From Thermoflexus sp. (lineage in GTDB: Bacteria > Chloroflexota > Anaerolineae > Aggregatilineales > Aggregatilineaceae): DNA of 64,000 nt. Numbering within the stretch: position 1 is the first letter of the stretch; the number at the start of each line of letters is the position of its first letter. The notes beneath the pieces were generated by a model. That model was given only the letters and a program-made list of their open reading frames with translations. It ran no database searches and had not been told where the DNA came from. Where the stretch lies: positions 65,915 to 129,914 of the forward strand of contig DYGX01000011.1 of the NCBI GenBank assembly GCA_020724465.1. Direction: 5' to 3'. This document shows positions 1 to 64,000 of this stretch, one piece after another. The position numbers were made by a program, and so were the translations under genes.

Positions 1-226
1 CGCGCGGCGGGACGAAGAAGATCACCTGGTCTTCGCTCAGCCCCAGGTCGCGAGCGGCCGCCTTCGTCCCGGTCTCCACATTCGACCAGTACGGCGCCAC
101 CGACTTGCCAATCACCACGATCTTCAGGTCTTCCTGGGCGCTGACCGTGCGCGGCGCCCCGGCAGCAGGCAGCACCAGGCTCAGCGCCAGGGCTGCGGCG
201 AGCAGAACAGCAGCGTAACGTTTCAT
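1..226 (-). CDS. Sugar ABC transporter substrate-binding protein, N-terminal fragment (window edge)
   Basis: Only the first 75 codons lie in the window; the gene continues beyond base 1. The ATG at 226 follows a strong GAGGGAGG ribosome site. The first 30 or so residues form a secretion signal (MKRYAAVLL start, hydrophobic core, cleavage near VSAQE). The mature part begins [20 protein letters not shown], which resembles the first strand and sugar-contact loop of type I periplasmic binding proteins of the RbsB/CUT2 class. It lies 157 bases downstream of a CUT2 permease on the same strand, so the two are probably one transporter. No ATPase for it is visible. The substrate is unknown. Confidence 0.75.
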
Positions 227-383
227 AAGGTTCCTCCCTCAAGAACTCACAAGCTTTCTCGTGCTCAACGTTTGTGTGCGGATAACATGCGGTAGAAAGG
301 CTTTGAGTCGTGCGGCCAACTGAACTCCTTTCTCCTTCCTCCGACACCGAATGATCGACGTGCAGGTCTGGCGCGGAAGCCGG

Positions 384-1409
384 TTACACCTTCCGCTCGG
401 TGATGCGGCGTCGCAGCGTGTCGTAGACCACCGCCACGACGAGCACGACCCCCAAGATGACTTCTTGCAGGTAGGACGAAACATTCTCCAGGACCATGCC
501 GTTTTGCATCACGCCGACAATGCTCGCGCCCAGCAGCGCGCCGAGGATCGTGCCCTCGCCGCCGAACAGGCTGGTCCCACCGATCACTGCCGCTGCGATT
601 GCCCATAGCTCATATGCGCTTCCGACCGTGGGCGTGCCCTGGCCCAGACGCGACGCCAGCAAGATCCCGGTGATAGCCGCCATCAAGCCACTGGTGGCGT
701 AGCAGAAGATCCGCACTCGATCGACGTTGATGCCCGACAACCGGGCCGCTTCGAGGTTGCCGCCCACGGCGTAGATCCGGTAGCCGAGCTTGGTCCGGTT
801 GAGGATAAACGAGACGAGCGCGGCCATGATCAGGACGATGATGAAGGAATACGGGATCGAGTGCCAGCTCCCCTGTCCCAGTTTCAGGAACGCGTCGTAC
901 TTTGCCTCGCCATAGGGAAAGACCACCGGGTAGCCGCGCGTGGAGTAGCTCGCCAGCCCGCGTGCTAGCAGCCAGGTGCCAAGCGTGATGATAAACGGCG
1001 GGATGTTCAGCTTGGTGACAAAGAGGCCGTGCCAGATGCCGAACGCGACGCCGATCAGCAGCGTGATCAGGATCGCCGGGATGATGCCGATCGGCTCCAG
1101 ACCGATCTTCGCCCAGCCTTTGAGGATCAGCCACGCACAGACCACCCCCGTCAGCGCCGTCAGCGACCCGACGCTCAGGTCGATGCCCTTCGTGATGATG
1201 ACCAGCACCTCGCCGATGGCCAGCATCCCAAACGTCGCGACGAAGCGCATGATGATCGCCAGGTTGTTCGGTTTGACGAAGACGTCCGGGTTGCGCCAAT
1301 AGAAGAACAGGCACAGCAGCAGGAATGCCATCAGCACGTTGAGTTCCCGGAAGCCGGCAAAGGAGAATTTGCTGCGTTGAACTTTTGCTTGGTCGACAAG
1401 AGAAGCCAT
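384..1409 (-). CDS. CUT2-family sugar ABC transporter permease (RbsC-like)
   Basis: A 341-residue polytopic inner-membrane protein with about nine to ten hydrophobic segments starting near residue 25. It carries the hallmark family region [17 protein letters not shown] (about residues 66-82) and [19 protein letters not shown], and [18 protein letters not shown] near the C-terminus, all typical of RbsC/AraH/XylH permeases. It would form the membrane channel for a monosaccharide delivered by the binding protein encoded just downstream (1-226). The N-terminus has a short soluble stretch before the first membrane segment. The family call is firm; the sugar is not assigned. Confidence 0.9.
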
Positions 1410-1584
1410 AGTTCCTCCGTTGTAAGACGGGCCGGAGCCGGTCGACCCCAGTGCGCAAATCCCGGACCGCGGGGGAATCCGGAAGTGGCCGGAAAAGAGA
1501 CGAATAAGTTAAGCCGCCGAAATAATTCAGTCGCCCGTCACTGTCGAAACAAAATACCCGCATCTCGTCGGTTTTACCGCTCGT

Positions 1585-1618
1585 ATTATAGATTAATCCG
1601 TTTTGTCGAAAAGGTCAA
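1585..1618 (-). promoter_or_regulatory. Candidate promoter in the 308-base gap before the CUT2 permease
   Basis: The gap 1410-1717 is AT-rich compared with its surroundings and holds no gene. On the minus strand a perfect TATAAT lies at 1590-1585. The only -35-like hexamer is TTGACC at 1618-1613, giving a 22-base spacer, which is too long for a standard sigma-70 promoter. It may be activator-dependent, or the real -35 may be weaker. Nothing else was recognised in the gap. Confidence 0.3.
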
Positions 1619-1717
1619 TTTGTTTAACGACCGAATAAAATCACCCAGATCTGGCGCGCCATCGTCCCGGAATGGTATGACGCCATGCAAAGACTGCGGG
1701 AGGGAAGAACGGGGATG

Positions 1718-2215
1718 TCAGCGAGCAGCTAGCTGGTCGAGCAGCCAGGCGTGTTCCTGCAAGATGGACTCGATCAGCGCCATGTCGCGCGGCGCGTCCG
1801 GCTCCAAAGCGGGCGGGCACGGTTCCGTTGGCAGCCACGCGGCGAAGCCGGACGCCTCACTCCGCCCCTCGGCCAGATCCAGGATATGCTCGAGGGCTTC
1901 GGCGGGGTCCCATGTCACGCGTCTGCCGTTGACGGCCAGCATGAACACCGCCGCGACGGTTGCGACGCGCTTGTTGCCGTCCACAAACGGGTGATTGCGG
2001 ACCAGCGAGTGGAGCAGGGCCGCCGCCTTTTCTTCGATGGTAGGGTATGCGTCGCGTCCGAAGATGGTCTGCATCGGGCGGCCCCAGGCCGTTTCGAGCA
2101 GCGCCATATCGCGCACACGGTCTTTACCTTTTAGGATTTTGTGGATGGTGTTGACCGTCGGGATTTGCTCGCTGATGTAGATCAGCTCGTCGATGGTCAG
2201 GAAGCGCGTCGTCAT
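1718..2215 (-). CDS. Doc/Fic-family protein (death-on-curing type), first of two tandem copies
   Basis: A 165-residue protein with the Fic/Doc active-site motif HPFVDGNKR at about residues 75-83. Its length and the single catalytic loop fit Doc rather than longer Fic AMPylases. Doc proteins transfer phosphate from ATP to EF-Tu and so block translation; whether this one does is inferred from family membership. A C-terminal tail of about 40 residues after the conserved fold is unusual. The start lies 5 bases after the stop of the second Doc gene, so the two are co-transcribed. No Phd-like antitoxin ORF is seen before or after it. Confidence 0.8.
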   Translation of the reverse strand: MTTRFLTIDELIYISEQIPTVNTIHKILKGKDRVRDMALLETAWGRPMQTIFGRDAYPTIEEKAAALLHSLVRNHPFVDGNKRVATVAAVFMLAVNGRRVTWDPAEALEHILDLAEGRSEASGFAAWLPTEPCPPALEPDAPRDMALIESILQEHAWLLDQLAAR

Positions 2216-2220
2216 ACGGG

Positions 2221-2622
2221 TTAGCTTTCTTCGAGCGGCGTGGTGTGCTCCGCCAGCCAGGCGGCGATGGCCGGGATTTCATGGCGGTTCTGGGCGATCT
2301 CCAGCACGAACCCGGCCATCTGCTGCGGATCCCAGACGGGGCGCAGGCCATTGGCACGCAGAAACCAGATGACGGCGGCGGTCGCGGTGCGTTTGTTGCC
2401 ATCATAGAACAGATGGTGCGCGGCCACCGCGTGCAGCAGCGCCGCCGCCTTGTCGAACAGAGTCGGGTAGGCCGCCTGGCCGAACGCGCTGAGCGCCGGG
2501 CGGCCCGCTGCCTTGTGGAGCAGGTGCCGATCGCGCACGGCCGGCCGGCGGCCCAGCACCTGCTCCGCAAGATTGTAGAGATCTTCCGCAGTCGGATACA
2601 CGATGTCGTCGGGTTCGCTCAT
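2221..2622 (-). CDS. Doc/Fic-family protein, second tandem copy
   Basis: A 133-residue Doc-like protein with catalytic motif HLFYDGNKRTA near residue 75 and the typical preceding segment (DKAAALLHAVAAHH). The ATG at 2622 is preferred; a GTG at 2631 would add three residues. The gene starts 15 bases after the copper ATPase stop, leaving no space for an antitoxin. It is clearly diverged from its neighbour (1718-2215), so the pair is an old duplication or two separate acquisitions. Biochemical activity is inferred only. Confidence 0.8.
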   Translation of the reverse strand: MSEPDDIVYPTAEDLYNLAEQVLGRRPAVRDRHLLHKAAGRPALSAFGQAAYPTLFDKAAALLHAVAAHHLFYDGNKRTATAAVIWFLRANGLRPVWDPQQMAGFVLEIAQNRHEIPAIAAWLAEHTTPLEES

Positions 2623-2637
2623 GCGCCGCACCGCCTG

Positions 2638-4833
2638 TTACGCGCTGAGATCCAGATTGCGCAGAAGCTGCGCATTGATGGCGACGATGATCGTGCTGAG
2701 CGACATGAGAAGCGCGCCGACCGCCGGCGACAGGACGATCCCCACCGGCGCGAGCACCCCGGCGGCCAGCGGCAGCGCAAAGACGTTGTAACCGGTCGCC
2801 CAGACGAGATTCTGGATCATTTTGCGATAGGTCGCGCGGCTCAGCTCGAAGATGTTGACCACATCGAGCGGGTCGTTCTGGACCAGGATGATATCCGCTG
2901 ACTCGATCGCGACATCGGTGCCGCTGCCGATGGCGATCCCGATGTCGGCGCGTGTCAGGGCAGGCGCGTCGTTGACCCCGTCGCCGACCATCGCCACGCG
3001 CTTGCCCTGGGATTGCAGTTCGGCTACCTTTTCGTCCTTGTGTTCGGGCAGCACTTCGGCGAAGTAGGTCGCGATGCCCAGCTCCTCGGCCACCGACTGC
3101 GCCACGTCGCGGCTGTCGCCGGTCAGCATGGCGACCTCGATACCCATCTCGTGCAGCCGGCGAACTGCTTCGCGGCTCTCCGGGCGGATCACATCGGCCA
3201 GCGCGAAGGCAGCAGCCGGTGTCGTGTCGTCGATCAGATAAACGACCGTCTGGCCCTTTGCCCCGGCGCGCTTGGTGAACGCAGCGAGTGCGTCCGGCAG
3301 GGAGATGTCGAGCATCTCCAGCAGGCGCGGCCCGCCGACGTACACTGCCCGTCCGTCGTGCCGCGCCCGGATACCGCGTCCCTTGAGCGCCTCGAAATCG
3401 GTGACCGGCGGCGGCTCGATTCCGCGCTCGCGGGCGGCCCGCCGGATGCCCTGCGCGATGGTGTGCTCCGAGTCGCCTTCTACGGCCAGCGCCAACCCCA
3501 GCGCGCGATTTTCGTCCCAGCCGTTCGCCACGGCCAGGTCCACCACGCCAAAGCTGCCTTCGGTCAGCGTGCCGGTTTTATCGAAGATGACCGTGTCGAG
3601 CGTGCGGGCATTTTCCAGCGCCAGGCGGTTGCGAACCAGAATGCCGCTGCGCGCGCCGAGCGCGGTGCTGATCGCGACCACAAGCGGAATGGCAAGCCCC
3701 AAGGCGTGCGGGCAGGCGATCACCAGCACGGTGACGGCGCGTTCCAGCACGTCCAGCTCTAACCCGACCGCGATCAGCCAGGCAACGGCTGTGACCGCCG
3801 CCACTGCCAGCGCGATGTAGAACAGCCAGCCAGCGGCGCGATCGGCCAGGATCTGCGTGTCGGATTTGCTCTGCTGGGCTTGCTCGACCAGCCGCATGAT
3901 CCCGGCCAGTGTCGTCTCGTCACCGGTGGCGGTGATGCGCACGCGCAGGCTGCCGTCGCCGTTGATCGTGCCGGCAATGACGCGGTCGCCCGGCTCTTTG
4001 GTGACAGGGCGCGATTCGCCGGTGACCATCGCTTCGTTCACGTCCGAGCGGCCTTCTTCCACCTCTCCGTCGGCCGGGATGCTCGCGCCGGGGCGAACCA
4101 GCACCAGATCGCCGGGCCGCAGCGCATGCGCGGGCACTTCCCGCACTTCGCCGTCTGCTTCGATGCGCTCGGCGGTGTCGGGCATCAGCTTCGCCAGCTC
4201 GCTCAGGGCGCCGGAAGCCTGGCGCACGCTGCGCATCTCCAGCCAATGGCCGAGCAGCATAATGTCGATCAGCGTTGCCATTTCCCAGAAGAAGCCGGTA
4301 TCCGGCGCGGCGAACACGGCGAACAGGCTGTAGACGAACGCCGCCGTGATCGCCAGCGAGATCAGCGTCATCATGCCGGGGCGGCGGTTGCGCAGCTCCG
4401 GCACGGCCATCTGCAAGAACGGCACGCCGCCGTACAAAAAGATCGCGATGGCAAACACGGGGCCAATCCAGCGGTCCCCGTTGAATTCCGGCATGCTGAA
4501 CCCGAACCAGTCCTGGAGCATCGGGCTGAAAAGCAGCACGGGGATCGTCAGGAGCAGGCTGATCCAGAACCGTCTGCGGAACATGTCCTCGTGCCCGGTG
4601 TGATCGACGTGCGCCCGGTGCGCGTCGTGTGCGGCCCGGGCCCCGGGTGCGGCGGGCTGATGCGCGTGCTCGTGATGTTCATGTTCGCGCGCGGCTGCGT
4701 GATCCGGAGCGTGCGCGTCGTGCGCGCTATGGTCGGCGTGGTGGCCGGGATGATGGGCGTGTTTCTCCTCGTGCGCGTCCGGTGCGTTCGGGTCGGGTGG
4801 ATGGCGGTGCGCGTGGGGTGTGTGGTCGGTCAT
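2638..4833 (-). CDS. copB: Copper/silver-translocating P-type ATPase, CopB type
   Basis: A 731-residue P1B ATPase that would export Cu or Ag from the cytoplasm. Visible motifs in order are a His-rich N-terminus (24 His in the first 81 residues, no CxxC metal-binding domain), TGES actuator loop, the intramembrane metal motif CPH, the phosphorylation motif DKTGTLTE and the hinge [13 protein letters not shown] instead of CPC, together with the His-rich tail, is the P1B-3 (CopB) signature. The ATG at 4833 is chosen because it has AGGAGG seven bases upstream; an upstream ATG at 4896 lacks a ribosome site. Two Doc genes follow directly. Confidence 0.93.
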
Positions 4834-4964
4834 GACGTCCTCCTGATCGGCTGCCAGGCAAGGCGGTAATAGCGTGTTGGACCGCCGACTGTCCATAACC
4901 AGATTCTACGGCGAGTGGGCGGCATGTGGCACGCGGCGGTGTTTCCAGGCTGGGCGGTGCCCGA

Positions 4965-5462
4965 TTACGAACTCATAACCCCGCAGACCGGCGCTTCCCA
5001 CTTGAGCTGGCGATGAGTGGCCAGCAGCGCGTCAATGCGGCCGGCGATCTCGTCGGGATAGGGCGTGGTGCGGCGCGCGCGCAGGTCGGCAAACGAGTTG
5101 ACACACTCGAAGATGGCGGCCAGGGCGCCGCGTGTCTCGTTGACCATGAACATCATGTAGTGGATGCGCTTGGCCGAGCGGTCGAGCAGGCGCGTGTAGA
5201 CCGCGACGGCATCGCCGGCCATGACCTCGCTGAGATAGTGGATATGGTGCTCAAGGTCGAATCCACCGGTGCCGTGCTGGGCGTGGAACTCCGGTGTCAG
5301 CCCCAGGCTGGCGGCCAGCGGGTAGCCCGCGTCGTCGAAGATCGCCAGATACCAGCGCATGTTCATGTGCCCGTTCTCGTCCTCATACTCCCGCGGGATC
5401 ACGAGCCGGTAGGCCGAACCAAGCGCGGTGATGTCGTCCAGCGCGACGGGATGCGGTTTCAT
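4965..5462 (-). CDS. Hotdog-fold acyl-CoA thioesterase family protein
   Basis: A 165-residue protein of the 4-hydroxybenzoyl-CoA thioesterase/YbgC type. The hallmark stretch DENGHMNMRWYLAIFDDAG (about residues 28-46) matches the catalytic Asp/Asn loop and start of the long hotdog helix, and GGFDLEHHIHYLSEVMAGD is the following conserved strand pair. It would hydrolyse an acyl-CoA in the cytosol; the substrate is unknown. It sits alone between the copper ATPase and a metal-binding protein gene with 33 bases to the latter, so it could be the last gene of that transcript. Confidence 0.75.
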   Translation of the reverse strand: MKPHPVALDDITALGSAYRLVIPREYEDENGHMNMRWYLAIFDDAGYPLAASLGLTPEFHAQHGTGGFDLEHHIHYLSEVMAGDAVAVYTRLLDRSAKRIHYMMFMVNETRGALAAIFECVNSFADLRARRTTPYPDEIAGRIDALLATHRQLKWEAPVCGVMSS

Positions 5463-5495
5463 GGTGGTGTCGCTCCCTCAGGGTGTCGTCTGCCG

Positions 5496-6623
5496 CTAGC
5501 GCAGGGCGTCCGCGATGGCGGCGGCGTTGTAGCGCATGTAGTCCAGGTACGTGTCCGCGCCTTCACCCGGCTGGCTCAGAGAACCGGTATAGAGCGGAAC
5601 GACGTGCACGCCCGCTTCCGACGCGATTTGCTCGGCGGTTGCGCTGCTGGCCGTGGTGTCGGTGAAGATCGCTGGGACGCGTGCAGCCCGGATCGTGTCG
5701 ATCAACCGGAGCACGTCGCGCACGGACGGTTCAGACGTGGTGCTTCCGCCTGGGATCACCACACCGGCCAGTGTCAGCCCGTAGCGTTCGGCGAAATAAG
5801 TCAGCGCCACATGATTGGTGACGATCGCGCGGCGTTCGGGCGGGATGGTGTCGATCATGTCGCGAATCTCGCCATCCAGCGCGACCAGCTCAGCGAGGTA
5901 GGCGTCGGTGTTGGCGGCGTAGGTGGCGGCGGCTTCTGGATTCAGCGCGCTGAGTGTGTCGCGGATCATCAACGCCCACAGTCCGGCATTGGCCGGGTCG
6001 GTCCAGACGTGCGGATCGCACGCCCCGGCTTCATGGGCGTGCTCGTCGCCGTCCGGGTGCTGTTCCGCCCCGCCGCAGGACAGCGCGTAGAGCGGCCCCA
6101 GGACCGGGCCGCCCACCTGCGCACGCTCGCCGAAGGACGCTTCCAACGTGCGGATATGTTCTGCGCAGCGGCTTGTTATCTCAGAGTCGGCGGCAGGTGC
6201 TTCATCCGGGTGGGCGGCGGCGTCCTCATCTTCGGGCTGTGCCGCGCCGGTTGGGACCGGGCGGATTGGCACGCACAGCGAGACGATGGCCGTCCGCTCC
6301 CCCGCGGCTTGCTCGACCACCGGTAGCAGCGTTTCCTCATAGTTCGCCCCCACCACCAGCACAAGATCGGCATCGCTCAGGCGCGCCACATCCTGAGCCG
6401 ACGGAGTGTAGCTGTGGGGGTTGGCGCCGATGGGCATCAGCGACGTCACGGTCGCGGCGTCTCCCGCGACCTGGGCGGCGATGTCCGCCAGGATGCTGAA
6501 GCTGGCAATGACGCGCGGCGGCTCGCGCTGCGCCAGGGCGGGCAGAGCCGCCTGTGCAGCCACCGTCGCCAGCAGGATCGCGAGTCTGCAGAGCAGGGCG
6601 GTGATGCGGTATCGGTGGAACAT
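5496..6623 (-). CDS. Zinc/manganese ABC transporter substrate-binding protein (ZnuA/TroA family)
   Basis: A 375-residue exported protein: signal sequence to about residue 30 (cleavage near ALPALAQ), then the cluster A-I fold. Candidate metal ligands are His in GANPHSYTPS, His in DPHVWTDP, His in TNHVALTYFAERYG and Asp in IFTDTTASS. A short loop with three His (QHPDGDEHAHE) precedes the second ligand and resembles a reduced ZnuA His-rich loop, favouring zinc. The ATG at 6623 has GGAGA upstream and starts the signal peptide; the longer frame to 6710 would not. No permease or ATPase partner is next to it, which is unusual for this class. Confidence 0.88.
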   Translation of the reverse strand: MFHRYRITALLCRLAILLATVAAQAALPALAQREPPRVIASFSILADIAAQVAGDAATVTSLMPIGANPHSYTPSAQDVARLSDADLVLVVGANYEETLLPVVEQAAGERTAIVSLCVPIRPVPTGAAQPEDEDAAAHPDEAPAADSEITSRCAEHIRTLEASFGERAQVGGPVLGPLYALSCGGAEQHPDGDEHAHEAGACDPHVWTDPANAGLWALMIRDTLSALNPEAAATYAANTDAYLAELVALDGEIRDMIDTIPPERRAIVTNHVALTYFAERYGLTLAGVVIPGGSTTSEPSVRDVLRLIDTIRAARVPAIFTDTTASSATAEQIASEAGVHVVPLYTGSLSQPGEGADTYLDYMRYNAAAIADALR

Positions 6624-6649
6624 CCGACACGGTCTCCTTATCCTCAACG

Positions 6650-6676
6650 TTTCGCCTAACTGAAAAAGTTTGTCAA
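6650..6676 (-). promoter_or_regulatory. Possible promoter and metalloregulator site upstream of the ZnuA-like gene
   Basis: On the minus strand a perfect TTGACA lies at 6676-6671. Just downstream, 6665-6650 reads TTTCAGTTAGGCGAAA, with inverted ends TTTC/GAAA. This occupies the space where a -10 should be and could be an operator for a Fur/MntR-like regulator. No good -10 hexamer is seen, so the assignment is tentative. Confidence 0.25.
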
Positions 6677-6823
6677 TACGAATTGTAGTGATTGGCCGGG
6701 CGGGTGTCAAGGCTGCTTTTGATCGCGGCAGAGGCTATGAGGCGCGCGGCCCGCTGAGGCCGCCCGACTCAGCGAGTGAGCGGGGATCGCGGGCCGCGCG
6801 TTGTGTGCGTCAAGGCGGTGAGG

Positions 6824-7579
6824 TTAGAGACGGTGCCGGGCGAGCCAGCGTTTGGCCAGCAAGGTGGGGCGGATCATGGTGTACAGCCCGGAGCGTATGG
6901 CCGCGTTGTGCCAGATGTTCTTGATTCCGGACCATTGATAGTGCGGGTCCAGGCAGGTGATCGTCGTCTCAACTTCAGCATCCAAACCGAAATGCGCGGC
7001 GAGTGACCTGAGCGTAGCCTGCCAGAAGCGATCCTCGCGCTTGTAGCCGTCGACGCGCATCACGATCTCCCAGAACGGATCGTTGGAGCGCAGCAGCGGC
7101 TCGACCTGGACGACCGTTACGCCCTCGTCGTCCGTGTGCGCGCTGAAGGTGATCATGGCCGCAAACATATGCCCTTCCGGGTTCATGAAGGCGAAGCAGG
7201 TATCGTCCGCGTAGATGACCATGATCCCGGTCGAGAGCTGGACGCCAACCGGCGACGCCAGGTTGAGCAGCGCCACCTCGCCCGGCGCGATCCCGGTGAT
7301 GGGCGCGTAGAAATAGTTGCCCCGCGGCCAGAAGCTGGCGAAGTTCTGGCGCCAGATCTGGATCACGCTGCTGGGCGAAACATCCACGCCCGCCAACCGC
7401 ACACGATAGCGCTTGTAATAAAGCGGGCCGAAGCCCTGCAGCGGGCCGACCAGGTGCCGCCCGCCGACGTTCAGGTTGACGGCAGCGAGCGGCATGGTGC
7501 GCACTCTGAGCGCGTCGACGGGCTGCGCCCAGTTGGCTTTGTCGCGCGGTTCACTGGAACTGGATGAAGGTGCGGTCAT
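6824..7579 (-). CDS. Conserved hypothetical protein, last gene of the Rsb-type operon
   Basis: A 251-residue soluble protein without signal sequence or membrane segments. I do not recognise the family. The N-terminus is Ser-rich and probably disordered (residues 3-9); the rest looks like one globular domain rich in aromatic residues (GPLYYKRYRVRL, ASFWPRGNYFYAP, DPFWEIVMRVDGYKREDRFW). It follows a STAS-domain gene by 27 bases on the same strand and is therefore probably co-expressed with the partner-switching module, as an output or accessory protein. Function not assigned. Confidence 0.55.
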   Translation of the reverse strand: MTAPSSSSSEPRDKANWAQPVDALRVRTMPLAAVNLNVGGRHLVGPLQGFGPLYYKRYRVRLAGVDVSPSSVIQIWRQNFASFWPRGNYFYAPITGIAPGEVALLNLASPVGVQLSTGIMVIYADDTCFAFMNPEGHMFAAMITFSAHTDDEGVTVVQVEPLLRSNDPFWEIVMRVDGYKREDRFWQATLRSLAAHFGLDAEVETTITCLDPHYQWSGIKNIWHNAAIRSGLYTMIRPTLLAKRWLARHRL

Positions 7580-7606
7580 GGGTAATCCTCGCTCGAATGG
7601 CCGGGG

Positions 7607-7966
7607 CTAGAAAGCGGGTAGCGCGGCGAGCGCGTCCGCCTCGGTGTCGAAGATGCGGATTGCTTCGTTGAGCCGCGTCAGCTCGAAGATGTGCCGGTAG
7701 TGCTCTTTCAGCTCGACCGCGATCAGGCGCACCTTGGCGCGGTTGGCGCGGATCAGCAGCGTAACCAGCAGGCCGATACCGGAGCTGTTCATATAGTCCA
7801 GCCCGGCAAAGTTCAAAATGATCGCCTGCGCGCCTTCGCCGGTCGCGCGGTTGTAGGCGTCCATGAGCTGGCTCTCGGCAAAGGCGGTAACCTCCCCGCG
7901 GATCACGATCACGCTGGTAGTGTCGGTGGCGCGGCGCAGTTCGAACGTGGCGTTAGCGGGCATCAT
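7607..7966 (-). CDS. STAS-domain anti-sigma-factor antagonist
   Basis: A 119-residue single STAS domain. The conserved region LDYMNSSGIGLLVTLLIRA (about residues 56-74) holds the Ser that is phosphorylated in SpoIIAA/RsbV proteins. In the family, the unphosphorylated form binds the RsbW-like kinase and frees its partner sigma factor or effector. It is the second of two tandem STAS genes, 27 bases downstream of the first, in the same operon as an RsbW-type kinase (8340-8828) and a SpoIIE-type phosphatase (8828-9994). Confidence 0.85.
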   Translation of the reverse strand: MMPANATFELRRATDTTSVIVIRGEVTAFAESQLMDAYNRATGEGAQAIILNFAGLDYMNSSGIGLLVTLLIRANRAKVRLIAVELKEHYRHIFELTRLNEAIRIFDTEADALAALPAF

Positions 7967-7993
7967 AGCGATTGGCTCCTTGTGTGATACCGG

Positions 7994-8350
7994 TTATGGT
8001 CTGGCGTTGTTTCTGGCAGCGATCAAAGCCGTGCGCTCGTCTTCGTAGAGCGTGATGTAATCGGACAGGCGTGTGATGGCGAAAATCTCGGCAAAATGCG
8101 GTGCCATGCCGCAGGCGATCAGGCGGCGGTCGTCGCGCCGGGCGCGCTTGAGTAGCTCAACGACCAGCGCGATACCCTGGCTGTTCATATAGTGCATCTT
8201 CCGGCAATTGAGCAGGATCGTCTGTGCAGGGCCGGCCACGGCAGTCTCATACGCGCTTAGCAGCGCGTCGGCGCCTGAGGCGGTCAGGTCGCCCCACAGA
8301 TCGATCACAACCACCGCGCGGCGGTCGCGCACCGTAGCGTCAAGTTTCAT
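7994..8350 (-). CDS. STAS-domain anti-sigma-factor antagonist (first of two)
   Basis: A 118-residue STAS protein with the conserved loop KMHYMNSQGIALVVELLKRA; the presumed phosphosite Ser is in NSQG. The ATG at 8350 overlaps the end of the RsbW-like kinase gene by 11 bases, indicating translational coupling; an in-frame GTG at 8371 is a possible alternative start. It differs enough from the STAS protein downstream (NSSG in place of NSQG, different charge pattern) that the two may answer to different signals or have different partners. Confidence 0.83.
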   Translation of the reverse strand: MKLDATVRDRRAVVVIDLWGDLTASGADALLSAYETAVAGPAQTILLNCRKMHYMNSQGIALVVELLKRARRDDRRLIACGMAPHFAEIFAITRLSDYITLYEDERTALIAARNNARP

Positions 8351-8828
8351 TGCGCGCTGTTTCCCCCTCACTCAGACTCAGCCGTAATTCGACGGTGTGC
8401 TGGCCGCGCTCCTCGCGAACAGTCACTGCATCCACCATGCTGCGGATCAGAAACAGGCCCCACCCGCGCGGCGTCTGCTCTGCGGCGAGCTTGCGGTCGA
8501 GATCTGGCTCGCCCGGCTCGCCGGCTGGCGGGCCGCTGCCCTGGTCGGTGACCGTCACGGCCAGCGCGTGGCGAGATGCCCAGACCTCGACCTGCACCGG
8601 TAGCTCGCGGCGATACTGATTGCCGTGCTCGATCGCATTGAGCGTCGCCTCGGCGACGGCGGTTTTCAGGCGTTCGAGCAGCATGGGAGACAGCCCTCGC
8701 CCGCGCACAATCTGCGCCACCAGCTCCATCGCGCGTCGGTCGCCGCCCGGCTCGCTGGGCAGGGAAAAGGAAGCCAACGCTTCCCACCCGTCTTCCGCCG
8801 CGAAACGCGATTCCTCGCCGCTCGCCAT
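8340..8828 (-). CDS. RsbW/SpoIIAB-type anti-sigma serine kinase
   Basis: A 162-residue GHKL ATPase. The N-box EATLNAIEHGN (about residues 60-70), the G1-like DQGSGP and the G2-like PRGWGLFLIRSMVD are present. The family phosphorylates STAS antagonists and binds a sigma factor or other target. Its ATG shares one base with the stop of the upstream SpoIIE phosphatase (TGATG), and its end overlaps the first STAS gene, so kinase, phosphatase and antagonist are made in fixed ratio. No sigma factor gene is in this operon, so the final target is unknown. Confidence 0.88.
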   Translation of the reverse strand: MASGEESRFAAEDGWEALASFSLPSEPGGDRRAMELVAQIVRGRGLSPMLLERLKTAVAEATLNAIEHGNQYRRELPVQVEVWASRHALAVTVTDQGSGPPAGEPGEPDLDRKLAAEQTPRGWGLFLIRSMVDAVTVREERGQHTVELRLSLSEGETARNET

Positions 8829-9994
8829 CACACCGCCTCCCGTTGGCGCTGCAGGGTGAGAAGTGTGACATCGTCTTCCTGCTCCCAGCCGGGTCCGGTG
8901 AAGGTCGCGAGATCGACCAGCAGATGGTCGATCAGGCGCTGGCCGCTGAGCGGGACACGGAGCGCCTGTTCCAGGCGCGCCTCGCCGAACATCGCGCCGG
9001 ATGGTGCGTGCGCTTCGGTCAGCCCGTCGCTCAGAAAGAGCAGACACTCGTTCGGCTCGATGGTCGTCTCGAAGGTTTCGTAGCTGGCGTCCGGAAGCAT
9101 CCCCAGCGGCAGGCCCGTTGCCCACACATGCTCGACGCGATCGCGCGTGCGGCGGTAGGGCAGGGGATGGCCGGCGTTGGCGTAGTGCAGCGTGCCGGTG
9201 TGCGGATCAAGGATGCCGCAAAACGCGGTGACGAACATCGACGCCGGGATTTCCGGTACCAACTTGTCGTTGGCGCAGGCCAGGATCTCGCCCGGATCGC
9301 TGAACTGCTGCGCCGCGCTGCGCACCAGCGTGCGCGTCGACGCCATGACTAGCGCCGCCGGAATTCCCTTGTCGCTCACGTCGGCCACGATGATCACCAG
9401 CCGACCGTCCGGCGCCTCGATGAAATCGTAGAAGTCGCCGCCCACCGCGCGCGCAGGCTGATAGTGGACCGCGGTGCTCCATCCATCAAGCTGCGGCAGG
9501 TGCTGCGGCAACAACATTTGCTGGATGCTGCGGGCGACGCGCAACTCGTGGGCCAACCGCTCGCGCTCCAGCGCCTCGATGCGCTCTTGCCGGGCAAGTT
9601 GAGCGACACGCAGCGCGGCGGCGGCCTGGCTGGACAGATTGCCGAGCAGGCGCCGGTCGTGCCACGAATAGTCCTGGTCGCTCCTGCGCGGGCCGAGGTT
9701 CAGCAACCCGACCAGCTCCCCCTGGCTGACCAGCGGCACAACCAGCGCCACACCAGATTCGCGCAGGGCGCGGACAGCGGGCGAGTCTACCGGGATACGG
9801 TCCACGGCGATGACGTCCGGGTTTTGGACCAGATAGCCAACCAGGGCGTCGTCCGGCTCGATCTCGTTGGTCAGCCTGGGTGCCAGGCGCACCCATTCCA
9901 GCGTGGTCATTGGGACGGTGCGCCGGGCCGGGCGGTGGAAACGGCGCGCCCAGCGAGACAGCGATTCGATCGGGGCAACCCGTGCCATATTCAT
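8828..9994 (-). CDS. GAF-SpoIIE serine phosphatase (RsbU/RsbP-like)
   Basis: A 388-residue protein with a GAF-like sensor domain (about residues 25-135), a coiled-coil linker rich in Arg/Glu (135-155) and a PP2C/SpoIIE phosphatase domain. Metal-binding motifs are visible: GGDFYDFIEA, VADVSDKGIPAALVMA, LFLSDGLTEA and EQEDDVTLL. It should dephosphorylate the STAS proteins encoded downstream. The start overlaps the upstream membrane-sensor gene (ATGA), so signal input from that protein is likely. Confidence 0.9.
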   Translation of the reverse strand: MNMARVAPIESLSRWARRFHRPARRTVPMTTLEWVRLAPRLTNEIEPDDALVGYLVQNPDVIAVDRIPVDSPAVRALRESGVALVVPLVSQGELVGLLNLGPRRSDQDYSWHDRRLLGNLSSQAAAALRVAQLARQERIEALERERLAHELRVARSIQQMLLPQHLPQLDGWSTAVHYQPARAVGGDFYDFIEAPDGRLVIIVADVSDKGIPAALVMASTRTLVRSAAQQFSDPGEILACANDKLVPEIPASMFVTAFCGILDPHTGTLHYANAGHPLPYRRTRDRVEHVWATGLPLGMLPDASYETFETTIEPNECLLFLSDGLTEAHAPSGAMFGEARLEQALRVPLSGQRLIDHLLVDLATFTGPGWEQEDDVTLLTLQRQREAV

Positions 9995-11268
9995 CCCTGC
10001 TCCCGATTAGCCTGTGTCATTTGGGACGGGCGCTTGACCATCCAGAGGGAAACCTGCGTGGGATGCACCGCTTCGTCCACGACGGCCATCAGGCCCGCGG
10101 TCAGCCGGTCGAGGTCGACTTCGTTGCGCAGGCGCCGGCTGAACGCCGTCAGCGTCTTCTCAGCGTCGTACTTGCTGCGGTAGAAGCGCCGGTCAACCAG
10201 GCCCTGGATCCGGTCGCGCAGCGGGGTGAAGAGCGCCACAATCGCGATGGTGGACGTCACGACGGCCAGGCTCGACTGGTGCCCGGTCAGATGCCGGAGC
10301 GTGTACTGCAGCGCCAGGACGGTGGTCGCATAGACCCCTAACAGCACAGCAGTCACCGCACCGTAGACAAGGGTGCGGTTGATGATGAAGTCGATCTCGT
10401 ACAGCCGGTGCTTGAGCATCGCGATGGCAATCGTGGCCGGGATGCCGATCGTCATGCCCAGCACGGCGAAACTCAGGATGCCGCTGCCGATGTAATACAT
10501 GCCGTCGATGGACCAGGCGAGGATGCCTAGCGCCATCGAAAGGCCGATGATCATGCTGACGTACGCCAGCCACTTAACCTGATGCCGCTCGTGAGTCTCC
10601 GCCCGGCGGTAGCGCAGGGCGACTGAGAGCGCCGCGCCCAACAGGCTCGCGATTGAGCCAGTCCCGGACAGGCGCAACGACAGGCTTGCCCACGGTTGCG
10701 CCATGGCGGCCTCTTGTTCGCCGAACATCACCGGGGGCTGGACCACGGCGATAGCCGTCCCCAGCAGCACGCTGGCGATGGCCAGGCGGGCCACCCAACG
10801 CCAGTGTGGCGAGACGAGCTGCCCGGCGGGGAAGTATAGCAGGATCAGGGTGAACGGGAACGGCGGGAACATCAAGATCGCGAACCAGCCCGTCATCCAG
10901 GCTGCGAAGCCTTCGCCCGGCCACACCCCCGGCGACACGGCACCCGCCCGGACGCTGTACTGCCACGCCATATCTTGCAGCGCGATGAGGATGCTGAGCG
11001 CCAGTGCCAGCCAGCCGATCGGGTTCGAGGGCTTGCGCGTGGCGATCAGCAGACCCATGATGGCGTAGGCCGGCGCTGCAGCAGGAATGAACACCGACCA
11101 CCAGGCGATCTCGAAGAAGAGATCCCAGCCCGCAACGCCCAGCGCCTCGATGACGCCGGGCGTGTTCCAGGTGCGAAAGATAAACGAGGCGGCGATCAAC
11201 GCCATGCTCAGGGCCCACAAGGATCGTGCGGTTCGCGCCGTCCGGAAGCGAGGGGCCGCTGCGGTCAT
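9991..11268 (-). CDS. Polytopic membrane sensor protein of the Rsb-type operon
   Basis: A 425-residue protein with about eight to nine hydrophobic segments from residue 15 to about 345, followed by a soluble tail. The tail (LVDRRFYRSKYDAEKTLTAF and the following VDLDRLTAGLMAVVDEAVHP) matches the linker that in many Chloroflexota and Actinobacteria membrane kinases leads into a GAF or catalytic domain, but here the protein ends there. The next gene begins with a GAF domain and overlaps by 4 bases, so sensor and phosphatase look like a split receptor. The ATG at 11268 is chosen since it starts 2 bases after the upstream stop. Confidence 0.75.
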   Translation of the reverse strand: MTAAAPRFRTARTARSLWALSMALIAASFIFRTWNTPGVIEALGVAGWDLFFEIAWWSVFIPAAAPAYAIMGLLIATRKPSNPIGWLALALSILIALQDMAWQYSVRAGAVSPGVWPGEGFAAWMTGWFAILMFPPFPFTLILLYFPAGQLVSPHWRWVARLAIASVLLGTAIAVVQPPVMFGEQEAAMAQPWASLSLRLSGTGSIASLLGAALSVALRYRRAETHERHQVKWLAYVSMIIGLSMALGILAWSIDGMYYIGSGILSFAVLGMTIGIPATIAIAMLKHRLYEIDFIINRTLVYGAVTAVLLGVYATTVLALQYTLRHLTGHQSSLAVVTSTIAIVALFTPLRDRIQGLVDRRFYRSKYDAEKTLTAFSRRLRNEVDLDRLTAGLMAVVDEAVHPTQVSLWMVKRPSQMTQANREQG

Positions 11269-11270
11269 GT

Positions 11271-12716
11271 TCACGCGCTCCGTTCCCACTCGGCCACCAG
11301 AGTCGCGCCGAGCGTCTGCCACTGCTGGGCAAGGGGTATCACCCCCAGCACGCGCAGCAGGCGGCGGGCTGCCAGCCCGACGATCGCGGTGTAGGTCGGG
11401 TACGCCAGTTCCAGCTCGGCGAGTTGTTCGACCCACATACCGGCGGCCATTCCCGCCGCCACGATCTGCGACGCCTCGACCGCCTGCTCGCCGACGAAGT
11501 GCGCGCCAAGCACGCGGTGCGTCTCTTGCGACACGATCAGCTTGCAGAATCCCTCGGTGCGCCCGTCGATCACCGCCCGGTCGAGGTCGGCGTAGGGCAC
11601 AGTCGCCACGGCGACGTCGTGCGCGGCCCGCGCTTCGTCTTCGGTCAGGCCCACGCCGGCATATTCCGGATCGGTGAAGCCGCCGTGCGGCACGACCAGG
11701 TGTGCGTTGGGCTGGCCGGGGCCAAGCACGGCATTTTCGGCGGCCAGGCGGCCCTCGTAGCTGCCGCTCTGGACCAGCATCATCCGGCCGGTGATGTCAC
11801 CCGCCGCGAAGATGTGCGGCACGCTGGACTGCAGATAGTCGTTGACCTCGATGTACCCGCGCGCCGTCCCGTTCAGGCCGGCGGCTTCGAGGTTCAGACT
11901 GCTGACGTTGCCCACCCAGCCGACGGCCAGCAGCACGCGTTCGGCGTCTACATGAGCCGGCTCGCCGTTCAGCCGGTAGTGCAGGCGCAGGGCGTCTCCC
12001 TGGCGCTCGATGCTGTCGACCCCGCCGATGCCCTCGATCACGCGGACGCCGCGCGTTTCGAACGCGGCGCGCATCACTGTCGAGATCGACGCATCTTCTC
12101 GCGCCAGAATGCGCGGCGCCGCTTCGAGCAGCGTCACCTCGGCGCCGAACGCGGAGAAGATCGAAGCAAGTTGCGCGCCAGTGGCCGAGCCGCCCACGAT
12201 CGCGACCGAGCGGGGCGCCTCGCGCAGAGACCAGACGTCATGATGCGTCAGTGCGTGCTCGCTGCCGGGGAAGTCGAAGCGGCGTGCATGCCCGCCCACG
12301 CAAAGAATGAAGCGATCTGCCGAAAGCTGGCGGCCGTCGCCCAGTTCGATTGTGTGCGGGTCTACAAAGCGGGCGCCGCCGGTGTTGTCGAGCACGTCAA
12401 TGCCTGCTTCGCGCAGGTGACCGATAAGCTGCTTCTTCTCGTGAACTTGGTAGACGACCTGCTGGGTACGGGCCATCAGCCGGGCGAAGTCCACCGTCGG
12501 CTTGGGGATATCCAATCCATACTCGGCGAACTGCTCCGCGTCGCGCATCAGGCGCGCGGCCTTCGCCAGCACGCGCGTCGGCACGCAGCCATCATTCGTG
12601 CAGGTGCCGCCCAGCCGGCTGCGCTCGACCAGAGTGACACGCGCTCCCAGTTCGCGCGACCGCATCGCTGCTGTAACCCCCGCAGGGCCGCCCCCGATCA
12701 CAATCACGTCCAGCAT
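11271..12716 (-). CDS. Pyridine-nucleotide disulfide oxidoreductase (MerA/dihydrolipoamide dehydrogenase-like)
   Basis: A 481-residue flavoprotein. It has the FAD motif VIGGGPAGVTAA at the N-terminus, the redox-active disulfide GGTCTNDGCVPTR (about residues 38-50), a second Rossmann motif AIVGGSATGAQLAS and the FAD-binding IFAAGDITG. The C-terminal dimer domain has AYPTYTAIV where lipoamide dehydrogenases and MerA have a His-x-Pro-Thr catalytic motif, so the usual His base is replaced. There is no N-terminal heavy-metal domain and no C-terminal vicinal Cys pair, which argues against mercuric reductase. AGGAGG precedes the ATG at 12716. The substrate is unknown. Confidence 0.85.
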   Translation of the reverse strand: MLDVIVIGGGPAGVTAAMRSRELGARVTLVERSRLGGTCTNDGCVPTRVLAKAARLMRDAEQFAEYGLDIPKPTVDFARLMARTQQVVYQVHEKKQLIGHLREAGIDVLDNTGGARFVDPHTIELGDGRQLSADRFILCVGGHARRFDFPGSEHALTHHDVWSLREAPRSVAIVGGSATGAQLASIFSAFGAEVTLLEAAPRILAREDASISTVMRAAFETRGVRVIEGIGGVDSIERQGDALRLHYRLNGEPAHVDAERVLLAVGWVGNVSSLNLEAAGLNGTARGYIEVNDYLQSSVPHIFAAGDITGRMMLVQSGSYEGRLAAENAVLGPGQPNAHLVVPHGGFTDPEYAGVGLTEDEARAAHDVAVATVPYADLDRAVIDGRTEGFCKLIVSQETHRVLGAHFVGEQAVEASQIVAAGMAAGMWVEQLAELELAYPTYTAIVGLAARRLLRVLGVIPLAQQWQTLGATLVAEWERSA

Positions 12717-12866
12717 GCGCCAACCTCCTGCTTCGATGCTAGCTGCGCATGGCGCGCATTCTTCTTCCATTGTGCCGTGTAGACGCGTGCGAGGACACGG
12801 ATAAAGGGCTGGTACGTGGATCGGCAGTTGGTTGGACGAGGCTCTCCAACTAAAGTCGGAGACGAA

Positions 12867-12918
12867 CGAAGGCGAACGGCAGGGTGTGTGGTTGGACGCT
12901 GGCTGCCGTTCGCCCTCG
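12867..12918 (-). terminator. Hairpin between the NnrS-like gene and the flavoprotein gene
   Basis: CGAAGGCGAACGGCAG at 12867-12882 pairs with CTGCCGTTCGCCCTCG at 12903-12918 (one mismatch, 20-base loop). It follows the NnrS-like gene on the minus strand and would stop or stabilise that transcript. There is no T tract after it, so classical intrinsic termination is uncertain. The rest of the gap 12717-12945 holds nothing recognised. Confidence 0.4.
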
Positions 12919-12945
12919 CGTGGAGCAGGGTCGTTCGTTAGCGCG

Positions 12946-14100
12946 CTAGTGTTGGGGGATGTGCTGCTCAGCGGGCAGGCTGTGCGTGTGGGGAGTGGCC
13001 TGCACGTTGGCGTGCCTGCCGGAGCGGATCGCAGCGGCGAGCGAGACGATAAACACGAGCAAAGCCACCTCGTTCCACAGACCGCCCCACCGGCGCGCGC
13101 CCGCGCTGTTCGCCAGATCTCCGCCGATGCGCAGCACCAGGCTGGCGTGCAGCAGGGCCAGGTGCGCGTAAAAGCGCGGATGGTAAGGCACGGACAGGCG
13201 CGCTACCGCCGGGATGATGATCGGGGCGTGGCCGAAGATCATCGAGAAGACGAACCCCAGCAGGATGCTGTGCAAGATCGCGTCGTAAGTGAACGCCGCG
13301 CCATGCGCGCCAGCCACCAGCGCGAGCAGCCCGCCGACCCCCAGCCACGCATATCCGGCGAGCAGGCAGATCGCGATGAAGCGCGTCAGGCCGCGCTGGC
13401 GGACGGTCCGGCGGGCGATGTCGAAGCGCGCCAGCCACACGGCGAGCGCGACCATCCCGGCCCCGGCCAGGCGCGTCCCGGCGTCGAGATTGAGATAGGT
13501 GAGCGCCACGCCGGCTATGTAGAGACCGGCAGCAGCGAGGAAAGTCTGTGTGCGGCCGGGTGTGGGGCGCACAAGCCGCGCCAGTTCCAGGCGCTCGCCG
13601 ACGATGGTCAGGACCAGGAACGCGATCCACCAGTGGACGATCGAGTAGACGGGTCTGCCGCCGGCCCACAGCGCGTTTCCGATCAGTAGAGCGTACGCGC
13701 CCAGGCCCATCGTCGCCGTGAACAGGGTGGGCTGCCGCCAGATCACGACGGCGTAGACGCTGACCAGCCCCAGACTGCCCGCTGTCAGCGCAAGCCGCCC
13801 GGCGCCGCTGCCCGGGTCGAGGACCAGCAGCAGGGCGCCCGCCGCACACAGCAGCGGCACTCCAAAGGCGAGCCGGGCGCGCCGGTCCCGCGAGCCGGCG
13901 ACCAGCGCGACGGCGCGCTCGACGCCGATTAACGCCCCGAAGAACCCTGCGATCATGAGGGGGCCGTGAACGCTGGCGGTCCCGGCGGGGACGCGCGGCA
14001 GCACCCAGCCGAGCCGTTGCAGCCCACCGTAGAGCGCCGCCGTCAGGATGATCGCGATGGCAGCCCCGGCAGCGGCGCGGGCGATCCGGAAGAGGGTCAT
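12946..14100 (-). CDS. Polytopic membrane protein of the denitrification cluster (NnrS-like)
   Basis: A 384-residue protein with about eleven to twelve membrane segments. Conserved-looking intramembrane His are in VHGPLMIAGFF, YSIVHWWIAF and FGHAPIIIPAV, and the C-terminal tail is His-rich (TPHTHSLPAEQHIPQH). The His pattern and its place behind nirK fit the NnrS family, haem- and copper-containing membrane proteins that relieve nitrosative stress in denitrifiers. Sequence similarity to classical NnrS is not certain by eye. It starts 21 bases after the DUF2249 gene, so it is in the nirK operon. Confidence 0.55.
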   Translation of the reverse strand: MTLFRIARAAAGAAIAIILTAALYGGLQRLGWVLPRVPAGTASVHGPLMIAGFFGALIGVERAVALVAGSRDRRARLAFGVPLLCAAGALLLVLDPGSGAGRLALTAGSLGLVSVYAVVIWRQPTLFTATMGLGAYALLIGNALWAGGRPVYSIVHWWIAFLVLTIVGERLELARLVRPTPGRTQTFLAAAGLYIAGVALTYLNLDAGTRLAGAGMVALAVWLARFDIARRTVRQRGLTRFIAICLLAGYAWLGVGGLLALVAGAHGAAFTYDAILHSILLGFVFSMIFGHAPIIIPAVARLSVPYHPRFYAHLALLHASLVLRIGGDLANSAGARRWGGLWNEVALLVFIVSLAAAIRSGRHANVQATPHTHSLPAEQHIPQH

Positions 14101-14121
14101 GGCACGTTGTGCTCCTGGCGC

Positions 14122-14370
14122 TCAGGCTCCGGCGGCTCGCTTGCCAATGCGCACGCGCCACACATCCGGACCTTCCTGTAGATATGTCCAGGTGAACTCG
14201 TCCGCGTGCTCGTACATGAGCTGGTAGTGGAGCGGCTTGGGATCGTGGTCGTTGAGCAGCTCGAAGGCTTCGCCCGGCTGCAGGCTGTCGAAGGTCTGGA
14301 AGATAGTCGGGTGCTTGTGCGCGGGCGGGATGGTGCGCACGTCCAGCGTGAGTTTCGTTGTGGCTGCCAT
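14122..14370 (-). CDS. DUF2249-domain protein
   Basis: An 82-residue protein matching the DUF2249 pattern: LDVRTIPPAHKHPTIFQTFD followed by LQPGEAFELLNDHDPKPLHYQ and a terminal WRVRIGK. Such domains resemble TusA/SirA folds and are common next to nitrite or nitric oxide reductase genes, where they are thought to help metal-centre assembly or nitrosative stress defence; the exact role is unknown. The ATG at 14370 is used since the conserved domain begins eight residues later; the longer frame to 14451 would overlap the upstream gene. Confidence 0.85.
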   Translation of the reverse strand: MAATTKLTLDVRTIPPAHKHPTIFQTFDSLQPGEAFELLNDHDPKPLHYQLMYEHADEFTWTYLQEGPDVWRVRIGKRAAGA

Positions 14371-14437
14371 GAGGCTACAGTGCTCCTTCGTCTGGGTCCG
14401 ATTCGGTCGGATAGAACAACGCTCGGGGGTGGGTTGG

Positions 14438-14740
14438 CTAAAGCCAGCCAAGCTGCTGTTTGGCTGCCAGGGACATCATCAGCGGCGTCCAGGCCGGGGT
14501 CCAAACCAGCTCCACGGCGGCCTGGCCCGGCCCGGCGAGCCGCTCGATCACCTCGCTTACCTCGGCAGTGATGTGCGCGCCGAGCGGGCAGGCGGGCGTG
14601 GTCATCGTCATGGTGACGCGCACGAAATCCCCTTCGACGCTCACGTCATACACCAGGCCGAGGTCCACAATGTTGATGCCTAGCTCTGGGTCGATGACGG
14701 TGCGCAGGGCTTCGGTGATGGTGTATTCGTCTAGAGCCAT
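14438..14740 (-). CDS. MIP18/DUF59-family metal-sulfur cluster assembly protein (SufT/PaaD-like)
   Basis: A 100-residue protein with the family pattern: ALRTVIDPELGINIVDLGLV at residues 11-30, and MTTPACPLGAHI with the single conserved Cys near residue 51. Family members help assemble Fe-S clusters or mature metalloenzymes. Located 74 bases after nirK and 67 before the DUF2249 gene on the same strand, it is probably a maturation factor for the nitrite-reduction pathway, though its client protein is not shown by the sequence. Confidence 0.88.
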   Translation of the reverse strand: MALDEYTITEALRTVIDPELGINIVDLGLVYDVSVEGDFVRVTMTMTTPACPLGAHITAEVSEVIERLAGPGQAAVELVWTPAWTPLMMSLAAKQQLGWL

Positions 14741-14814
14741 GGGCTGTCGCTCCCGTGCGGGTTGGCCGGAGCGGCAGGGAATCGGGCGCCCTGCCGCTCG
14801 CGGCGGTCCAACGG

Positions 14815-16221
14815 CTAGTGACCCGAGCCGTGCGTCGGCGTGCCGTCGAAGATCTCCGGCTGTGGCTCGCCGTCGACCATCAGGAAGCCCATCAGTCCAC
14901 GCTCGGCCCGGCTGAGCGCATGATCGACCAGGATGTAGCGGCCCGGCACCTCGGTCTTGAACTCGATCATCGCGGCACCGCCGGCAGGGACCAGCGTGGT
15001 CTGCACGTCGGTCAGCGGCGGGCTGGTCAGCGAAGCCTGGTCGTAGACCCGGTCGAAGATCTCGCCGATGACGTGGAACGATGAGATGAAGTTTGGCCCG
15101 CCCACGCCGAAGTAGAGACGCACGGTTTCGCCGAGGTTCGCGCGCATCAGGTGCTCGTCGCGGGTGAGGGCGTTTGCCGCGCCGTTGAAGACGAAGTACT
15201 CAGGCTGCTCGGCCAGCATCTTCTCGTGGCTGAAGTTGACGTAGCCGGTCGTGCCGTACGGCTCTTCGGTGTAGATCTCGCCCTGCATCACGTAGAACTC
15301 GCGGTCGACTTCCGGCAGGCCGCCCTCAGGCTCGACGAGGATCAGGCCGTACATGCCCATCGTAATGTGGTGAGCGACGCTCGGTGTGGCGCAGTGGTAG
15401 ACGTACAGGCCAGGGTTGAGCGCCTTGAACGAGAAGGTGGTTTCCTCGCCTGGCCCGAGGTTGCTGAAGACCGCGCCGCCGCCGGGGCCGGTCGCCGCGT
15501 GGAAGTCCACCGAGTGCGGGAACTGGCTCGACGACGCGTTGCGGAAGTTGACCACCACGGTGTCGCCCACACGCACGCGGATCATCGGGCCGGGAACGGT
15601 ACCGTTGAAGGTGAAGTACGTCATGACGGTGCCGTCGGCGAGTTGGCCCAGCACCTCTTCGGCCACCAGGTCAACTTCGACGGTCTGGGGCGGGCGGTCG
15701 CCAACCGGCGGCGGCACATCGGACGGATCGCGAACGATATCCGCGCCTTCCTCAGCAGCGGCGGCCGCCGTGCCCACGATCAACTGCCCGAACATCCCCG
15801 CGGCCTTGTGCCCCGGCACCGAGCAGTAGTAGACGAACGTGCCCGACCGGTTGGCGGTGAAGGTGATCGAATCCTGCTCGCCGCGGTCAGCGAACTGGCG
15901 CGTGGCCGCGTTGAACTCGTCGATCACCAGGTCGTGCAGCAGCCCGTCTTCGTTGATCAGCGTGATCTTGACCACGTCGCCGGGGCGTGCGGTCAGGGTT
16001 GGATTAACGACGCCGTCGATCTCGCCGCCACGACCCACGAAGACCAGTTGGCCGGTTCCGCCGCCGGTGACCAGCGTGTATTCGACCGTCGCCGAAGTGG
16101 CGTTCTGGTCCGCGACGGGCGCGGGCGTCTCGGCCAGCGACAGCCCGGCGGTCACGGTCAGCACCAATCCGAGCATCACCGCCGTGCTGAGCAAAACAGC
16201 CAGAATGGAATTGCGCTTCAT
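14815..16221 (-). CDS. nirK: Copper nitrite reductase with extra N-terminal cupredoxin domain
   Basis: A 468-residue exported enzyme reducing nitrite to NO. Signal sequence to about residue 30. An N-terminal cupredoxin (about 45-150) has type-1 Cu ligands His96, Cys133, His138 and Met143 (YYCSVPGHKAAGM). The nitrite reductase core follows: HSVDFHAATG with type-1 His236, catalytic Asp239 and type-2 His241; YHCATPSVAHHITMGM with His276, Cys277, His285 and Met290; SFHVIGEIFDRVY (catalytic His) and YILVDHALSR (third type-2 His). The C-terminal part is closest to the Neisseria AniA type. The ATG at 16221 starts the signal peptide with AGAGGGA upstream. It heads the operon nirK-DUF59-DUF2249-NnrS-like. 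Confidence 0.95.
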   Translation of the reverse strand: MKRNSILAVLLSTAVMLGLVLTVTAGLSLAETPAPVADQNATSATVEYTLVTGGGTGQLVFVGRGGEIDGVVNPTLTARPGDVVKITLINEDGLLHDLVIDEFNAATRQFADRGEQDSITFTANRSGTFVYYCSVPGHKAAGMFGQLIVGTAAAAAEEGADIVRDPSDVPPPVGDRPPQTVEVDLVAEEVLGQLADGTVMTYFTFNGTVPGPMIRVRVGDTVVVNFRNASSSQFPHSVDFHAATGPGGGAVFSNLGPGEETTFSFKALNPGLYVYHCATPSVAHHITMGMYGLILVEPEGGLPEVDREFYVMQGEIYTEEPYGTTGYVNFSHEKMLAEQPEYFVFNGAANALTRDEHLMRANLGETVRLYFGVGGPNFISSFHVIGEIFDRVYDQASLTSPPLTDVQTTLVPAGGAAMIEFKTEVPGRYILVDHALSRAERGLMGFLMVDGEPQPEIFDGTPTHGSGH

Positions 16222-16338
16222 TGTCAGGTATCCCTCTTGCATGTTGTCGACCGGTTTATTCCGGGAATGAACGCTTCGCCGGGGTTCTGGCGGCGCCTTG
16301 ACCGGCTGCCCGCCCGCGTAGAACCCACGTCTGGCACC

Positions 16339-16399
16339 AGGATAGTGCCTGCTGGCACAAATCGCCTTGACCCGTGTCAAAGGGCTTGATCCAGATCAA
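16339..16399 (-). promoter_or_regulatory. nirK promoter with two FNR/DNR-type boxes
   Basis: TTGACCCGTGTCAA at 16367-16380 and TTGATCCAGATCAA at 16386-16399 both match TTGA-N6-TCAA exactly. A -10-like TATCCT lies at 16344-16339 on the minus strand, predicting a start site near 16332. The near box is then centred at -41.5 and the far one at -60.5, the classical class II and class I positions for Fnr-family activators. The gene upstream encodes such a regulator. The boxes are seen directly; the promoter and its activation are inferred. Confidence 0.75.
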
Positions 16400-16430
16400 G
16401 TCTGCGGCGGTAGGGAGAGGAGAGAACGGC

Positions 16431-17111
16431 TTAGAGGACGGCGATTGAACGCAGGAGCGCGGCGTCGGTGATCAGGATGCGGTGGCGGTCAAAGCGGATG
16501 GCGCCGGTGTCTTGCAGCTTGGCAAGCACGCGGCTGATCGTTTCGGGGGTGGTGTTGAGGTGCCCGGCGATGGCGGCGCGGGTGATCCCCGGCCCGCTGA
16601 GCGTTGGATCCTCGGCCTGAGCCAGCAGGAAGCGCGCCAGCCGCACCAGCACGGGGTAGAGCGTCAGGTCTTCGAGCTGGCGATTCAGCGCCCGCACTTT
16701 GCCTGTCAGGATCTCGATTACGGCGCGTGCCATAGCCGGGTGCGTCTCGATCGCTTCGCGCAGGACCGCCGACGAGATCGACCAGGCCGAAACGAGCGTC
16801 ATTGCGATGGCGTTGGCGGGGGTGGGGCCGCCGTCCAGCGCTGCGATTTCGTTGAACACGCTGCCCGGTCCGAGCAGGTGCAGGATAAACTCGGCGCCTT
16901 CGGGGTTCAGCTTGGTGATCTTGACGCTGCCGTCTTCGATGATCCACAGGCTGCTGCGCGTCTCGCCTTCGAGGAAGATTACCTCGTCCGCTTCAAAGGT
17001 GTGGAATCCGGCTCGCGCCGCCAACGCGCGCCGATCCGCGGGCGCCAGGGCGGCGAAATAGGGGACAGTCGAGAGATGTTCGATGAGGGTTGCGACGTCT
17101 GCTTGAGTCAT
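16431..17111 (-). CDS. Crp/Fnr-family transcription factor (DNR/NnrR-like)
   Basis: A 226-residue protein with a cyclic-nucleotide-binding-like beta barrel (about residues 20-120), a long dimer helix, and a C-terminal winged helix whose recognition helix reads TPETISRVLAKLQ. The E..SR pattern is the one that reads TTGA half-sites in Fnr relatives. It has no N-terminal Cys cluster, so it is not an Fe-S oxygen sensor like Fnr; DNR/NnrR-type regulators that sense NO through haem also lack these Cys. Its gene ends 32 bases before two perfect TTGA-N6-TCAA boxes, making it the likely activator of nirK. Confidence 0.85.
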   Translation of the reverse strand: MTQADVATLIEHLSTVPYFAALAPADRRALAARAGFHTFEADEVIFLEGETRSSLWIIEDGSVKITKLNPEGAEFILHLLGPGSVFNEIAALDGGPTPANAIAMTLVSAWSISSAVLREAIETHPAMARAVIEILTGKVRALNRQLEDLTLYPVLVRLARFLLAQAEDPTLSGPGITRAAIAGHLNTTPETISRVLAKLQDTGAIRFDRHRILITDAALLRSIAVL

Positions 17112-17201
17112 AACCTGTCCGGCCGGGCGGATCGAGCCACACTCAGGAGATTGTAGCGGCTTTGCTGATCTCAGGCTATTCTGCCCGGCCGGGAGAGCAA
17201 A

Positions 17202-17232
17202 CAAAGGCGCCCGGCGACTCGCTCGCCGGGCG
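17202..17232 (-). terminator. Intrinsic terminator after the ABC exporter operon
   Basis: CGCCCGGCGA at 17208-17217 and TCGCCGGGCG at 17223-17232 form a perfect 10-bp stem with a 5-base loop. On the minus strand it is followed by CCTTTGTTTG. It lies 42 bases after the stop of the exporter gene (17274). Confidence 0.7.
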
Positions 17233-17273
17233 TGCGTACGCGTTGTGTACGCCGCGAGCGGGCAAGCGCGACG

Positions 17274-19094
17274 TCAGGCTGCGTCGGTCAGTTTGCCGGA
17301 CCGCTCGATGTACTCCAGGCTCTGGTGCCGGAAGTAGGTGTTGTACAACTCGGCATAGTGTCCCCCGGCGGCCAGCAGCTCGTCGTGGTTGCCTTCCTCG
17401 ATGATCTTGCCTTCGCGCAGGACGATGATCCGGTCTGCGTTGCGGATAGTGGAGAGCCGGTGCGCGATCACCACTGAGGTCCGGCGCTTCATGACCTCGT
17501 CCAGCCCTTCCTGGATCAGCGTCTCGGTCAACGGGTCGACGCTGGCGGTGGCTTCGTCCAGGATGAAGATCGCCGGGTCCTGCAGCAGCACGCGTGCCAG
17601 AGCGACGAGCTGCCGCTGGCCCATCGACAGACTGCTGCCGCGCTCGCCAACTTCGGTGTCGAGCCCGTTGGGCAGGCTCTTGATCCAATCGCCACTGCCG
17701 ACCTGCTGCGCCGCGCTGATCACGTCCTCGTCGCTGGCGTCCGGCGATCCGTAGCGGATGTTGTCCTTCACCGTGCCGTCGAACAGGAACGGCGTCTGCG
17801 TCACAATTCCCAGATGGCTGCGATAGCTGTGCAGGTCCAGGGTGCGGATGTCGTGCCCGTCGATCAGAATACGCCCGCCCTGGAACTCGTAAAAGCGCGC
17901 GATCAGGCGGGCGATGCTCGACTTGCCCGAGCCGGTGTGACCGACCAGCGCGAGCGTCTCGCCGGGGTGAATGGTCAGCGAGAAGTCTTCGAGGACTGGC
18001 TCGTCGTCCTTGTAGCGGAAATCGACATGCTCGAACACGATCTCGCCCTGCACCAGCGGCAGCACCTGGCTGTCGGTCTGGACGACTTTCGGGTCGTCGT
18101 CAATCAGCGCGAAGACCCGCTCGCCGGCAGCCAACCCAAGCTGGAACTGGCTCCAGAACGAGGCGATGCTGGTCAGCGGGAACCAGAACATCCCGATACC
18201 CTGGATGAACAGGTACCAGTCGCCGGGGCTGAGCTGCCCGTCGATCACTCGCTGCCCGCCGAAGTAAACCAGCGCCGCTGTGCCCACCCCGGACAGAATC
18301 TGGAGCAGCGGGAAGATGCTGCTGAAGACGTAACCGGTTCTCAGGTTGATCCGGTACGAGCGCGCGTTGACGCCGAGGAACTCGTCGTAGACGGTGTGCT
18401 CCTGGCGGAACGCCTTGGCGACGCCGATGCCGCTGACAGTCTCCTGGATGTGCGCGCTGACCTCGGCCAGGATGCGTCGCGACTGTGTGACGGTGTCGCG
18501 CGCGATCTTGCGGAAGGATAGCGCCGCGAGGATGATCGGCGGCGCCAGGGTAAGCGTCAGCAGGGTCAGCCGCACGTCGACGTAAAACAGGTACCCGATC
18601 AGCAGCACCACCAGCAGAAGCTGGCTCATCAGGTCCATTGTCAGGGTGACGACTTGCGAGAACGCCTGCGTGTCGGATGTGACGCGGCTGACGATCTTGC
18701 CGGTCGGGATGCTATCGTAGAACGACAGATCGCGCCGGACCACGGCGTCGAAAGCATCTTCGCGCAGCTTGAGCACGACGTTTCCGATTGCCTCGGCAGA
18801 CAGCCAGCGCCGCACGGCGTTGAAGGCCCAGCCCACGACGCCCAGCCCCGTCACAACCAGACTGATCCCCAGCACGCGGTTGGTGGACAGATCGTGTTGT
18901 AGCTGGTCGAGCGCGTAGGAGATATAGATCGGCAGCGCGGTCTGCGCCAGCGAGGTCAGCACAACCATGATCGCGACGACGAACATCCGGCCCAACTGCG
19001 GGCGGAAGTAGCTCAGGATGCGACGCACCAGCTCGCGATCGCCGTAGGAGCGATCGTATTCTTCGGCGTCGAGACCATCCATGATGAAACCCAT
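17274..19094 (-). CDS. ABC exporter half-transporter, subunit with intact catalytic Glu
   Basis: A 606-residue half transporter: six membrane helices (about residues 30-330), then a nucleotide-binding domain with Walker A GHTGSGKSS, signature LSMGQRQ (second Gly replaced by Met), and Walker B FILDEATASVDP with the catalytic Glu. With its neighbour (19106-20941) it forms a heterodimeric type IV exporter, as in TM287/288 or BmrCD, for lipids, drugs or peptides; the substrate is unknown. The genes are 11 bases apart. Confidence 0.92.
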   Translation of the reverse strand: MGFIMDGLDAEEYDRSYGDRELVRRILSYFRPQLGRMFVVAIMVVLTSLAQTALPIYISYALDQLQHDLSTNRVLGISLVVTGLGVVGWAFNAVRRWLSAEAIGNVVLKLREDAFDAVVRRDLSFYDSIPTGKIVSRVTSDTQAFSQVVTLTMDLMSQLLLVVLLIGYLFYVDVRLTLLTLTLAPPIILAALSFRKIARDTVTQSRRILAEVSAHIQETVSGIGVAKAFRQEHTVYDEFLGVNARSYRINLRTGYVFSSIFPLLQILSGVGTAALVYFGGQRVIDGQLSPGDWYLFIQGIGMFWFPLTSIASFWSQFQLGLAAGERVFALIDDDPKVVQTDSQVLPLVQGEIVFEHVDFRYKDDEPVLEDFSLTIHPGETLALVGHTGSGKSSIARLIARFYEFQGGRILIDGHDIRTLDLHSYRSHLGIVTQTPFLFDGTVKDNIRYGSPDASDEDVISAAQQVGSGDWIKSLPNGLDTEVGERGSSLSMGQRQLVALARVLLQDPAIFILDEATASVDPLTETLIQEGLDEVMKRRTSVVIAHRLSTIRNADRIIVLREGKIIEEGNHDELLAAGGHYAELYNTYFRHQSLEYIERSGKLTDAA

Positions 19095-19105
19095 AACTGT
19101 CTCTC

Positions 19106-20941
19106 CTAGGCTGTCTGCGGTTCGGTTGCGGGTTCTTCCAGCGGAGGCAGCTCGAGATCATAGCGTGCGAAGATGCGCCGGTAATGCGGCGAGGTGCGCA
19201 GAAGATCGTCGTGGGAGCCCGAGGCCACCAGACGCCCGCCGTCCAGCACCAGGATCTTGTCCGCCCAGCGAATCTGCGACAGGCGGTGTGTGATCAGCAG
19301 GGTGGTTCGCCCTTCTTGCGCACGCCGGATCGCCTTCTGGATCTCGTCCTCGGTCGCGCTGTCGATGGCGCTGGTCGAGTCGTCCAGAATCAGGATGCGC
19401 GGGTCGTTCAGAAACGCGCGCGCCAGCGCGATCCGCTGGCGCTGGCCGCCGGAGAGCATCACACCGCGCTCGCCGACTTTCGTCTCGTAGCCTTCCGCGA
19501 ACGATACGATGAAATCGTGCGCCTGGGCCTCGCGAGCGGCCTGTTCGACGCGCTCACGCGGCGTGCCCGGCGCGCCGAACGCGATATTCTCGGCCACGCT
19601 GCGCGAGAACAGGAAGACGTCCTGCTCGATCTTGGCGATCTGCGAGCGCAGCCGCGCCAGATCCCACTCGCGCACGTCCACTCCATCGATCAGAACGCGC
19701 CCGCGCGTGACATCGTAGGTGCGGTTGATCAACTGGGTTAGCGTGCTCTTGCCCGACCCGGTCTGGCCGACGATGGCGACCGTCTCGCCGGGGGCGATGT
19801 GGAACGATATATCCTGGATCACGGGAGAATGGCACTCGCCGTCGCCTTCGGACACGGCTTCATAGCAGAAGGTCACGTTCTCGAAGACGATGTCGCCCTG
19901 GATCTGCTGGCTGTAGCCGCCGGCGTTCTCGTCCAGCTCAGTCTCGGCTGTCACGATCCGCAGGATGCGCTCGGCGCTGGCGATACCAAGCTGGATCAGA
20001 GAGAACGAGAAGATCGAGATGAAGGTCGGAAAGCGCAGGACGTTCATCAGGCCCATCACAGCGATGATCTCGGCGATGCCCAGCGTCCCGCGGTTGTAGA
20101 GGATCATGCTGTGCAGGAAGGTCAGGCCAAGCGCGAAGCCGTAGAGCAACAGCGGCAGATAGCGCGCCTCGATCTGGCCCTGTTCGACGAAATAGTCGCG
20201 GTACAGGCGCGCATTGCGATAGAAGCGCCCGCGCTCGACGGCTTCCTGCACGCTGGCCTTGACGATCTCGATGCCGGAGAGCACTTCTTCCAGCTTGGCG
20301 TTCATCGTGCCGAACTGCTCGCGCTGCCGGACCATGACCGGGTTGAGAACGCGGACATAGCGCCGCACCGAGACGATGTACGACAGGATGAACAGCACCG
20401 GGACGAGCAGAAGCTCCACCTGGAGCATGGCGATAAACACGAGCGGGACGATGATCCCGATCACCGTCTCGTAGATGAAGCGCAGACCGGGGCTGAGCAT
20501 GGCGTTGAGCTGGCGCACGTCGTCCGTCGCGCGTGCCATGATATCGCCCACGCGTTGCCGATCGTGAAATGTCTGGCTCTTGCCCAGCAGGCTGATGTAC
20601 AGCTCATGGCGCGCGTCGGCTTCCATGCGCTGTGCCACGGTTTCGATCAACAGGCTGTTGAGCAGAAAAGCGACGCTGCTGACCATCAGCGCGCCCAGGA
20701 TCAGCAGCGAGATCGGCACGAGGTCGGCGCGTCCCCCAGGCCCCAGGATCGCCTCGGCGGCCCGTCCGACCAGCACGGGGCTTTGCGAATAGGCAATGAA
20801 ATCGACGATGCTGAACAGAACCGAGCCGATGAACAGCCACTTGTAACGCCAGACATGAGACGCGATCCACCGCACCGGGCTTTTCAGGTTGTAGGGATAG
20901 GCGTTCTCGACGGTGAACTCGCTTTTTGTAGAAGCGCGCAT
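19106..20941 (-). CDS. ABC exporter half-transporter, subunit with degenerate ATP site
   Basis: A 611-residue half transporter with six membrane helices then an ATPase domain: Walker A GQTGSGKST, signature LSGGQRQR, and Walker B LILDDSTSAIDS where the catalytic Glu is Asp. Pairing this Asp site with the altered LSMGQ signature of the partner gives one degenerate and one canonical ATP site, as in known asymmetric heterodimers. The first 35 residues form a soluble N-terminal stretch. It is the first gene of the pair, 226 bases downstream of a strong promoter. Confidence 0.92.
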   Translation of the reverse strand: MRASTKSEFTVENAYPYNLKSPVRWIASHVWRYKWLFIGSVLFSIVDFIAYSQSPVLVGRAAEAILGPGGRADLVPISLLILGALMVSSVAFLLNSLLIETVAQRMEADARHELYISLLGKSQTFHDRQRVGDIMARATDDVRQLNAMLSPGLRFIYETVIGIIVPLVFIAMLQVELLLVPVLFILSYIVSVRRYVRVLNPVMVRQREQFGTMNAKLEEVLSGIEIVKASVQEAVERGRFYRNARLYRDYFVEQGQIEARYLPLLLYGFALGLTFLHSMILYNRGTLGIAEIIAVMGLMNVLRFPTFISIFSFSLIQLGIASAERILRIVTAETELDENAGGYSQQIQGDIVFENVTFCYEAVSEGDGECHSPVIQDISFHIAPGETVAIVGQTGSGKSTLTQLINRTYDVTRGRVLIDGVDVREWDLARLRSQIAKIEQDVFLFSRSVAENIAFGAPGTPRERVEQAAREAQAHDFIVSFAEGYETKVGERGVMLSGGQRQRIALARAFLNDPRILILDDSTSAIDSATEDEIQKAIRRAQEGRTTLLITHRLSQIRWADKILVLDGGRLVASGSHDDLLRTSPHYRRIFARYDLELPPLEEPATEPQTA

Positions 20942-21166
20942 AACGCATAAGCTCCCGACCAGGTGTCCGGATCTAGGTACGCTTGATAGGACTCAGTGGG
21001 CCGAGTTAAGGGCCTGTGCCGGACTTGCGAGCGCACAGGTTGACGGGACGGCGGGGGTGCATGCCGAGACGGTTCGCGTGATGTTTCAGCAGCAGGTGGG
21101 TGGGGTGGGCATGGCTCTGTGTGCCTCGTCAATGCTCCTGCGAGAATGAGTGTGTCCAGCCGATTT

Positions 21167-21195
21167 ATTATACACGAAATTGACTCACATGCCAA
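21167..21195 (-). promoter_or_regulatory. Sigma-70 promoter of the ABC exporter operon
   Basis: On the minus strand TTGGCA (21195-21190), a 17-base spacer and a perfect TATAAT (21172-21167). It lies in the 388-base gap 20942-21329 between the exporter and the LysM gene and implies a leader of about 220 bases. Apart from this promoter and the LysM terminator nothing was recognised in the gap. Confidence 0.65.
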
Positions 21196-21236
21196 GAACT
21201 AAAGTTCTAATCAGGCGCCGGTTTCGGACCAAGCAC

Positions 21237-21269
21237 AAAACGAGCCGGCGCTTGTCAGGCGCCGGCTCG
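21237..21269 (-). terminator. Intrinsic terminator of the LysM gene
   Basis: CGAGCCGGCGC (21241-21251) and GCGCCGGCTCG (21259-21269) give a perfect 11-bp stem with 7-base loop, followed on the minus strand by TTTTGTG. It lies 60 bases after the LysM gene stop. Confidence 0.8.
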
Positions 21270-21329
21270 GAACGGTCGCGGTCTGTGCGTTTTGCTGTTG
21301 GCAGGTGGCGCGGCCAACGCGCGGCGATG

Positions 21330-22037
21330 TTACCCCGCCACAGGAATCCTCAGCACGTTACCCGCGTAGATCACGTACGGATACTGGATGTTGTTGAGGG
21401 CGGCGATGTCGCGCCAGTTCACTCCGTACTGGTTGGCGATCTTCACCAGATAGTCGCCGCGCTGCACCGTGTAGGTGATGTAGTTGGTGGGCGGCGGGGT
21501 GGTTGCTCCTGGGATGATCAGCACCTGGCCGATGTAGATGCGATAGTCCGCAGGGATGTTGTTGGCGGCCACCAGCGCCGGAATCGTGATTCCGAAGCGC
21601 TGAGCAATGCTGAAGACCGTGTCGCCCGGCTGCACGATGTAGGTAGTCTGCGTCGGCGGCGGGGTCGTGGGCGGCGGCGGTGTCGGGCCACCACTGGTGA
21701 CTGGCAGAGTGGTGACGGGCACGGTCGTCCAGAAGGCGTTGGCCGGTGCCCAGCCGATCACACCCCCCGTCCGGTGCGACACCTGCAACCAGGTGGTTTC
21801 GTTGTTGCGCCCTGTCAGGCAGACCAGGTTGCCCGCGACCAGGGTCGCCGTAATGTTCGACTGCCAGCTTGGGGCGGCACGCACGAAGAGCGTGTCAAAC
21901 ATGGTGATGAGAATCGGGCAGCCCGGCGTGCCCTGAGCGCTGGCTGTGCTGGCTGCAGGCGCGAACGCCACAAGCAGCGCCACCGTCAGCAAGATGGCTA
22001 CCAGCCGTTTCGTGTCGATCATCTGGCGGATACTCAT
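21330..22037 (-). CDS. Secreted SH3b-LysM cell-wall protein
   Basis: A 235-residue exported protein. A signal sequence (to about residue 35, AASTASAQG) is followed by an SH3b-like domain (about 38-105, with Trp-rich SHRTGGVIGWAPANAFW), a Pro/Thr linker (PPPPTTPPPTQTT), and two LysM repeats (about 133-180 and 187-234) each with the YxVQxGDxxxxIA pattern. LysM binds the N-acetylglucosamine backbone of peptidoglycan, so the protein probably sits in the cell wall or sheath. No catalytic domain is present. The ATG has AAGGAGG upstream. Confidence 0.9.
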   Translation of the reverse strand: MSIRQMIDTKRLVAILLTVALLVAFAPAASTASAQGTPGCPILITMFDTLFVRAAPSWQSNITATLVAGNLVCLTGRNNETTWLQVSHRTGGVIGWAPANAFWTTVPVTTLPVTSGGPTPPPPTTPPPTQTTYIVQPGDTVFSIAQRFGITIPALVAANNIPADYRIYIGQVLIIPGATTPPPTNYITYTVQRGDYLVKIANQYGVNWRDIAALNNIQYPYVIYAGNVLRIPVAG

Positions 22038-22092
22038 GTCGCCTCCTTATTGGAATGTCCGCGCCTGTCGGTTAATGCCAGTGTTAGTTTGA

Positions 22093-22121
22093 TTTATACA
22101 ACATTCGCAAACAACTGGCAA
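22093..22121 (-). promoter_or_regulatory. Promoter of the LysM gene
   Basis: On the minus strand TTGCCA (22121-22116), a 17-base spacer and TATAAA (22098-22093), about 55 bases upstream of the start codon. The surrounding gap 22038-22341 (304 bases) is AT-rich near this site; the rest up to the GH130 gene shows no other recognised feature. Confidence 0.6.
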
Positions 22122-22341
22122 GCAACCTTTACAATTTCCGCATGTCCCGCGCCTTAACCACCGGTTCGTTTGTTTTCTAGCATAGGAACATCGTTTCGCG
22201 CAAGCGTGACCGCCGCCATACGCTTGGCCCACGCTCGCGCAACCGTTGGCCTTCGCGCTGGCGCAGCGTGTGCGGCTGGCCCGGATCGCGTGCGCGTCCC
22301 CGCTATCGGGCAGACGGCGCCCCTCTCCAAAACCTGTGGCG

Positions 22342-23259
22342 CTAGCTTTCGATGAAGGCGGCGACGTCTTGCTTGCTGGCAATGGCGAGCGCCATAGCCT
22401 CACCGCGCGTCACCCGGGCGACGGCCATGACATGATCGGCCCCGCCGTAGTAGATCAGGTACTCGTCCTCGCGCTCAATGCCGCCGCACGAGAAAACCAC
22501 GTTGGGCACATCGCCGACTTCTTCCCAGGGCGCGCGCGGGCACAGCACCGGCTCTGCCTGCCGCTTGAGCACGCGGGTGGGGTCTTCCAGGTCGAGCAGG
22601 GCGACGCCCAGGCAGTAGATCCGCGCCTCGCCGAAGCCGTGATAGAAGGTCAGCCAGCCGGCGTCGGTGTAAAACGGCGGGCCACCGGCCCCGATCCGCA
22701 CGCCGTCCCACAGGCCGGGGCGCGGCGACATGACGATCTGGTGATCCGTCCAATGCAGCAGATCGTCGGAGTACGCGATCCACATATCCGGCTTGCGGCG
22801 GTGGAACATCGCATAGCGCCCTTTGATCTTGCGCGGAAAGAGCGCCGCGTCTTTGTTGTTCTCGTCCGGCAGGACAATGCCCATCCGCTCCCAGCCGATC
22901 AGGTTGCGGCTGCGAGCCATCGCCACGCGGGTCCCAATCGGCGAGAAAGCGGTGTACAGCATGTAGTACCAGCCGTCGAGATAGGTCACACGCGGGTCTT
23001 CGACGCCATACTCCTCGTAATCCTCTTCGGGCACGAACACCGGCTCCTTCAGGCGGTTGAAGTGCAGGCCGTCGGTGCTGACAGCGCAGCCGATGCGGGA
23101 AACCCGGTCCAGCCCCTGGGCGCGATAGAGCATGTAGACCAGCCCATCCCGCTCGACGACGGCTGCGTTGAAGACGTTGTCGCTCTCCCACTCGTTGATG
23201 AGCGACGGCATCAAGATCGGATTGCCCCGATAGCGTTTCAGGGTCAAGGGCGTGCTCAT
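22342..23259 (-). CDS. GH130-family glycoside phosphorylase/hydrolase
   Basis: A 305-residue cytosolic enzyme with the five-bladed beta-propeller pattern of family 130. Typical segments are RYRGNPILMPS at the start, GLVYMLYRAQGLD, the conserved GVEDPRVTYLDGWYYMLYTAF with the catalytic acidic residues, and DGVRIGAGGPPFYTDAGWL. The family phosphorolyses beta-1,2- or beta-1,4-mannosides or hydrolyses them; the subgroup is not decided here. It overlaps the DUF624 gene by 4 bases and ends an operon with a sugar importer and a secreted carbohydrate-active protein, so it probably processes the imported oligosaccharide. Confidence 0.88.
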   Translation of the reverse strand: MSTPLTLKRYRGNPILMPSLINEWESDNVFNAAVVERDGLVYMLYRAQGLDRVSRIGCAVSTDGLHFNRLKEPVFVPEEDYEEYGVEDPRVTYLDGWYYMLYTAFSPIGTRVAMARSRNLIGWERMGIVLPDENNKDAALFPRKIKGRYAMFHRRKPDMWIAYSDDLLHWTDHQIVMSPRPGLWDGVRIGAGGPPFYTDAGWLTFYHGFGEARIYCLGVALLDLEDPTRVLKRQAEPVLCPRAPWEEVGDVPNVVFSCGGIEREDEYLIYYGGADHVMAVARVTRGEAMALAIASKQDVAAFIES

Positions 23260-23903
23260 TCCTGCTCTCCATCGAACTGCGACGGGGCCGCGCCGGGCAG
23301 CTTGCCGAAAGCCCGCAGCCGCTCCAGCACAGCCTGGTTGCCAAGTAGCGCCAGAAAACTGGTCAGAAACACCGCCAGCGGCAGCACGGTCACTACGCTG
23401 ACGACCACAGCCAGTGCCGCGCCACCCAGCAGCGTCAGCGTGTACAGGGGCGAGGCCAACGCCAGGAATGCGGCGTTGCGCAGCGCCAGCCGCAGACGGC
23501 GATCCTCTTGCAGCACCAGAAACGGCCAGACGTAGAACTGGATCGCCAGCCAGAGCAGACCGGCAGCTACCAGCACAATCAGAATCAGCGTGGGCAGCAG
23601 GCCGCGCGCCGCGGCGTAGAATGAGGTATTGACGGCAAAGACCACCCCGACCAGCAGATTCACCAACAGCCAGCGAAAGCTCAGCCAGGCATGCTGGCGC
23701 GCGGCCTGGATGAACTCATCGAGGTGTTGGCCGGTTCCCCGCGCCGAGCTGTGTGTGACCGCGTAGATGCCCGCCGTGGCTGGCCCCAGCAGCACGACCG
23801 TCAGCGCAGCGCCGAACCACACCGCATTGAGCGCGGCAAGGCTGACCATGCCGTTGTACCAGTCGCGCAGCGTCCGCCAGTAGACGCTTAGGGCTGCTTG
23901 CAT
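23256..23903 (-). CDS. DUF624-family membrane protein (YesL-like)
   Basis: A 215-residue protein with five or six membrane helices, the length and pattern of the YesL/DUF624 family often found in oligosaccharide ABC operons of Firmicutes and Chloroflexota. The N-terminal stretch (WRTLRDWYNGMVSLAALNAVW) is typical. The molecular role is not known. The gene lies between a secreted carbohydrate-active protein (17 bases upstream) and GH130 (4-base overlap). Confidence 0.75.
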   Translation of the reverse strand: MQAALSVYWRTLRDWYNGMVSLAALNAVWFGAALTVVLLGPATAGIYAVTHSSARGTGQHLDEFIQAARQHAWLSFRWLLVNLLVGVVFAVNTSFYAAARGLLPTLILIVLVAAGLLWLAIQFYVWPFLVLQEDRRLRLALRNAAFLALASPLYTLTLLGGAALAVVVSVVTVLPLAVFLTSFLALLGNQAVLERLRAFGKLPGAAPSQFDGEQE

Positions 23904-23920
23904 AGGCGGGCCGTCTCAGT

Positions 23921-26377
23921 CTATTCAGGCTGCTCTTCAACCAGGGTCACCGCGCCGCTGTGCGTGTCGTAAGTGAGCGTGAAGCGGGTGCCGTCCGGCG
24001 TTTCAAACACGCGCTCGGCGACGACCGGCTGGATCAGAAAGCCGTCAATCGACGCGCGGCGGCGGTCATCACGCCCCGCGTATGTGACGGTCAGCGTATG
24101 CGCGCCTGCATCCAGCATGACCGGTTCAGGGCTTACCAGGTCGAGCCACAGATAGCGACGATCTTCGGCGGTGTTGGCCGGGATCACCCAGACAGGGCCG
24201 CCATTGAGCGCAACGCCCAGTGCGACCGTGTTCGCGGCGGCAGACAGCACATCGTCTGCGCCGCCGTATGCCTCGAGATCGGCCAGATCATCGACCAGGA
24301 TCAGCCGCGCCAGATTGGCGGGGGTGTCCGGATCGGCGCCGGTCAGGTCGAGGAACGAGTCGCCCCCGAAACCGCGCCCCACTTCGACGCGCATCACCTG
24401 CCCGCTGCGAACATCTCCGACCCGCATCGAGCGGAAGGGCAGGCGTGCCTCGTAGACGTACCCATCGCCTGACTCGAACGGCTGCCACGCCAGCTCGGCG
24501 TTGGGCATGAAGCTCTCCGCGACCCAGTCCCACACCTGCGGACCCTGCGGCGTCTGCGCCAGCGTGAACTTGCTGTTCAGCCGCGTGCCGCGCCCGCTGC
24601 CGTCGAGGTAGCCCCACAGCGCGTCCTGGCGCCACACCCCCGGCCCGACCTCATCCTGCTGGTGAGCCGGGTCGCGCACTTCGGCGGCCAGATAGAGCGC
24701 GTCGTCGTCCCACATAAAGCGGACCGTGAAGCTGTCGATCTGCGGCCCGCGCCACAGCGCCGCTCCGCGCAGGATCTGCCGCGCGGTGTCCGCCGCAAAG
24801 GGTGGCACGTCCGCCCATTCGTCCAGCACGCCGTCGATCATCACCGCGCCGTCCGGCACGCGCAGGGCGACGAGCGTTGTCTCGGGCGTGCTGACGCTCT
24901 GGCGCTCGTGCGAGGCGTAAATCCAGTACTCGCCGCTGAGTGGTACGTCGAACGCCACGTCCAGCGCGTCGCCTGCGCCCAGGCTGAAATAGCCGCTGCC
25001 GCTGAAGTACGACTCGCCTGTCCACTCCCGCGAGCGATAGTCGGGCCGCCCCGCCGCGACCTTGCCGGCTTCGGCCTCAACAACCCGGTACGGGCGGACG
25101 CTGACTTCGCTGGCTTGCATGGCGCGGGCTGCGAGCGGCTCGGCGCTGACGGTCAGCAGCGCCAGCAGCGCCTCGATGGTCGACTCGGCGCCCGCGTTGC
25201 GGTTGACGCGCCAGGCGACTGGCCCGTTGATGCCGTCGAAGCCACGCCCGGTGTCTGGATCGTACATCGGCACGCCGGCGATGTTATTGCCGAAGAACCA
25301 GGACGCTGCCAGCCCGGCCAGCGTTGCGTAGCGTTCCTCACCGGTGGCCCGGTAGAGCGCCATCAGGTCCTGCACGAGCATGTTCGTGCCATAGGCGATC
25401 TGCCCCAGGCGGCGGGGAAGGATGCCCATCTCGCGAACGCGCTCGAAGGCCATCTGGCGCATGAGGAAGGTGTCCGCCACGGCGGCGGCGGCGTCGATCC
25501 AGTCCTGCCGATCCAGTGCAGCGCCCGCGTCGGCCAGCCCGTGGACCATGTGGCTGCCCCAGGCGTGCCAGTACCCCGGCGCGTTGGTGGTGACCGGGAT
25601 CATGCCGAAGGGGTAGGTCATGCTGTCGCCCAGGCGATAGGCGGCCAGGCCGTCAGCGATGTGCTCGATGCCGGCGGCCGTCTGCGGGTTGGGATCGGCG
25701 CGGTAATAGCTTGTCAGCGCGACAAGCGCCAGCCCCGAAACGTCCGCCGCGCCGCCCGGCAGCCAGGCCGGGATGCTGAAACCGTGAACCTGGCTGAATG
25801 TTCCGTAGTTCAGGAAGCTGTCGATCAGCGCGCTTTCGGTCAGCCGGTAGGCAGCTTGCAGCTCGGCGGCGTAGGCCGGATCGACCGCCGAGAAGACGCG
25901 GTAGCCCTCGGCCAGCGCCCACAGGCCGCGCATGGCCCACCAGCCGAGCGACTTGTAGCTGGTGATGCCCTCGGTGTTGATCGTGCCCTCGCGGTCGTAG
26001 ACAAAGTTGTGAAACGTGCCGTCGTCGTTTTGCAGGGCGCGCACGAACTCCAGACAACGCCGCGCCGTATCCAGCGCGCGCCCGTCGCCGGTACGCTCGT
26101 AATACCACAGGTAAACGATCGCCGCCCGCGCCACATCATCTACCGCCGCGATGCCTTCCCCGGCAGCGTCCACCCATTCGTAGTCCGGATATTCTGAGTA
26201 GATGTGGACGATGGCGGCGTCGCGGCCATCGATCGCGACCGGCTCGGTGAGAAAACGCAGGTGCTCCAGGTTGATCAGATCGGCGCGCATCGGTGGCTCC
26301 TGTGCCTGGATGGGCGCCACCGGTGCGACCAGCGCCAGCAGCACCACGATACTCAACAGTCGTTTCAACGCGCGCAT
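23921..26377 (-). CDS. Large secreted protein: six-hairpin glycosidase-like domain plus CBM9-type domain
   Basis: An 818-residue exported protein with a signal sequence (to about residue 26). Residues about 35-420 form a helical domain that looks like an (alpha/alpha)6 six-hairpin glycosidase fold (YLWYYERTGDGRALDTARRC, SLGWWAMRGLWALAEGYR). Near residue 505 a CBM9-like carbohydrate-binding/DOMON-type module begins (IDGVLDEWADVP, VRFMWDDDALYLAAEVRD, YEARLPFRSMRVGD). The protein probably acts on or binds an extracellular glycan whose fragments enter through the linked transporter. Catalytic residues could not be assigned, so enzymatic activity is inference. Confidence 0.7.
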   Translation of the reverse strand: MRALKRLLSIVVLLALVAPVAPIQAQEPPMRADLINLEHLRFLTEPVAIDGRDAAIVHIYSEYPDYEWVDAAGEGIAAVDDVARAAIVYLWYYERTGDGRALDTARRCLEFVRALQNDDGTFHNFVYDREGTINTEGITSYKSLGWWAMRGLWALAEGYRVFSAVDPAYAAELQAAYRLTESALIDSFLNYGTFSQVHGFSIPAWLPGGAADVSGLALVALTSYYRADPNPQTAAGIEHIADGLAAYRLGDSMTYPFGMIPVTTNAPGYWHAWGSHMVHGLADAGAALDRQDWIDAAAAVADTFLMRQMAFERVREMGILPRRLGQIAYGTNMLVQDLMALYRATGEERYATLAGLAASWFFGNNIAGVPMYDPDTGRGFDGINGPVAWRVNRNAGAESTIEALLALLTVSAEPLAARAMQASEVSVRPYRVVEAEAGKVAAGRPDYRSREWTGESYFSGSGYFSLGAGDALDVAFDVPLSGEYWIYASHERQSVSTPETTLVALRVPDGAVMIDGVLDEWADVPPFAADTARQILRGAALWRGPQIDSFTVRFMWDDDALYLAAEVRDPAHQQDEVGPGVWRQDALWGYLDGSGRGTRLNSKFTLAQTPQGPQVWDWVAESFMPNAELAWQPFESGDGYVYEARLPFRSMRVGDVRSGQVMRVEVGRGFGGDSFLDLTGADPDTPANLARLILVDDLADLEAYGGADDVLSAAANTVALGVALNGGPVWVIPANTAEDRRYLWLDLVSPEPVMLDAGAHTLTVTYAGRDDRRRASIDGFLIQPVVAERVFETPDGTRFTLTYDTHSGAVTLVEEQPE

Positions 26378-26384
26378 AGACGCC

Positions 26385-27314
<930 letters not shown>

Positions 27315-27316
27315 CG

Positions 27317-28486
27317 CTAGGCTCCCCCCGCCTCTTGCCGGGCGCCTTCATAGAAGACCCAGGCCGCCGACGATCGGAAGATCAACAGCGTGAGCAGGAT
27401 GACCAGCAGCGCCAGCATCCAGCCCAGCGCCGATGCGTAGCCCATCCGGCCAAAGTTGAAGGCCTCATTGTAGATGAACCAGTTGACAAACCACCCATCC
27501 TGGCGGTCGGTGGGGATGAAGGCTTGCTGGGTGAAGATGGTCAGCGCGGCGATGGTGTTGGTCACCAGATTGTAGAACAGCGCCGGGCTGAGCATGGGGA
27601 TCGTGATATGACGGAACTTGGTGAACGTGCCCGCCCCGTCGATGGCCGCCGCTTCGTATAGGTCCTTGGGGATGTTCTTCAGCCCGGCCAGCAAGATGAC
27701 CGTGTTGGCGCCAAAGATGCCCCACAGGCCCATGATGATAAACGAGGGCAGGACCAGCGACTTGTCCGTGAACCAGCCGAGCGGCTGCATATCCAGCAGC
27801 CGGTAGATGGGCGACAGAAACCAGTTCACCAGGCCGCTGCTGGGCGCAAACAGCCAGTACCACAACAGCGCCACCGCTGCCGCGGGCAGAACCGCCGGCA
27901 AGTAATACAGCGTGCGCCAGAACCCCACTCCTTTGACGTTCTGGTTCAGCAGCAGCGCCACGCCCAGCGCGCCCACCATCCCCAGTGGGACGCTGAGCAC
28001 CGCGTAGCGCAGCGTGAGCCACACACCCTTCAGGAAGTAGCCATCCGTGGCCCCAATGACGTATTCCTTGCCGCGCCAGTGGAAGCGCCCGATTTCGCGG
28101 TAGCGCACCGTCTCCGGAGTTTCGCCTTCCATCGTGCCCAACACCTGTATCGGACGCTCGCCCTCGGGCAGCTCGACGATCCGGATCGACAGCGCGCGTT
28201 TGTAGTTGAACAGCGGATCGGCGAGAGGCTTGGGCCGGTCCCAGAGGATGTTGTATTCGGTGAAGCTGAGGTAGAACGACAGTCCGATAGGGAAGGTGAC
28301 GAAGATCAGGAACCCGACGATCCAAGGGACGACCAGCGTGAAACCGGTCGCCGGCTCGTGCTTGACGCCGGCCAGCCGCAGCAAGCGGTAGAGGCCGTAC
28401 ATCAGGATTCCCAGACCCACCGCGACGCCGACGTAGCGCAGCAGGGTGGGGTAGTAGGTGGCGAATGCCCCGGGGTCGCCCGTCAT
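27317..28486 (-). CDS. CUT1 sugar ABC transporter permease (MalF/UgpA type)
   Basis: A 389-residue inner-membrane protein, longer than the usual 300. Membrane helices are near residues 15-35, 50-75, and six more from about 150. The EAA loop is [20 protein letters not shown]. Between helices two and three there is an insertion of about 70 residues (from [12 protein letters not shown] to [10 protein letters not shown]) that should lie outside the membrane and may contact the binding protein. Partner of the permease encoded next (26385-27314). Confidence 0.92.
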
Positions 28487-28575
28487 AGGGACCTCTCCTT
28501 TACTCGCGCAGGCAAGCGGGAACCGGCAGGGGTGGTCGTTCCGCCCCTGCCGGGATTGCCTTGCAGGCCGGGACG

Positions 28576-29814
28576 CTAATCGCCCAGCACGTCCTCAAGC
28601 AAGATACGGGCGTCTGCCGCCAGGTTCTCCGCCGTGTCCTCGCCGTGGAACAGCGGATCCTGGAAATCTTCCCAGAAGATCTGGCTCCATTCCGCGAAGC
28701 GCGGGACGATCCGGAAGGCGCGCATGTACGGCACAGCGGCCAGGATCGGCTCGGCGTTGGCTTCCTTGCGCGGCTCGGACGCGACTAGGTGCTCCACCGT
28801 GGCCTGGGAGACGCGCGGCGAGACGATCTTCCAGTGGTGGATGCCCTCGGTGAGCTGGACCAGCGCCTCGTAGGCCAGGTCCGGATGCTCCGTCTTGGCG
28901 TTGATCACGGTGGCGGCGGTCCAGGCGAAGGTGACGTTTTCGCCGTTGACGCCCTTCGGCACCGGCGACACGCCGACATTCAGCCCTTCCACGCGGTCGA
29001 GGTCATCCGCCGCGCCGCCCATGAACATCGCCACGCGGCCCGCCTTGAACATCTCAGCGAAGCCTTCCTCGGCCAGAACTTCTTGCGTCGGGCAGCAGGC
29101 GGGGTTGTAGATCATGTCGGCGTAGAACTGCGCGCCGGCGATGGCTTCGGGCGTGTCGATGGGCGAAGTCTTTAGGTCCTCGCTGATCACCTCGCCGCCA
29201 AACGACCAGATGAACATGTGGATTGGCGGCCAGCCGTTGAGCGTAAAGCCGTAGTGCTCCTCGGTGGTCAGGGCTTCGGCAGCGGCCTTGAAGTCGTCCC
29301 AGGTCCAGTCGGCGGTCGGATACTCGACGCCCATCGCGTCGAAGATGTCGCGGTTGTAATAGAGCACCACCGGCTGCGCGATCCAGGGCAGGCCGAAGAC
29401 GCCGTCATTGAGGGCGACCGTCTGCCAGACGCCGGGGAAGTAGTCCTCGGGGTTGGCGACGTCACGATCGTCGTTGGCGAGATACTCGCTGATGTCCAGC
29501 AGCACGCCGTCATACGCCCAGGCCATGTGGTCCTGGTCCAGCCAGAACAGGTCCGGCGCAGTGCCGCCGGCAAGCTGAGTCTGAAGCTGGGTGTAGTAGT
29601 CGTCCGGCTTCGGCTCGTAGACGATCTGGAACTCGGTGTTGTTGGCGTTGACTTCGTCGACGATCTGCTGGAACTCGGCCGCCTCTTGGACGCCGGCCCA
29701 GTTCGTGATGCGTAGCGTCACCGGCTCCTGCGCCACCGCGGGCACGATAGCTCCCAGCGGCAGCAAGGCCACCACCAGCAGAGTGAGAATGAGAACATGA
29801 CGCGACTTCTTCAT
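28576..29814 (-). CDS. CUT1 sugar ABC transporter substrate-binding protein
   Basis: A 412-residue exported protein: signal sequence to about residue 28, then a type II (MalE/UgpB-like) binding fold with [20 protein letters not shown] at the mature N-terminus, [20 protein letters not shown] as the ligand-loop region and the family sequence [14 protein letters not shown]. Aromatic residues are frequent, as in oligosaccharide binders. AAAGGAG precedes the ATG. First structural gene of the glycan operon, directly downstream of a LacI regulator gene. Confidence 0.92.
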
Positions 29815-29937
29815 TTGTTATCTCCTTTTGCAGCTAAGATTCTCTTGCCAGACACGCGCGTTTTTCGGTGGCATCCTCCGCAGTTTATCCTCCTTGCCCA
29901 TATGGGCGTCTTCCCGGCGGCTTGCAGGGACAGAAGG

Positions 29938-30978
29938 TCATGAGGCGCCGAGCGGATCGCGCTCAGACGGCGGGCACCCGCACGATTCGCGGACGATCAG
30001 CTCGACGCCGAGCCTGAGCTGGTAGGTCGAGGTCGCGCCGCGCTCGATGACGTCGATCAGGCGGCGGGCGGCCTGAACCCCGATCTCGTGCTTGAACATC
30101 CCGACGGTGGTCAGCGGCGGTTCGTGAAGCGGCCCCCACGCGACGTTGTCAAAGCCCACGACGGCGATGTCTTGCGGCACGCGCCGGCCCTGCTCCTTGC
30201 AGGCCCGGATCGCGCCGAGTGCTGTGGCGTCGTTGACTGCGACAACCCCCTGCAGATCGGGATACTGCTCCAGCGCGGACAGCATGGCGGCGTAGCCCGT
30301 GCTGACGGTGGTTTCATCCATGAAGACCAGGCGCGGTGCCTCGCCGATCTCGTGCAGCGCGCGCTCGTAGCCGCTGCGCCGCTCGCGGCTGCTGAACCAG
30401 TGCGCCGGGCCGGAGAAAAACGCCAGCCGGCGCAGGCCGTGAGACTGGATCAGATGCTGCGTGATCTGATAGGTGCCATCGGCGTTGTCGCACACAATGG
30501 CGTCGATCTTGGTTTCCTGGAGCATGTTGTCCACCAGCACGAGCGGAACGCCGCTGTTGTACAGCTCGATGATGAAGGCTGGCGACAACGCCGGTCCGAC
30601 CAGAATCAACCCGTCGATACGCTGCTCGGTGATCAGGGCGAGCCGCTGGCCGTCGAGCATCATCGCGTTGTCCACGAAGCGCGTGATGACGTGATAGCCG
30701 CGCTGCTGCGCTTCGTCATCAATGCCCTGCGCGATCTCAACGTGATAGCTGGTGATGGGCTGGGGGTGGTATTTGTAGGTGATGAAACCGATGTTATGCG
30801 TGCGCGACGTGGCGAGGCCGCGGGCCGCCATGCTCGGCGTGTAGCCCATCTCGCGCGCGATCTGCAGGATGTGCTCGCGAGTCTCCGGGTTGACCCCCGC
30901 CCGATCGTTCAGCGCGCGCGAAACGGTGGCGGTGGAGACACCGGCTCGCTCGGCGATCATCTGAAGGCTGGGTTTCAT
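29938..30978 (-). CDS. LacI-family transcriptional regulator of the glycan operon
   Basis: A 346-residue regulator: N-terminal helix-turn-helix MIAERAGVSTATVSRALND (residues 7-25) with hinge YTPSMAARGLA, then a periplasmic-binding-like effector domain with LVDNMLQETKIDAIVCDNAD and AVVGFDNVAWGPLHEPPLTT. It lies immediately upstream of and in line with the sugar transporter operon it probably controls. A palindrome typical of this family lies upstream of its own start (31075-31090). Confidence 0.92.
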   Translation of the reverse strand: MKPSLQMIAERAGVSTATVSRALNDRAGVNPETREHILQIAREMGYTPSMAARGLATSRTHNIGFITYKYHPQPITSYHVEIAQGIDDEAQQRGYHVITRFVDNAMMLDGQRLALITEQRIDGLILVGPALSPAFIIELYNSGVPLVLVDNMLQETKIDAIVCDNADGTYQITQHLIQSHGLRRLAFFSGPAHWFSSRERRSGYERALHEIGEAPRLVFMDETTVSTGYAAMLSALEQYPDLQGVVAVNDATALGAIRACKEQGRRVPQDIAVVGFDNVAWGPLHEPPLTTVGMFKHEIGVQAARRLIDVIERGATSTYQLRLGVELIVRESCGCPPSERDPLGAS

Positions 30979-31074
30979 CGAGGCGCTCCTGCGAACCGTA
31001 CCAAGCTGGCGGACGACTGGAGCAAGGCTGCGGGCCGGCAGAAATCGGCACCGCTGAACGAGTTTGCAAGTTTA

Positions 31075-31102
31075 TCGTAAGCGCTTACGAATATCGTACG
31101 AT
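31075..31102. promoter_or_regulatory. LacI-type operator pair
   Basis: A 16-bp perfect palindrome TCGTAAGCGCTTACGA (31075-31090) with the central CG and TAAGCGCTTA core typical of LacI/GalR operators is followed by a 10-bp palindrome ATCGTACGAT (31093-31102). The site lies about 100 bases upstream of the LacI gene at 30978, which suggests autoregulation. No second copy was found right before the binding-protein gene. Confidence 0.7.
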
Positions 31103-31138
31103 CAATTGCACCTGGCTGTCAAGTGGATCGCGGGGCGG

Positions 31139-33730
31139 TCAGGCGCTCGCCCCAAGCCATTCCTGCGCGGCGGCCAGGACGTAGGCTGGCGTGCATTGAG
31201 CGGGGGAAATCTGCCGGCAGGGTGCGGGCCGTTCCGCTGCGGCGGCAGCAAGCGGGGCGTCGCCGGTCGTCACGGCGAGAATTGCGGTGTGGCGCGCGTC
31301 CGGCAGGGCGAGGAGATCGCGCAGAATCTGCTCGCCTTTGGCGCTGGTGGCGTCGATGACGATCATGTCCGGCCCGATCACTTCTGCCATCTCCACTACC
31401 AGTTCTTCGACGCCTGCCAGCTCGACGACATAGCCTGCTGCTTCGAGCGCCTGGCGCAGCGCCAGGGCGACGCGCGTCTCATCCTGGGCCAGCAGGATCA
31501 GCCGGGCGCTGTCTGCGGCAGGCGCAGGAGCCGTGAACAGCACGGCGCGCTGGGGATCGGTGACCCGGACTTCGGCGTAACCACCGGCAGTGGCGATTTG
31601 CTCCGGGGTGGCGCGCGGCAGGGACACACGGAAGGTGCTTCCTGTTCCCGGCGTACTGCTGACCGTCAGGCTACCATGTTGGAGCGCTGCGAGCTGCTGG
31701 CTGATGCTCAACCCCAGGCCGGTCCCCCCGTATTTGCGCGCTACCATGATCTCGCCCCGGCTGAAGCGGTCGAAGATGGCCTGGTGCAGATGCTCCGGAA
31801 TCCCGATGCCGGTGTCGCTGACGCTGATTACCACAGAGTCGGCACCAACTTCGGCGTCGACGCGGATCTCGCCCTGCTCGGTGAACTTGGCCGCGTTCGA
31901 CAGCAGGTTGAGGATGATCTGCGACGTACGCAGCGGATCGGCCCACAGCGGGGGGAGTTCATCGGGGTAGCAGGCGCGCAGAGCGATTGGGCGCCCGTGC
32001 ACCAGGCCTGAGGCAGTTTGCAATGCCCGATCCAGCAGCGGCTTGAGGTCAACCACGCCCAGGTTAAGCTTGAGTTGCCCGCTCTCGATCTGGGTCAGGT
32101 CCAGCACATCGTTGATCAGGGCCAGCAGGTGCTCGCCACTCTTGCGAATGGTATCCAGGTCATGATAGTACTCTTCGGGAATGGGTTTGTGATAGAACGA
32201 CCGGCCGGGGCTGAGCATCGCCTGGGTGTGCCCGATGATCGCGGTGAGCGGGGTGCGCAGCTCGTGCGACATGTTCGACAGAAAGATGCTCTTATAGCGG
32301 TTCGCCTCGTCCGCCTGCTGGCGCGCCACCCGCAGCGCGTCGAACAGCTCCGCGTTGCGGATCGCGATCGCGAGCTGGTCGGCGAGGCCCTGCAGCGCCT
32401 GGACGTCCTCTTCCACAAAAGCGCCGGGCCGGTTGCTTTGCAGATCGAGCACGCCGAGAATGCGCTTGCCGATGCGCAGGGGGAGCACAAGCTCCGCCTG
32501 CGTGCCCGGCAGAATATGGCCCGCGACAGGAGCCGCCGTGTGAGGAACGTCGTTGGCAAGCCAGAACTGGCCGTGTGTGGCGCACCAGCCGAGCGCGCTG
32601 TCATCGTCGATGGAGATGCGGGTGTCGGCGGGCAGAGTCAGGGCATCGTCACGGCTGGCGCTGCTGCCCAGAATCAGCGTCTGGCCCCCGTCATCAACCA
32701 GATAGATCGCGGTGTGATCGTATTCAAACCGCTGGCGGATGATGCGCACGATGGTCGTCAGCAGTTCGTCGCGGTCCAGGATCGATGTGGCGCTGCGGGC
32801 GACCTCGGCGTGTGCCTGAAGCTGGGCGGCGCGCCGGGCGAGCGCCTGGTTCAGGCGGTCGAGTTCTTCGGCCTGACGCCGCACCTCAAAGTAGTTGCTG
32901 AGCGCCCACACGGCGGGGGTAAGCTGCTCGTCGACGGACCCGAGGATCAGGTGCACAATCTCTTCTTCGCTGGTCTGCGCCGTGGGTCGTTCGGCGATTT
33001 TGTGTCCGTCGTTGAGCACCACGATCCGCGTGGCAACGCGAAAAACATCTTCCAGGTTCTGCGTGACCAGTAGCACCGTGCGCCCGCTTTCGCGCAGGGT
33101 TTCGATCAGGCGGAAGATGTCCTCTTTGTGCGCTTCGAGCGAGTTGACCGGCTCGTCGAGCAGCAGCAGGCGCGGCTCGGCGATAGTCGCCTTGACGAAC
33201 GCAACGGTCTTGCGCTGGGCACTGGTCAGATCGTGCAAACGGCAGGTGAGGGGAGGCATTTCGAACCCGAGCCGCTCGAACGCGGGCTGCGCCAGCGCGA
33301 GCATCTCCTTGGGGTTCCACCAGCCGATCCAGCGCAGCGGCGCGCGCTGGGGATGCGGCTGGCTGGCGAAGATGTAGCTCAGGCCGGTCATATGCTCGGC
33401 GTAATTGATATCCTGGTGGACGATCGTAATGCCATAGCGTGCGGCACGGTATGAGGGATCGAGCCGGACGCGCCGGCCTTCTACCACGAACCACCCGCCG
33501 TCCGGGCGCATGCTGCCCGAAAGCAAGCGCAGCAGCGTCGATTTGCCGGAGTCGGTGTCGCCCACGACGCCGATCACTTCGCCGGGGAAAATATCCAGGT
33601 CGAGGTGCTGCAGCGCCTCGACACCGCCATAGCGCTTGGAGATCTGGATGGCGCGCAGAAAGGGGCCGCGGGTCGGTTCCATCGCGGGTGCGGGTTCCCA
33701 TCTCGTATCGATATGCGCAACTGCCTGCAT
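31139..33730 (-). CDS. ABC ATPase-GAF-histidine kinase-receiver fusion protein
   Basis: An 863-residue cytosolic fusion. Residues about 24-265 are a CUT2-type (RbsA/MglA-like) ABC ATPase: Walker A GDTDSGKST (57-65), altered signature LTSAQ (168-172), Walker B LLLLDEP (188-194), and Gln224 where ABC ATPases have the switch His. After a coiled coil come GAF (about 307-464), HisKA with His489 in MSHELRTPL, HATPase (Asn608/Asn612, DTGIGIP 639-645, GGTGLGL 668-674), and a receiver-like domain (about 740-860) with a possible Asp793 but no clear conserved Lys. No membrane segments. The ATG at 33730 is chosen; ATG 33682 is also possible. No ribosome site decides. Confidence 0.88.
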   Translation of the reverse strand: MQAVAHIDTRWEPAPAMEPTRGPFLRAIQISKRYGGVEALQHLDLDIFPGEVIGVVGDTDSGKSTLLRLLSGSMRPDGGWFVVEGRRVRLDPSYRAARYGITIVHQDINYAEHMTGLSYIFASQPHPQRAPLRWIGWWNPKEMLALAQPAFERLGFEMPPLTCRLHDLTSAQRKTVAFVKATIAEPRLLLLDEPVNSLEAHKEDIFRLIETLRESGRTVLLVTQNLEDVFRVATRIVVLNDGHKIAERPTAQTSEEEIVHLILGSVDEQLTPAVWALSNYFEVRRQAEELDRLNQALARRAAQLQAHAEVARSATSILDRDELLTTIVRIIRQRFEYDHTAIYLVDDGGQTLILGSSASRDDALTLPADTRISIDDDSALGWCATHGQFWLANDVPHTAAPVAGHILPGTQAELVLPLRIGKRILGVLDLQSNRPGAFVEEDVQALQGLADQLAIAIRNAELFDALRVARQQADEANRYKSIFLSNMSHELRTPLTAIIGHTQAMLSPGRSFYHKPIPEEYYHDLDTIRKSGEHLLALINDVLDLTQIESGQLKLNLGVVDLKPLLDRALQTASGLVHGRPIALRACYPDELPPLWADPLRTSQIILNLLSNAAKFTEQGEIRVDAEVGADSVVISVSDTGIGIPEHLHQAIFDRFSRGEIMVARKYGGTGLGLSISQQLAALQHGSLTVSSTPGTGSTFRVSLPRATPEQIATAGGYAEVRVTDPQRAVLFTAPAPAADSARLILLAQDETRVALALRQALEAAGYVVELAGVEELVVEMAEVIGPDMIVIDATSAKGEQILRDLLALPDARHTAILAVTTGDAPLAAAAAERPAPCRQISPAQCTPAYVLAAAQEWLGASA

Positions 33731-33861
33731 TGTACACCAGGTGAGCAACCGGCCCCACTGGGACGCAGGGCCGGTCGGCGGGCAGTTGCAGACGGGCGCC
33801 GGGTGTTGGCGGCTGCTATGCGCTTTGCAGTCCGGGCCGTCGGGGGCAAGCCGGCGCCACC

Positions 33862-33950
33862 CGTAGGGACCGGGCTTGCCCGGCCCGGGCGAAAGACGGG
33901 GTCAAGCGCGCGGGGATGGGGCAGGGGGCGATGCGAGCTTCGCCCCTACG
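33862..33950. repeat. Short REP/MITE-like inverted-repeat element
   Basis: An 89-base GC-rich intergenic segment bounded by CGTAGGG (33862-33868) and CCCTACG (33944-33950), with an inner pair GGGGCGA/TCGCCCC near its right end and a GGGCTTGCCC-type palindrome near its left. This form is seen in dispersed intergenic repeats of several bacteria. Copy number cannot be judged from one window. Confidence 0.35.
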
Positions 33951-33985
33951 AGAACCTCCCACCCCGGCGCTTCCCGTCAAGTGCA

Positions 33986-35029
33986 TCACGCGCTCTGGCG
34001 GTGCATCAGGTGGCCGATGATCAGCCGGTCAAGCTCCTCGTAATCGCGCGCGTCGATGCACTGTTGCATCGCGGCGCGGTCCAGGCTGCGCACGCGCTCC
34101 ACCAGCCACAGGAAGGTCTCGCGGCTGTTCGCCAGGTGTTTATGCGCCAGCTCCGCGGGCTGGGTGCGCAGCGCTTTAACGTCCAGCCCGACCACGCCCT
34201 TTTCATAGAAACGGTGGTTGTCCAGCACCAGAACCTGATCAAAGGCGCGGCGCAGGTTGACGCTGCCAAAGGCGCGGTCCTGGTCGAACTTGAGGCCATT
34301 TTGATCGTTGAGGTGGACGCTCCACAGCTTGTCGTACGCCAGCGCGAAAGCCATTTCGTCGGCCGGGTCCAGCCCGGCCAGGATCGCATGGGCGGATTCG
34401 ACCAGCGTCCCAACACGTTCGGGCGCGCGTGTCCGGAAGCCGAGCGCGATGGCGTGCCCGATGGTGGGGATGTAGGCCAGGTCCATCGGCTCGTTGGGCT
34501 TCGGCTCGATGGCGATGCGGATCTCCGGCACATATGCGAGCATGTCGTCCAGGGCTGCCACCAACTGATCCACAGCGCGGGCTGCATCTTTCGCCTCGCG
34601 CTGATACGTTCCTTCACGGGCGTACCACAGCACGACGAGCGGCACGCCAAGCGCCTGCGCGATGTCCAGCATTTTGTGCGAGCGTTCGAGGGCGTAGGCG
34701 CGGGCCTGCGCGTTGTTCGAAGTATAGGCGCCGTCGACCGTCAGGGGGTGCTCCCACAGGCGCGGCGCGACGAACTCCGCAAACAGACCGTGGTCGTCCA
34801 GCTTTTGCTTGAGGGCGCGGGCCTCGGCCTCGATCTGAGCGGCGGACTTGTGGTCAAGATCCGGCACGGCATCGTCGTCGTGGAACTGGACGGCGTCGAA
34901 ACCCAACTGCTTGTACAGCGCCAGCTTTTGCTCGAACGCGACGGTGGGCCGGACGGGCGGGCCAAACGGGTCTGCCCCTTCGTGGATGTTCCAGGGTCCA
35001 AACGAGAAGGTGTAGCCAAACGTCTCCAT
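33986..35029 (-). CDS. Xylose isomerase-like TIM-barrel enzyme
   Basis: A 347-residue enzyme closely patterned on class I xylose isomerases, though about 40 residues shorter. Visible: catalytic FHDDDAVP (His/Asp pair), TSNNAQARAYALERS, IAIEPKPNEP (metal Glu and catalytic Lys), ESAHAILAGLDP (metal Glu and His), and NDQNGLKFDQD (metal Asp pair). Two differences from standard XylA stand out: the WGGREG loop reads WYAREG, and the metal Asp in the HIDLN segment is His (SVHLN). It probably interconverts an aldose and ketose in the cytosol. It follows a CUT2 transporter operon after an intrinsic terminator. Confidence 0.78.
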   Translation of the reverse strand: METFGYTFSFGPWNIHEGADPFGPPVRPTVAFEQKLALYKQLGFDAVQFHDDDAVPDLDHKSAAQIEAEARALKQKLDDHGLFAEFVAPRLWEHPLTVDGAYTSNNAQARAYALERSHKMLDIAQALGVPLVVLWYAREGTYQREAKDAARAVDQLVAALDDMLAYVPEIRIAIEPKPNEPMDLAYIPTIGHAIALGFRTRAPERVGTLVESAHAILAGLDPADEMAFALAYDKLWSVHLNDQNGLKFDQDRAFGSVNLRRAFDQVLVLDNHRFYEKGVVGLDVKALRTQPAELAHKHLANSRETFLWLVERVRSLDRAAMQQCIDARDYEELDRLIIGHLMHRQSA

Positions 35030-35070
35030 CGGGTAACGCTTTCTATCTTTCTGCGCGGTGCAGCCGATAT

Positions 35071-35098
35071 AAAAAGGGCGGAAGTCCGAGTTCCGCCC
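35071..35098 (-). terminator. Intrinsic terminator after the CUT2 permease
   Basis: GGGCGGAA (35076-35083) and TTCCGCCC (35091-35098) form an 8-bp stem with 7-base loop; on the minus strand it is followed by TTTTTAT. It would separate the transporter operon from the isomerase gene downstream, at least partly. Confidence 0.8.
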
Positions 35099-35120
35099 TG
35101 TGAACGCTCGTGCGGTTGCT

Positions 35121-36260
35121 CTAGCGGCCCAGGCGCGTGCGAAGATGATCGAGGCCGAACAGGCTCGACGCGGGCCGGTTCTGGAGCCGGACGCGCATCC
35201 GGTCGAAGGTGATCGCCAGGATGATCGTCAGGCCGATGGCAGCGGGCTGCCAGTACGGGTCATAGCCCAGCAGGTTCAGGCCGCTGCGCAGGACCTGCAT
35301 GATCGCGGCCCCGATCAACGTTCCGACGATGGTCCCTTTGCCGCCTGTGACGCTCGTGCCGCCGATGAAGACGGCCGCAATGACATCCAACTCGTAGCCC
35401 GAGGCCGCCGTGGGAGCCGCAACACCCAGGCGCGCCGTCATCAGCGTGCCGCCGATGCCTGCCATCAGGCCAGACAGCATAAACGCCATCAGCTTGACGC
35501 GCCGCGTGTTGATGCCGGACAACTGCGCCGCCTGTTCGTTGCCGCCCACCGCATATATCCGATAGCCCCACACCGTCCGCGTCAGGAAGATGGTCATCAC
35601 CACGGCGAGCACGATCATCACAATGAACGGTATTGGAATGTCTACACCGAGGGCCGTGACGTTGTTCTGCCCGATCTTCAAGAATTCGTTGTTCAACTTT
35701 TGAAACGGCCAGCCGCTCGACCAGCCATAGCAGATGCCGCGGGCGATGCTCATCGTGCCCAGCGTGGCAATGAAGGCCGGTAGATTCGCCCGTGATACCA
35801 GCAGGCCGTTAACCGTCCCGACAAGCAGCCCCATCAGCGGACCGGCAATCAGCGCCAGAGGGACGTATTCGTCTGGTCCCATCTGCTGCAGCCGCCCGCT
35901 GATCGTCTTCTCGATCATCCACGGCGACGGTTGGCCCTCGATATTGCCGCTAATCAGGTAGGCGGCAGCCAGTCCGGACAGGGCCATAGTCGATCCGGCT
36001 GACAGGTCGATGCCGCCGGTGATGATGACCAGCGTTTGTCCGAAGGCAGCGATCGCAATCCACGAGAACGACAGCCAGATGTTGCGCAAGTTCTGCGCGG
36101 TGGCGAAGGTGTCCGTCTTCCACGTGAGGTACAGAATCATCGCTACCAGGACGATAAAGACGCCAAGTTCCTGGCCCGAGGCGATCCCGCGCCACCACGC
36201 GCGTGACGCGCGGCCAAACGCTTGTCGGCGCGTCAATTCATCGGCTGTTTGCTCGTTCAT
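35121..36260 (-). CDS. CUT2 sugar ABC transporter permease (XylH/RbsC-like)
   Basis: A 379-residue membrane protein with about ten helices and the hallmark GQTLVIITGGIDLSAGSTM (about residues 74-92), GINTRRVKLMAFMLSGLMAG and FIGGTSVTGGKGTIVGT. Between the second and third hallmark it has a longer loop (ISGNIEGQPSPWMIEKTISG) outside the membrane. It overlaps the ATPase gene by 4 bases (ATGA), and completes a CUT2 importer with 36257-37807 and 37900-39870. Confidence 0.92.
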   Translation of the reverse strand: MNEQTADELTRRQAFGRASRAWWRGIASGQELGVFIVLVAMILYLTWKTDTFATAQNLRNIWLSFSWIAIAAFGQTLVIITGGIDLSAGSTMALSGLAAAYLISGNIEGQPSPWMIEKTISGRLQQMGPDEYVPLALIAGPLMGLLVGTVNGLLVSRANLPAFIATLGTMSIARGICYGWSSGWPFQKLNNEFLKIGQNNVTALGVDIPIPFIVMIVLAVVMTIFLTRTVWGYRIYAVGGNEQAAQLSGINTRRVKLMAFMLSGLMAGIGGTLMTARLGVAAPTAASGYELDVIAAVFIGGTSVTGGKGTIVGTLIGAAIMQVLRSGLNLLGYDPYWQPAAIGLTIILAITFDRMRVRLQNRPASSLFGLDHLRTRLGR

Positions 36261-37807
36261 GCTGCGTGTCCTTCTGTGACCAGTTTCGTGTTTGTCAAAT
36301 GGGTCTGTCCGCTGGCGTACGCCATGATGCGCTCTTGGGTTGCTTCTTCACGATTCAGAATAGCTGCGATCCGGCCTTCGTGCATGACGACAATCCGGTC
36401 GCTCATCGCCAGAATCTCTGGCATCTCAGACGAGATCATGATGATGCCGATGCCCTGCTTGGCAAGCTCGACCATAAGCTGGTGAATCTCGGCTTTGGCC
36501 CCAACGTCGATGCCGCGCGTCGGCTCATCGAGAATCAAGACTTTGGGATTGACCATCAGCCACTTGGCGAGCACAACTTTCTGCTGGTTGCCGCCGGAGA
36601 GATTCTTGACGGTCTGCTCCATGCCGGGCGTGCGCACCCGCAGGCGGTTGACGTACTCACCTGCCGCGCGGCGCGCCAGCGCCCGCCGGACCCACCCGTA
36701 CCGGCTGAACCGCTTGAGCATCGGCATAATCATGTTGAACAACACCGTGTTCTCCAGGATGAGCCCCTGGTTGGCGCGATCTTCCGGCACCAGACCGATT
36801 CCGTACAGCATGGCATCTTCGGGCGAATGGATCTCGATCTCATGGCCATCCAGCCAGATGTACCCGTGATCCTTACGGTCGGCTCCGAAGATCAGGCGCA
36901 TCGTCTCGGTGCGTCCGGCGCCGATCAACCCGGCGAAGCCCAGGATCTCGCCGCGTTTGAGGTCAAACGTCACGTCTTCGACCACACCCCGCCGCGTCAG
37001 TCCCTGCACGGCCAGCACCGGCTCTGTGATGGGCACCGTTTCTTTGAGGAACAGATCGTCGATGTTGCGCCCGACCATCAGGCGAATGATCTGCTCGGCA
37101 TCGGCTTCTGCGGTCTTCAGCGTGCCGACGCGCTCGCCATCGCGCAGGACGATGATCCGGTCGCTGATCTCCAGCACCTCTTCCAGGCGGTGCGTGATGA
37201 AAATAATCGCCAGGCCGCGCTCCCTGAGATCACGGATAATGTCGAACAGAGACTTGGTTTCGTCCGCCCCCAGCGCCGAGGTCGGCTCGTCCATGATAAT
37301 CACCTGTGCTTCAATGGCCAGCGCCTTGGCGATCTCGACCTGCTGGCGCTCGGCGACAGACAGCTCTCCGACCAGGGCGGCAGGGTCGATCCGCGCGCGC
37401 ACGCGCTGAAGCAGCTCTGCCGCGTCGCGCTCCATTTTGCGCCGGTTCACCAGTTTGAACGGCTTAAGCAGGCCGCCATACCGCGGCTCGCGACCCATGA
37501 AAATATTGGCAGCCGCCGTCTGGTTGAGCGTGAGCGTGAATTCCTGGTAAATGGTCGAGATGCCGAGTTCCTGCGAGTGCGCAGGGTTGCGGGGCCGGAT
37601 CTCCTGGCCGTTGAGGTAAATGTGCCCGCTGTCTTTCTGATAGGCGCCGGCCAGGATCTTCATCAGTGTCGATTTGCCAGCGCCGTTTTCGCCCAACAGC
37701 GCGACCACTTCCCCACGATAGACTTCAAAGTCCACATTCTTGAGCGCCTGAACACCGGGGAAGGATTTCGACACCCCTTCGACGCGGAGGATGGGTTCCT
37801 GATTCAA
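36257..37807 (-). CDS. CUT2 sugar ABC transporter ATPase (XylG/RbsA/MglA-like), double domain
   Basis: A 516-residue protein with two ATPase domains. Domain 1: Walker A GENGAGKST near residue 40, signature LSVAERQQVEIAKAL, Walker B VIIMDEPTSAL, switch His in FITHRLEEV. Domain 2: Walker A altered to GLIGAGRTE as is normal for this family, signature LSGGNQQKVVLAKW, Walker B LILDEPTRGID. It energises uptake of the sugar bound by the tandem binding protein encoded upstream. Confidence 0.94.
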   Translation of the reverse strand: MNQEPILRVEGVSKSFPGVQALKNVDFEVYRGEVVALLGENGAGKSTLMKILAGAYQKDSGHIYLNGQEIRPRNPAHSQELGISTIYQEFTLTLNQTAAANIFMGREPRYGGLLKPFKLVNRRKMERDAAELLQRVRARIDPAALVGELSVAERQQVEIAKALAIEAQVIIMDEPTSALGADETKSLFDIIRDLRERGLAIIFITHRLEEVLEISDRIIVLRDGERVGTLKTAEADAEQIIRLMVGRNIDDLFLKETVPITEPVLAVQGLTRRGVVEDVTFDLKRGEILGFAGLIGAGRTETMRLIFGADRKDHGYIWLDGHEIEIHSPEDAMLYGIGLVPEDRANQGLILENTVLFNMIMPMLKRFSRYGWVRRALARRAAGEYVNRLRVRTPGMEQTVKNLSGGNQQKVVLAKWLMVNPKVLILDEPTRGIDVGAKAEIHQLMVELAKQGIGIIMISSEMPEILAMSDRIVVMHEGRIAAILNREEATQERIMAYASGQTHLTNTKLVTEGHAA

Positions 37808-37899
37808 GGTGTGCCTTCCTAAATTCTTTCCATACGAACTTCCCTGCGGTGGGAACTATACTCCCACCGCAGGGATAAAGCGAACTGGCCAGGGGCAAA

Positions 37900-39870
37900 T
37901 TACTCGCCAGGGAATGGCGGCGGCAGAGGCTTGGTGAAGTCGCTGGTCGCCCAGGCTTCGGCCATCGCGTCCACGTTGTGGATGGTCACGATGTCCATGC
38001 CGCTGTCGGTCCAGTCCGGATAGGGGTAGAGGTTGGTCACATGGTTGAGCGCCATGAAGACCGTGTCATAGCCCCAGCCCCAGTACTTCTGGCCGACGAG
38101 ACCGTGCAGCAGCCCATCCTGCACCCACTCCAGCTCGACCGGCAGGGTGTCGAACGCGACCGCCTTCATGCCCCGGTTGAGGACAGCATCCTCGAACTGC
38201 GGCATGGCACCGCGTCCGGCGAAGACCGGCCACAGCCCGACGAAGAACCAGCCGTCCAGGTCGGGGTTGGCGAGCATGGTCTCTTCGACAACCTGGACAC
38301 CCAGGTTGATGTCGTCGTTGCACGCCACCGTCGCTACGATCTCGATGCCAGGATACTGCGCGACATAGTCCCGGAAGCCACGCATGCGCTCTTCGAGGTT
38401 GAACGCACCCGGCACGCCGGTCAGCATGGCAACCTTACCTTCTTCACCCATGGCGCGGACGAGCAGTTCACCCGCGGCCCAACCACCGGTGTAGTTATCG
38501 ACGCCGAGGTAGGTGAAGCGACCGGAGTCGGGGGAGTCGGAGTCCCAGGTCATGACCGGGATGCCGGCGGCGATCGCGGCGTTGATCGGGTCGACGCAGC
38601 CGTCAGGGTCGTTGCAGCTCACGCCGATGGCGTCCACACCCTGCGAGATGGCGTCCTCGATGACGCGCGCCTGCTCGGCCATGTCCGAGTTGACCGACCC
38701 CATGTACAGACACTCGACGGTCCGGCCCGTCTGCGCGCTGAGTTCAGCCGCGGCGGCCATGCAGCCGTCACGTCCCAGCTCGAAGACCGGGTTGTTGAGC
38801 GCCTTCGGAATCCAGGCAATAGTAAACTTGCCATCTTCGGGCGGATAGGCGGGTGGCAGAGGCTTGGTGAAGTCGCTGGTCGCCCAGGCTTCGGCCATCG
38901 CGTCCACATTGTTGATGGTCACGATGTCCATGCCGCTGTCGGTCCAGTCCGGGAACTGCTTGCCGTTCACGACATAGTCGTACAGCATGAAGACCGTGTC
39001 GTAGCCCCAGCCCCAGTACTTCTGGCCGACGAGACCGTGCAGCAGCCCATCCTGCACCCACTCCAGCTCGACCGGCAGGGTGTCGAACGCGACCGCCTTC
39101 ATGCCCCGGTTGAGGACAGCATCCTCGAACTGCGGCATGGCACCGCGTCCGGCGAAGACCGGCCACAGCCCGACGAAGAACCAGCCGTCCAGGTCGGGGT
39201 TGGCGAGCATGGTCTCTTCGACAACCTGGACACCCAGGTTGATGTCGTCGTTGCACGCCACCGTCGCTACGATCTCGATGCCAGGATACTGCGCGACATA
39301 GTCCCGGAAGCCACGCATGCGCTCTTCGAGGTTGAACGCACCCGGCACGCCGGTCAGCATGGCAACCTTACCTTCTTCACCCATGGCGCGGACGAGCAGT
39401 TCACCCGCGGCCCAACCACCGGTGTAGTTATCGACGCCGAGGTAGGTGAAGCGACCGGAGTCGGGGGAGTCGGAGTCCCAGGTCATGACCGGGATGCCGG
39501 CGGCGATCGCGGCGTTGATCGGGTCGACGCAGCCGTCAGGGTCGTTGCAGCTCACGCCGATGGCGTCCACACCCTGCGAGATGGCGTCCTCGATGACGCG
39601 CGCCTGCTCGGCCATGTCCGAGTTGACCGACCCCATGTACAGACACTCGACGGTCCGGCCCGTCTGCGCGCTGAGTTCAGCCGCGGCGGCCATGCAGCCG
39701 TCACGTCCCAGCTCGAAGACCGGGTTGTTGAGCGCCTTCGGAATCCAGGCAATGGTGAATGTGTCGTCCTGCGCCTGAACGGCGGGGACGGACACTCCGC
39801 TGCCCGCAAGCGGCGATAGCGTGATCACCGCCAGGGCCAAAGCAGTAATTAGACGTAACCCATTCTTCAT
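37900..39870 (-). CDS. CUT2 sugar-binding protein with two fused full-length copies
   Basis: A 656-residue exported protein: signal sequence (1-34), then two complete type I periplasmic-binding domains (about 36-345 and 347-656), each starting FTIAWIPKALNNPVFELGRD. The units repeat with a 311-residue (933-base) period and are almost identical; differences cluster in one stretch, LYDYVVNGKQFPDW against LNHVTNLYPYPDW. The second copy has no signal sequence and follows a short linker (PPAYPPEDGK). Usual length for the family is about 330. ATG 39870 has AGGAGG upstream. A sequencing or assembly artefact cannot be excluded from sequence alone. Confidence 0.88.
   Translation of the reverse strand: MKNGLRLITALALAVITLSPLAGSGVSVPAVQAQDDTFTIAWIPKALNNPVFELGRDGCMAAAAELSAQTGRTVECLYMGSVNSDMAEQARVIEDAISQGVDAIGVSCNDPDGCVDPINAAIAAGIPVMTWDSDSPDSGRFTYLGVDNYTGGWAAGELLVRAMGEEGKVAMLTGVPGAFNLEERMRGFRDYVAQYPGIEIVATVACNDDINLGVQVVEETMLANPDLDGWFFVGLWPVFAGRGAMPQFEDAVLNRGMKAVAFDTLPVELEWVQDGLLHGLVGQKYWGWGYDTVFMLYDYVVNGKQFPDWTDSGMDIVTINNVDAMAEAWATSDFTKPLPPAYPPEDGKFTIAWIPKALNNPVFELGRDGCMAAAAELSAQTGRTVECLYMGSVNSDMAEQARVIEDAISQGVDAIGVSCNDPDGCVDPINAAIAAGIPVMTWDSDSPDSGRFTYLGVDNYTGGWAAGELLVRAMGEEGKVAMLTGVPGAFNLEERMRGFRDYVAQYPGIEIVATVACNDDINLGVQVVEETMLANPDLDGWFFVGLWPVFAGRGAMPQFEDAVLNRGMKAVAFDTLPVELEWVQDGLLHGLVGQKYWGWGYDTVFMALNHVTNLYPYPDWTDSGMDIVTIHNVDAMAEAWATSDFTKPLPPPFPGE
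37919..39753. repeat. In-frame direct tandem repeat, 933-base period
   Basis: Bases 38069-38820 and 39002-39753 (752 bases) read identically by eye. The adjoining stretches 37919-38068 and 38852-39001 match except for scattered changes and a divergent block at about 38022-38058 against 38955-38991. The repeat encodes the two halves of the binding protein. Confidence 0.9.
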
Positions 39871-40030
39871 GCTGAGAGGTCCTCCTTAAATAAAAGACAC
39901 ACCGGGAGCGCAGTGACCCCCATCGAAACGATTGAGGCGAATAACCCCCTGATCCCGGCGCATCAGTACAAGAGTCCGTTTGTGGACAGCGAGGTGCGCT
40001 GCCACAGCGGTTCCCGCACTGCAACCGGGA

Positions 40031-40068
40031 TTTTGTTAATTAATGCAACAAAATTAACCGTTTGTCAA
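40031..40068 (-). promoter_or_regulatory. Transporter promoter overlapped by a ROK-type operator
   Basis: On the minus strand TTGACA lies at 40068-40063 and ATTAAT at 40044-40039 (18-base spacer), driving the binding-protein operon. The inverted repeat TTTTGTT-N9-AACAAAA (40031-40053), with a second symmetry GTTAATT/AATTAAC (40035-40041, 40052-40058), covers the -10 and part of the spacer. Its GTT...AAC form resembles XylR operators of Bacillus. It lies in the 310-base gap 39871-40180 shared with the divergent ROK gene. Confidence 0.6.
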
Positions 40069-40121
40069 GTAGGCTGTGCAGGCGCTGTTAGGTGATCCAT
40101 AACTCCCTTTACCGGGGTTGC

Positions 40122-40150
40122 TTGACAGCGCGATCGCCTGAGCCTATATT
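40122..40150 (+). promoter_or_regulatory. Promoter of the ROK regulator gene
   Basis: TTGACA (40122-40127), a 17-base spacer and TATATT (40145-40150). A further TTTTGTTTTG follows directly and may be an operator half-site for autoregulation. The start codon is about 30 bases downstream. Confidence 0.7.
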
Positions 40151-40183
40151 TTGTTTTGAGTCTATACGAAATGGATAAGGGTG

Positions 40184-41404
40184 ATGCCGCCGGTTCGCGC
40201 CGATCAAAATCTGGTTAAGCAACTGAACTGCGCATTGATCCTCGATCAACTGCTCGCCAGCTCGCCGCTGTCGCGCGCCAACCTGGCGGAGCAGACCGGG
40301 CTGACACGCAGCACCGTTTCATCACTGGTCGGCGAACTGATCGAGCAGGGGTTGATCCGGGAAGTCGGCCTCGAATCGGCTGGCTCGCGCGGCCGCCCCG
40401 GAATTCTGCTGGAACTGAACCCATATGGGGGATCGATTGTCGGCATCGAGATCAACGTCGGCTATGTGACCGTTATCCTCACCGACTTCACCGCGCGGAC
40501 CTTGTGGCGGCGGCATGTGCAGATCCCCGAGACGACGGACCGCGCGGAGATGCTGGCGCTGGCTGAGGGCCTGATCGGCGAGGCGATCCGGGCCGGGGCC
40601 GCCAATAACCTCAGGTTGCTTGGGATTGGGCTTGGCGTGCCGGGGCTGGTCGATATCGGGCAGGGCGTGCTGCGCTATGCGCCAAACCTCGGCTGGCGCG
40701 ATGTGAACTTCCGCGAGCAGTGGGGGAACAAATTTGGTGTGCCGCTGTATATCGAAAACGATGGCAATGCGGCGGCACTTGGGGAGCACTATTTCGGGGT
40801 GGCGAAAGGCCACCAGCATTTTGTCTTTCTGGGGACGGGGGTTGGCCTGGCCGGTGGACTGATGCTCAACGGCGAGGTCTATCGCGGCGTGGGAGGATAC
40901 GCCGGCGAAGTCGGCCACATGATCGTCGAGTCGGGCGGGGACCTGTGCAGTTGCGGTCGGCGCGGTTGCTGGGAAACACTGGTCGGGCCGCGCGCCGTCA
41001 TCCGTGGGATCGCGCAGGCGTTGGAGCGCGGCGCGCCGTCTCGCATCCCCGAGCTGGTCGGTGGCGACACCCGGCGGATCACGATGGATGTGGTCGTGAG
41101 TGCGGCCAACCAGGGCGACCAGCTCGCCCTGGACACTCTCTCAGATATCGCGTTGTACCTGGGCGCGGGCATCGCGAACCTGATCAACCTGTTCAATCCG
41201 GAGATGATCGTCCTGGGCGGCACGCTGATCGCCGCGGGCGACTATCTGCTGCGACCTATCAGTAAGATCATCGCGGCAGAAGCTCTGCCCGAACCGACGC
41301 GGATGGTCGCGCTGGCGCTGTCGGCGTTGGGGACGGACGCCTGCGTCAAGGGCGCCGTGGCGCTGGTTATCGATGGCATTGTTCGCGAGCCGGTCTTCTG
41401 TTAG
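40184..41404 (+). CDS. ROK-family transcriptional regulator (XylR/NagC-like)
   Basis: A 406-residue repressor-type ROK protein. The N-terminal winged helix (LAEQTGLTRSTVSSLVGELI, about residues 33-52) is followed by the sugar-kinase-like fold with GLGVPGLVD, the phosphate loop GTGVGLAGGLMLNG and the zinc motif CSCGRRGCWE. Such proteins release their operator on binding a sugar. It is divergent from the CUT2 transporter operon and a ROK-like operator overlaps that operon's promoter, so it probably senses the same sugar, xylose or a related pentose. ATG 40184 is chosen; GTG 40181 is next to it. Confidence 0.9.
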   Translation: MPPVRADQNLVKQLNCALILDQLLASSPLSRANLAEQTGLTRSTVSSLVGELIEQGLIREVGLESAGSRGRPGILLELNPYGGSIVGIEINVGYVTVILTDFTARTLWRRHVQIPETTDRAEMLALAEGLIGEAIRAGAANNLRLLGIGLGVPGLVDIGQGVLRYAPNLGWRDVNFREQWGNKFGVPLYIENDGNAAALGEHYFGVAKGHQHFVFLGTGVGLAGGLMLNGEVYRGVGGYAGEVGHMIVESGGDLCSCGRRGCWETLVGPRAVIRGIAQALERGAPSRIPELVGGDTRRITMDVVVSAANQGDQLALDTLSDIALYLGAGIANLINLFNPEMIVLGGTLIAAGDYLLRPISKIIAAEALPEPTRMVALALSALGTDACVKGAVALVIDGIVREPVFC

Positions 41405-41473
41405 ACTGAGGGGGCGGCGGGCCGACGGACGCCGCCCGATCGTCCACCGGCAAGTTTGAGGATGTAGGATCCG

Positions 41474-41845
41474 ATGGGCACGATTCTATTGGTCGAAGAT
41501 AACCAGAACACGGCCGACTTCATCATTCGCATCCTCGAATCCGAAGGGCACACCGTGCTCCACGCGACGCGCGGCCTGGAAGGGGCACGCTGGGCGCGGG
41601 CGGCCCATATCGATCTGGTGCTGATGGACATCGACCTTCCAGATGTCAACGGGCGCAGCGTCGTGCTCAGCCTGCGCCGCCAGAAGTCCGCCAGCGCCCT
41701 GCCGATCATCGCCGTGACCGTGCAGGCCGACGAGGAGTCGGTTCGGCTGGCGGAAGGTTTCGGCTGCAACGCCTTTCTGGCCAAGCCATTTCTGCCCGAA
41801 GAGCTGATCGGGCTGGTCAATCATTTTCTGAAGCCCGCCGACTGA
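41474..41845 (+). CDS. Single-domain response regulator (CheY-like receiver)
   Basis: A 123-residue receiver without output domain. It has acidic residues in LLVEDN, the phosphoacceptor Asp in LVLMDIDLPDVNG, Thr in AVTVQAD and Lys in FLAKPFLPEEL. Partner kinase unknown; the closest orphan hybrid kinase is the ABC-GAF-kinase fusion at 31139-33730, 8 kb away, but a link is conjecture. It is 69 bases downstream of the ROK gene on the same strand. Confidence 0.9.
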   Translation: MGTILLVEDNQNTADFIIRILESEGHTVLHATRGLEGARWARAAHIDLVLMDIDLPDVNGRSVVLSLRRQKSASALPIIAVTVQADEESVRLAEGFGCNAFLAKPFLPEELIGLVNHFLKPAD

Positions 41846-42102
41846 TCTGGGTGGGACGCCGCGAGCGTCCCCGTTTCGTCTCCCTCTCGCATTGCCCCCG
41901 TGCCCAACCGCAGCCAGTGTTTGTGGCCTGATCGGGCAGGAACCGGGAGCGGTACGCCTGTTCGCGCTGTTTACAAATATCGCCTGTTCTGATGATATAT
42001 GGCCCCCGCGCGCGCGGCTGACTTGGCATATACTCCGTTCACACATTCTCCGCGAGTGGGGCGTGCTTTCGACGCGCCGTTGGCCTATCCCTGGAGTGTT
42101 CT

Positions 42103-42834
42103 GTGACCGCATCCCGTTCTTCCCTGACCGATCACGCTGATTGGGCGCCTGTTCTGATGGGCGAAGCACTGCTGTTTGGATTGCTGGGCCGGGTGCTGTA
42201 CACCAACCCGGCGCGCGAGTGGCTCGAGCCGCTGGCGACCGACGGCCTGTTTGACGATGTGCCGTTTGCTGGCAGCCAGGACAGCACTCGGCACGGCTTG
42301 GCGCTGCTCTCCGGCTGGGCGGCGGCGGTGTCCGAGGCAGGTCTGAGCGACGAGATGCTCAAGGCGCTCAGGGTCGATTTTGCGCACCTGTTCGTTGGCG
42401 AGCGCCGAATGGCCGTCCCGGCGTGGGAGTCGGTCTACTTCAGCCCGGAGCGCCTCACGTTCCAGGATGAGACGGTGGACGTGCGCCGGTGGTATGAGCG
42501 TTTTGGCGTGCAGCCGAGCATGCAGGGCAAAGAACCCGAAGATCACATCGCCTTCGAGCTGAGCTTCGTCGCGTATTGCGCCGAGCGCGCTGTCGAGGCG
42601 CTGGAAAGCGGCGACGAGGCCGCGTTCGGCGAACTGCTGGCAGCTCAACGCGCGTTCCTTGAGCAGCACTTGCTGCGCTGGGGCTGGAAGTGGGCCGAGC
42701 TGGCTCACGACCACGCCGCGACGGACTTCTACCGCGGGCTGGCGCTGCTGGTCAGGGGTGGACTGCTCGAGCTGTCGGACGTGTTTGGCCTGCCCATCCA
42801 GTGGGAAACCCGCTTCCCTGGCTTGCTGGCATGA
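42103..42834 (+). CDS. TorD/DmsD-family molybdoenzyme chaperone
   Basis: A 243-residue all-helical protein with TorD family marks: the RVDFAHLFVGERRMAVPAWE stretch (the D-x-x-x-L-F-x-G...P-x-E-S-V-Y pattern) at about residues 89-110, the EPEDHIAFELSFVAYCAE signature near 145-162, and RAFLEQHLLRWGW. Family members bind the Tat signal and help insert the molybdenum cofactor into DMSO-reductase-family enzymes. Start is GTG 42103 with GGAG upstream. It is followed 16 bases later by a radical SAM gene, not by a molybdoenzyme. Confidence 0.85.
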   Translation: MTASRSSLTDHADWAPVLMGEALLFGLLGRVLYTNPAREWLEPLATDGLFDDVPFAGSQDSTRHGLALLSGWAAAVSEAGLSDEMLKALRVDFAHLFVGERRMAVPAWESVYFSPERLTFQDETVDVRRWYERFGVQPSMQGKEPEDHIAFELSFVAYCAERAVEALESGDEAAFGELLAAQRAFLEQHLLRWGWKWAELAHDHAATDFYRGLALLVRGGLLELSDVFGLPIQWETRFPGLLA

Positions 42835-42850
42835 ATGAGGAGCGCGGCCC

Positions 42851-44173
42851 GTGATCGTTGACATCACGCGGGAGACACATGGCCAGATTCGTAACCCGGT
42901 CTTTGCCCGCTACGCGGCAATGTATCTGGACATATACGACCGGTACATGGAGCAGATCCGCGCGACCGGTATCGAGATCGACCCGCACGACTATAGCCGG
43001 GAAGTCGCGCAGCGGCGCGAGCGTCTACGCCAACGGGGTGCGCATGTGCGCAATGAAGGCCGCAGCGTGTACATCAACGCCATCTCGCCCGCCTGCGTCG
43101 CGTGCAAGAAGGGGGTGGGCAGCGCCACGTTTTTTGTCTCGCTGCGCTGCCACCGCGACTGCTATTACTGCTTCAACCCCAACCAGATGGATTATGAGTT
43201 CTACAAAACCCATACGCGGGACCTGATTCGGGAGCTGGACGAGATCGCCGCGCAGGGCGGGCAGTTGGAGTGCCTGGCGCTGACCGGGGGTGAGCCACTG
43301 CTCCACCAAGATGAAGCCCTGGCGTTCTTCCGCCACGCACGCGCGCTGTATCCCGGCGCCCATCTGCGCCTGTATACATGCGGTGATTATGTCGATGAGC
43401 CGATCTTGCAGGAATTGCAGGCGGCCGGGCTGGATGAAATCCGCTTCAGCATCCGCATGCACGATGCGCCAAAAGCCCGCGAGCACACTCTGCACCGCAT
43501 TGAGCTGGCTGGCCGCTATATCCGGCTGGTGATGGTCGAGATGCCCGTCCCGCCCGGCACGCAGGACGAGATGCGCGCGCTGCTGCTGGAACTCGACCGG
43601 ATCGGCATTTTCAGTATCAACCTGCTGGAGTTGTGTTACCCGCTCATCAACGCGGAAGATTTCAACGCGCGCGGCTTCAAGGTCAAAGCACGCCCCTTCG
43701 AGACGCTGTACGATTACTGGTACGCGGGCGGGGTGCCGGTCGCACGGAGCGAGCTGGAGTGCCTGGACCTGCTCGAGTTCGCGCTAGAGCAGGGGCTGTC
43801 CATCGGAGTACACTACTGTTCGCTGGAAAACAAGTTCACCGGGCAGAACTACCAGCAGAACGCCGGGCGGAAGCTGCCGCGTGTGGCGCTGCTATCCAAC
43901 CGCGACTACATGCTGAAATCCGCCAAAGTCTTCGGCGACGACATCCCGCGCGTGCTGGACGTGTTCGCGCGTGCTGGCGTCCGCGACTACGAGCACGACC
44001 CGGCTCACGGCTACCTGGAATTCAGCGTCAGCCACATCCGCGCGCTGAAGAAGCTGGACGTCGAGATCGGCATCTCGACCAGCACCCTTGAGCAGCGCGA
44101 AGATGGCGTCTATCTGCGCGAGCTGAAGATCGACCTGACCACACCTGCGTGGTTCAAGCCGGCTGACATCTAG
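42851..44173 (+). CDS. Radical SAM protein linked to TorD
   Basis: A 440-residue protein starting at GTG 42851. The radical SAM cluster motif is Cys100, Cys104, Cys107 (RCHRDCYYCFNP); the GGEP motif follows in CLALTGGEPLLHQDE, which binds SAM. Two more Cys (82 and 85, ACVACKKG) precede the core and may be part of a second metal site. No known subfamily (MoaA, PflA, anSME) fits clearly by eye. The tight pairing with a TorD chaperone suggests maturation of a molybdoenzyme or a haem/cofactor step, but the reaction is unknown. Confidence 0.82.
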   Translation: MIVDITRETHGQIRNPVFARYAAMYLDIYDRYMEQIRATGIEIDPHDYSREVAQRRERLRQRGAHVRNEGRSVYINAISPACVACKKGVGSATFFVSLRCHRDCYYCFNPNQMDYEFYKTHTRDLIRELDEIAAQGGQLECLALTGGEPLLHQDEALAFFRHARALYPGAHLRLYTCGDYVDEPILQELQAAGLDEIRFSIRMHDAPKAREHTLHRIELAGRYIRLVMVEMPVPPGTQDEMRALLLELDRIGIFSINLLELCYPLINAEDFNARGFKVKARPFETLYDYWYAGGVPVARSELECLDLLEFALEQGLSIGVHYCSLENKFTGQNYQQNAGRKLPRVALLSNRDYMLKSAKVFGDDIPRVLDVFARAGVRDYEHDPAHGYLEFSVSHIRALKKLDVEIGISTSTLEQREDGVYLRELKIDLTTPAWFKPADI

Positions 44174-44199
44174 GCCGCTATCATCCGCGCTGGCGGGAA

Positions 44200-44243
44200 T
44201 TGACAGGCCGCCGGAAAACCGGTAATGTGTAGAAAACGATTTC
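44200..44243 (+). promoter_or_regulatory. Promoter and operator of the LacI-isomerase unit
   Basis: TTGACA (44200-44205), 17-base spacer and a weak TAATGT (44223-44228). Just downstream GAAAACGATTTC (44232-44243) is an imperfect palindrome with the AACG core of LacI-family operators, at the place expected for repression of transcription start. Confidence 0.5.
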
Positions 44244-44289
44244 CCGGCGCGCGTAATGTGCGGTGCGCCGCTGTTCGGGTGATCGTACT

Positions 44290-45315
44290 ATGAGGCAGCA
44301 CTCGTTCCGTCCGGTCACCATTGCCGAAGTCGCCCGGCACGCGGGCGTTTCTCAGGCGACCGTATCGCGCGTGATCAACGGCAACGCGACCGTGGCCGCC
44401 GAGCTTCAGGCCCGGGTCCGCCGCGCCGTCGAGGAGTTAGGCTACCAGCCCGACCGCGCCGCGCGGCGCCTTCGCTCGAACGCCAGCCAGGTGCTGGGCT
44501 TAATCGTCTCGGATATTCAAAACCCCTACTTCACGGCCGTGGTGCGCGGCGTCGAGGACGCTGCCTACGCGCAGGGCATGGCTGTGCTGCTGTGCAACAG
44601 CGACGGTGATCCCGACAAGCAAGCCAGCTATATCCAGGTGCTGCGCGCGGAACGCGCCGCCGGGTTGATCGTCGCCCCGACGAGCGTCCGCGACGGGCCG
44701 ATGCTGGTTGCGGTGCGGGCCGGCGGCACGCCGGTGGTGCTGCTCGATCGCCAGATTGAAGGCGGGGCTTTCGACAGTGTGGTGGTCGACAACGTGCATG
44801 GGGCAGAGATGGCGACCATGCATCTGCTGGCGCTGGGGCGGCAGCGCGTGGCGCTGATCGCGGGCGCGCTCGACACCACGACCGGGCGCGACCGGCTGCG
44901 CGGCTATCGCCAGGCGCTCGAAGCGCACGGCGTCCGCTCAGACCCGCGGTTGATCAAAGAAGGGGACTTCAAGTACGACGCCGGGTACACGCTGGCCCGC
45001 GTGCTGCTGGAGCAAGATCCACGGCCCGACGCGCTGTTTGTCGCCAACAATCTGATGACCCTCGGCGCGCTCAAGGCCTTGCGGGAGGCAGGGGTGCGCG
45101 TTCCGGACGACATCGCGCTGGTTGGGTTCGACGATTTCCCCTGGGCATCCGAGCTTCAGCCGCCGCTGACGACGGTCGCCCAGCCGACGTACGAGCTGGG
45201 CCGCATCGCTGCGCAGCAGCTCTTCGAGCGCCTGCGCGACCCGGACGCCCCGGCCCGCACGCACGTGTTGCAGACCCGGTTGGTGGTGCGCGCGTCGTGT
45301 GGCGCGCGCCTTTAG
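44290..45315 (+). CDS. LacI-family transcriptional regulator
   Basis: A 341-residue regulator: helix-turn-helix [20 protein letters not shown] near residues 10-29, hinge [11 protein letters not shown], effector domain with [21 protein letters not shown] and [20 protein letters not shown]. The ATG at 44290 puts the DNA-binding helix at the usual distance; the longer frame to 44263 has no ribosome site. The isomerase-family gene follows after 76 bases, so it probably regulates that gene and itself through the operator at 44232-44243. Confidence 0.92.
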
Positions 45316-45391
45316 CCCTGGTGCATCAGGGCGCTTCGTGATTTCGCCGGCGGCCAGGCCGCCCCTGTGGCTTAGAAGAGGCGAGAAAAAC

Positions 45392-47047
45392 ATGTCAGCT
45401 TACCAGTTGCCCCAGTTACCCCAACCCGAGCCGGTTGGCCCGAACGAGGCCATCCTGGTTGCCAGCGGCGACCTGCGCCTGTCAGCCAACCAGAACTGCT
45501 GGCCCGCGCAAGAAGCCATGGAGCGCCAGCTCGTTGCCGCCTTCGCCCGCGAGGGCGTGACCGTGCGCCGCGGTCACCCCTATGACCCGGTTGAGAAGCA
45601 CGGGTTTATTTCCTCGCAGCGCATGGGGATGGATATTTTCAAGACCATTCACCCTGACGCGCCTTTGATCGTCGCCGAGGCGGTGTGGCAGTATTCTCAT
45701 CATGTGCTGGCAGGGCTGCGCAGCCACCGCGGCCCGATTCTCACGGTAGCTAACTGGAGCGGCCAGTGGCCAGGACTGGTTGGGATGCTCAACCTGAACG
45801 GCTCGCTGACGAAAGCCGGGGTGCCTTACAGCACGATCTGGAGCGAGAACTTTGACGACGAGTTCTTCATCCGCGGAATCCGCCAGTGGATTCGCGAGGG
45901 GCGCATCGATCACGACACCAGCCATGTCCGCCCGCTCGATCCCGGTAAGCTGCCCCCCCCTGAAGCTGAACTGGGGCGCGCGCTGGCCGCACAGCTTGCC
46001 ACCGAGAAGGCGATCCTCGGCGTCTTCGACGAGGGCTGCATGGGGATGTACAACGCCATCATCGACGACGAGCTGCTCAACCCGATGGGCATCTACAAGG
46101 AGCGCCTGAGCCAGTCCGCGCTGGTGGCGGCGATGCGCACGGTAAGCCGGTCCGAGGCACAGGCCGTGCGCGACTGGCTCGACCGCCGCGGTGTAACGTT
46201 TAAGACCGGCACGGATCCGGCCACCGAGCTGACGGACGAGCAGATTTTGGAGCAGTGCCAGATGTACATCGCGGCAGTGCGCATCGCGGCTGCCTTCGGT
46301 TGCGCGGCGATCGGCATTCAGTACCAGCAGGGGCTGAAGGACATGGCGCCCGCGTCCGATCTGGTAGAGGGTCTGCTCAATAATCCCGACCGCCCGCCGG
46401 TCTACCACGCCGACACGGGCGAGGAGCTTTACCCCGACGAGGCCTTGCCGCACTTTAACGAAGTTGACGAGGGGGCGGCGGTGGACGCACTGGTCACCAA
46501 CCGGATCTGGACGGCGCTGGGGCTGGATCCGTCGACCACGCTTCACGACGTGCGTTGGGGCGAGCACTACTCCGGTCACGGCGTGGACGATTACGTCTGG
46601 GTGTTCGAGATCTCGGGCGCGGCGCCCGCGTCGCATTTCATCGGCGGGTATGCCGGCGCGAGCAGCGAGCGTCAGCCCCCGATGTACTTCCCCTATGGCG
46701 GCGGCACGCTGAAGGGCGTCAGCAAGCCGGGCGAAATTGTCTGGAGCCGCGTGTTTGTCATGGACGGCGCGCTGCACGTTGACATCGGGCGCGGGCATGT
46801 CGTCGAGCTGCCGCAGGAAGAAACCGAGCGCCGCTGGCAGGCGACCACGCCGCAGTGGCCGATCATGCACGCTGTGCTGCACGGCGTGACCCGCGACCAG
46901 ATGATGGCGCGGCACAAGGCGAACCATGTCCAGGTGGTTTATGCGCCGGACGCGACGATTGCCGACCGGGCACTGGCTGCCAAGGCGGCGATGTTCGACG
47001 CGATGGGCGTGACCGTCCACCTGTGCGGGGACGTGCGCGTCGGTTGA
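45392..47047 (+). CDS. L-fucose/L-arabinose isomerase-family protein
   Basis: A 551-residue protein of the FucI fold, size close to FucI (about 590). Seen: an N-terminal substrate domain ([20 protein letters not shown]), a central domain with [20 protein letters not shown] and [20 protein letters not shown], and a C-terminal half with [19 protein letters not shown] and [21 protein letters not shown]. Acidic and His residues suitable for the Mn site are in EGCMG and MARHKANH but were not mapped with certainty. It may isomerise a deoxy- or pentose sugar. Start ATG 45392, with GAGGCGAG upstream. Confidence 0.75.
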
Positions 47048-47049
47048 GG

Positions 47050-47078
47050 TTGCCGCCGGCGTGGCTTGTTGTTAAGAT
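47050..47078 (+). promoter_or_regulatory. Candidate promoter of the FMN riboswitch transcript
   Basis: TTGCCG (47050-47055), 17-base spacer, TAAGAT (47073-47078), each 4 of 6 consensus bases, 15 bases before the aptamer. Directly after the isomerase stop codon. Confidence 0.35.
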
Positions 47079-47093
47079 TTGAGCACACAACAT

Positions 47094-47279
47094 GACCTTC
47101 GGGGCAGGGTGAAATTCCCGACCGGCGGTAGGGCGCTGCTCAGGCTGGCGCCAAGCCCGCGACCCGAGTCACCGGCACCCCGTTGAGGGGAAGCAGGTGC
47201 GCGCGGCGGATCGTCCGCTGCGCCGGTGGATCTGGTCCGAAGCCAGAGCCGACGGTGAGAGTCCGGATGGGAGAAGGTC
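47094..47279 (+). promoter_or_regulatory. FMN riboswitch (RFN element)
   Basis: Conserved RFN blocks in order: GGGGCAGGGTGAAATTCCCG, ACCGGCGGTA, AAGCCCGCGA, GATCTGGTCCGAAGCCAGAG, CCGACGGTGAGAGTCCGGAT and GGGAGAAGG. The closing helix P1 is perfect: GACCTTC (47094-47100) with GAAGGTC (47273-47279). A long variable arm (about 47170-47225) is present, as allowed in the family. It precedes a RibY-like riboflavin-binding gene and an intrinsic terminator, so FMN should reduce transcription. Confidence 0.97.
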
Positions 47280-47388
47280 TTCTGCAGAGCGCAGACGGTG
47301 CAGCTCGCGCCGTCCGTTGCGGGCTGCGTGCTATGCCCAGGTGGTGAGCGCGGCGGCCTGATCGATGTGCGCCCCTGTCGGAACCCCT

Positions 47389-47420
47389 GCCCCGAAGAGC
47401 CACGTTCGGGGCTTTTGTTT
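47389..47420 (+). terminator. Riboswitch attenuator terminator
   Basis: GCCCCGAA (47389-47396) and TTCGGGGC (47405-47412) form an 8-bp stem with 8-base loop followed by TTTTGTTTT. It lies 110 bases after the aptamer and 28 bases before the start codon. The left part could alternatively pair with GGGGC at 47101-47105 of the aptamer, but the antiterminator was not worked out. Confidence 0.85.
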
Positions 47421-47440
47421 TGAGAGGGGAGCGCCTTCTT

Positions 47441-48505
47441 ATGCGTACTCAGCGAGCAACAAACACTTCTCGCATGCGCCTGATTGCGGCGGCGGCCCTG
47501 CCGGTCATAGCCGCCGTGCTCGCCGCGTCGATCTGGCTGACGCGTGATGATAACGCCACGCAGGATGCGGACCTCACCCCCGTCACCCTGTTCATGAGCT
47601 ATATCCCCAGCGTGCAGTTCGCGCCGGTTTACGTGGCCGACCACCGGGGCTACTTTGCCGACGAGGGAATCGCCGTGACCTTCGAGCACAGCCTGAACGA
47701 GGCAGACGGAATCGACCGGCTGGCGGTGAACGATTTGCAGTTCGGGTTGGCGAGCGGCGAGCAGGTGCTGCTAGCCCGTGCGAACGGCCGCCCCCTGGTC
47801 TACGTCTTCGCCTGGTATCACCGCTTCCCCGTCGGGATCGCCGCGCCGAAACAGCTTGGGATCACGCACCCCGAAGACCTGGCCGGGCGGGTAGTGGGCA
47901 TCCCGGCCATCTACGGCGCGAGCTACATCGGCTTGCGGGCGCTGCTGGACGCGGCGGGCCTGACAGAAGCGGACCTGGCCGAGCTGCGTGCCATCGGCTA
48001 CACCGCGCCGGAAAACATCTGTGCGGGCGAGGTCGAGGCGGCGGTGGTGTACGTGGTCAACGAGCCGCTGGCGATCGAAAGCCAGTGCACGCCGGTAGAC
48101 GTGATCGAGGTGTCCGACTATGCGGATTTGGTCGCCAACGGGCTGCTGACCAATGAGCAAACTATACGGGACCACCCCGAACTGGTCGCCGGGATGGTGC
48201 GGGCGCTCAAGCGCGGGCTGGAAGATACGCTGCAAGACCCCGAAGCTGCGTTCACTATCAGCGTCGAGCATTACGTGCGCGATCTGCCGGCGGAGCAGTA
48301 TCCGGTCCAGCGCCAGGTTCTGCTGAACTCGATCGAGCTGTGGCGCGCCGAGACCCTGGGGCTGACTGACCCGGTAGCCTGGGAGCGCACGCAGCAGATC
48401 CTGATCGATGCGGGCTTGATCGGCGCGCCGCTCGACGATCTGGCGGCGGCCTACGATATGCACTTTGTGCGCGAGGCATCGGCGCGGGCCAGCAGCGGTC
48501 AGTAG
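47441..48505 (+). CDS. ribY: NMT1/THI5-like substrate-binding protein, predicted riboflavin transporter component (RibY)
   Basis: A 354-residue exported protein: N-terminal signal or anchor helix (residues 12-35), then a type II binding fold of the NMT1/THI5 class: LFMSYIPSVQFAPVYVADHRG, LQFGLASGEQVLLARANGRPL and the LAGRVVGIPAIYGASYIGLR segment. Control by the FMN riboswitch is the main reason for the riboflavin assignment, in line with the RibXY systems predicted in Chloroflexota. No RibX permease or ATPase follows, since the next gene is on the other strand. ATG 47441 has GAGGGGAG upstream. Confidence 0.85.
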   Translation: MRTQRATNTSRMRLIAAAALPVIAAVLAASIWLTRDDNATQDADLTPVTLFMSYIPSVQFAPVYVADHRGYFADEGIAVTFEHSLNEADGIDRLAVNDLQFGLASGEQVLLARANGRPLVYVFAWYHRFPVGIAAPKQLGITHPEDLAGRVVGIPAIYGASYIGLRALLDAAGLTEADLAELRAIGYTAPENICAGEVEAAVVYVVNEPLAIESQCTPVDVIEVSDYADLVANGLLTNEQTIRDHPELVAGMVRALKRGLEDTLQDPEAAFTISVEHYVRDLPAEQYPVQRQVLLNSIELWRAETLGLTDPVAWERTQQILIDAGLIGAPLDDLAAAYDMHFVREASARASSGQ

Positions 48506-48519
48506 CAGACCCGGCCCGG

Positions 48520-49689
48520 TCAGGGCACCTGAAAGGAGCAGATCGCCTCGATCACACGTTCCTGATCGCGGGCGCTGAGCGTGTTATAGAACGGCAGCCG
48601 CAGCAGCCGGTCGCTGATGTCTTCCGTCACGGGGCAGTCACCCGGCTTGCCCCCAAAGCGCACGCCCATCTCGGACAGGTGCAGGGGCACGTAGTGGAAG
48701 ACGGCCAGAATGCCTCGCGCCCGCAAATGCGCGATCAGCGCCTGGCGCGCTTCGAGCGACGGCATGAGCAGATAGAACATGTGATAGGACTGCGCGCAGT
48801 GCTCGGGGATCACAGGCAGCCGGATCCCATTGGCTGCGGCCCAGTCTGCAAGCTGCGCGGCGTAGGTATGCCAGATCCGCCGCCGGCGTCCCTGGATTTC
48901 GTCGCGCGCTTCGAGCTGAGCGAGCAGAAACGCCGCCAGCAGGTCTGAGGGCAGGTAGCTCGAACCGACGTCGACCCAGGTGTATTTGTCAACCTCGCCC
49001 CGGAAGAAGCGGCTGCGGTTGGTTCCCTTCTCGCGCAGGATCTCGGCACGCTCGATGTAGCGCGGGTCGTTGATCACCAGCGCCCCGCCTTCGCCGCAGT
49101 GGAAATTCTTTGTCTCATGGAAACTCTGCGTGGCCAGCGCGCCGAACGACCCCAGCGGACGGCCCCGATAGTGCCCGAAGAGTCCGTGCGCGTTGTCCTC
49201 GACAACCGGCACGTTGTGCTTTTCGGCCAGCGCGAGAATGGCGTCCATTTCGCAGCCAACACCGGCATAGTGCACCGGCACGATGGCGCGCGTGCGCGGC
49301 GTGATCAGCCCGGCAAGCTGGACCTCATCCATGTTCAGGGTGTCCGGCCGGATGTCGACAAACACCGGCCGGGCGCCCCGCAGCACGAATGCGTTGATCG
49401 TCGACACGAACGTGAATGACGGGACGATCACCTCGTCGCCCGGTTCGATGTCGAGCAACAGCGCGGCCATCTCCAGGGCGTGCGTGCAGGATGTGGTGAG
49501 AAGCACGCGCGGCGCGCCAAGAGTTTCCTCCAACAGGCGGCTGCACTGGCGCGTGAACGGGCCATCCCCCGAAATATGGCCGTTGGCGATGGCCTGCGCC
49601 ATGTATGCCTGCTCGTTGCCGGCGAAGCATGGCCGGTTAAACGGAATCTGGATCGGCTGGGGCTGTTCAGCGCTGGGTGATTGGCTCAT
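48520..49689 (-). CDS. wecE: DegT/DnrJ-family sugar aminotransferase (WecE/RffA-like)
   Basis: A 389-residue PLP enzyme. The internal aldimine Lys is in SFHETKNFHCGEGGAL (about residue 190), with the PLP-phosphate segment TSCTHALEMAALLL and VEDNAHGLFGHYRGRPLG before it. The pattern, including DVGSSYLPSDLLAAFLLAQLE, fits dTDP-4-amino-4,6-dideoxygalactose transaminase. It makes an amino sugar nucleotide for surface polysaccharide. It overlaps an acetyltransferase gene upstream by 4 bases. Confidence 0.88.
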   Translation of the reverse strand: MSQSPSAEQPQPIQIPFNRPCFAGNEQAYMAQAIANGHISGDGPFTRQCSRLLEETLGAPRVLLTTSCTHALEMAALLLDIEPGDEVIVPSFTFVSTINAFVLRGARPVFVDIRPDTLNMDEVQLAGLITPRTRAIVPVHYAGVGCEMDAILALAEKHNVPVVEDNAHGLFGHYRGRPLGSFGALATQSFHETKNFHCGEGGALVINDPRYIERAEILREKGTNRSRFFRGEVDKYTWVDVGSSYLPSDLLAAFLLAQLEARDEIQGRRRRIWHTYAAQLADWAAANGIRLPVIPEHCAQSYHMFYLLMPSLEARQALIAHLRARGILAVFHYVPLHLSEMGVRFGGKPGDCPVTEDISDRLLRLPFYNTLSARDQERVIEAICSFQVP

Positions 49690-50429
49690 GTGTCATACCA
49701 TTTGTGGAAGGTGTAGTAGGCGTGGCTCGGCTCGAACCCGAGGCGCACCCAGACCTTTTGCACGGCGAGATTGGTGATCTGCGTCGAGACGATCATGGTC
49801 CGGCGCCCGTGCTCTGCACACCACTGCATGCTGCGCACCATGAACGAGCGGTAAATCCCGCGTCCTTGCGCGAACGGCGCCACACCGAACAGCACGCCTT
49901 CGCCTTCGTCGGCGCTGTTGAAGCGAAGCGTGGCGAACCCGGCAATCCGGCCGTCCAGCTCGGCGACCAGCACTTCATCCGCCACCTCGCGCGACGTCGC
50001 CGAGCGCTCGGCCCACGAAGTATAGACTTCGTCGCACTGCGCGCGGTCCAATCGCGGGTCGGCGTGGTAGTGACCGAAGTATCCCTGGAAAGCCTCGACG
50101 GCGATCGCCACCACTGCTGCCTCGTCGCCAGGGCGGATCGGGCGGATGGGGACGGATCCTTCGTCAGCCGGGATAGGCGTCTTGTGAAGATCGCGCCGGT
50201 AGTAGATCAGCGTGTCCATCAGTTGGAAGCCGTCGCTCTCCATCGTCTGGACGGTCTGCAGCGCTGACGCCGGACAGCGCGCAATTAAGAAAGTAACGTC
50301 GTTCTCAAGGCAGAAACGGTTGACAATTGCCAGGTCGCTTTCATTCGCCACATGGGCGCGCGCACTGCGTACCCCGAAACGCGTCTCGTCCAGCGGCGAA
50401 AGATCAACCTGCACGCGCGCATCGTGCAT
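49686..50429 (-). CDS. GNAT N-acetyltransferase (WecD-like)
   Basis: A 247-residue protein with an N-terminal domain (LDETRFGVRSARAHVANESD, QLMDTLIYYRRDL) and a C-terminal GNAT domain with the acetyl-CoA segment GVAPFAQGRGIYRSFM and the NLAVQKVWVRLGF end motif. Domain order and coupling to a WecE-type aminotransferase match dTDP-fucosamine acetyltransferase. The product would be an N-acetylated deoxy-amino sugar. Start ATG 50429 with GGGGGAAG upstream; the longer frame is less likely. Confidence 0.8.
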   Translation of the reverse strand: MHDARVQVDLSPLDETRFGVRSARAHVANESDLAIVNRFCLENDVTFLIARCPASALQTVQTMESDGFQLMDTLIYYRRDLHKTPIPADEGSVPIRPIRPGDEAAVVAIAVEAFQGYFGHYHADPRLDRAQCDEVYTSWAERSATSREVADEVLVAELDGRIAGFATLRFNSADEGEGVLFGVAPFAQGRGIYRSFMVRSMQWCAEHGRRTMIVSTQITNLAVQKVWVRLGFEPSHAYYTFHKWYDT

Positions 50430-50586
50430 GTATTTCTTCCCCCCATTAGCGTGCCCTGCTCCCAGCACCGCGCCCGCCCGTCCTTGCCGATGCGCGTTCG
50501 GCCCGGCCCTCAGGCGGCGCGGCGCTCATGCGGGTCATTATAGCAGTCTCCACGAATTTCTGCTGTCGTGTGGGATACGATCTGGC

Positions 50587-51759
<1,173 letters not shown>

Positions 51760-51812
51760 GACGGCGTTCCTGTCGGCGAGTGGGTTGATTATAGCGCGTC
51801 GGCAGCGCCGTT

Positions 51813-53030
51813 TCATCCGGGCCGCGACGCTGTCCGCTGCTGGCGTTCAAGCAGGGATCGCGCGCGGGGCGGGAGCTGCGAGCCAAACGGATTGGCCCGG
51901 CGGAAGGCGCAGACTTCGCATAGTCCTTCCGGAGTCAGCGTGCCTTCGGCGACCCGCGCCTTGCAGCGTTTGCAGCGATCAAACCGTCCTGTGGCGATGG
52001 CTTCCTCGGCGGGGGTTTGCAGCGCGCCCGTGAAGGGCACCCCGCGCGAATAGAGCACGCCCGGATCGCATAGATGCAGGCAGACCTCGCAGCCGGTGCA
52101 GATCGCCGCCAGATGCGTCAGGCGAAAGGCGCGGGTATGGTCGTCGATCTCGAGGCCGAGCGCCCCGGTAGGGCAGGCTTTTTCGCACGCGCCGCAGGCC
52201 GTGCAGCCGTCTTCCGCACCGACGCGCATGAAGACTTGCCCTGCCTGCGGCGCCGGGCAGAGCGCCTGCCCGGCAGGCGGCAGCAGCGCGAGCGCATGGA
52301 GCAGGCGCAACCGCTCATTCGGGACGCGCTTGGGGCCGGGCAGCGCGGCCGGGTCGATGGCCAGCGCGTCCAGGCGGTCGTCGGCGTCATTCGCGGCAAA
52401 CGGGTTGAGCAGTCGGCGGCGCGAAATGGGCGGCTGGTCCGCGAAGTAAACCGTCCAGCGCGGGCCGGTCGTGCCGTCCGCCAGCCCGGTGATTGCCACG
52501 ATCGGCTCCGCTTCGACCCAGGGCCGCAGCACGCCGCGTGCTTTGTCCAGCGTGCGCTCGATGCTGGCACGGGCGCCAAGCGGGCAGTCCGCGCAGGCAT
52601 CCAGGTAGACGTCGATCCGCGTCACACCCAGCGCCGCCAGCCCGGCATAGGCCGACGGGCCGAGCGCGGCGAGGCACTCCCCGATCACGATCGCCGCGTC
52701 GACCGGCTGCGCGCCGTGCTCAGTCGGCGGATGATGGGCACACAGCAGGGCGATGGCGCCCTCGGACCCGGCGCGGGACGCGCAGCGCAGGACGTCGTGC
52801 GTCACATCCCGTGCTTCAAAAGCGCCTACCGGACAGGCATGCACGCACGCGCCGCACGCGGTGCAGTGCACCGGATCGAGCACCACCGTTTCGTCGATGC
52901 GCAAGGCATTTGCCAGGCACTCGTCTGCACAGATCCGGCATTGCGCGAAGGCGTCCAGAGCGTGGACGCACCGCTCCGCACGGACCCGCACGCCAGCCGT
53001 AGCGCCCGGCGCTAACGGGTCAAACGCCAC
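51813..53030 (-). CDS. Multi-cluster ferredoxin-like protein with C-terminal zinc ribbon
   Basis: A 405-residue Cys-rich cytosolic protein. First half: one atypical set (Cys21, Cys31, Cys34, Cys38) and one standard CTACGACVHACP set. A middle region (about 75-275) has a few Cys (DACADCPLG) like the interdomain of MvhD/hydrogenase-like proteins. Second half: CTACGACEKACP and CTGCEVCLHLCDPG. The end has CKRCKA...CEVC, a zinc-ribbon pattern. Up to four [4Fe-4S] clusters are expected. Start is GTG 53030 with GAGGAG upstream. With the FmdE-MobB gene it suggests electron transfer to a molybdoenzyme encoded elsewhere. Confidence 0.8.
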   Translation of the reverse strand: MAFDPLAPGATAGVRVRAERCVHALDAFAQCRICADECLANALRIDETVVLDPVHCTACGACVHACPVGAFEARDVTHDVLRCASRAGSEGAIALLCAHHPPTEHGAQPVDAAIVIGECLAALGPSAYAGLAALGVTRIDVYLDACADCPLGARASIERTLDKARGVLRPWVEAEPIVAITGLADGTTGPRWTVYFADQPPISRRRLLNPFAANDADDRLDALAIDPAALPGPKRVPNERLRLLHALALLPPAGQALCPAPQAGQVFMRVGAEDGCTACGACEKACPTGALGLEIDDHTRAFRLTHLAAICTGCEVCLHLCDPGVLYSRGVPFTGALQTPAEEAIATGRFDRCKRCKARVAEGTLTPEGLCEVCAFRRANPFGSQLPPRARSLLERQQRTASRPG

Positions 53031-53070
53031 AGCATAAACTCCTCACTTCACCACCAGCAGCCGCAAGCCC

Positions 53071-53733
53071 TCACTCGTCCTGCGCCACCAGGCCGTTTTG
53101 CACGGCGTAGGCCGCCGCCTGGGTGCGGTTGTCGAGCTGGAGCTTGGACAGGATGTTGCGCAGGTGGACCTTGACGGTATTGACCGTGATGTGCAGCTCG
53201 TCCGCGATCTGCGGGTTGCTTGACCCCTGCGCTACCAGCCGCAAAACGTCTACTTCCCGCTCGGTAAGCGCCTCAGATCCGTCGGTATCGGGCGTGCCGG
53301 CGTTCCTCAGCTCGCGCAGCAGCCGTGCCGCGATCGCGCGTGTCAGCGCGACTTCTCCCCGCGCGACGCCTTCCATCAGATCGAACAACTCATGTGCATC
53401 CAGGCTTTTCAGCAGATAGCCCGCCGCGCCAAGCTGAACGGCGCGGTAGACGTGTTCGTCCAGCTCGGACGCTGTCAATATGATAATCGCAGTGTCCGAC
53501 TGGGTTTTGCGCAGGCGGTCAGCCGTCTGCAAGCCGTCCCCTTCAGGCATCAGGATATCCATCAGGACCACATCCGGATGAAGCTGCCCGGCCAGGGCCA
53601 GGGCTTCGGCGCCGCTTTCGGCCTCGCCGACGACCTGCACCAGATCCGGACGGGTGCGCATCAGGCTGATCAACCCCTGCCGGAACAGCACGTGATCGTC
53701 GGCCACTAGAACTCTGAGAGGTAGCTCGCGCAT
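53071..53733 (-). CDS. NarL/LuxR-type response regulator
   Basis: A 220-residue regulator: receiver domain with VLVADDHVLFRQGL, phosphoacceptor Asp in PDVVLMDILMPEGD and Lys in YLLKSLDAHEL; then a LuxR helix-turn-helix (LTEREVDVLRLVAQGSSNPQ, VNTVKVHLRNILSKLQLDNR). It is 24 bases downstream of its kinase gene. Targets are unknown. Confidence 0.94.
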   Translation of the reverse strand: MRELPLRVLVADDHVLFRQGLISLMRTRPDLVQVVGEAESGAEALALAGQLHPDVVLMDILMPEGDGLQTADRLRKTQSDTAIIILTASELDEHVYRAVQLGAAGYLLKSLDAHELFDLMEGVARGEVALTRAIAARLLRELRNAGTPDTDGSEALTEREVDVLRLVAQGSSNPQIADELHITVNTVKVHLRNILSKLQLDNRTQAAAYAVQNGLVAQDE

Positions 53734-53757
53734 TGGAACCGGTCCCTTCTATCGATC

Positions 53758-55662
53758 TCACTGCTGAATCCGCGGCAGCCAGAAGCTGACCTGCGTGCCC
53801 TGATCGGGCGCGGATGTAATGGTCAGTTCGCCCCTGGCGCTCTCCGAGCGCTCGCGCATCGTCTCCAGGCCGAAGTGACGGCGCACGGCGCGCGGTACAA
53901 AGCCGATGCCGTCGTCCGTGATCGTCACGTGCAGCCGCCCGTTATGGGCTGCCAGATGAAGCTGGACGTGTTTCGCGCGCGAGTGCTTGCGCACGTTGGC
54001 CAGGGCTTCCTGCACGATGCACACCAACTGCGTCTCGCCCAGCGGCGAAAGATTCGGCGGCTCGTCCAGCTCGTTCACGAACTCGGTCGCGATCCCGGTC
54101 TGGATGCCGAACTCGCGGATGTAGTTTTCCAGCGATTGGACCAGCCCGGCTTCGCCCGCCAGGGTGGTTCGCAGGCTGAGGATGTTCTCACGCACGTCCG
54201 CCTGTGCGGAAGTGATCAGATCGCGCGCCTGCCGCAGCTCGCTCAGCGTCGCCTCTGTGTTGCCCTGGCGGACCAGAGCTTCCAGCGTCTGCACTTCGAG
54301 GCTCATGTAGCCCAGAATCTGCGCCAGGCCGTCGTGCATCTCGCGCGCGATGCGCGCCCGTTCCTCGATGACAGCCAGCGACTGCAGGCGCCCCGCCATC
54401 AGCGCATGCTGGATTGCGATCACCGCCTGATCGCTAAGATGCTCGATGTGATCGAGGTCCGTCCGCGTGAAGGTGTCGGGATCCGTGCTGACCATCCACA
54501 GCGCGCCCAGGGTTTCGCCTTCGAAAGCCAGAGGCACGATTGCCGCGGAGCGCACCGTCCCCACGCGCGGGCATTCCCAGCTTGTTCCGTTCGGGAGCAA
54601 GGTGCCACGCCCCGACCGCACCGCGCTGAGAATGATCGGCTCGGTGACGCGCACGTTGAGAATGGTCGCCTCGCTGGCCGATGCAAACGCCTTGACGATC
54701 AGCCCGCTGTAATCTTCATCCCACAGGGCGATCGCCGCGCCGCTGGCCCGCAGCAGCAGCCGCCCGCGATCGACAATCGACGTCAGCACCTGTTCGAGCG
54801 GTTCCAGCGTCGCGATCTGACGGCTGATCTGGACCAGCGTTTCGCTCCAGCGTTCCGCGATCTGGCGCGCGTCGCGCTGGACGACCAGGGCGGCGTGCTG
54901 AGCGCGCTCGCGCTCGCGCTGCAAGGTTTCAAGCTGGAGCCGGCGCTCGCTGGCAAACACACCCAGCGCGCGGATCACGGCGAGCGTGAGCGTGACGGCG
55001 GCCAGCGTGCGCCACAACTGGACGGGAACGTGCGTCAGCCGCTCGCTTGCTTCGTAGTTGATCCAGGCGGCCAGCCCGTAAACCCCTTTCTCGACGACCA
55101 GTCCGGCGACGATCGCGTAGAGGAAAGCGGCTGCCGCGGCCAGAAGCAGCCAGCGATAAGGGCCGCGGGACTTGCGGTGTGCCGCCCGATGCCAATGCCG
55201 GGCAAAGCCGAACGACATCATCAGGCTTCCGGGCAGGAATAGCAGATAGCGCGACCAGGTATCTGCGGTCCGCTCCGGCTCGCTTTCGGTCATGATCACG
55301 ACCAGCGCATAGGCCACCACCAGCATCACGGGGACGAACAGCACCGCCCGCGCAAACGTTACCCAGGCGGGCAGCGGTCCCACTTCGGCCAGCAGGCCGA
55401 CGCCGAACCGGATCAGCATTACCGCCGAGATGGGCAGCAGAACCGTCCGGGTGATGAGCAGGGCCTGTTCCAGGTGCGGCGGCTGCGCGCTGAGCAGGAA
55501 CATATCGCTCCACTCGACGGCGCTGTGAGTCAAGCCGAAGAGCGCCAGCCAGGGAAGCTGCCGGCCAAGGGGCAGCTCGCTCGACTCGCGCATTTCGAGC
55601 AGCGAGGCCAGTCCCAGGCTGAAGAAGGCAAGGCCGTAGACAAAGTACAGGTGCTCAATCAT
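53758..55662 (-). CDS. Membrane-bound GAF histidine kinase (NarX/LiaS class)
   Basis: A 634-residue kinase: seven or so hydrophobic helices in residues 1-240, a coiled coil (245-275), GAF domain (about 280-425), HisKA_3 with His443 in REMHDGLAQILGYM, and HATPase with QEALANVRKHS, DDGIGF and HFGLETMRER. The pair with 53071-53733 is a standard NarX/NarL-type two-component system; the membrane part has no known ligand pocket. The ATG at 55662 begins the first helix directly. No convincing promoter was found in the 317-base gap upstream (55663-55979). Confidence 0.93.
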   Translation of the reverse strand: MIEHLYFVYGLAFFSLGLASLLEMRESSELPLGRQLPWLALFGLTHSAVEWSDMFLLSAQPPHLEQALLITRTVLLPISAVMLIRFGVGLLAEVGPLPAWVTFARAVLFVPVMLVVAYALVVIMTESEPERTADTWSRYLLFLPGSLMMSFGFARHWHRAAHRKSRGPYRWLLLAAAAAFLYAIVAGLVVEKGVYGLAAWINYEASERLTHVPVQLWRTLAAVTLTLAVIRALGVFASERRLQLETLQRERERAQHAALVVQRDARQIAERWSETLVQISRQIATLEPLEQVLTSIVDRGRLLLRASGAAIALWDEDYSGLIVKAFASASEATILNVRVTEPIILSAVRSGRGTLLPNGTSWECPRVGTVRSAAIVPLAFEGETLGALWMVSTDPDTFTRTDLDHIEHLSDQAVIAIQHALMAGRLQSLAVIEERARIAREMHDGLAQILGYMSLEVQTLEALVRQGNTEATLSELRQARDLITSAQADVRENILSLRTTLAGEAGLVQSLENYIREFGIQTGIATEFVNELDEPPNLSPLGETQLVCIVQEALANVRKHSRAKHVQLHLAAHNGRLHVTITDDGIGFVPRAVRRHFGLETMRERSESARGELTITSAPDQGTQVSFWLPRIQQ

Positions 55663-55920
55663 ACTGCTACGTCGATGCTTCCTGGGTCGTATGGCAGCTC
55701 GATTTGGGCTACGATCAGGGACGTGTTGAGCGCCGCCAGTGCGGGCGGCTCAGCGACTGACCCGCTTGGTCGCACGCGGGGCGGATAATGCCCCGAACGA
55801 ATTTGCGAGATTAGCGTGGTGTTTGTCACATAAAAATTCTAGAGGCGCGCACCGCACTCTACCTGTCCCAAAATGCACCTGTTTTGGCGCGATCCTGCAC
55901 ATGCAGCGCGGCATCGCCTG

Positions 55921-55959
55921 AAAAAGAGCGGGGCGCGCTCGCCACGAGCGCGCCCCGCT
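55921..55959 (-). terminator. Intrinsic terminator of the SH3b-repeat gene
   Basis: A perfect 15-bp stem: AGCGGGGCGCGCTCG (55927-55941) with CGAGCGCGCCCCGCT (55945-55959), 3-base loop, followed on the minus strand by CTTTTT. It lies 20 bases after the gene at 55980. The rest of the gap to 55662 shows nothing else recognisable. Confidence 0.9.
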
Positions 55960-55979
55960 GCGGGCCGGACGGCTGGCGA

Positions 55980-57491
55980 TTAGATCCCCGGCCCTGTTTT
56001 CGGCTCGGTAAGCGCAGGATCGGCGGAGACGAAACATTGCGTCGGCCCGTCGCCGGGGCAGGGGACCTGCCACCAGGCGTAATCGATGGTGATGCCCAGC
56101 ACGCGCGCCGTCTGCCCGGCGAAGACTGTCCCGGCGGCGTTCCCGGCTGGCCCCAGGCCGACGTAGATCGTGACATCCGCTTTGGCCTGCACGTAGTTCA
56201 TGGTCGTGGCAACCACCATGGGCGTGGAACCAGTCGGGGTGGACGGGTCGAAAGGCTCCGCGACGGACGGCGCCGCCGTGATCCAGCAGTTGCCGGTGAC
56301 GTTGGGTGCGCAGTCGATGCGGTACCACAACTGGTCTGGCGTGATGCCGTTCACGCGCGCGAGCTGCCCCGCTGCGACCAGGCCCACGGCCTGATACTGC
56401 GTGCCTGGCCCGCTGCGGATGTAGATATCGGCCAGGGCTTTGGCGTACCGGACGGGCGTATCGACCACCGGCCCAGAGTCGGGCGGCGGGCTGTCGATAT
56501 CGCGCGGCTCCGTTACGCCAGGCTGGGCCGGGACCCAGCACGCCCCGGCCATGTTCGGCGCGCAGTCGGCCCGATACCACAGGCGGTCCGGGCTGATGCC
56601 GTTGACATAGCCGATCTGGCTGGCCGGAAGCACGCTCACGCCGCCGTACTCGATCCCCGGCCCGGTGCGCACAGTTACATCCTGCAGCGCGATGATCGTG
56701 CGGATCGGCGTGTTCAGTACCGGCCCGGCATAGGGCGGCGGTTCGTAGGGATTGGCCGGTTGCGTCACCGATCCTGCCGCGGTGATCCAGCAGTTCCCGG
56801 CAGGGTCGTGAGTGCACTCGATCCGATACCACTGCCCGTCCACGCTCATCCCGGTGACGCGCACGACCTGCCCCCCGCTCAGCAATGCCAGCGCCACGTA
56901 TTGTGTCCCTGGGCCGTTGCGGATGCGGACATCGGCCAGCACGCGGACCGCAGCAACCGGCGCGGGAACGACCGGGATGCTGCCGCCGGGATTGCCCGGC
57001 TGGCCAGGGGCATACGCGGGCTGCGTGAGCAGCGGGTCCGCGGTGACCCAGCAGTTCCCAACCGAACCGTCCGGGCAGATCACGCGCCACCACTGGCCGT
57101 TGCTGCTGATCCCCGTCACGGCTGCGATCTGCCCGGCCATCACCTGACCGATCACCCCAAAGCCGGTTCCAGGTCCCGTGCGGATGCGCACGGTCTGCTG
57201 CGCCATGATGTACTGGACGCTGGTGGGCACCACGCTGACCGGCTGCGCGCCTGTTCCGCCGCCCGCGGTCTGCAGCGGGGTGCTGGTCGGTTGGGGGGTT
57301 GGCGTCGGCGTCTGAGTCGCGGCGGGTGTGGCCGAAGCCTGCGCTGTCGCGAACGGTGTTGGCGACGCCTGACCCGGGTTGAGCACGACCGGCTGCGGCG
57401 TTGGCTGCGCCTCGTTGCTCAGCGTACAGGCCTGAGCCGCGATCAGCAGCATCAGACCGGCCAATCCGATTGCTATCCACTGCCGAGACAT
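55980..57491 (-). CDS. Secreted protein with five SH3b repeats
   Basis: A 503-residue exported protein: signal helix to about residue 21 ending IAAQAC, which could be a lipobox Cys though not consensus; a Thr/Pro-rich linker (about 28-75); then five SH3b-like repeats of about 80-85 residues, each with RxGPGxxY...G..V.GI...WYR.(D)C....GNCW. The last repeat is more diverged (IYVGLGPAGNAAGT, CFVSADP). Paired Cys in each repeat (C...CW) suggest one disulfide per domain. SH3b domains bind cell-wall peptides or other proteins. Function unassigned. Confidence 0.85.
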   Translation of the reverse strand: MSRQWIAIGLAGLMLLIAAQACTLSNEAQPTPQPVVLNPGQASPTPFATAQASATPAATQTPTPTPQPTSTPLQTAGGGTGAQPVSVVPTSVQYIMAQQTVRIRTGPGTGFGVIGQVMAGQIAAVTGISSNGQWWRVICPDGSVGNCWVTADPLLTQPAYAPGQPGNPGGSIPVVPAPVAAVRVLADVRIRNGPGTQYVALALLSGGQVVRVTGMSVDGQWYRIECTHDPAGNCWITAAGSVTQPANPYEPPPYAGPVLNTPIRTIIALQDVTVRTGPGIEYGGVSVLPASQIGYVNGISPDRLWYRADCAPNMAGACWVPAQPGVTEPRDIDSPPPDSGPVVDTPVRYAKALADIYIRSGPGTQYQAVGLVAAGQLARVNGITPDQLWYRIDCAPNVTGNCWITAAPSVAEPFDPSTPTGSTPMVVATTMNYVQAKADVTIYVGLGPAGNAAGTVFAGQTARVLGITIDYAWWQVPCPGDGPTQCFVSADPALTEPKTGPGI

Positions 57492-57577
57492 AGATTTGCC
57501 TCTCTTGCTGCGGACCGTGCCAATGCGGATGGCACGGTCGATGCATGTCTCTCGCTTGTGCAGCCGCCCGGTGGCTT

Positions 57578-58477
57578 TTACTTCCCCGGCAGCGACCGCA
57601 AATACAGGAAGATGGTGCTCAGGTCTTCGTCGGTCATCTGGCCATAGAGCGGCCAGTGCATCTGCTCAGGGTCCAGCAGGCGGCCTTCGGGGGTCGTCCC
57701 AAAGCGCAGCGTGTCGATAAACTGGGCTTCGGTCCACGCGCCCGGATGGCCGGACGAGGTCAGGTCTGGTGCGGGGAGCGCGTCGGCGGCCGGAGACTTG
57801 CCCCCGTGCAGATTCTCCCCGTGGCAGTCCTGGCACAGCCCGATCGTCACCAGGTATTCGCCATAGGCAAGCGTGCCGGGTTCCGGCGCCACACGCGGCG
57901 CGGTGATCGGCTCCCCGACGGCGCCGGGTGTCAGCAGGTGCAGCGCCAGGGCTGCCTTGCCGAAGATATTGCCGGACATCGCTGGCAGTTCGTTGCGCAC
58001 CGGTTCCAGGCTGCGCAGATAGCCAACGATCGCCGCCACATCGGCGTCGCTCATCTCGTGAAACATCTGCGACGGCATGATGTACAACTCGCGGCCATCG
58101 CGGCCAATGCCTTCGCGGATGGCCCGTGCGATCTCCGCATCGGACCACGCCCCCAGCCCGGTTTCAACGTCCGGCGTCAGGTTTGAGAAACTGATCGTTC
58201 CCCGGATGGGGCCAAGCGAGACGTTCTCGTATGTTCCGCTCAGCACCCCGCCGTCATGTTCCGAGTGGCAGCCGCTGCACGCGATCACGCGCTCGACCAG
58301 GTATTCGCCCCGTGCGATCCCCTCGGGGCTGGTGTCTGCTTCGATCGGGTAGAGGTCGCGCTCGATGGTGCGCCCGAAAGTGAGCTGCCCATAAGCCAGT
58401 GCCGCGCCAACGGCCAGAACCAGCACGCCGACCAGCACCCCTACCACTAACAGTCCGCGCTTCAACCATTTGTTCAT
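57578..58477 (-). CDS. Membrane-anchored dihaem cytochrome c
   Basis: A 299-residue protein with an N-terminal helix (residues 7-30) that anchors or exports it, and two cytochrome c domains with haem motifs CSGCH (about residue 68) and CQDCH (about residue 215). Likely axial Met are in MPSQMFHEMSDAD and PEQMHWPLYGQMTDED. Architecture matches the cytochrome subunit of membrane dehydrogenases and cbb3-like c subunits. ATG 58477 has GGGGGAA upstream. It is a single gene; the redox partner is unknown but nitrite reductase (14815-16221) is one possible acceptor in the window. Confidence 0.88.
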   Translation of the reverse strand: MNKWLKRGLLVVGVLVGVLVLAVGAALAYGQLTFGRTIERDLYPIEADTSPEGIARGEYLVERVIACSGCHSEHDGGVLSGTYENVSLGPIRGTISFSNLTPDVETGLGAWSDAEIARAIREGIGRDGRELYIMPSQMFHEMSDADVAAIVGYLRSLEPVRNELPAMSGNIFGKAALALHLLTPGAVGEPITAPRVAPEPGTLAYGEYLVTIGLCQDCHGENLHGGKSPAADALPAPDLTSSGHPGAWTEAQFIDTLRFGTTPEGRLLDPEQMHWPLYGQMTDEDLSTIFLYLRSLPGK

Positions 58478-58826
58478 CTGTGTGTTCCCCCCTGAAAATG
58501 ATGCCATGTATGCTTGTTGTGGCCGCTCAGCCGGACATTCCGGATGGGCGGCTCGGTGCCAGGCATCGGCCCGGTGCCTCGCCCGATCCTGGCCAGAAGC
58601 GCACAGGCCGTGCTGGTCGACAAGGTCCTTCAGCTCCACGGTTGGGCGCACCGTCGAGCGCGCACCCGCGCCGCCACACACGGTGCTTTTCCAGATACCA
58701 CCAATTCGGCTTTCCTTATTGTTATGGCGGGCGGCGGATACAGCGTCTGGAAAAGGTCGTATCTTGCGCTCAGACTTTTGGCGGAGCCAGGCTGGCTACA
58801 GGGCCGCCAATAAAATAAAAAGCTGT

Positions 58827-58854
58827 TTCAGAAATGATTGATCAATGTTATAGT
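58827..58854 (+). promoter_or_regulatory. Promoter of the NarL-GAF kinase unit
   Basis: TTCAGA (58827-58832), 16-base spacer, TATAGT (58849-58854), in an AT-rich stretch at the right end of the 420-base divergent gap 58478-58897. A palindrome ATTGATCAAT overlaps the spacer. Nothing else was recognised in the gap. Confidence 0.5.
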
Positions 58855-58897
58855 GAGGGTGTTTCACAGATGGTATGGGCTGGCGAAAGGAGCAGGC

Positions 58898-59530
58898 ATG
58901 ACGATCCGTGTGCTGGTTGCAGATGATCATGCCGTGGTGCGCCAGGGCTTGCGGATGTTTCTGAGCCTGGATGACGAGATCGAGATTGTGGGGGAAGCCT
59001 GTGACGGGCGGCAGGCGGTTGAGCTGGCCCACGAACTGCGGCCCGACGTGGTGTTGATGGACCTGCTGATGCCCGAACTGGATGGCATTCAGGCGATCTC
59101 CATCTTGCGCCGCGAGCTGCCAGAGACCGAGATCATCGCCCTGACGAGCGTGCTGGAAGACAGCTCGGTGGTGGGCGCGGTGCGCGCCGGCGCGGTAGGC
59201 TATCTGCTCAAGAATACCGAGGCCGACGAGTTGGTGCGGGCCATCAAAGCGGCGGCGCAGGGTCAAGTACAGCTCTCACCGGAAGCCGCCGCGCGGCTGA
59301 TGCGCGAGGTGCGCATGCCGGACAGCCCCGAAACGCTCACCGAGCGCGAGATCGAGGTCTTGCGCGAGATCGCGCTGGGCTTTTCCAACAAAGAAATCGC
59401 CCAACATCTGAGCATCGGCGAGAAAACGGTCAAGACGCACGTGAGCAATATCCTCAGCAAACTCAACGTCGCCAGCCGGACCCAGGCGGCGCTCTATGCA
59501 GTACGCCTGGGCTTGGTCGATAGCCTCTAG
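58898..59530 (+). CDS. NarL/LuxR-type response regulator
   Basis: A 210-residue regulator with receiver (VLVADDHAVVRQGLRMFLS, Asp in PDVVLMDLLMPELD, Lys in YLLKNTEADEL) and LuxR helix-turn-helix (LTEREIEVLREIALGFSNKE, EKTVKTHVSNILSKLNVASR). The ATG at 58898 has AAGGAG six bases upstream. It is followed 12 bases later by its probable kinase. Similar to, but distinct from, the regulator at 53071-53733. Confidence 0.95.
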   Translation: MTIRVLVADDHAVVRQGLRMFLSLDDEIEIVGEACDGRQAVELAHELRPDVVLMDLLMPELDGIQAISILRRELPETEIIALTSVLEDSSVVGAVRAGAVGYLLKNTEADELVRAIKAAAQGQVQLSPEAAARLMREVRMPDSPETLTEREIEVLREIALGFSNKEIAQHLSIGEKTVKTHVSNILSKLNVASRTQAALYAVRLGLVDSL

Positions 59531-59542
59531 AGACTGAAGCCG

Positions 59543-62500
59543 ATGACGAATGCGACCCGGCCGCGTGACGAAATCGGTATTCTTTACTCCATGTCGAACA
59601 AGCTCACGCAGGCTTCGACGCCTGCCGAATGGCTTGAAGCGGTGAGCGACTACGCCCGCGACAACGAGGCCGCCGCCGGGATTCTGTTTTACATCCAGCC
59701 GGACGCCGACGGCGAACCATCCGCGCTCCAACTCGCCGCCCAATGGACGCGCGGTGTGCCGCGTCCGTGGGCAGAAGGCACGCCGTTTGACCTGGATCGC
59801 TACCGTCCCTTTATCCACCAGTGGATTACGACGCCCAACCGCCCCCTGATCGTCTCGGATGCCGAGACATCGGACCTGCTCGATACAACGACACGGCGGT
59901 ATTTCGAGCAGGCCGGCGTGCGGAGTGCGGTCATTCTGCCGCTGCACAAGAGCGGCAACTGGATCGGCCTGCTGGTCTTTAGCTGGCGCGAGCCGATGCT
60001 ATTCAACGAGCGCGACGTGCGAATCTTTACCGCGATTATCCAACAGGCCGCTCCGGTGATCGCCGCGGTGCGCCTCAGCGATCAGAACCGCGAGCGCGCC
60101 CGGCGGGCTGAGCGCCTGCTGCAGGTGAACACGGCGCTCTCGCAGGCAACCAACGAGGCGCAAATCGTCGGCGCGGTGGCGCTGTATGCCGACCAGGACC
60201 CGCCGGACCTCATCATGCTTAGCTATGTGATACCCAATGAGCAGGGCAAACCGGTGCAGGTGATCAACGTCGCGCGATGGCAAGACGGGGCGGTGCAAGA
60301 TGACGCCCTGCGCATGGGGCGCCCGATCGCGATTGCGGACTTTGCGCTATCCGACCGTTGGACGGCGCGCCCGGAAGAACCCATTCTGGTTGCGGACAGT
60401 ACATCCGACGAGCGCGTTGACCCGATCGGGCGCGAGCTGCTGCATCTGCACGGGCTGCGGGCGGTGGCTCTGCTGCCTCTGCACAGTTATGGACGGTGGC
60501 AGGGGCTGCTCAGCATTGGCTGGCGCGAGCCGCACGTGTTCACTGAGCAAGAGGTGACGATCTACACGGGGCTGCTGCAAACCCTACCATCGGTCGTCGC
60601 CAGCCGCCGCGCCTATCTGGCCGCCGAGGACGCGCGCGAAGAGCGCGAACTGCTCTACCGGGCCAGCCGGGGAATCAACGCCGCGCGCACCTATCAGGAG
60701 CTTGTCGACGCGTTGGCGCAGCTTGAGATGAGCGCGCTCAGCATCGTGCTGTGGGTCTGGGAAGCCTTCGATTTCGATGCGGCGCGCTATATGACCCTGG
60801 TCGCCAAAACGCCCGATAACCGCTGGCCGTTGGGGGCGCGGGTTCTCATCGACGAGATCCCCTTCGTGCGGCAGCTTGACCGCACCCGGCTGCTGGCCAT
60901 CGATAACACCGCCGACCGCGCTCTGCTCGACGCGACCACCGCCGCCACAACCGAGCGCTATGGCTATCACTCGCTGCTGGCCGTTCCGCTGTGCCTGGAA
61001 GACCGTTTTGTCGGCTTGCTGGGTTTTGAATCGGAACAGCCGCGCCACCATTCAGAGCGCGAAAAACGGCTGGCGGCCAGCATTGGCGAGCTGGTCACGG
61101 CGGCGCTGGAACGGATCCGCTTCCGAGAGGAGATCGAGCAGGCGCGGGCCGAAGCCGAAGCCCTGGCCCGGGTCAGCGCCGCGCTATCGCAGGCAACGGA
61201 CGAGCAGGCGATTCTGGACGCGGTCGCGCAGGTGGTCGAGCCGTACGGTGTGGCGCTCTCGTCGCTGGCCTATTCCGACGCAACGGAAGACGACCCGCCG
61301 ACGGAAGTCCGCAGCGTAGCCCTGCGGATGCACCGCCCGACCCGTGGCGACGTCATACCTCTGCCGGTCGCCTCGTATCGTCTGGACGACTATCCACTGC
61401 TGCGCATGACGCACGATGCACCGTATGAGCCGGTCTTCATCGAAAACGTGCTGGACGATCCACGTCCTGATGTGCAGCGGGCGAAGTCTATCGCGCAGGC
61501 GCTGTCCTGGCCGGCGCTGATCGCGCTGCCGCTGATGGCCGGTGATCTGTGGCACGGGCTGTTGATTCTCGTTTGGGAAGAGCCGCAGACCTTCCCCGCA
61601 GACCTGCGCCGGCTGATCCGCGCCATCCGGCCGACGCTGGCCTCGGTGGTGACCAGCCGCCGCGCCTATCTGGCGCAGCGTGAAGCGCATATCGAAGCGG
61701 CGCAGCGCGCGCTGGAACTGGAAACCGTTGCGAAAGTCAGCGCGGCGGCGGCGCACATCCTGGACCTGGAACGCCTGCTGAGCACAATGATCGAGCTGAC
61801 CCGCGCCAGCTTCCCCGCCTATTCGCTCGACATCTATCTGCTGGATGCTGAGGCCGGCCAGTTTGTGTCGGTGCCAGAGTCGGACAGCCAGCCGGTGCAC
61901 CGCATCGCGCTCGATGACCCGCGCTCGCTGGTGGCCCGCGCGGCGCGCATTCGCCAGGGTGTCATGGTCAACGATGCGTCGATCGCGCCAGAGGGCGTGT
62001 TGTCTTTGGGACTGCCCGGCGCACGCTCCGAGATGGCCGTGCCGATGATCGCTGCCAAGCAGGTTGTTGGCGTGCTGGCGGTCCAATCACCGGAGCCGGA
62101 TCGCTTTCTGCAGGCGGATATTCGCGTCATGTCCACCCTGGCCGACCTGATGGCCGTGGCCGTTGAAAACGCGCGCCTGTATCGGGCGGCTCATGATCTG
62201 GCCGTGTACGAGGAGCGGAACCGGCTGGCCCGCGAGCTGCATGACTCCGTCTCGCAGGCGCTGTACGGCATCGCGCTGGGCACGCGCACCGCTCAGAAAC
62301 TGCTTGAACGCGAGCCTGCCAAGCTGGCCGAGCCGCTCGATTACGTGCTGTCTCTGGCCGAGGCCGGGCTGTCGGAGATGCGCGCGTTGATTTTCGAGCT
62401 GCGCCCCGAACTGTTGGAAAACGACGGGCTGAAGGCGGCCCTGGCTGCTCAGGTTGCGTCGCTCCAGGCGCGCCACATGATCGACGTGGACGCCGATCTG

Positions 62501-62809
62501 TGCGACGAGCCGGACCTGCCGATCGCCGTTAAAGAGGCGCTCTATCGCATCACGCGCGAGGCGCTGAACAACACCGTCAAACATGCGCGGGCTACGCGCG
62601 CCAAGGTACACATGCACTGCACGCCGGGCGGGGTCCGGCTTGAGCTGGGCGACAACGGCATCGGATTCGATCCGTCGGCCTCGTATCCGGGGCATCTGGG
62701 TCTGACGTCGATGCGCGAGCGCGCGCAGGCCGTCGGCGCCCGTTTTGAGCTGGCCAGCGCGCCCGGCCAGGGCACGCATATTCTGATCGAGGTTCACCCG
62801 GCGGGATAG
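59543..62809 (+). CDS. Cytosolic multi-GAF histidine kinase
   Basis: A 1088-residue protein without membrane segments. About five GAF-like modules in a row (approximately 5-175, 190-360, 370-540, 550-715, 725-880); the linkers between them repeat motifs such as RAYLAxxxA and ARVSAALSQATDE. Then HisKA_3 with His900 in RNRLARELHDSVSQALYG and HATPase (TREALNNTVKHAR, GDNGIGFDP, GHLGLTSMRERA). No conserved Cys pair for haem or Fe-S was noticed in the GAFs, so ligands are open. It ends 16 bases inside the convergent gene at 62794. Confidence 0.93.
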   Translation: MTNATRPRDEIGILYSMSNKLTQASTPAEWLEAVSDYARDNEAAAGILFYIQPDADGEPSALQLAAQWTRGVPRPWAEGTPFDLDRYRPFIHQWITTPNRPLIVSDAETSDLLDTTTRRYFEQAGVRSAVILPLHKSGNWIGLLVFSWREPMLFNERDVRIFTAIIQQAAPVIAAVRLSDQNRERARRAERLLQVNTALSQATNEAQIVGAVALYADQDPPDLIMLSYVIPNEQGKPVQVINVARWQDGAVQDDALRMGRPIAIADFALSDRWTARPEEPILVADSTSDERVDPIGRELLHLHGLRAVALLPLHSYGRWQGLLSIGWREPHVFTEQEVTIYTGLLQTLPSVVASRRAYLAAEDAREERELLYRASRGINAARTYQELVDALAQLEMSALSIVLWVWEAFDFDAARYMTLVAKTPDNRWPLGARVLIDEIPFVRQLDRTRLLAIDNTADRALLDATTAATTERYGYHSLLAVPLCLEDRFVGLLGFESEQPRHHSEREKRLAASIGELVTAALERIRFREEIEQARAEAEALARVSAALSQATDEQAILDAVAQVVEPYGVALSSLAYSDATEDDPPTEVRSVALRMHRPTRGDVIPLPVASYRLDDYPLLRMTHDAPYEPVFIENVLDDPRPDVQRAKSIAQALSWPALIALPLMAGDLWHGLLILVWEEPQTFPADLRRLIRAIRPTLASVVTSRRAYLAQREAHIEAAQRALELETVAKVSAAAAHILDLERLLSTMIELTRASFPAYSLDIYLLDAEAGQFVSVPESDSQPVHRIALDDPRSLVARAARIRQGVMVNDASIAPEGVLSLGLPGARSEMAVPMIAAKQVVGVLAVQSPEPDRFLQADIRVMSTLADLMAVAVENARLYRAAHDLAVYEERNRLARELHDSVSQALYGIALGTRTAQKLLEREPAKLAEPLDYVLSLAEAGLSEMRALIFELRPELLENDGLKAALAAQVASLQARHMIDVDADLCDEPDLPIAVKEALYRITREALNNTVKHARATRAKVHMHCTPGGVRLELGDNGIGFDPSASYPGHLGLTSMRERAQAVGARFELASAPGQGTHILIEVHPAG

Positions 62810-63669
62810 GCAGATGTGTCATCCGGCGCGGCGGTCAGGGCCAGGACATAGCGCCGGCACCAGGCCAGCGCGGGCGCTTCGTCTTCGACCGGATCGTCAG
62901 CAAAGTGCTCGATCACTGGCAGCAGCAGCGGGATCGCCTGTGGCACGTCACCGGCTTGTGCCAGCAGCCACGCGCGGCGCGCGCCCGGCGGCACGGCGAG
63001 CACCTGCCGGCAGGCTGTCTCAAACAGCTCCAGCATCCAGCCGTAGCCCCATAGCAAAACGCGCCCCTCCGGCGTCAGGTGGCGCAGCGCGTGATCGCGC
63101 AGGGTGTTGACGTAGGGCAGGGCGGCGGCGTCCAGCGTATCCCACACGTCCAGAAAGATCGTGTCGAAGCGAGTGATGACCGGCCCCGCCAGATAGGCAG
63201 CGATATCTCCGAGATGGATTTCCAGAGGGGCGTCCAGCGCCTGGGTGAGCGTCGGCGCGACGATGTCGCACACGACCGCGCTGCGCTCGATAACGGTGAA
63301 GGCCGTGGCTTCGCCTGCCGCGCCAGCAACCGCGTACTGCGGATACAGGCCGAGGCCCAGACCGCCGATCAGGACGTGCCCGCGCGAGCGGCCCCCGTTG
63401 TTGACCATCATGATCCGCTCTTGCGGCGTGTCGGACATCCACAGACGGCCGTCCGGGTCAAAGAGCAGGCGGCAGTCCAGCGGCGCGCTGAGCTGGTAGA
63501 CGCGGTCGAAAATGGGAATGGCGCGCACTATCTGCCGCACAACGCGATAGCCGCCAGGATGCCGTCCGGGCGGAATTGGCGCGATGGGCAGGTGCTGCCA
63601 GGCGTCATTCCAGGCGCGGTCGTCGAAATCGGGGTCGAACCCGGCACGGATTAGCTCATCAGTGGACAC
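62794..63669 (-). CDS. Spermidine-synthase/SAM-methyltransferase-fold protein
   Basis: A 291-residue protein. Residues about 80-215 show a Rossmann methyltransferase-like core: HVLIGGLGLGLYPQYAVAG (glycine-rich SAM loop), FTVIERSAVVCDIVAP (acidic end of strand two), LEIHLGDIAAYL and FDTIFLDVWDTLDAA. This pattern is shared by spermidine synthases and related proteins, but the aminopropyltransferase active-site motif is not clear. Its last 16 bases overlap the kinase gene tail-to-tail. The role is unknown. Confidence 0.6.
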   Translation of the reverse strand: MSTDELIRAGFDPDFDDRAWNDAWQHLPIAPIPPGRHPGGYRVVRQIVRAIPIFDRVYQLSAPLDCRLLFDPDGRLWMSDTPQERIMMVNNGGRSRGHVLIGGLGLGLYPQYAVAGAAGEATAFTVIERSAVVCDIVAPTLTQALDAPLEIHLGDIAAYLAGPVITRFDTIFLDVWDTLDAAALPYVNTLRDHALRHLTPEGRVLLWGYGWMLELFETACRQVLAVPPGARRAWLLAQAGDVPQAIPLLLPVIEHFADDPVEDEAPALAWCRRYVLALTAAPDDTSAYPAG

Positions 63670-63703
63670 GGATCGTTCTTTCCTACGGGTACGCCGGCGG
63701 CGC

Positions 63704-64000
63704 TTAGTACGCCGGCGGCGCGTAAATGTTGACCGAAACCAGCGGCTCGTTGCCCTCGTTGGCGATCTCGTGCGCTTCTCCGGCCTCGATCAGCAGCAGA
63801 GTTCCCGGCTGGAGCGAGACACGCTGACTCTCGACCTGTGCGGAGCCGCGCCCCGCGATCACGAAGAGCCACTGGTCGCTCCCGGCATGGCGGTTATCTG
63901 GGCCGCCGGTTGACTCGCCGGGGGCCAGGACCATTGACGCGGCCTGTGAGCGGCTTGTTGTCGCCAGCACCTCGAATCCCTCTTCCGCAGCGATCATCAT
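63704..64000 (-). CDS. Cupin-domain protein (possibly cut by the window edge)
   Basis: At least 98 residues of a single cupin barrel: motif 1 region GGPDNRHAGSDQWLFVIAGRG and motif 2 GTLLLIEAGEAHEIANEG. Metal His/Glu positions are partly kept (His of NRHAGSDQ, His of EAHE). Two ATG codons occur at the very end of the window (63997 and 64000), so the true start may lie outside. A 15-base unit GTACGCCGGCGGCGC occurs twice around the stop codon (63689-63703 and 63707-63721 region). Gene ends 34 bases before the methyltransferase-like gene. Confidence 0.7.
   Translation of the reverse strand: MMIAAEEGFEVLATTSRSQAASMVLAPGESTGGPDNRHAGSDQWLFVIAGRGSAQVESQRVSLQPGTLLLIEAGEAHEIANEGNEPLVSVNIYAPPAY

Follow-up and report, generated by a model that had tools for sequence, protein, structure and literature searches.

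UhpC, an MFS protein and transporter paralogue, is the receptor for the HisKA_3-type kinase UhpB, and in XylFII-LytS the binding protein acts directly on the membrane kinase, not through a permease and an ABC domain. XylFII-LytS has been named as a solute-binding-protein-activated kinase (PMC11113362). In the PstSCAB-PhoU-PhoR system of E. coli, PstB mutations that are predicted to trap the protein in one or the other conformation lead to opposite signalling through PhoR, so that the kinase read-out of an ABC importer has a precedent (PMC5775613). BceS reads BceAB and does so in complex with the transporter (PMC7438565). Kinase reading of ABC transporters (Pst-PhoR, Bce) is hard to study, the contacts being short-lived and distributed over several proteins.

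The window analysed here, a 64,000-nucleotide stretch of a Thermoflexus sp. contig, encodes a CUT2-type ABC ATPase domain fused to a histidine kinase. We define the ABC-HK family as proteins that carry a CUT2-like ABC domain, a TPxxWALxxY linker and a histidine kinase in one chain, as the window protein does. No earlier description of an ABC-domain/kinase fusion was found in the open-access literature or family libraries searched, and NCBIfam holds no model spanning both the ABC and the kinase halves.

ABC-HK proteins would share with UhpC-UhpB the use of a transporter paralogue as receptor, although the UhpC link does not run via an ATPase domain, and with XylFII-LytS the activation of a histidine kinase by a sugar-binding protein. 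The Pst system is similar in that a kinase without an outside sensor of its own reads the conformation of an importer ATPase (PMC5775613), however, PstB is a working, separate ATPase and PhoU mediates, whereas the ABC-HK domain is fused to its kinase and has lost catalytic residues. In BceAB-BceS, an ABC transporter likewise serves the kinase as sensor and forms a complex with it (PMC7438565), a complex that is predicted here, indirectly, from the changed docking loop and the missing ATPase genes, but BceS is a membrane kinase without an ABC domain and reads an antimicrobial-peptide transporter with an active ATPase. Single-domain CUT2 ATPases of the FrcA-like type, unlike ABC-HKs, carry an LSGGQR signature and are lone transporter ATPases.

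Architecture of the fusion protein

A sequence-only reading of the window had proposed a sugar-importer-type ATPase domain at the N-terminus of a soluble hybrid histidine kinase encoded at 31139-33730. The ABC and kinase parts are indeed one gene on the minus strand, with no stop or frameshift between the two halves, and Pfam matched ABC_tran (residues 40-196, 1.3e-17), GAF (319-457), HisKA (480-551) and HATPase_c (598-707) in the open reading frame. The domain order from N- to C-terminus is ABC ATPase, linker, GAF, HisKA, HATPase_c and a degenerate receiver; residue numbers refer to the 863-aa reading from the ATG at 33730. While the single frame held, the start did not: Met17, at window position 33682, is likely the best choice, since in the close relative G299 the ATG further upstream (33730) is not in frame and other orthologues begin around Met17. 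The features of the fusion are as follows.

31139-33682, minus strand: whole fusion, 847 aa from Met17 (863 aa from the ATG at 33730)
32936-33667, minus strand: CUT2-type ABC ATPase domain, residues 22-265 (Pfam ABC_tran; NBD trees)
33215-33229, minus strand: degenerate signature LTSAQ in place of LSGGQ (LTSxQ in 12 of 12 orthologues)
33059-33061, minus strand: switch Gln224 in place of His (TQN in 12 of 12 orthologues; His absent in 32 of 32 aligned ABC-HKs)
32780-32935, minus strand: linker or signalling helix with the motif LTPAVWALSNYFEVRRQAEELDR (conservation; long helix 280-316 in the AF2 model)
32354-32779, minus strand: GAF domain (Pfam)
32078-32293, minus strand: HisKA dimerisation domain with phospho-acceptor His489 (Pfam, alignment)
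31610-31939, minus strand: HATPase_c catalytic domain with intact N and G boxes (Pfam, alignment)
31151-31507, minus strand: degenerate receiver, acidic pair and Lys lost, Asp793 kept (Pfam, alignment)

Homologues with the same fusion in an uninterrupted frame were found in 11 further species, generally as single frames of about 838-868 aa with 54-60% identity to the window protein; the closest orthologue, in G299, is 96% identical and its contig end cuts off the end of the fusion. An open fusion shared by 11 related species argues against an assembly or sequencing artefact, and the two-gene reading of ABC and kinase parts is ruled out by the one frame in all orthologues. There is no evident transmembrane helix in the window fusion, so sensing of the outside would need a membrane partner. 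The AF2 model of the full-length fusion is good per domain only (pTM 0.36) and was not used for domain arrangement.

The kinase part of the proposed hybrid kinase stood, with His489 and the N- and G-box residues invariant in 12 of 12 orthologues. Its receiver part fell: the domain scores 19.9 bits in Pfam against a cut-off of 30.2, and of the acidic pair, phospho-Asp and Lys of a hybrid-kinase receiver only Asp793 is kept. Since the acidic pair and Lys are lost, the fusion's own receiver is probably dead and not phosphorylated. Only 11 of its 119 positions are invariant in window-type orthologues, and the corresponding figure for the ABC domain is 90 of 241. The linker is the best-conserved part, with 32 of 53 positions invariant.

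The ABC domain retains nucleotide-binding residues and has lost catalytic ones

The window ABC domain was described as keeping Walker A and the Walker B Glu while carrying LTSAQ as signature and Gln as switch residue. This is borne out, and both LTSxQ and the switch Gln are fixed in all 12 orthologues, which also retain Walker A, the Q-loop Gln and the Walker B Asp and Glu. In the window protein itself, the Walker A Lys and the Walker B Asp-Glu are present, a Glu sits at the D-loop, and the set used for hydrolysis by a working CUT2 ATPase (signature, D-loop Asp, switch His) is absent. The layout also departs from that of working CUT2 ATPases, which have two ABC domains per chain or occur as a lone ABC protein; here, a single ABC domain is fused to a kinase.

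An alignment of 32 ABC-HKs (12 window-type fusions cut to the ABC part and 20 HisKA_3 members) extends this pattern. The Walker A Lys is retained in 31/32, the Q-loop Gln in 31/32, the Walker B Asp in 32/32 and the Walker B Glu in 24/32, and the switch His, D-loop Asp and second signature Gly are found in 0/32. Exceptions are L212, with a damaged Walker A, and L215, with a changed Q-loop. Among the window-type orthologues, the dN/dS of the ABC domain in close pairs is 0.02-0.08. Judging from these residues, the ABC domain probably binds ATP, with hydrolysis probably slow or absent.

The two-domain ATPase encoded in the same operon is ruled out as the source of the ABC domain, as the two fall on separate, well-supported tree branches. 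In one tree, the window-type ABC domain is nearest to single-domain FrcA-like ATPases (99/83), a placement that shifts once Chloroflexota members are added.

The window operon and its relatives

The CUT2 permease does lie 1.4 kb upstream of the fusion, as had been noted. The genes of the operon and its neighbours are listed below.

33986-35029, minus strand: xylose isomerase-like TIM barrel protein (Pfam; present also in G299, G303 and G305)
35121-36260, minus strand: CUT2 permease (BPD_transp_2), proposed docking partner (Pfam, AF2 model, structure match)
35508-35576, minus strand: permease loop YAVGGNEQAAQLSGIN between modelled helices 6 and 7, proposed ATPase-docking loop (loop comparison, AF2 model)
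36257-37807, minus strand: CUT2 two-domain ATPase, absent from the operon in G302 and G306 (Pfam, neighbourhood comparison)
37900-39870, minus strand: tandem double sugar-binding protein (Pfam)
40181-41404, plus strand: ROK-family repressor-like protein with N-terminal HTH (Pfam; syntenic in G306, G308, G319 and partly G302)
41474-41845, plus strand: lone receiver with intact receiver motif, candidate phosphotransfer target (Pfam; 78-82% identity in G306, G308 and G319)

The window-type gene order is sugar-binding protein, ATPase, permease, in some species a TIM barrel protein, and then the fusion; in the window, the TIM barrel gene (33986-35029) separates the permease from the fusion. Beyond the sugar-binding protein, pointing away, come the ROK protein and the lone receiver; in all three other assemblies that extend to this region (G306, G308, G319), both occupy the same position. 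The lone receiver at 41474-41845 is probably the target of the window kinase.

The sugar-binding protein is built of tandem repeats within a single chain. It has two copies in the window, where the halves share 97% DNA identity, and in G306, G308 and G319, three in L220 and one in G302 (binding-protein genes: L137 5955-7958; L135 13166-15217; L142 3483-5432; L220 11819-14761). The contigs of several relatives stop inside or right beside this gene. L244 and L245 have two binding proteins per locus; the window halves match the kinase-side ones (about 60%) and gave no match to the ATPase-side ones at E<=1e-5, so that the window transporter resembles the receptor-type lineage. Just before the window, the same contig encodes a second CUT2 ATPase (G000:C44:63141-64658), which shares 62% identity with that of the window. 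Downstream of the fusion, G303 and G305 encode a DeoC/LacD aldolase, a PfkB kinase and a URO-D family protein (L136 831-3903; L139 3902-8533), and G305 an FGGY kinase as well; these genes hint at which sugar pathway is involved.

Searching with the ABC domain and linker identified the same fusion in 10 Anaerolineae/Chloroflexi records (genome contigs, two short patterns), and the window-type fusion is present in 12/154 genomes of the same order. Together, both searches yield 12 species including the window, the other eleven coming from two families of that order. Two sets of candidates were set aside: C17, considered as a further ABC-GAF fusion of the window's genome, has only PAS/GAF/HisKA domains, and L014, L023, L029 and L032 (HAMP-GAF kinases matching from residue 251) are kinase-half homologues without an ABC domain and belong to another family.

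In G302 and G306, no ATPase gene is found between the sugar-binding protein and the permease, the sequence there is continuous, and the fusion is retained. A search of both assemblies, which are 89% and 77% complete, for an orthologue of the operon ATPase elsewhere found none, the best CUT2 ATPases being 52% and 48% identical, respectively, which is paralogue level. G302 clusters with f3 species that have the ATPase and G306 is placed in a different branch, so that two losses of the ATPase gene would be the simpler reading. As an alternative to a lost motor, another CUT2 ATPase could act in trans. The permeases of both species keep the canonical loop.

A wider ABC-HK family in Chloroflexota

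Profile searches at phylum and class level returned, besides lone ATPases, proteins of about 530-590 aa in which a CUT2-like ABC domain and the sequence TPxIWALDSYY are followed by a HisKA_3-type kinase; in Pfam, a single chain matches ABC_tran, HisKA_3 and HATPase_c, and equivalent kinase boxes are present. With a profile including the HisKA_3 type, ABC-HKs were detected in 25 of 400 sampled Chloroflexota genomes (about 6%), mostly with a HisKA_3-type kinase. The 25 comprise 18 strong matches, among them the window, and a divergent group of seven, three of which were fetched and one Pfam-checked. No relative was found in viral contigs, and no member at E<=1e-78 in samples of Actinomycetota (198 genomes) and Planctomycetota (129), both without a positive control.

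The linker motif is common to both kinase types, and in the ABC-domain tree all fusion ABC domains fall on one branch with a support of 93/79, which is not decisive. One branch and a shared linker may point to a single origin of the ABC-linker unit, with the kinase half exchanged later. By these comparisons, the window fusion is one variant of a phylum-wide ABC-HK family.

Co-occurrence with CUT2 transporter genes, which the sequence-only reading had suggested looking for, is pronounced: such genes lie within 5 kb in 11/11 testable window-type loci and 24/28 HisKA_3 loci, which is the genetic linkage with a transporter looked for in a transporter-coupled kinase. The background of 3% was estimated from the roughly 10 CUT2 ATPases that the 4.4-Mb genome of the window encodes; even at a 10% background the binomial chance stays below 1e-10, so the linkage is far beyond chance. 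HisKA_3 loci without a nearby CUT2 gene are L217, L221, L222 and L223. In L222 and L223, from one genus, the ABC kinase adjoins a CofH/MqnC-like radical SAM gene.

Further, a REC-GerE-REC response regulator is encoded near 20/28 testable HisKA_3 loci (Pfam-checked in nine, identified by similarity in the others) and appears to be the cognate partner of this type. Its LuxR-type HTH is flanked by two receivers, one on either side (L210 6148-7197; L220 10473-11525; L244 1009-2055; L241 6286-7362).

Permeases beside HisKA_3-type kinases are altered mainly at one loop

In ten loci, the permease beside the HisKA_3 type belongs to one clade (support of 100/99, for the first seven). Compared with 30 other permeases, only seven positions that are at least 85% conserved in the others are replaced in the ten, and five of the seven (237, 240, 241, 245, 250) are located in one loop, where the canonical YAxGGNxxAAxLSGI has become YTLGSSERALLVSGV and similar sequences. 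The pattern emerged from seven of the ten; the three examined later, L244-L246, also fit it. The window permease was modelled with AF2 (pLDDT 88), and there the loop folds into short helices flanked by modelled helices 6 and 7. The best matches of the model among real structures are the BtuC-fold importers BhuU, FhuB and PsaC (weak E-values, probability 0.99-1.0). In the BtuC fold, helices 6 and 7 are joined by the loop on which the ATPase docks. The HisKA_3-side permeases thus seem to have changed mainly where an ATPase would dock. In the window, the permease loop is canonical and a true ATPase remains in the operon, so that docking is proposed there on the strength of relatives.

Proposed mechanism and alternative explanations

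We consider it fairly likely that the dead ATPase domain docks the kinase on a CUT2-type permease, making the complex an importer-derived sugar receptor. A CUT2-type importer ATPase domain would have become the input domain of a soluble histidine kinase and would dock on the cytoplasmic loop of a permease that is either shared with a true ATPase, as in the window, or dedicated. Docking and binding ATP without driving transport, the domain would let the kinase read the permease. Engagement of the permease by a sugar-loaded binding protein may change the state of the docked ABC dimer, and the conserved helical linker would relay this state to the kinase dimer. The HisKA_3 type would then phosphorylate the REC-LuxR-REC regulator, and the window type probably the lone receiver at 41474-41845. 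We infer docking, ATP state, ligand, direction of signalling and phosphotransfer from comparisons of sequences. The original suggestion of a docking sensor rather than a motor thereby gains comparative support (catalytic residues lost in 32/32, binding and Q-loop residues mostly kept, CUT2 linkage, absence of the ATPase gene, loop change on the HisKA_3 side), with its points on origin and receiver modified.

Retained nucleotide-binding residues, an apparently soluble fusion and four HisKA_3 loci without nearby CUT2 genes would also fit an ABC domain that senses cytoplasmic ATP/ADP or energy state without contacting a permease, the linkage then reflecting co-regulated sugar uptake. We regard this as unlikely: the Q-loop Gln, which couples an ATPase to its permease, is kept in 31/32 despite the lost catalytic residues, two operons lost the ATPase and kept permease and fusion, and in dedicated permeases most of the changes fall in the docking loop. 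The window and many relatives encode a true ATPase and a fusion for apparently one permease, as would be expected if the dead ABC domain competed with the true ATPase to throttle uptake, making the fusion a transport regulator with a secondary kinase output. This appears the least probable explanation, given that kinase catalytic residues are intact in the aligned members, that 20/28 HisKA_3 loci also encode a response regulator nearby, and that the G302 and G306 operons hold no true ATPase to compete with.

The altered loop could have another cause in loci with two permeases, where the permeases might form a heterodimer, with the altered loop matching one of the two halves of the two-domain ATPase and the ABC-HK binding elsewhere. 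L206, L224, L225, L244 and L246 do encode two permeases beside one two-domain ATPase, and sequence searches gave no solved structure of a close permease. This arrangement is nevertheless improbable: the altered permease directly adjoins the ABC-HK in L209, L210, L220 and L228, and in L210, L220 and L228 the two share an operon with the response regulator and without an ATPase. Moreover, the altered permeases group as a single clade (100/99), and in L206, L224, L225 and L244-L246 they are accompanied by a binding protein of their own.

Implications

Returning to the docked receptor, it is slightly favoured by our analysis that an importer was made into a receptor in Chloroflexota, with binding protein and permease kept, the motor replaced by a kinase-fused docking domain, and the importer either shared or duplicated. 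In ABC-HKs, evolution has fused the reader to the domain that would contact the transporter, making docking surface, ATP state and signal path testable with few proteins. Natural variants offer a shared permease, a dedicated permease or an operon without a motor. The family may thus show a route from transporter to receptor.
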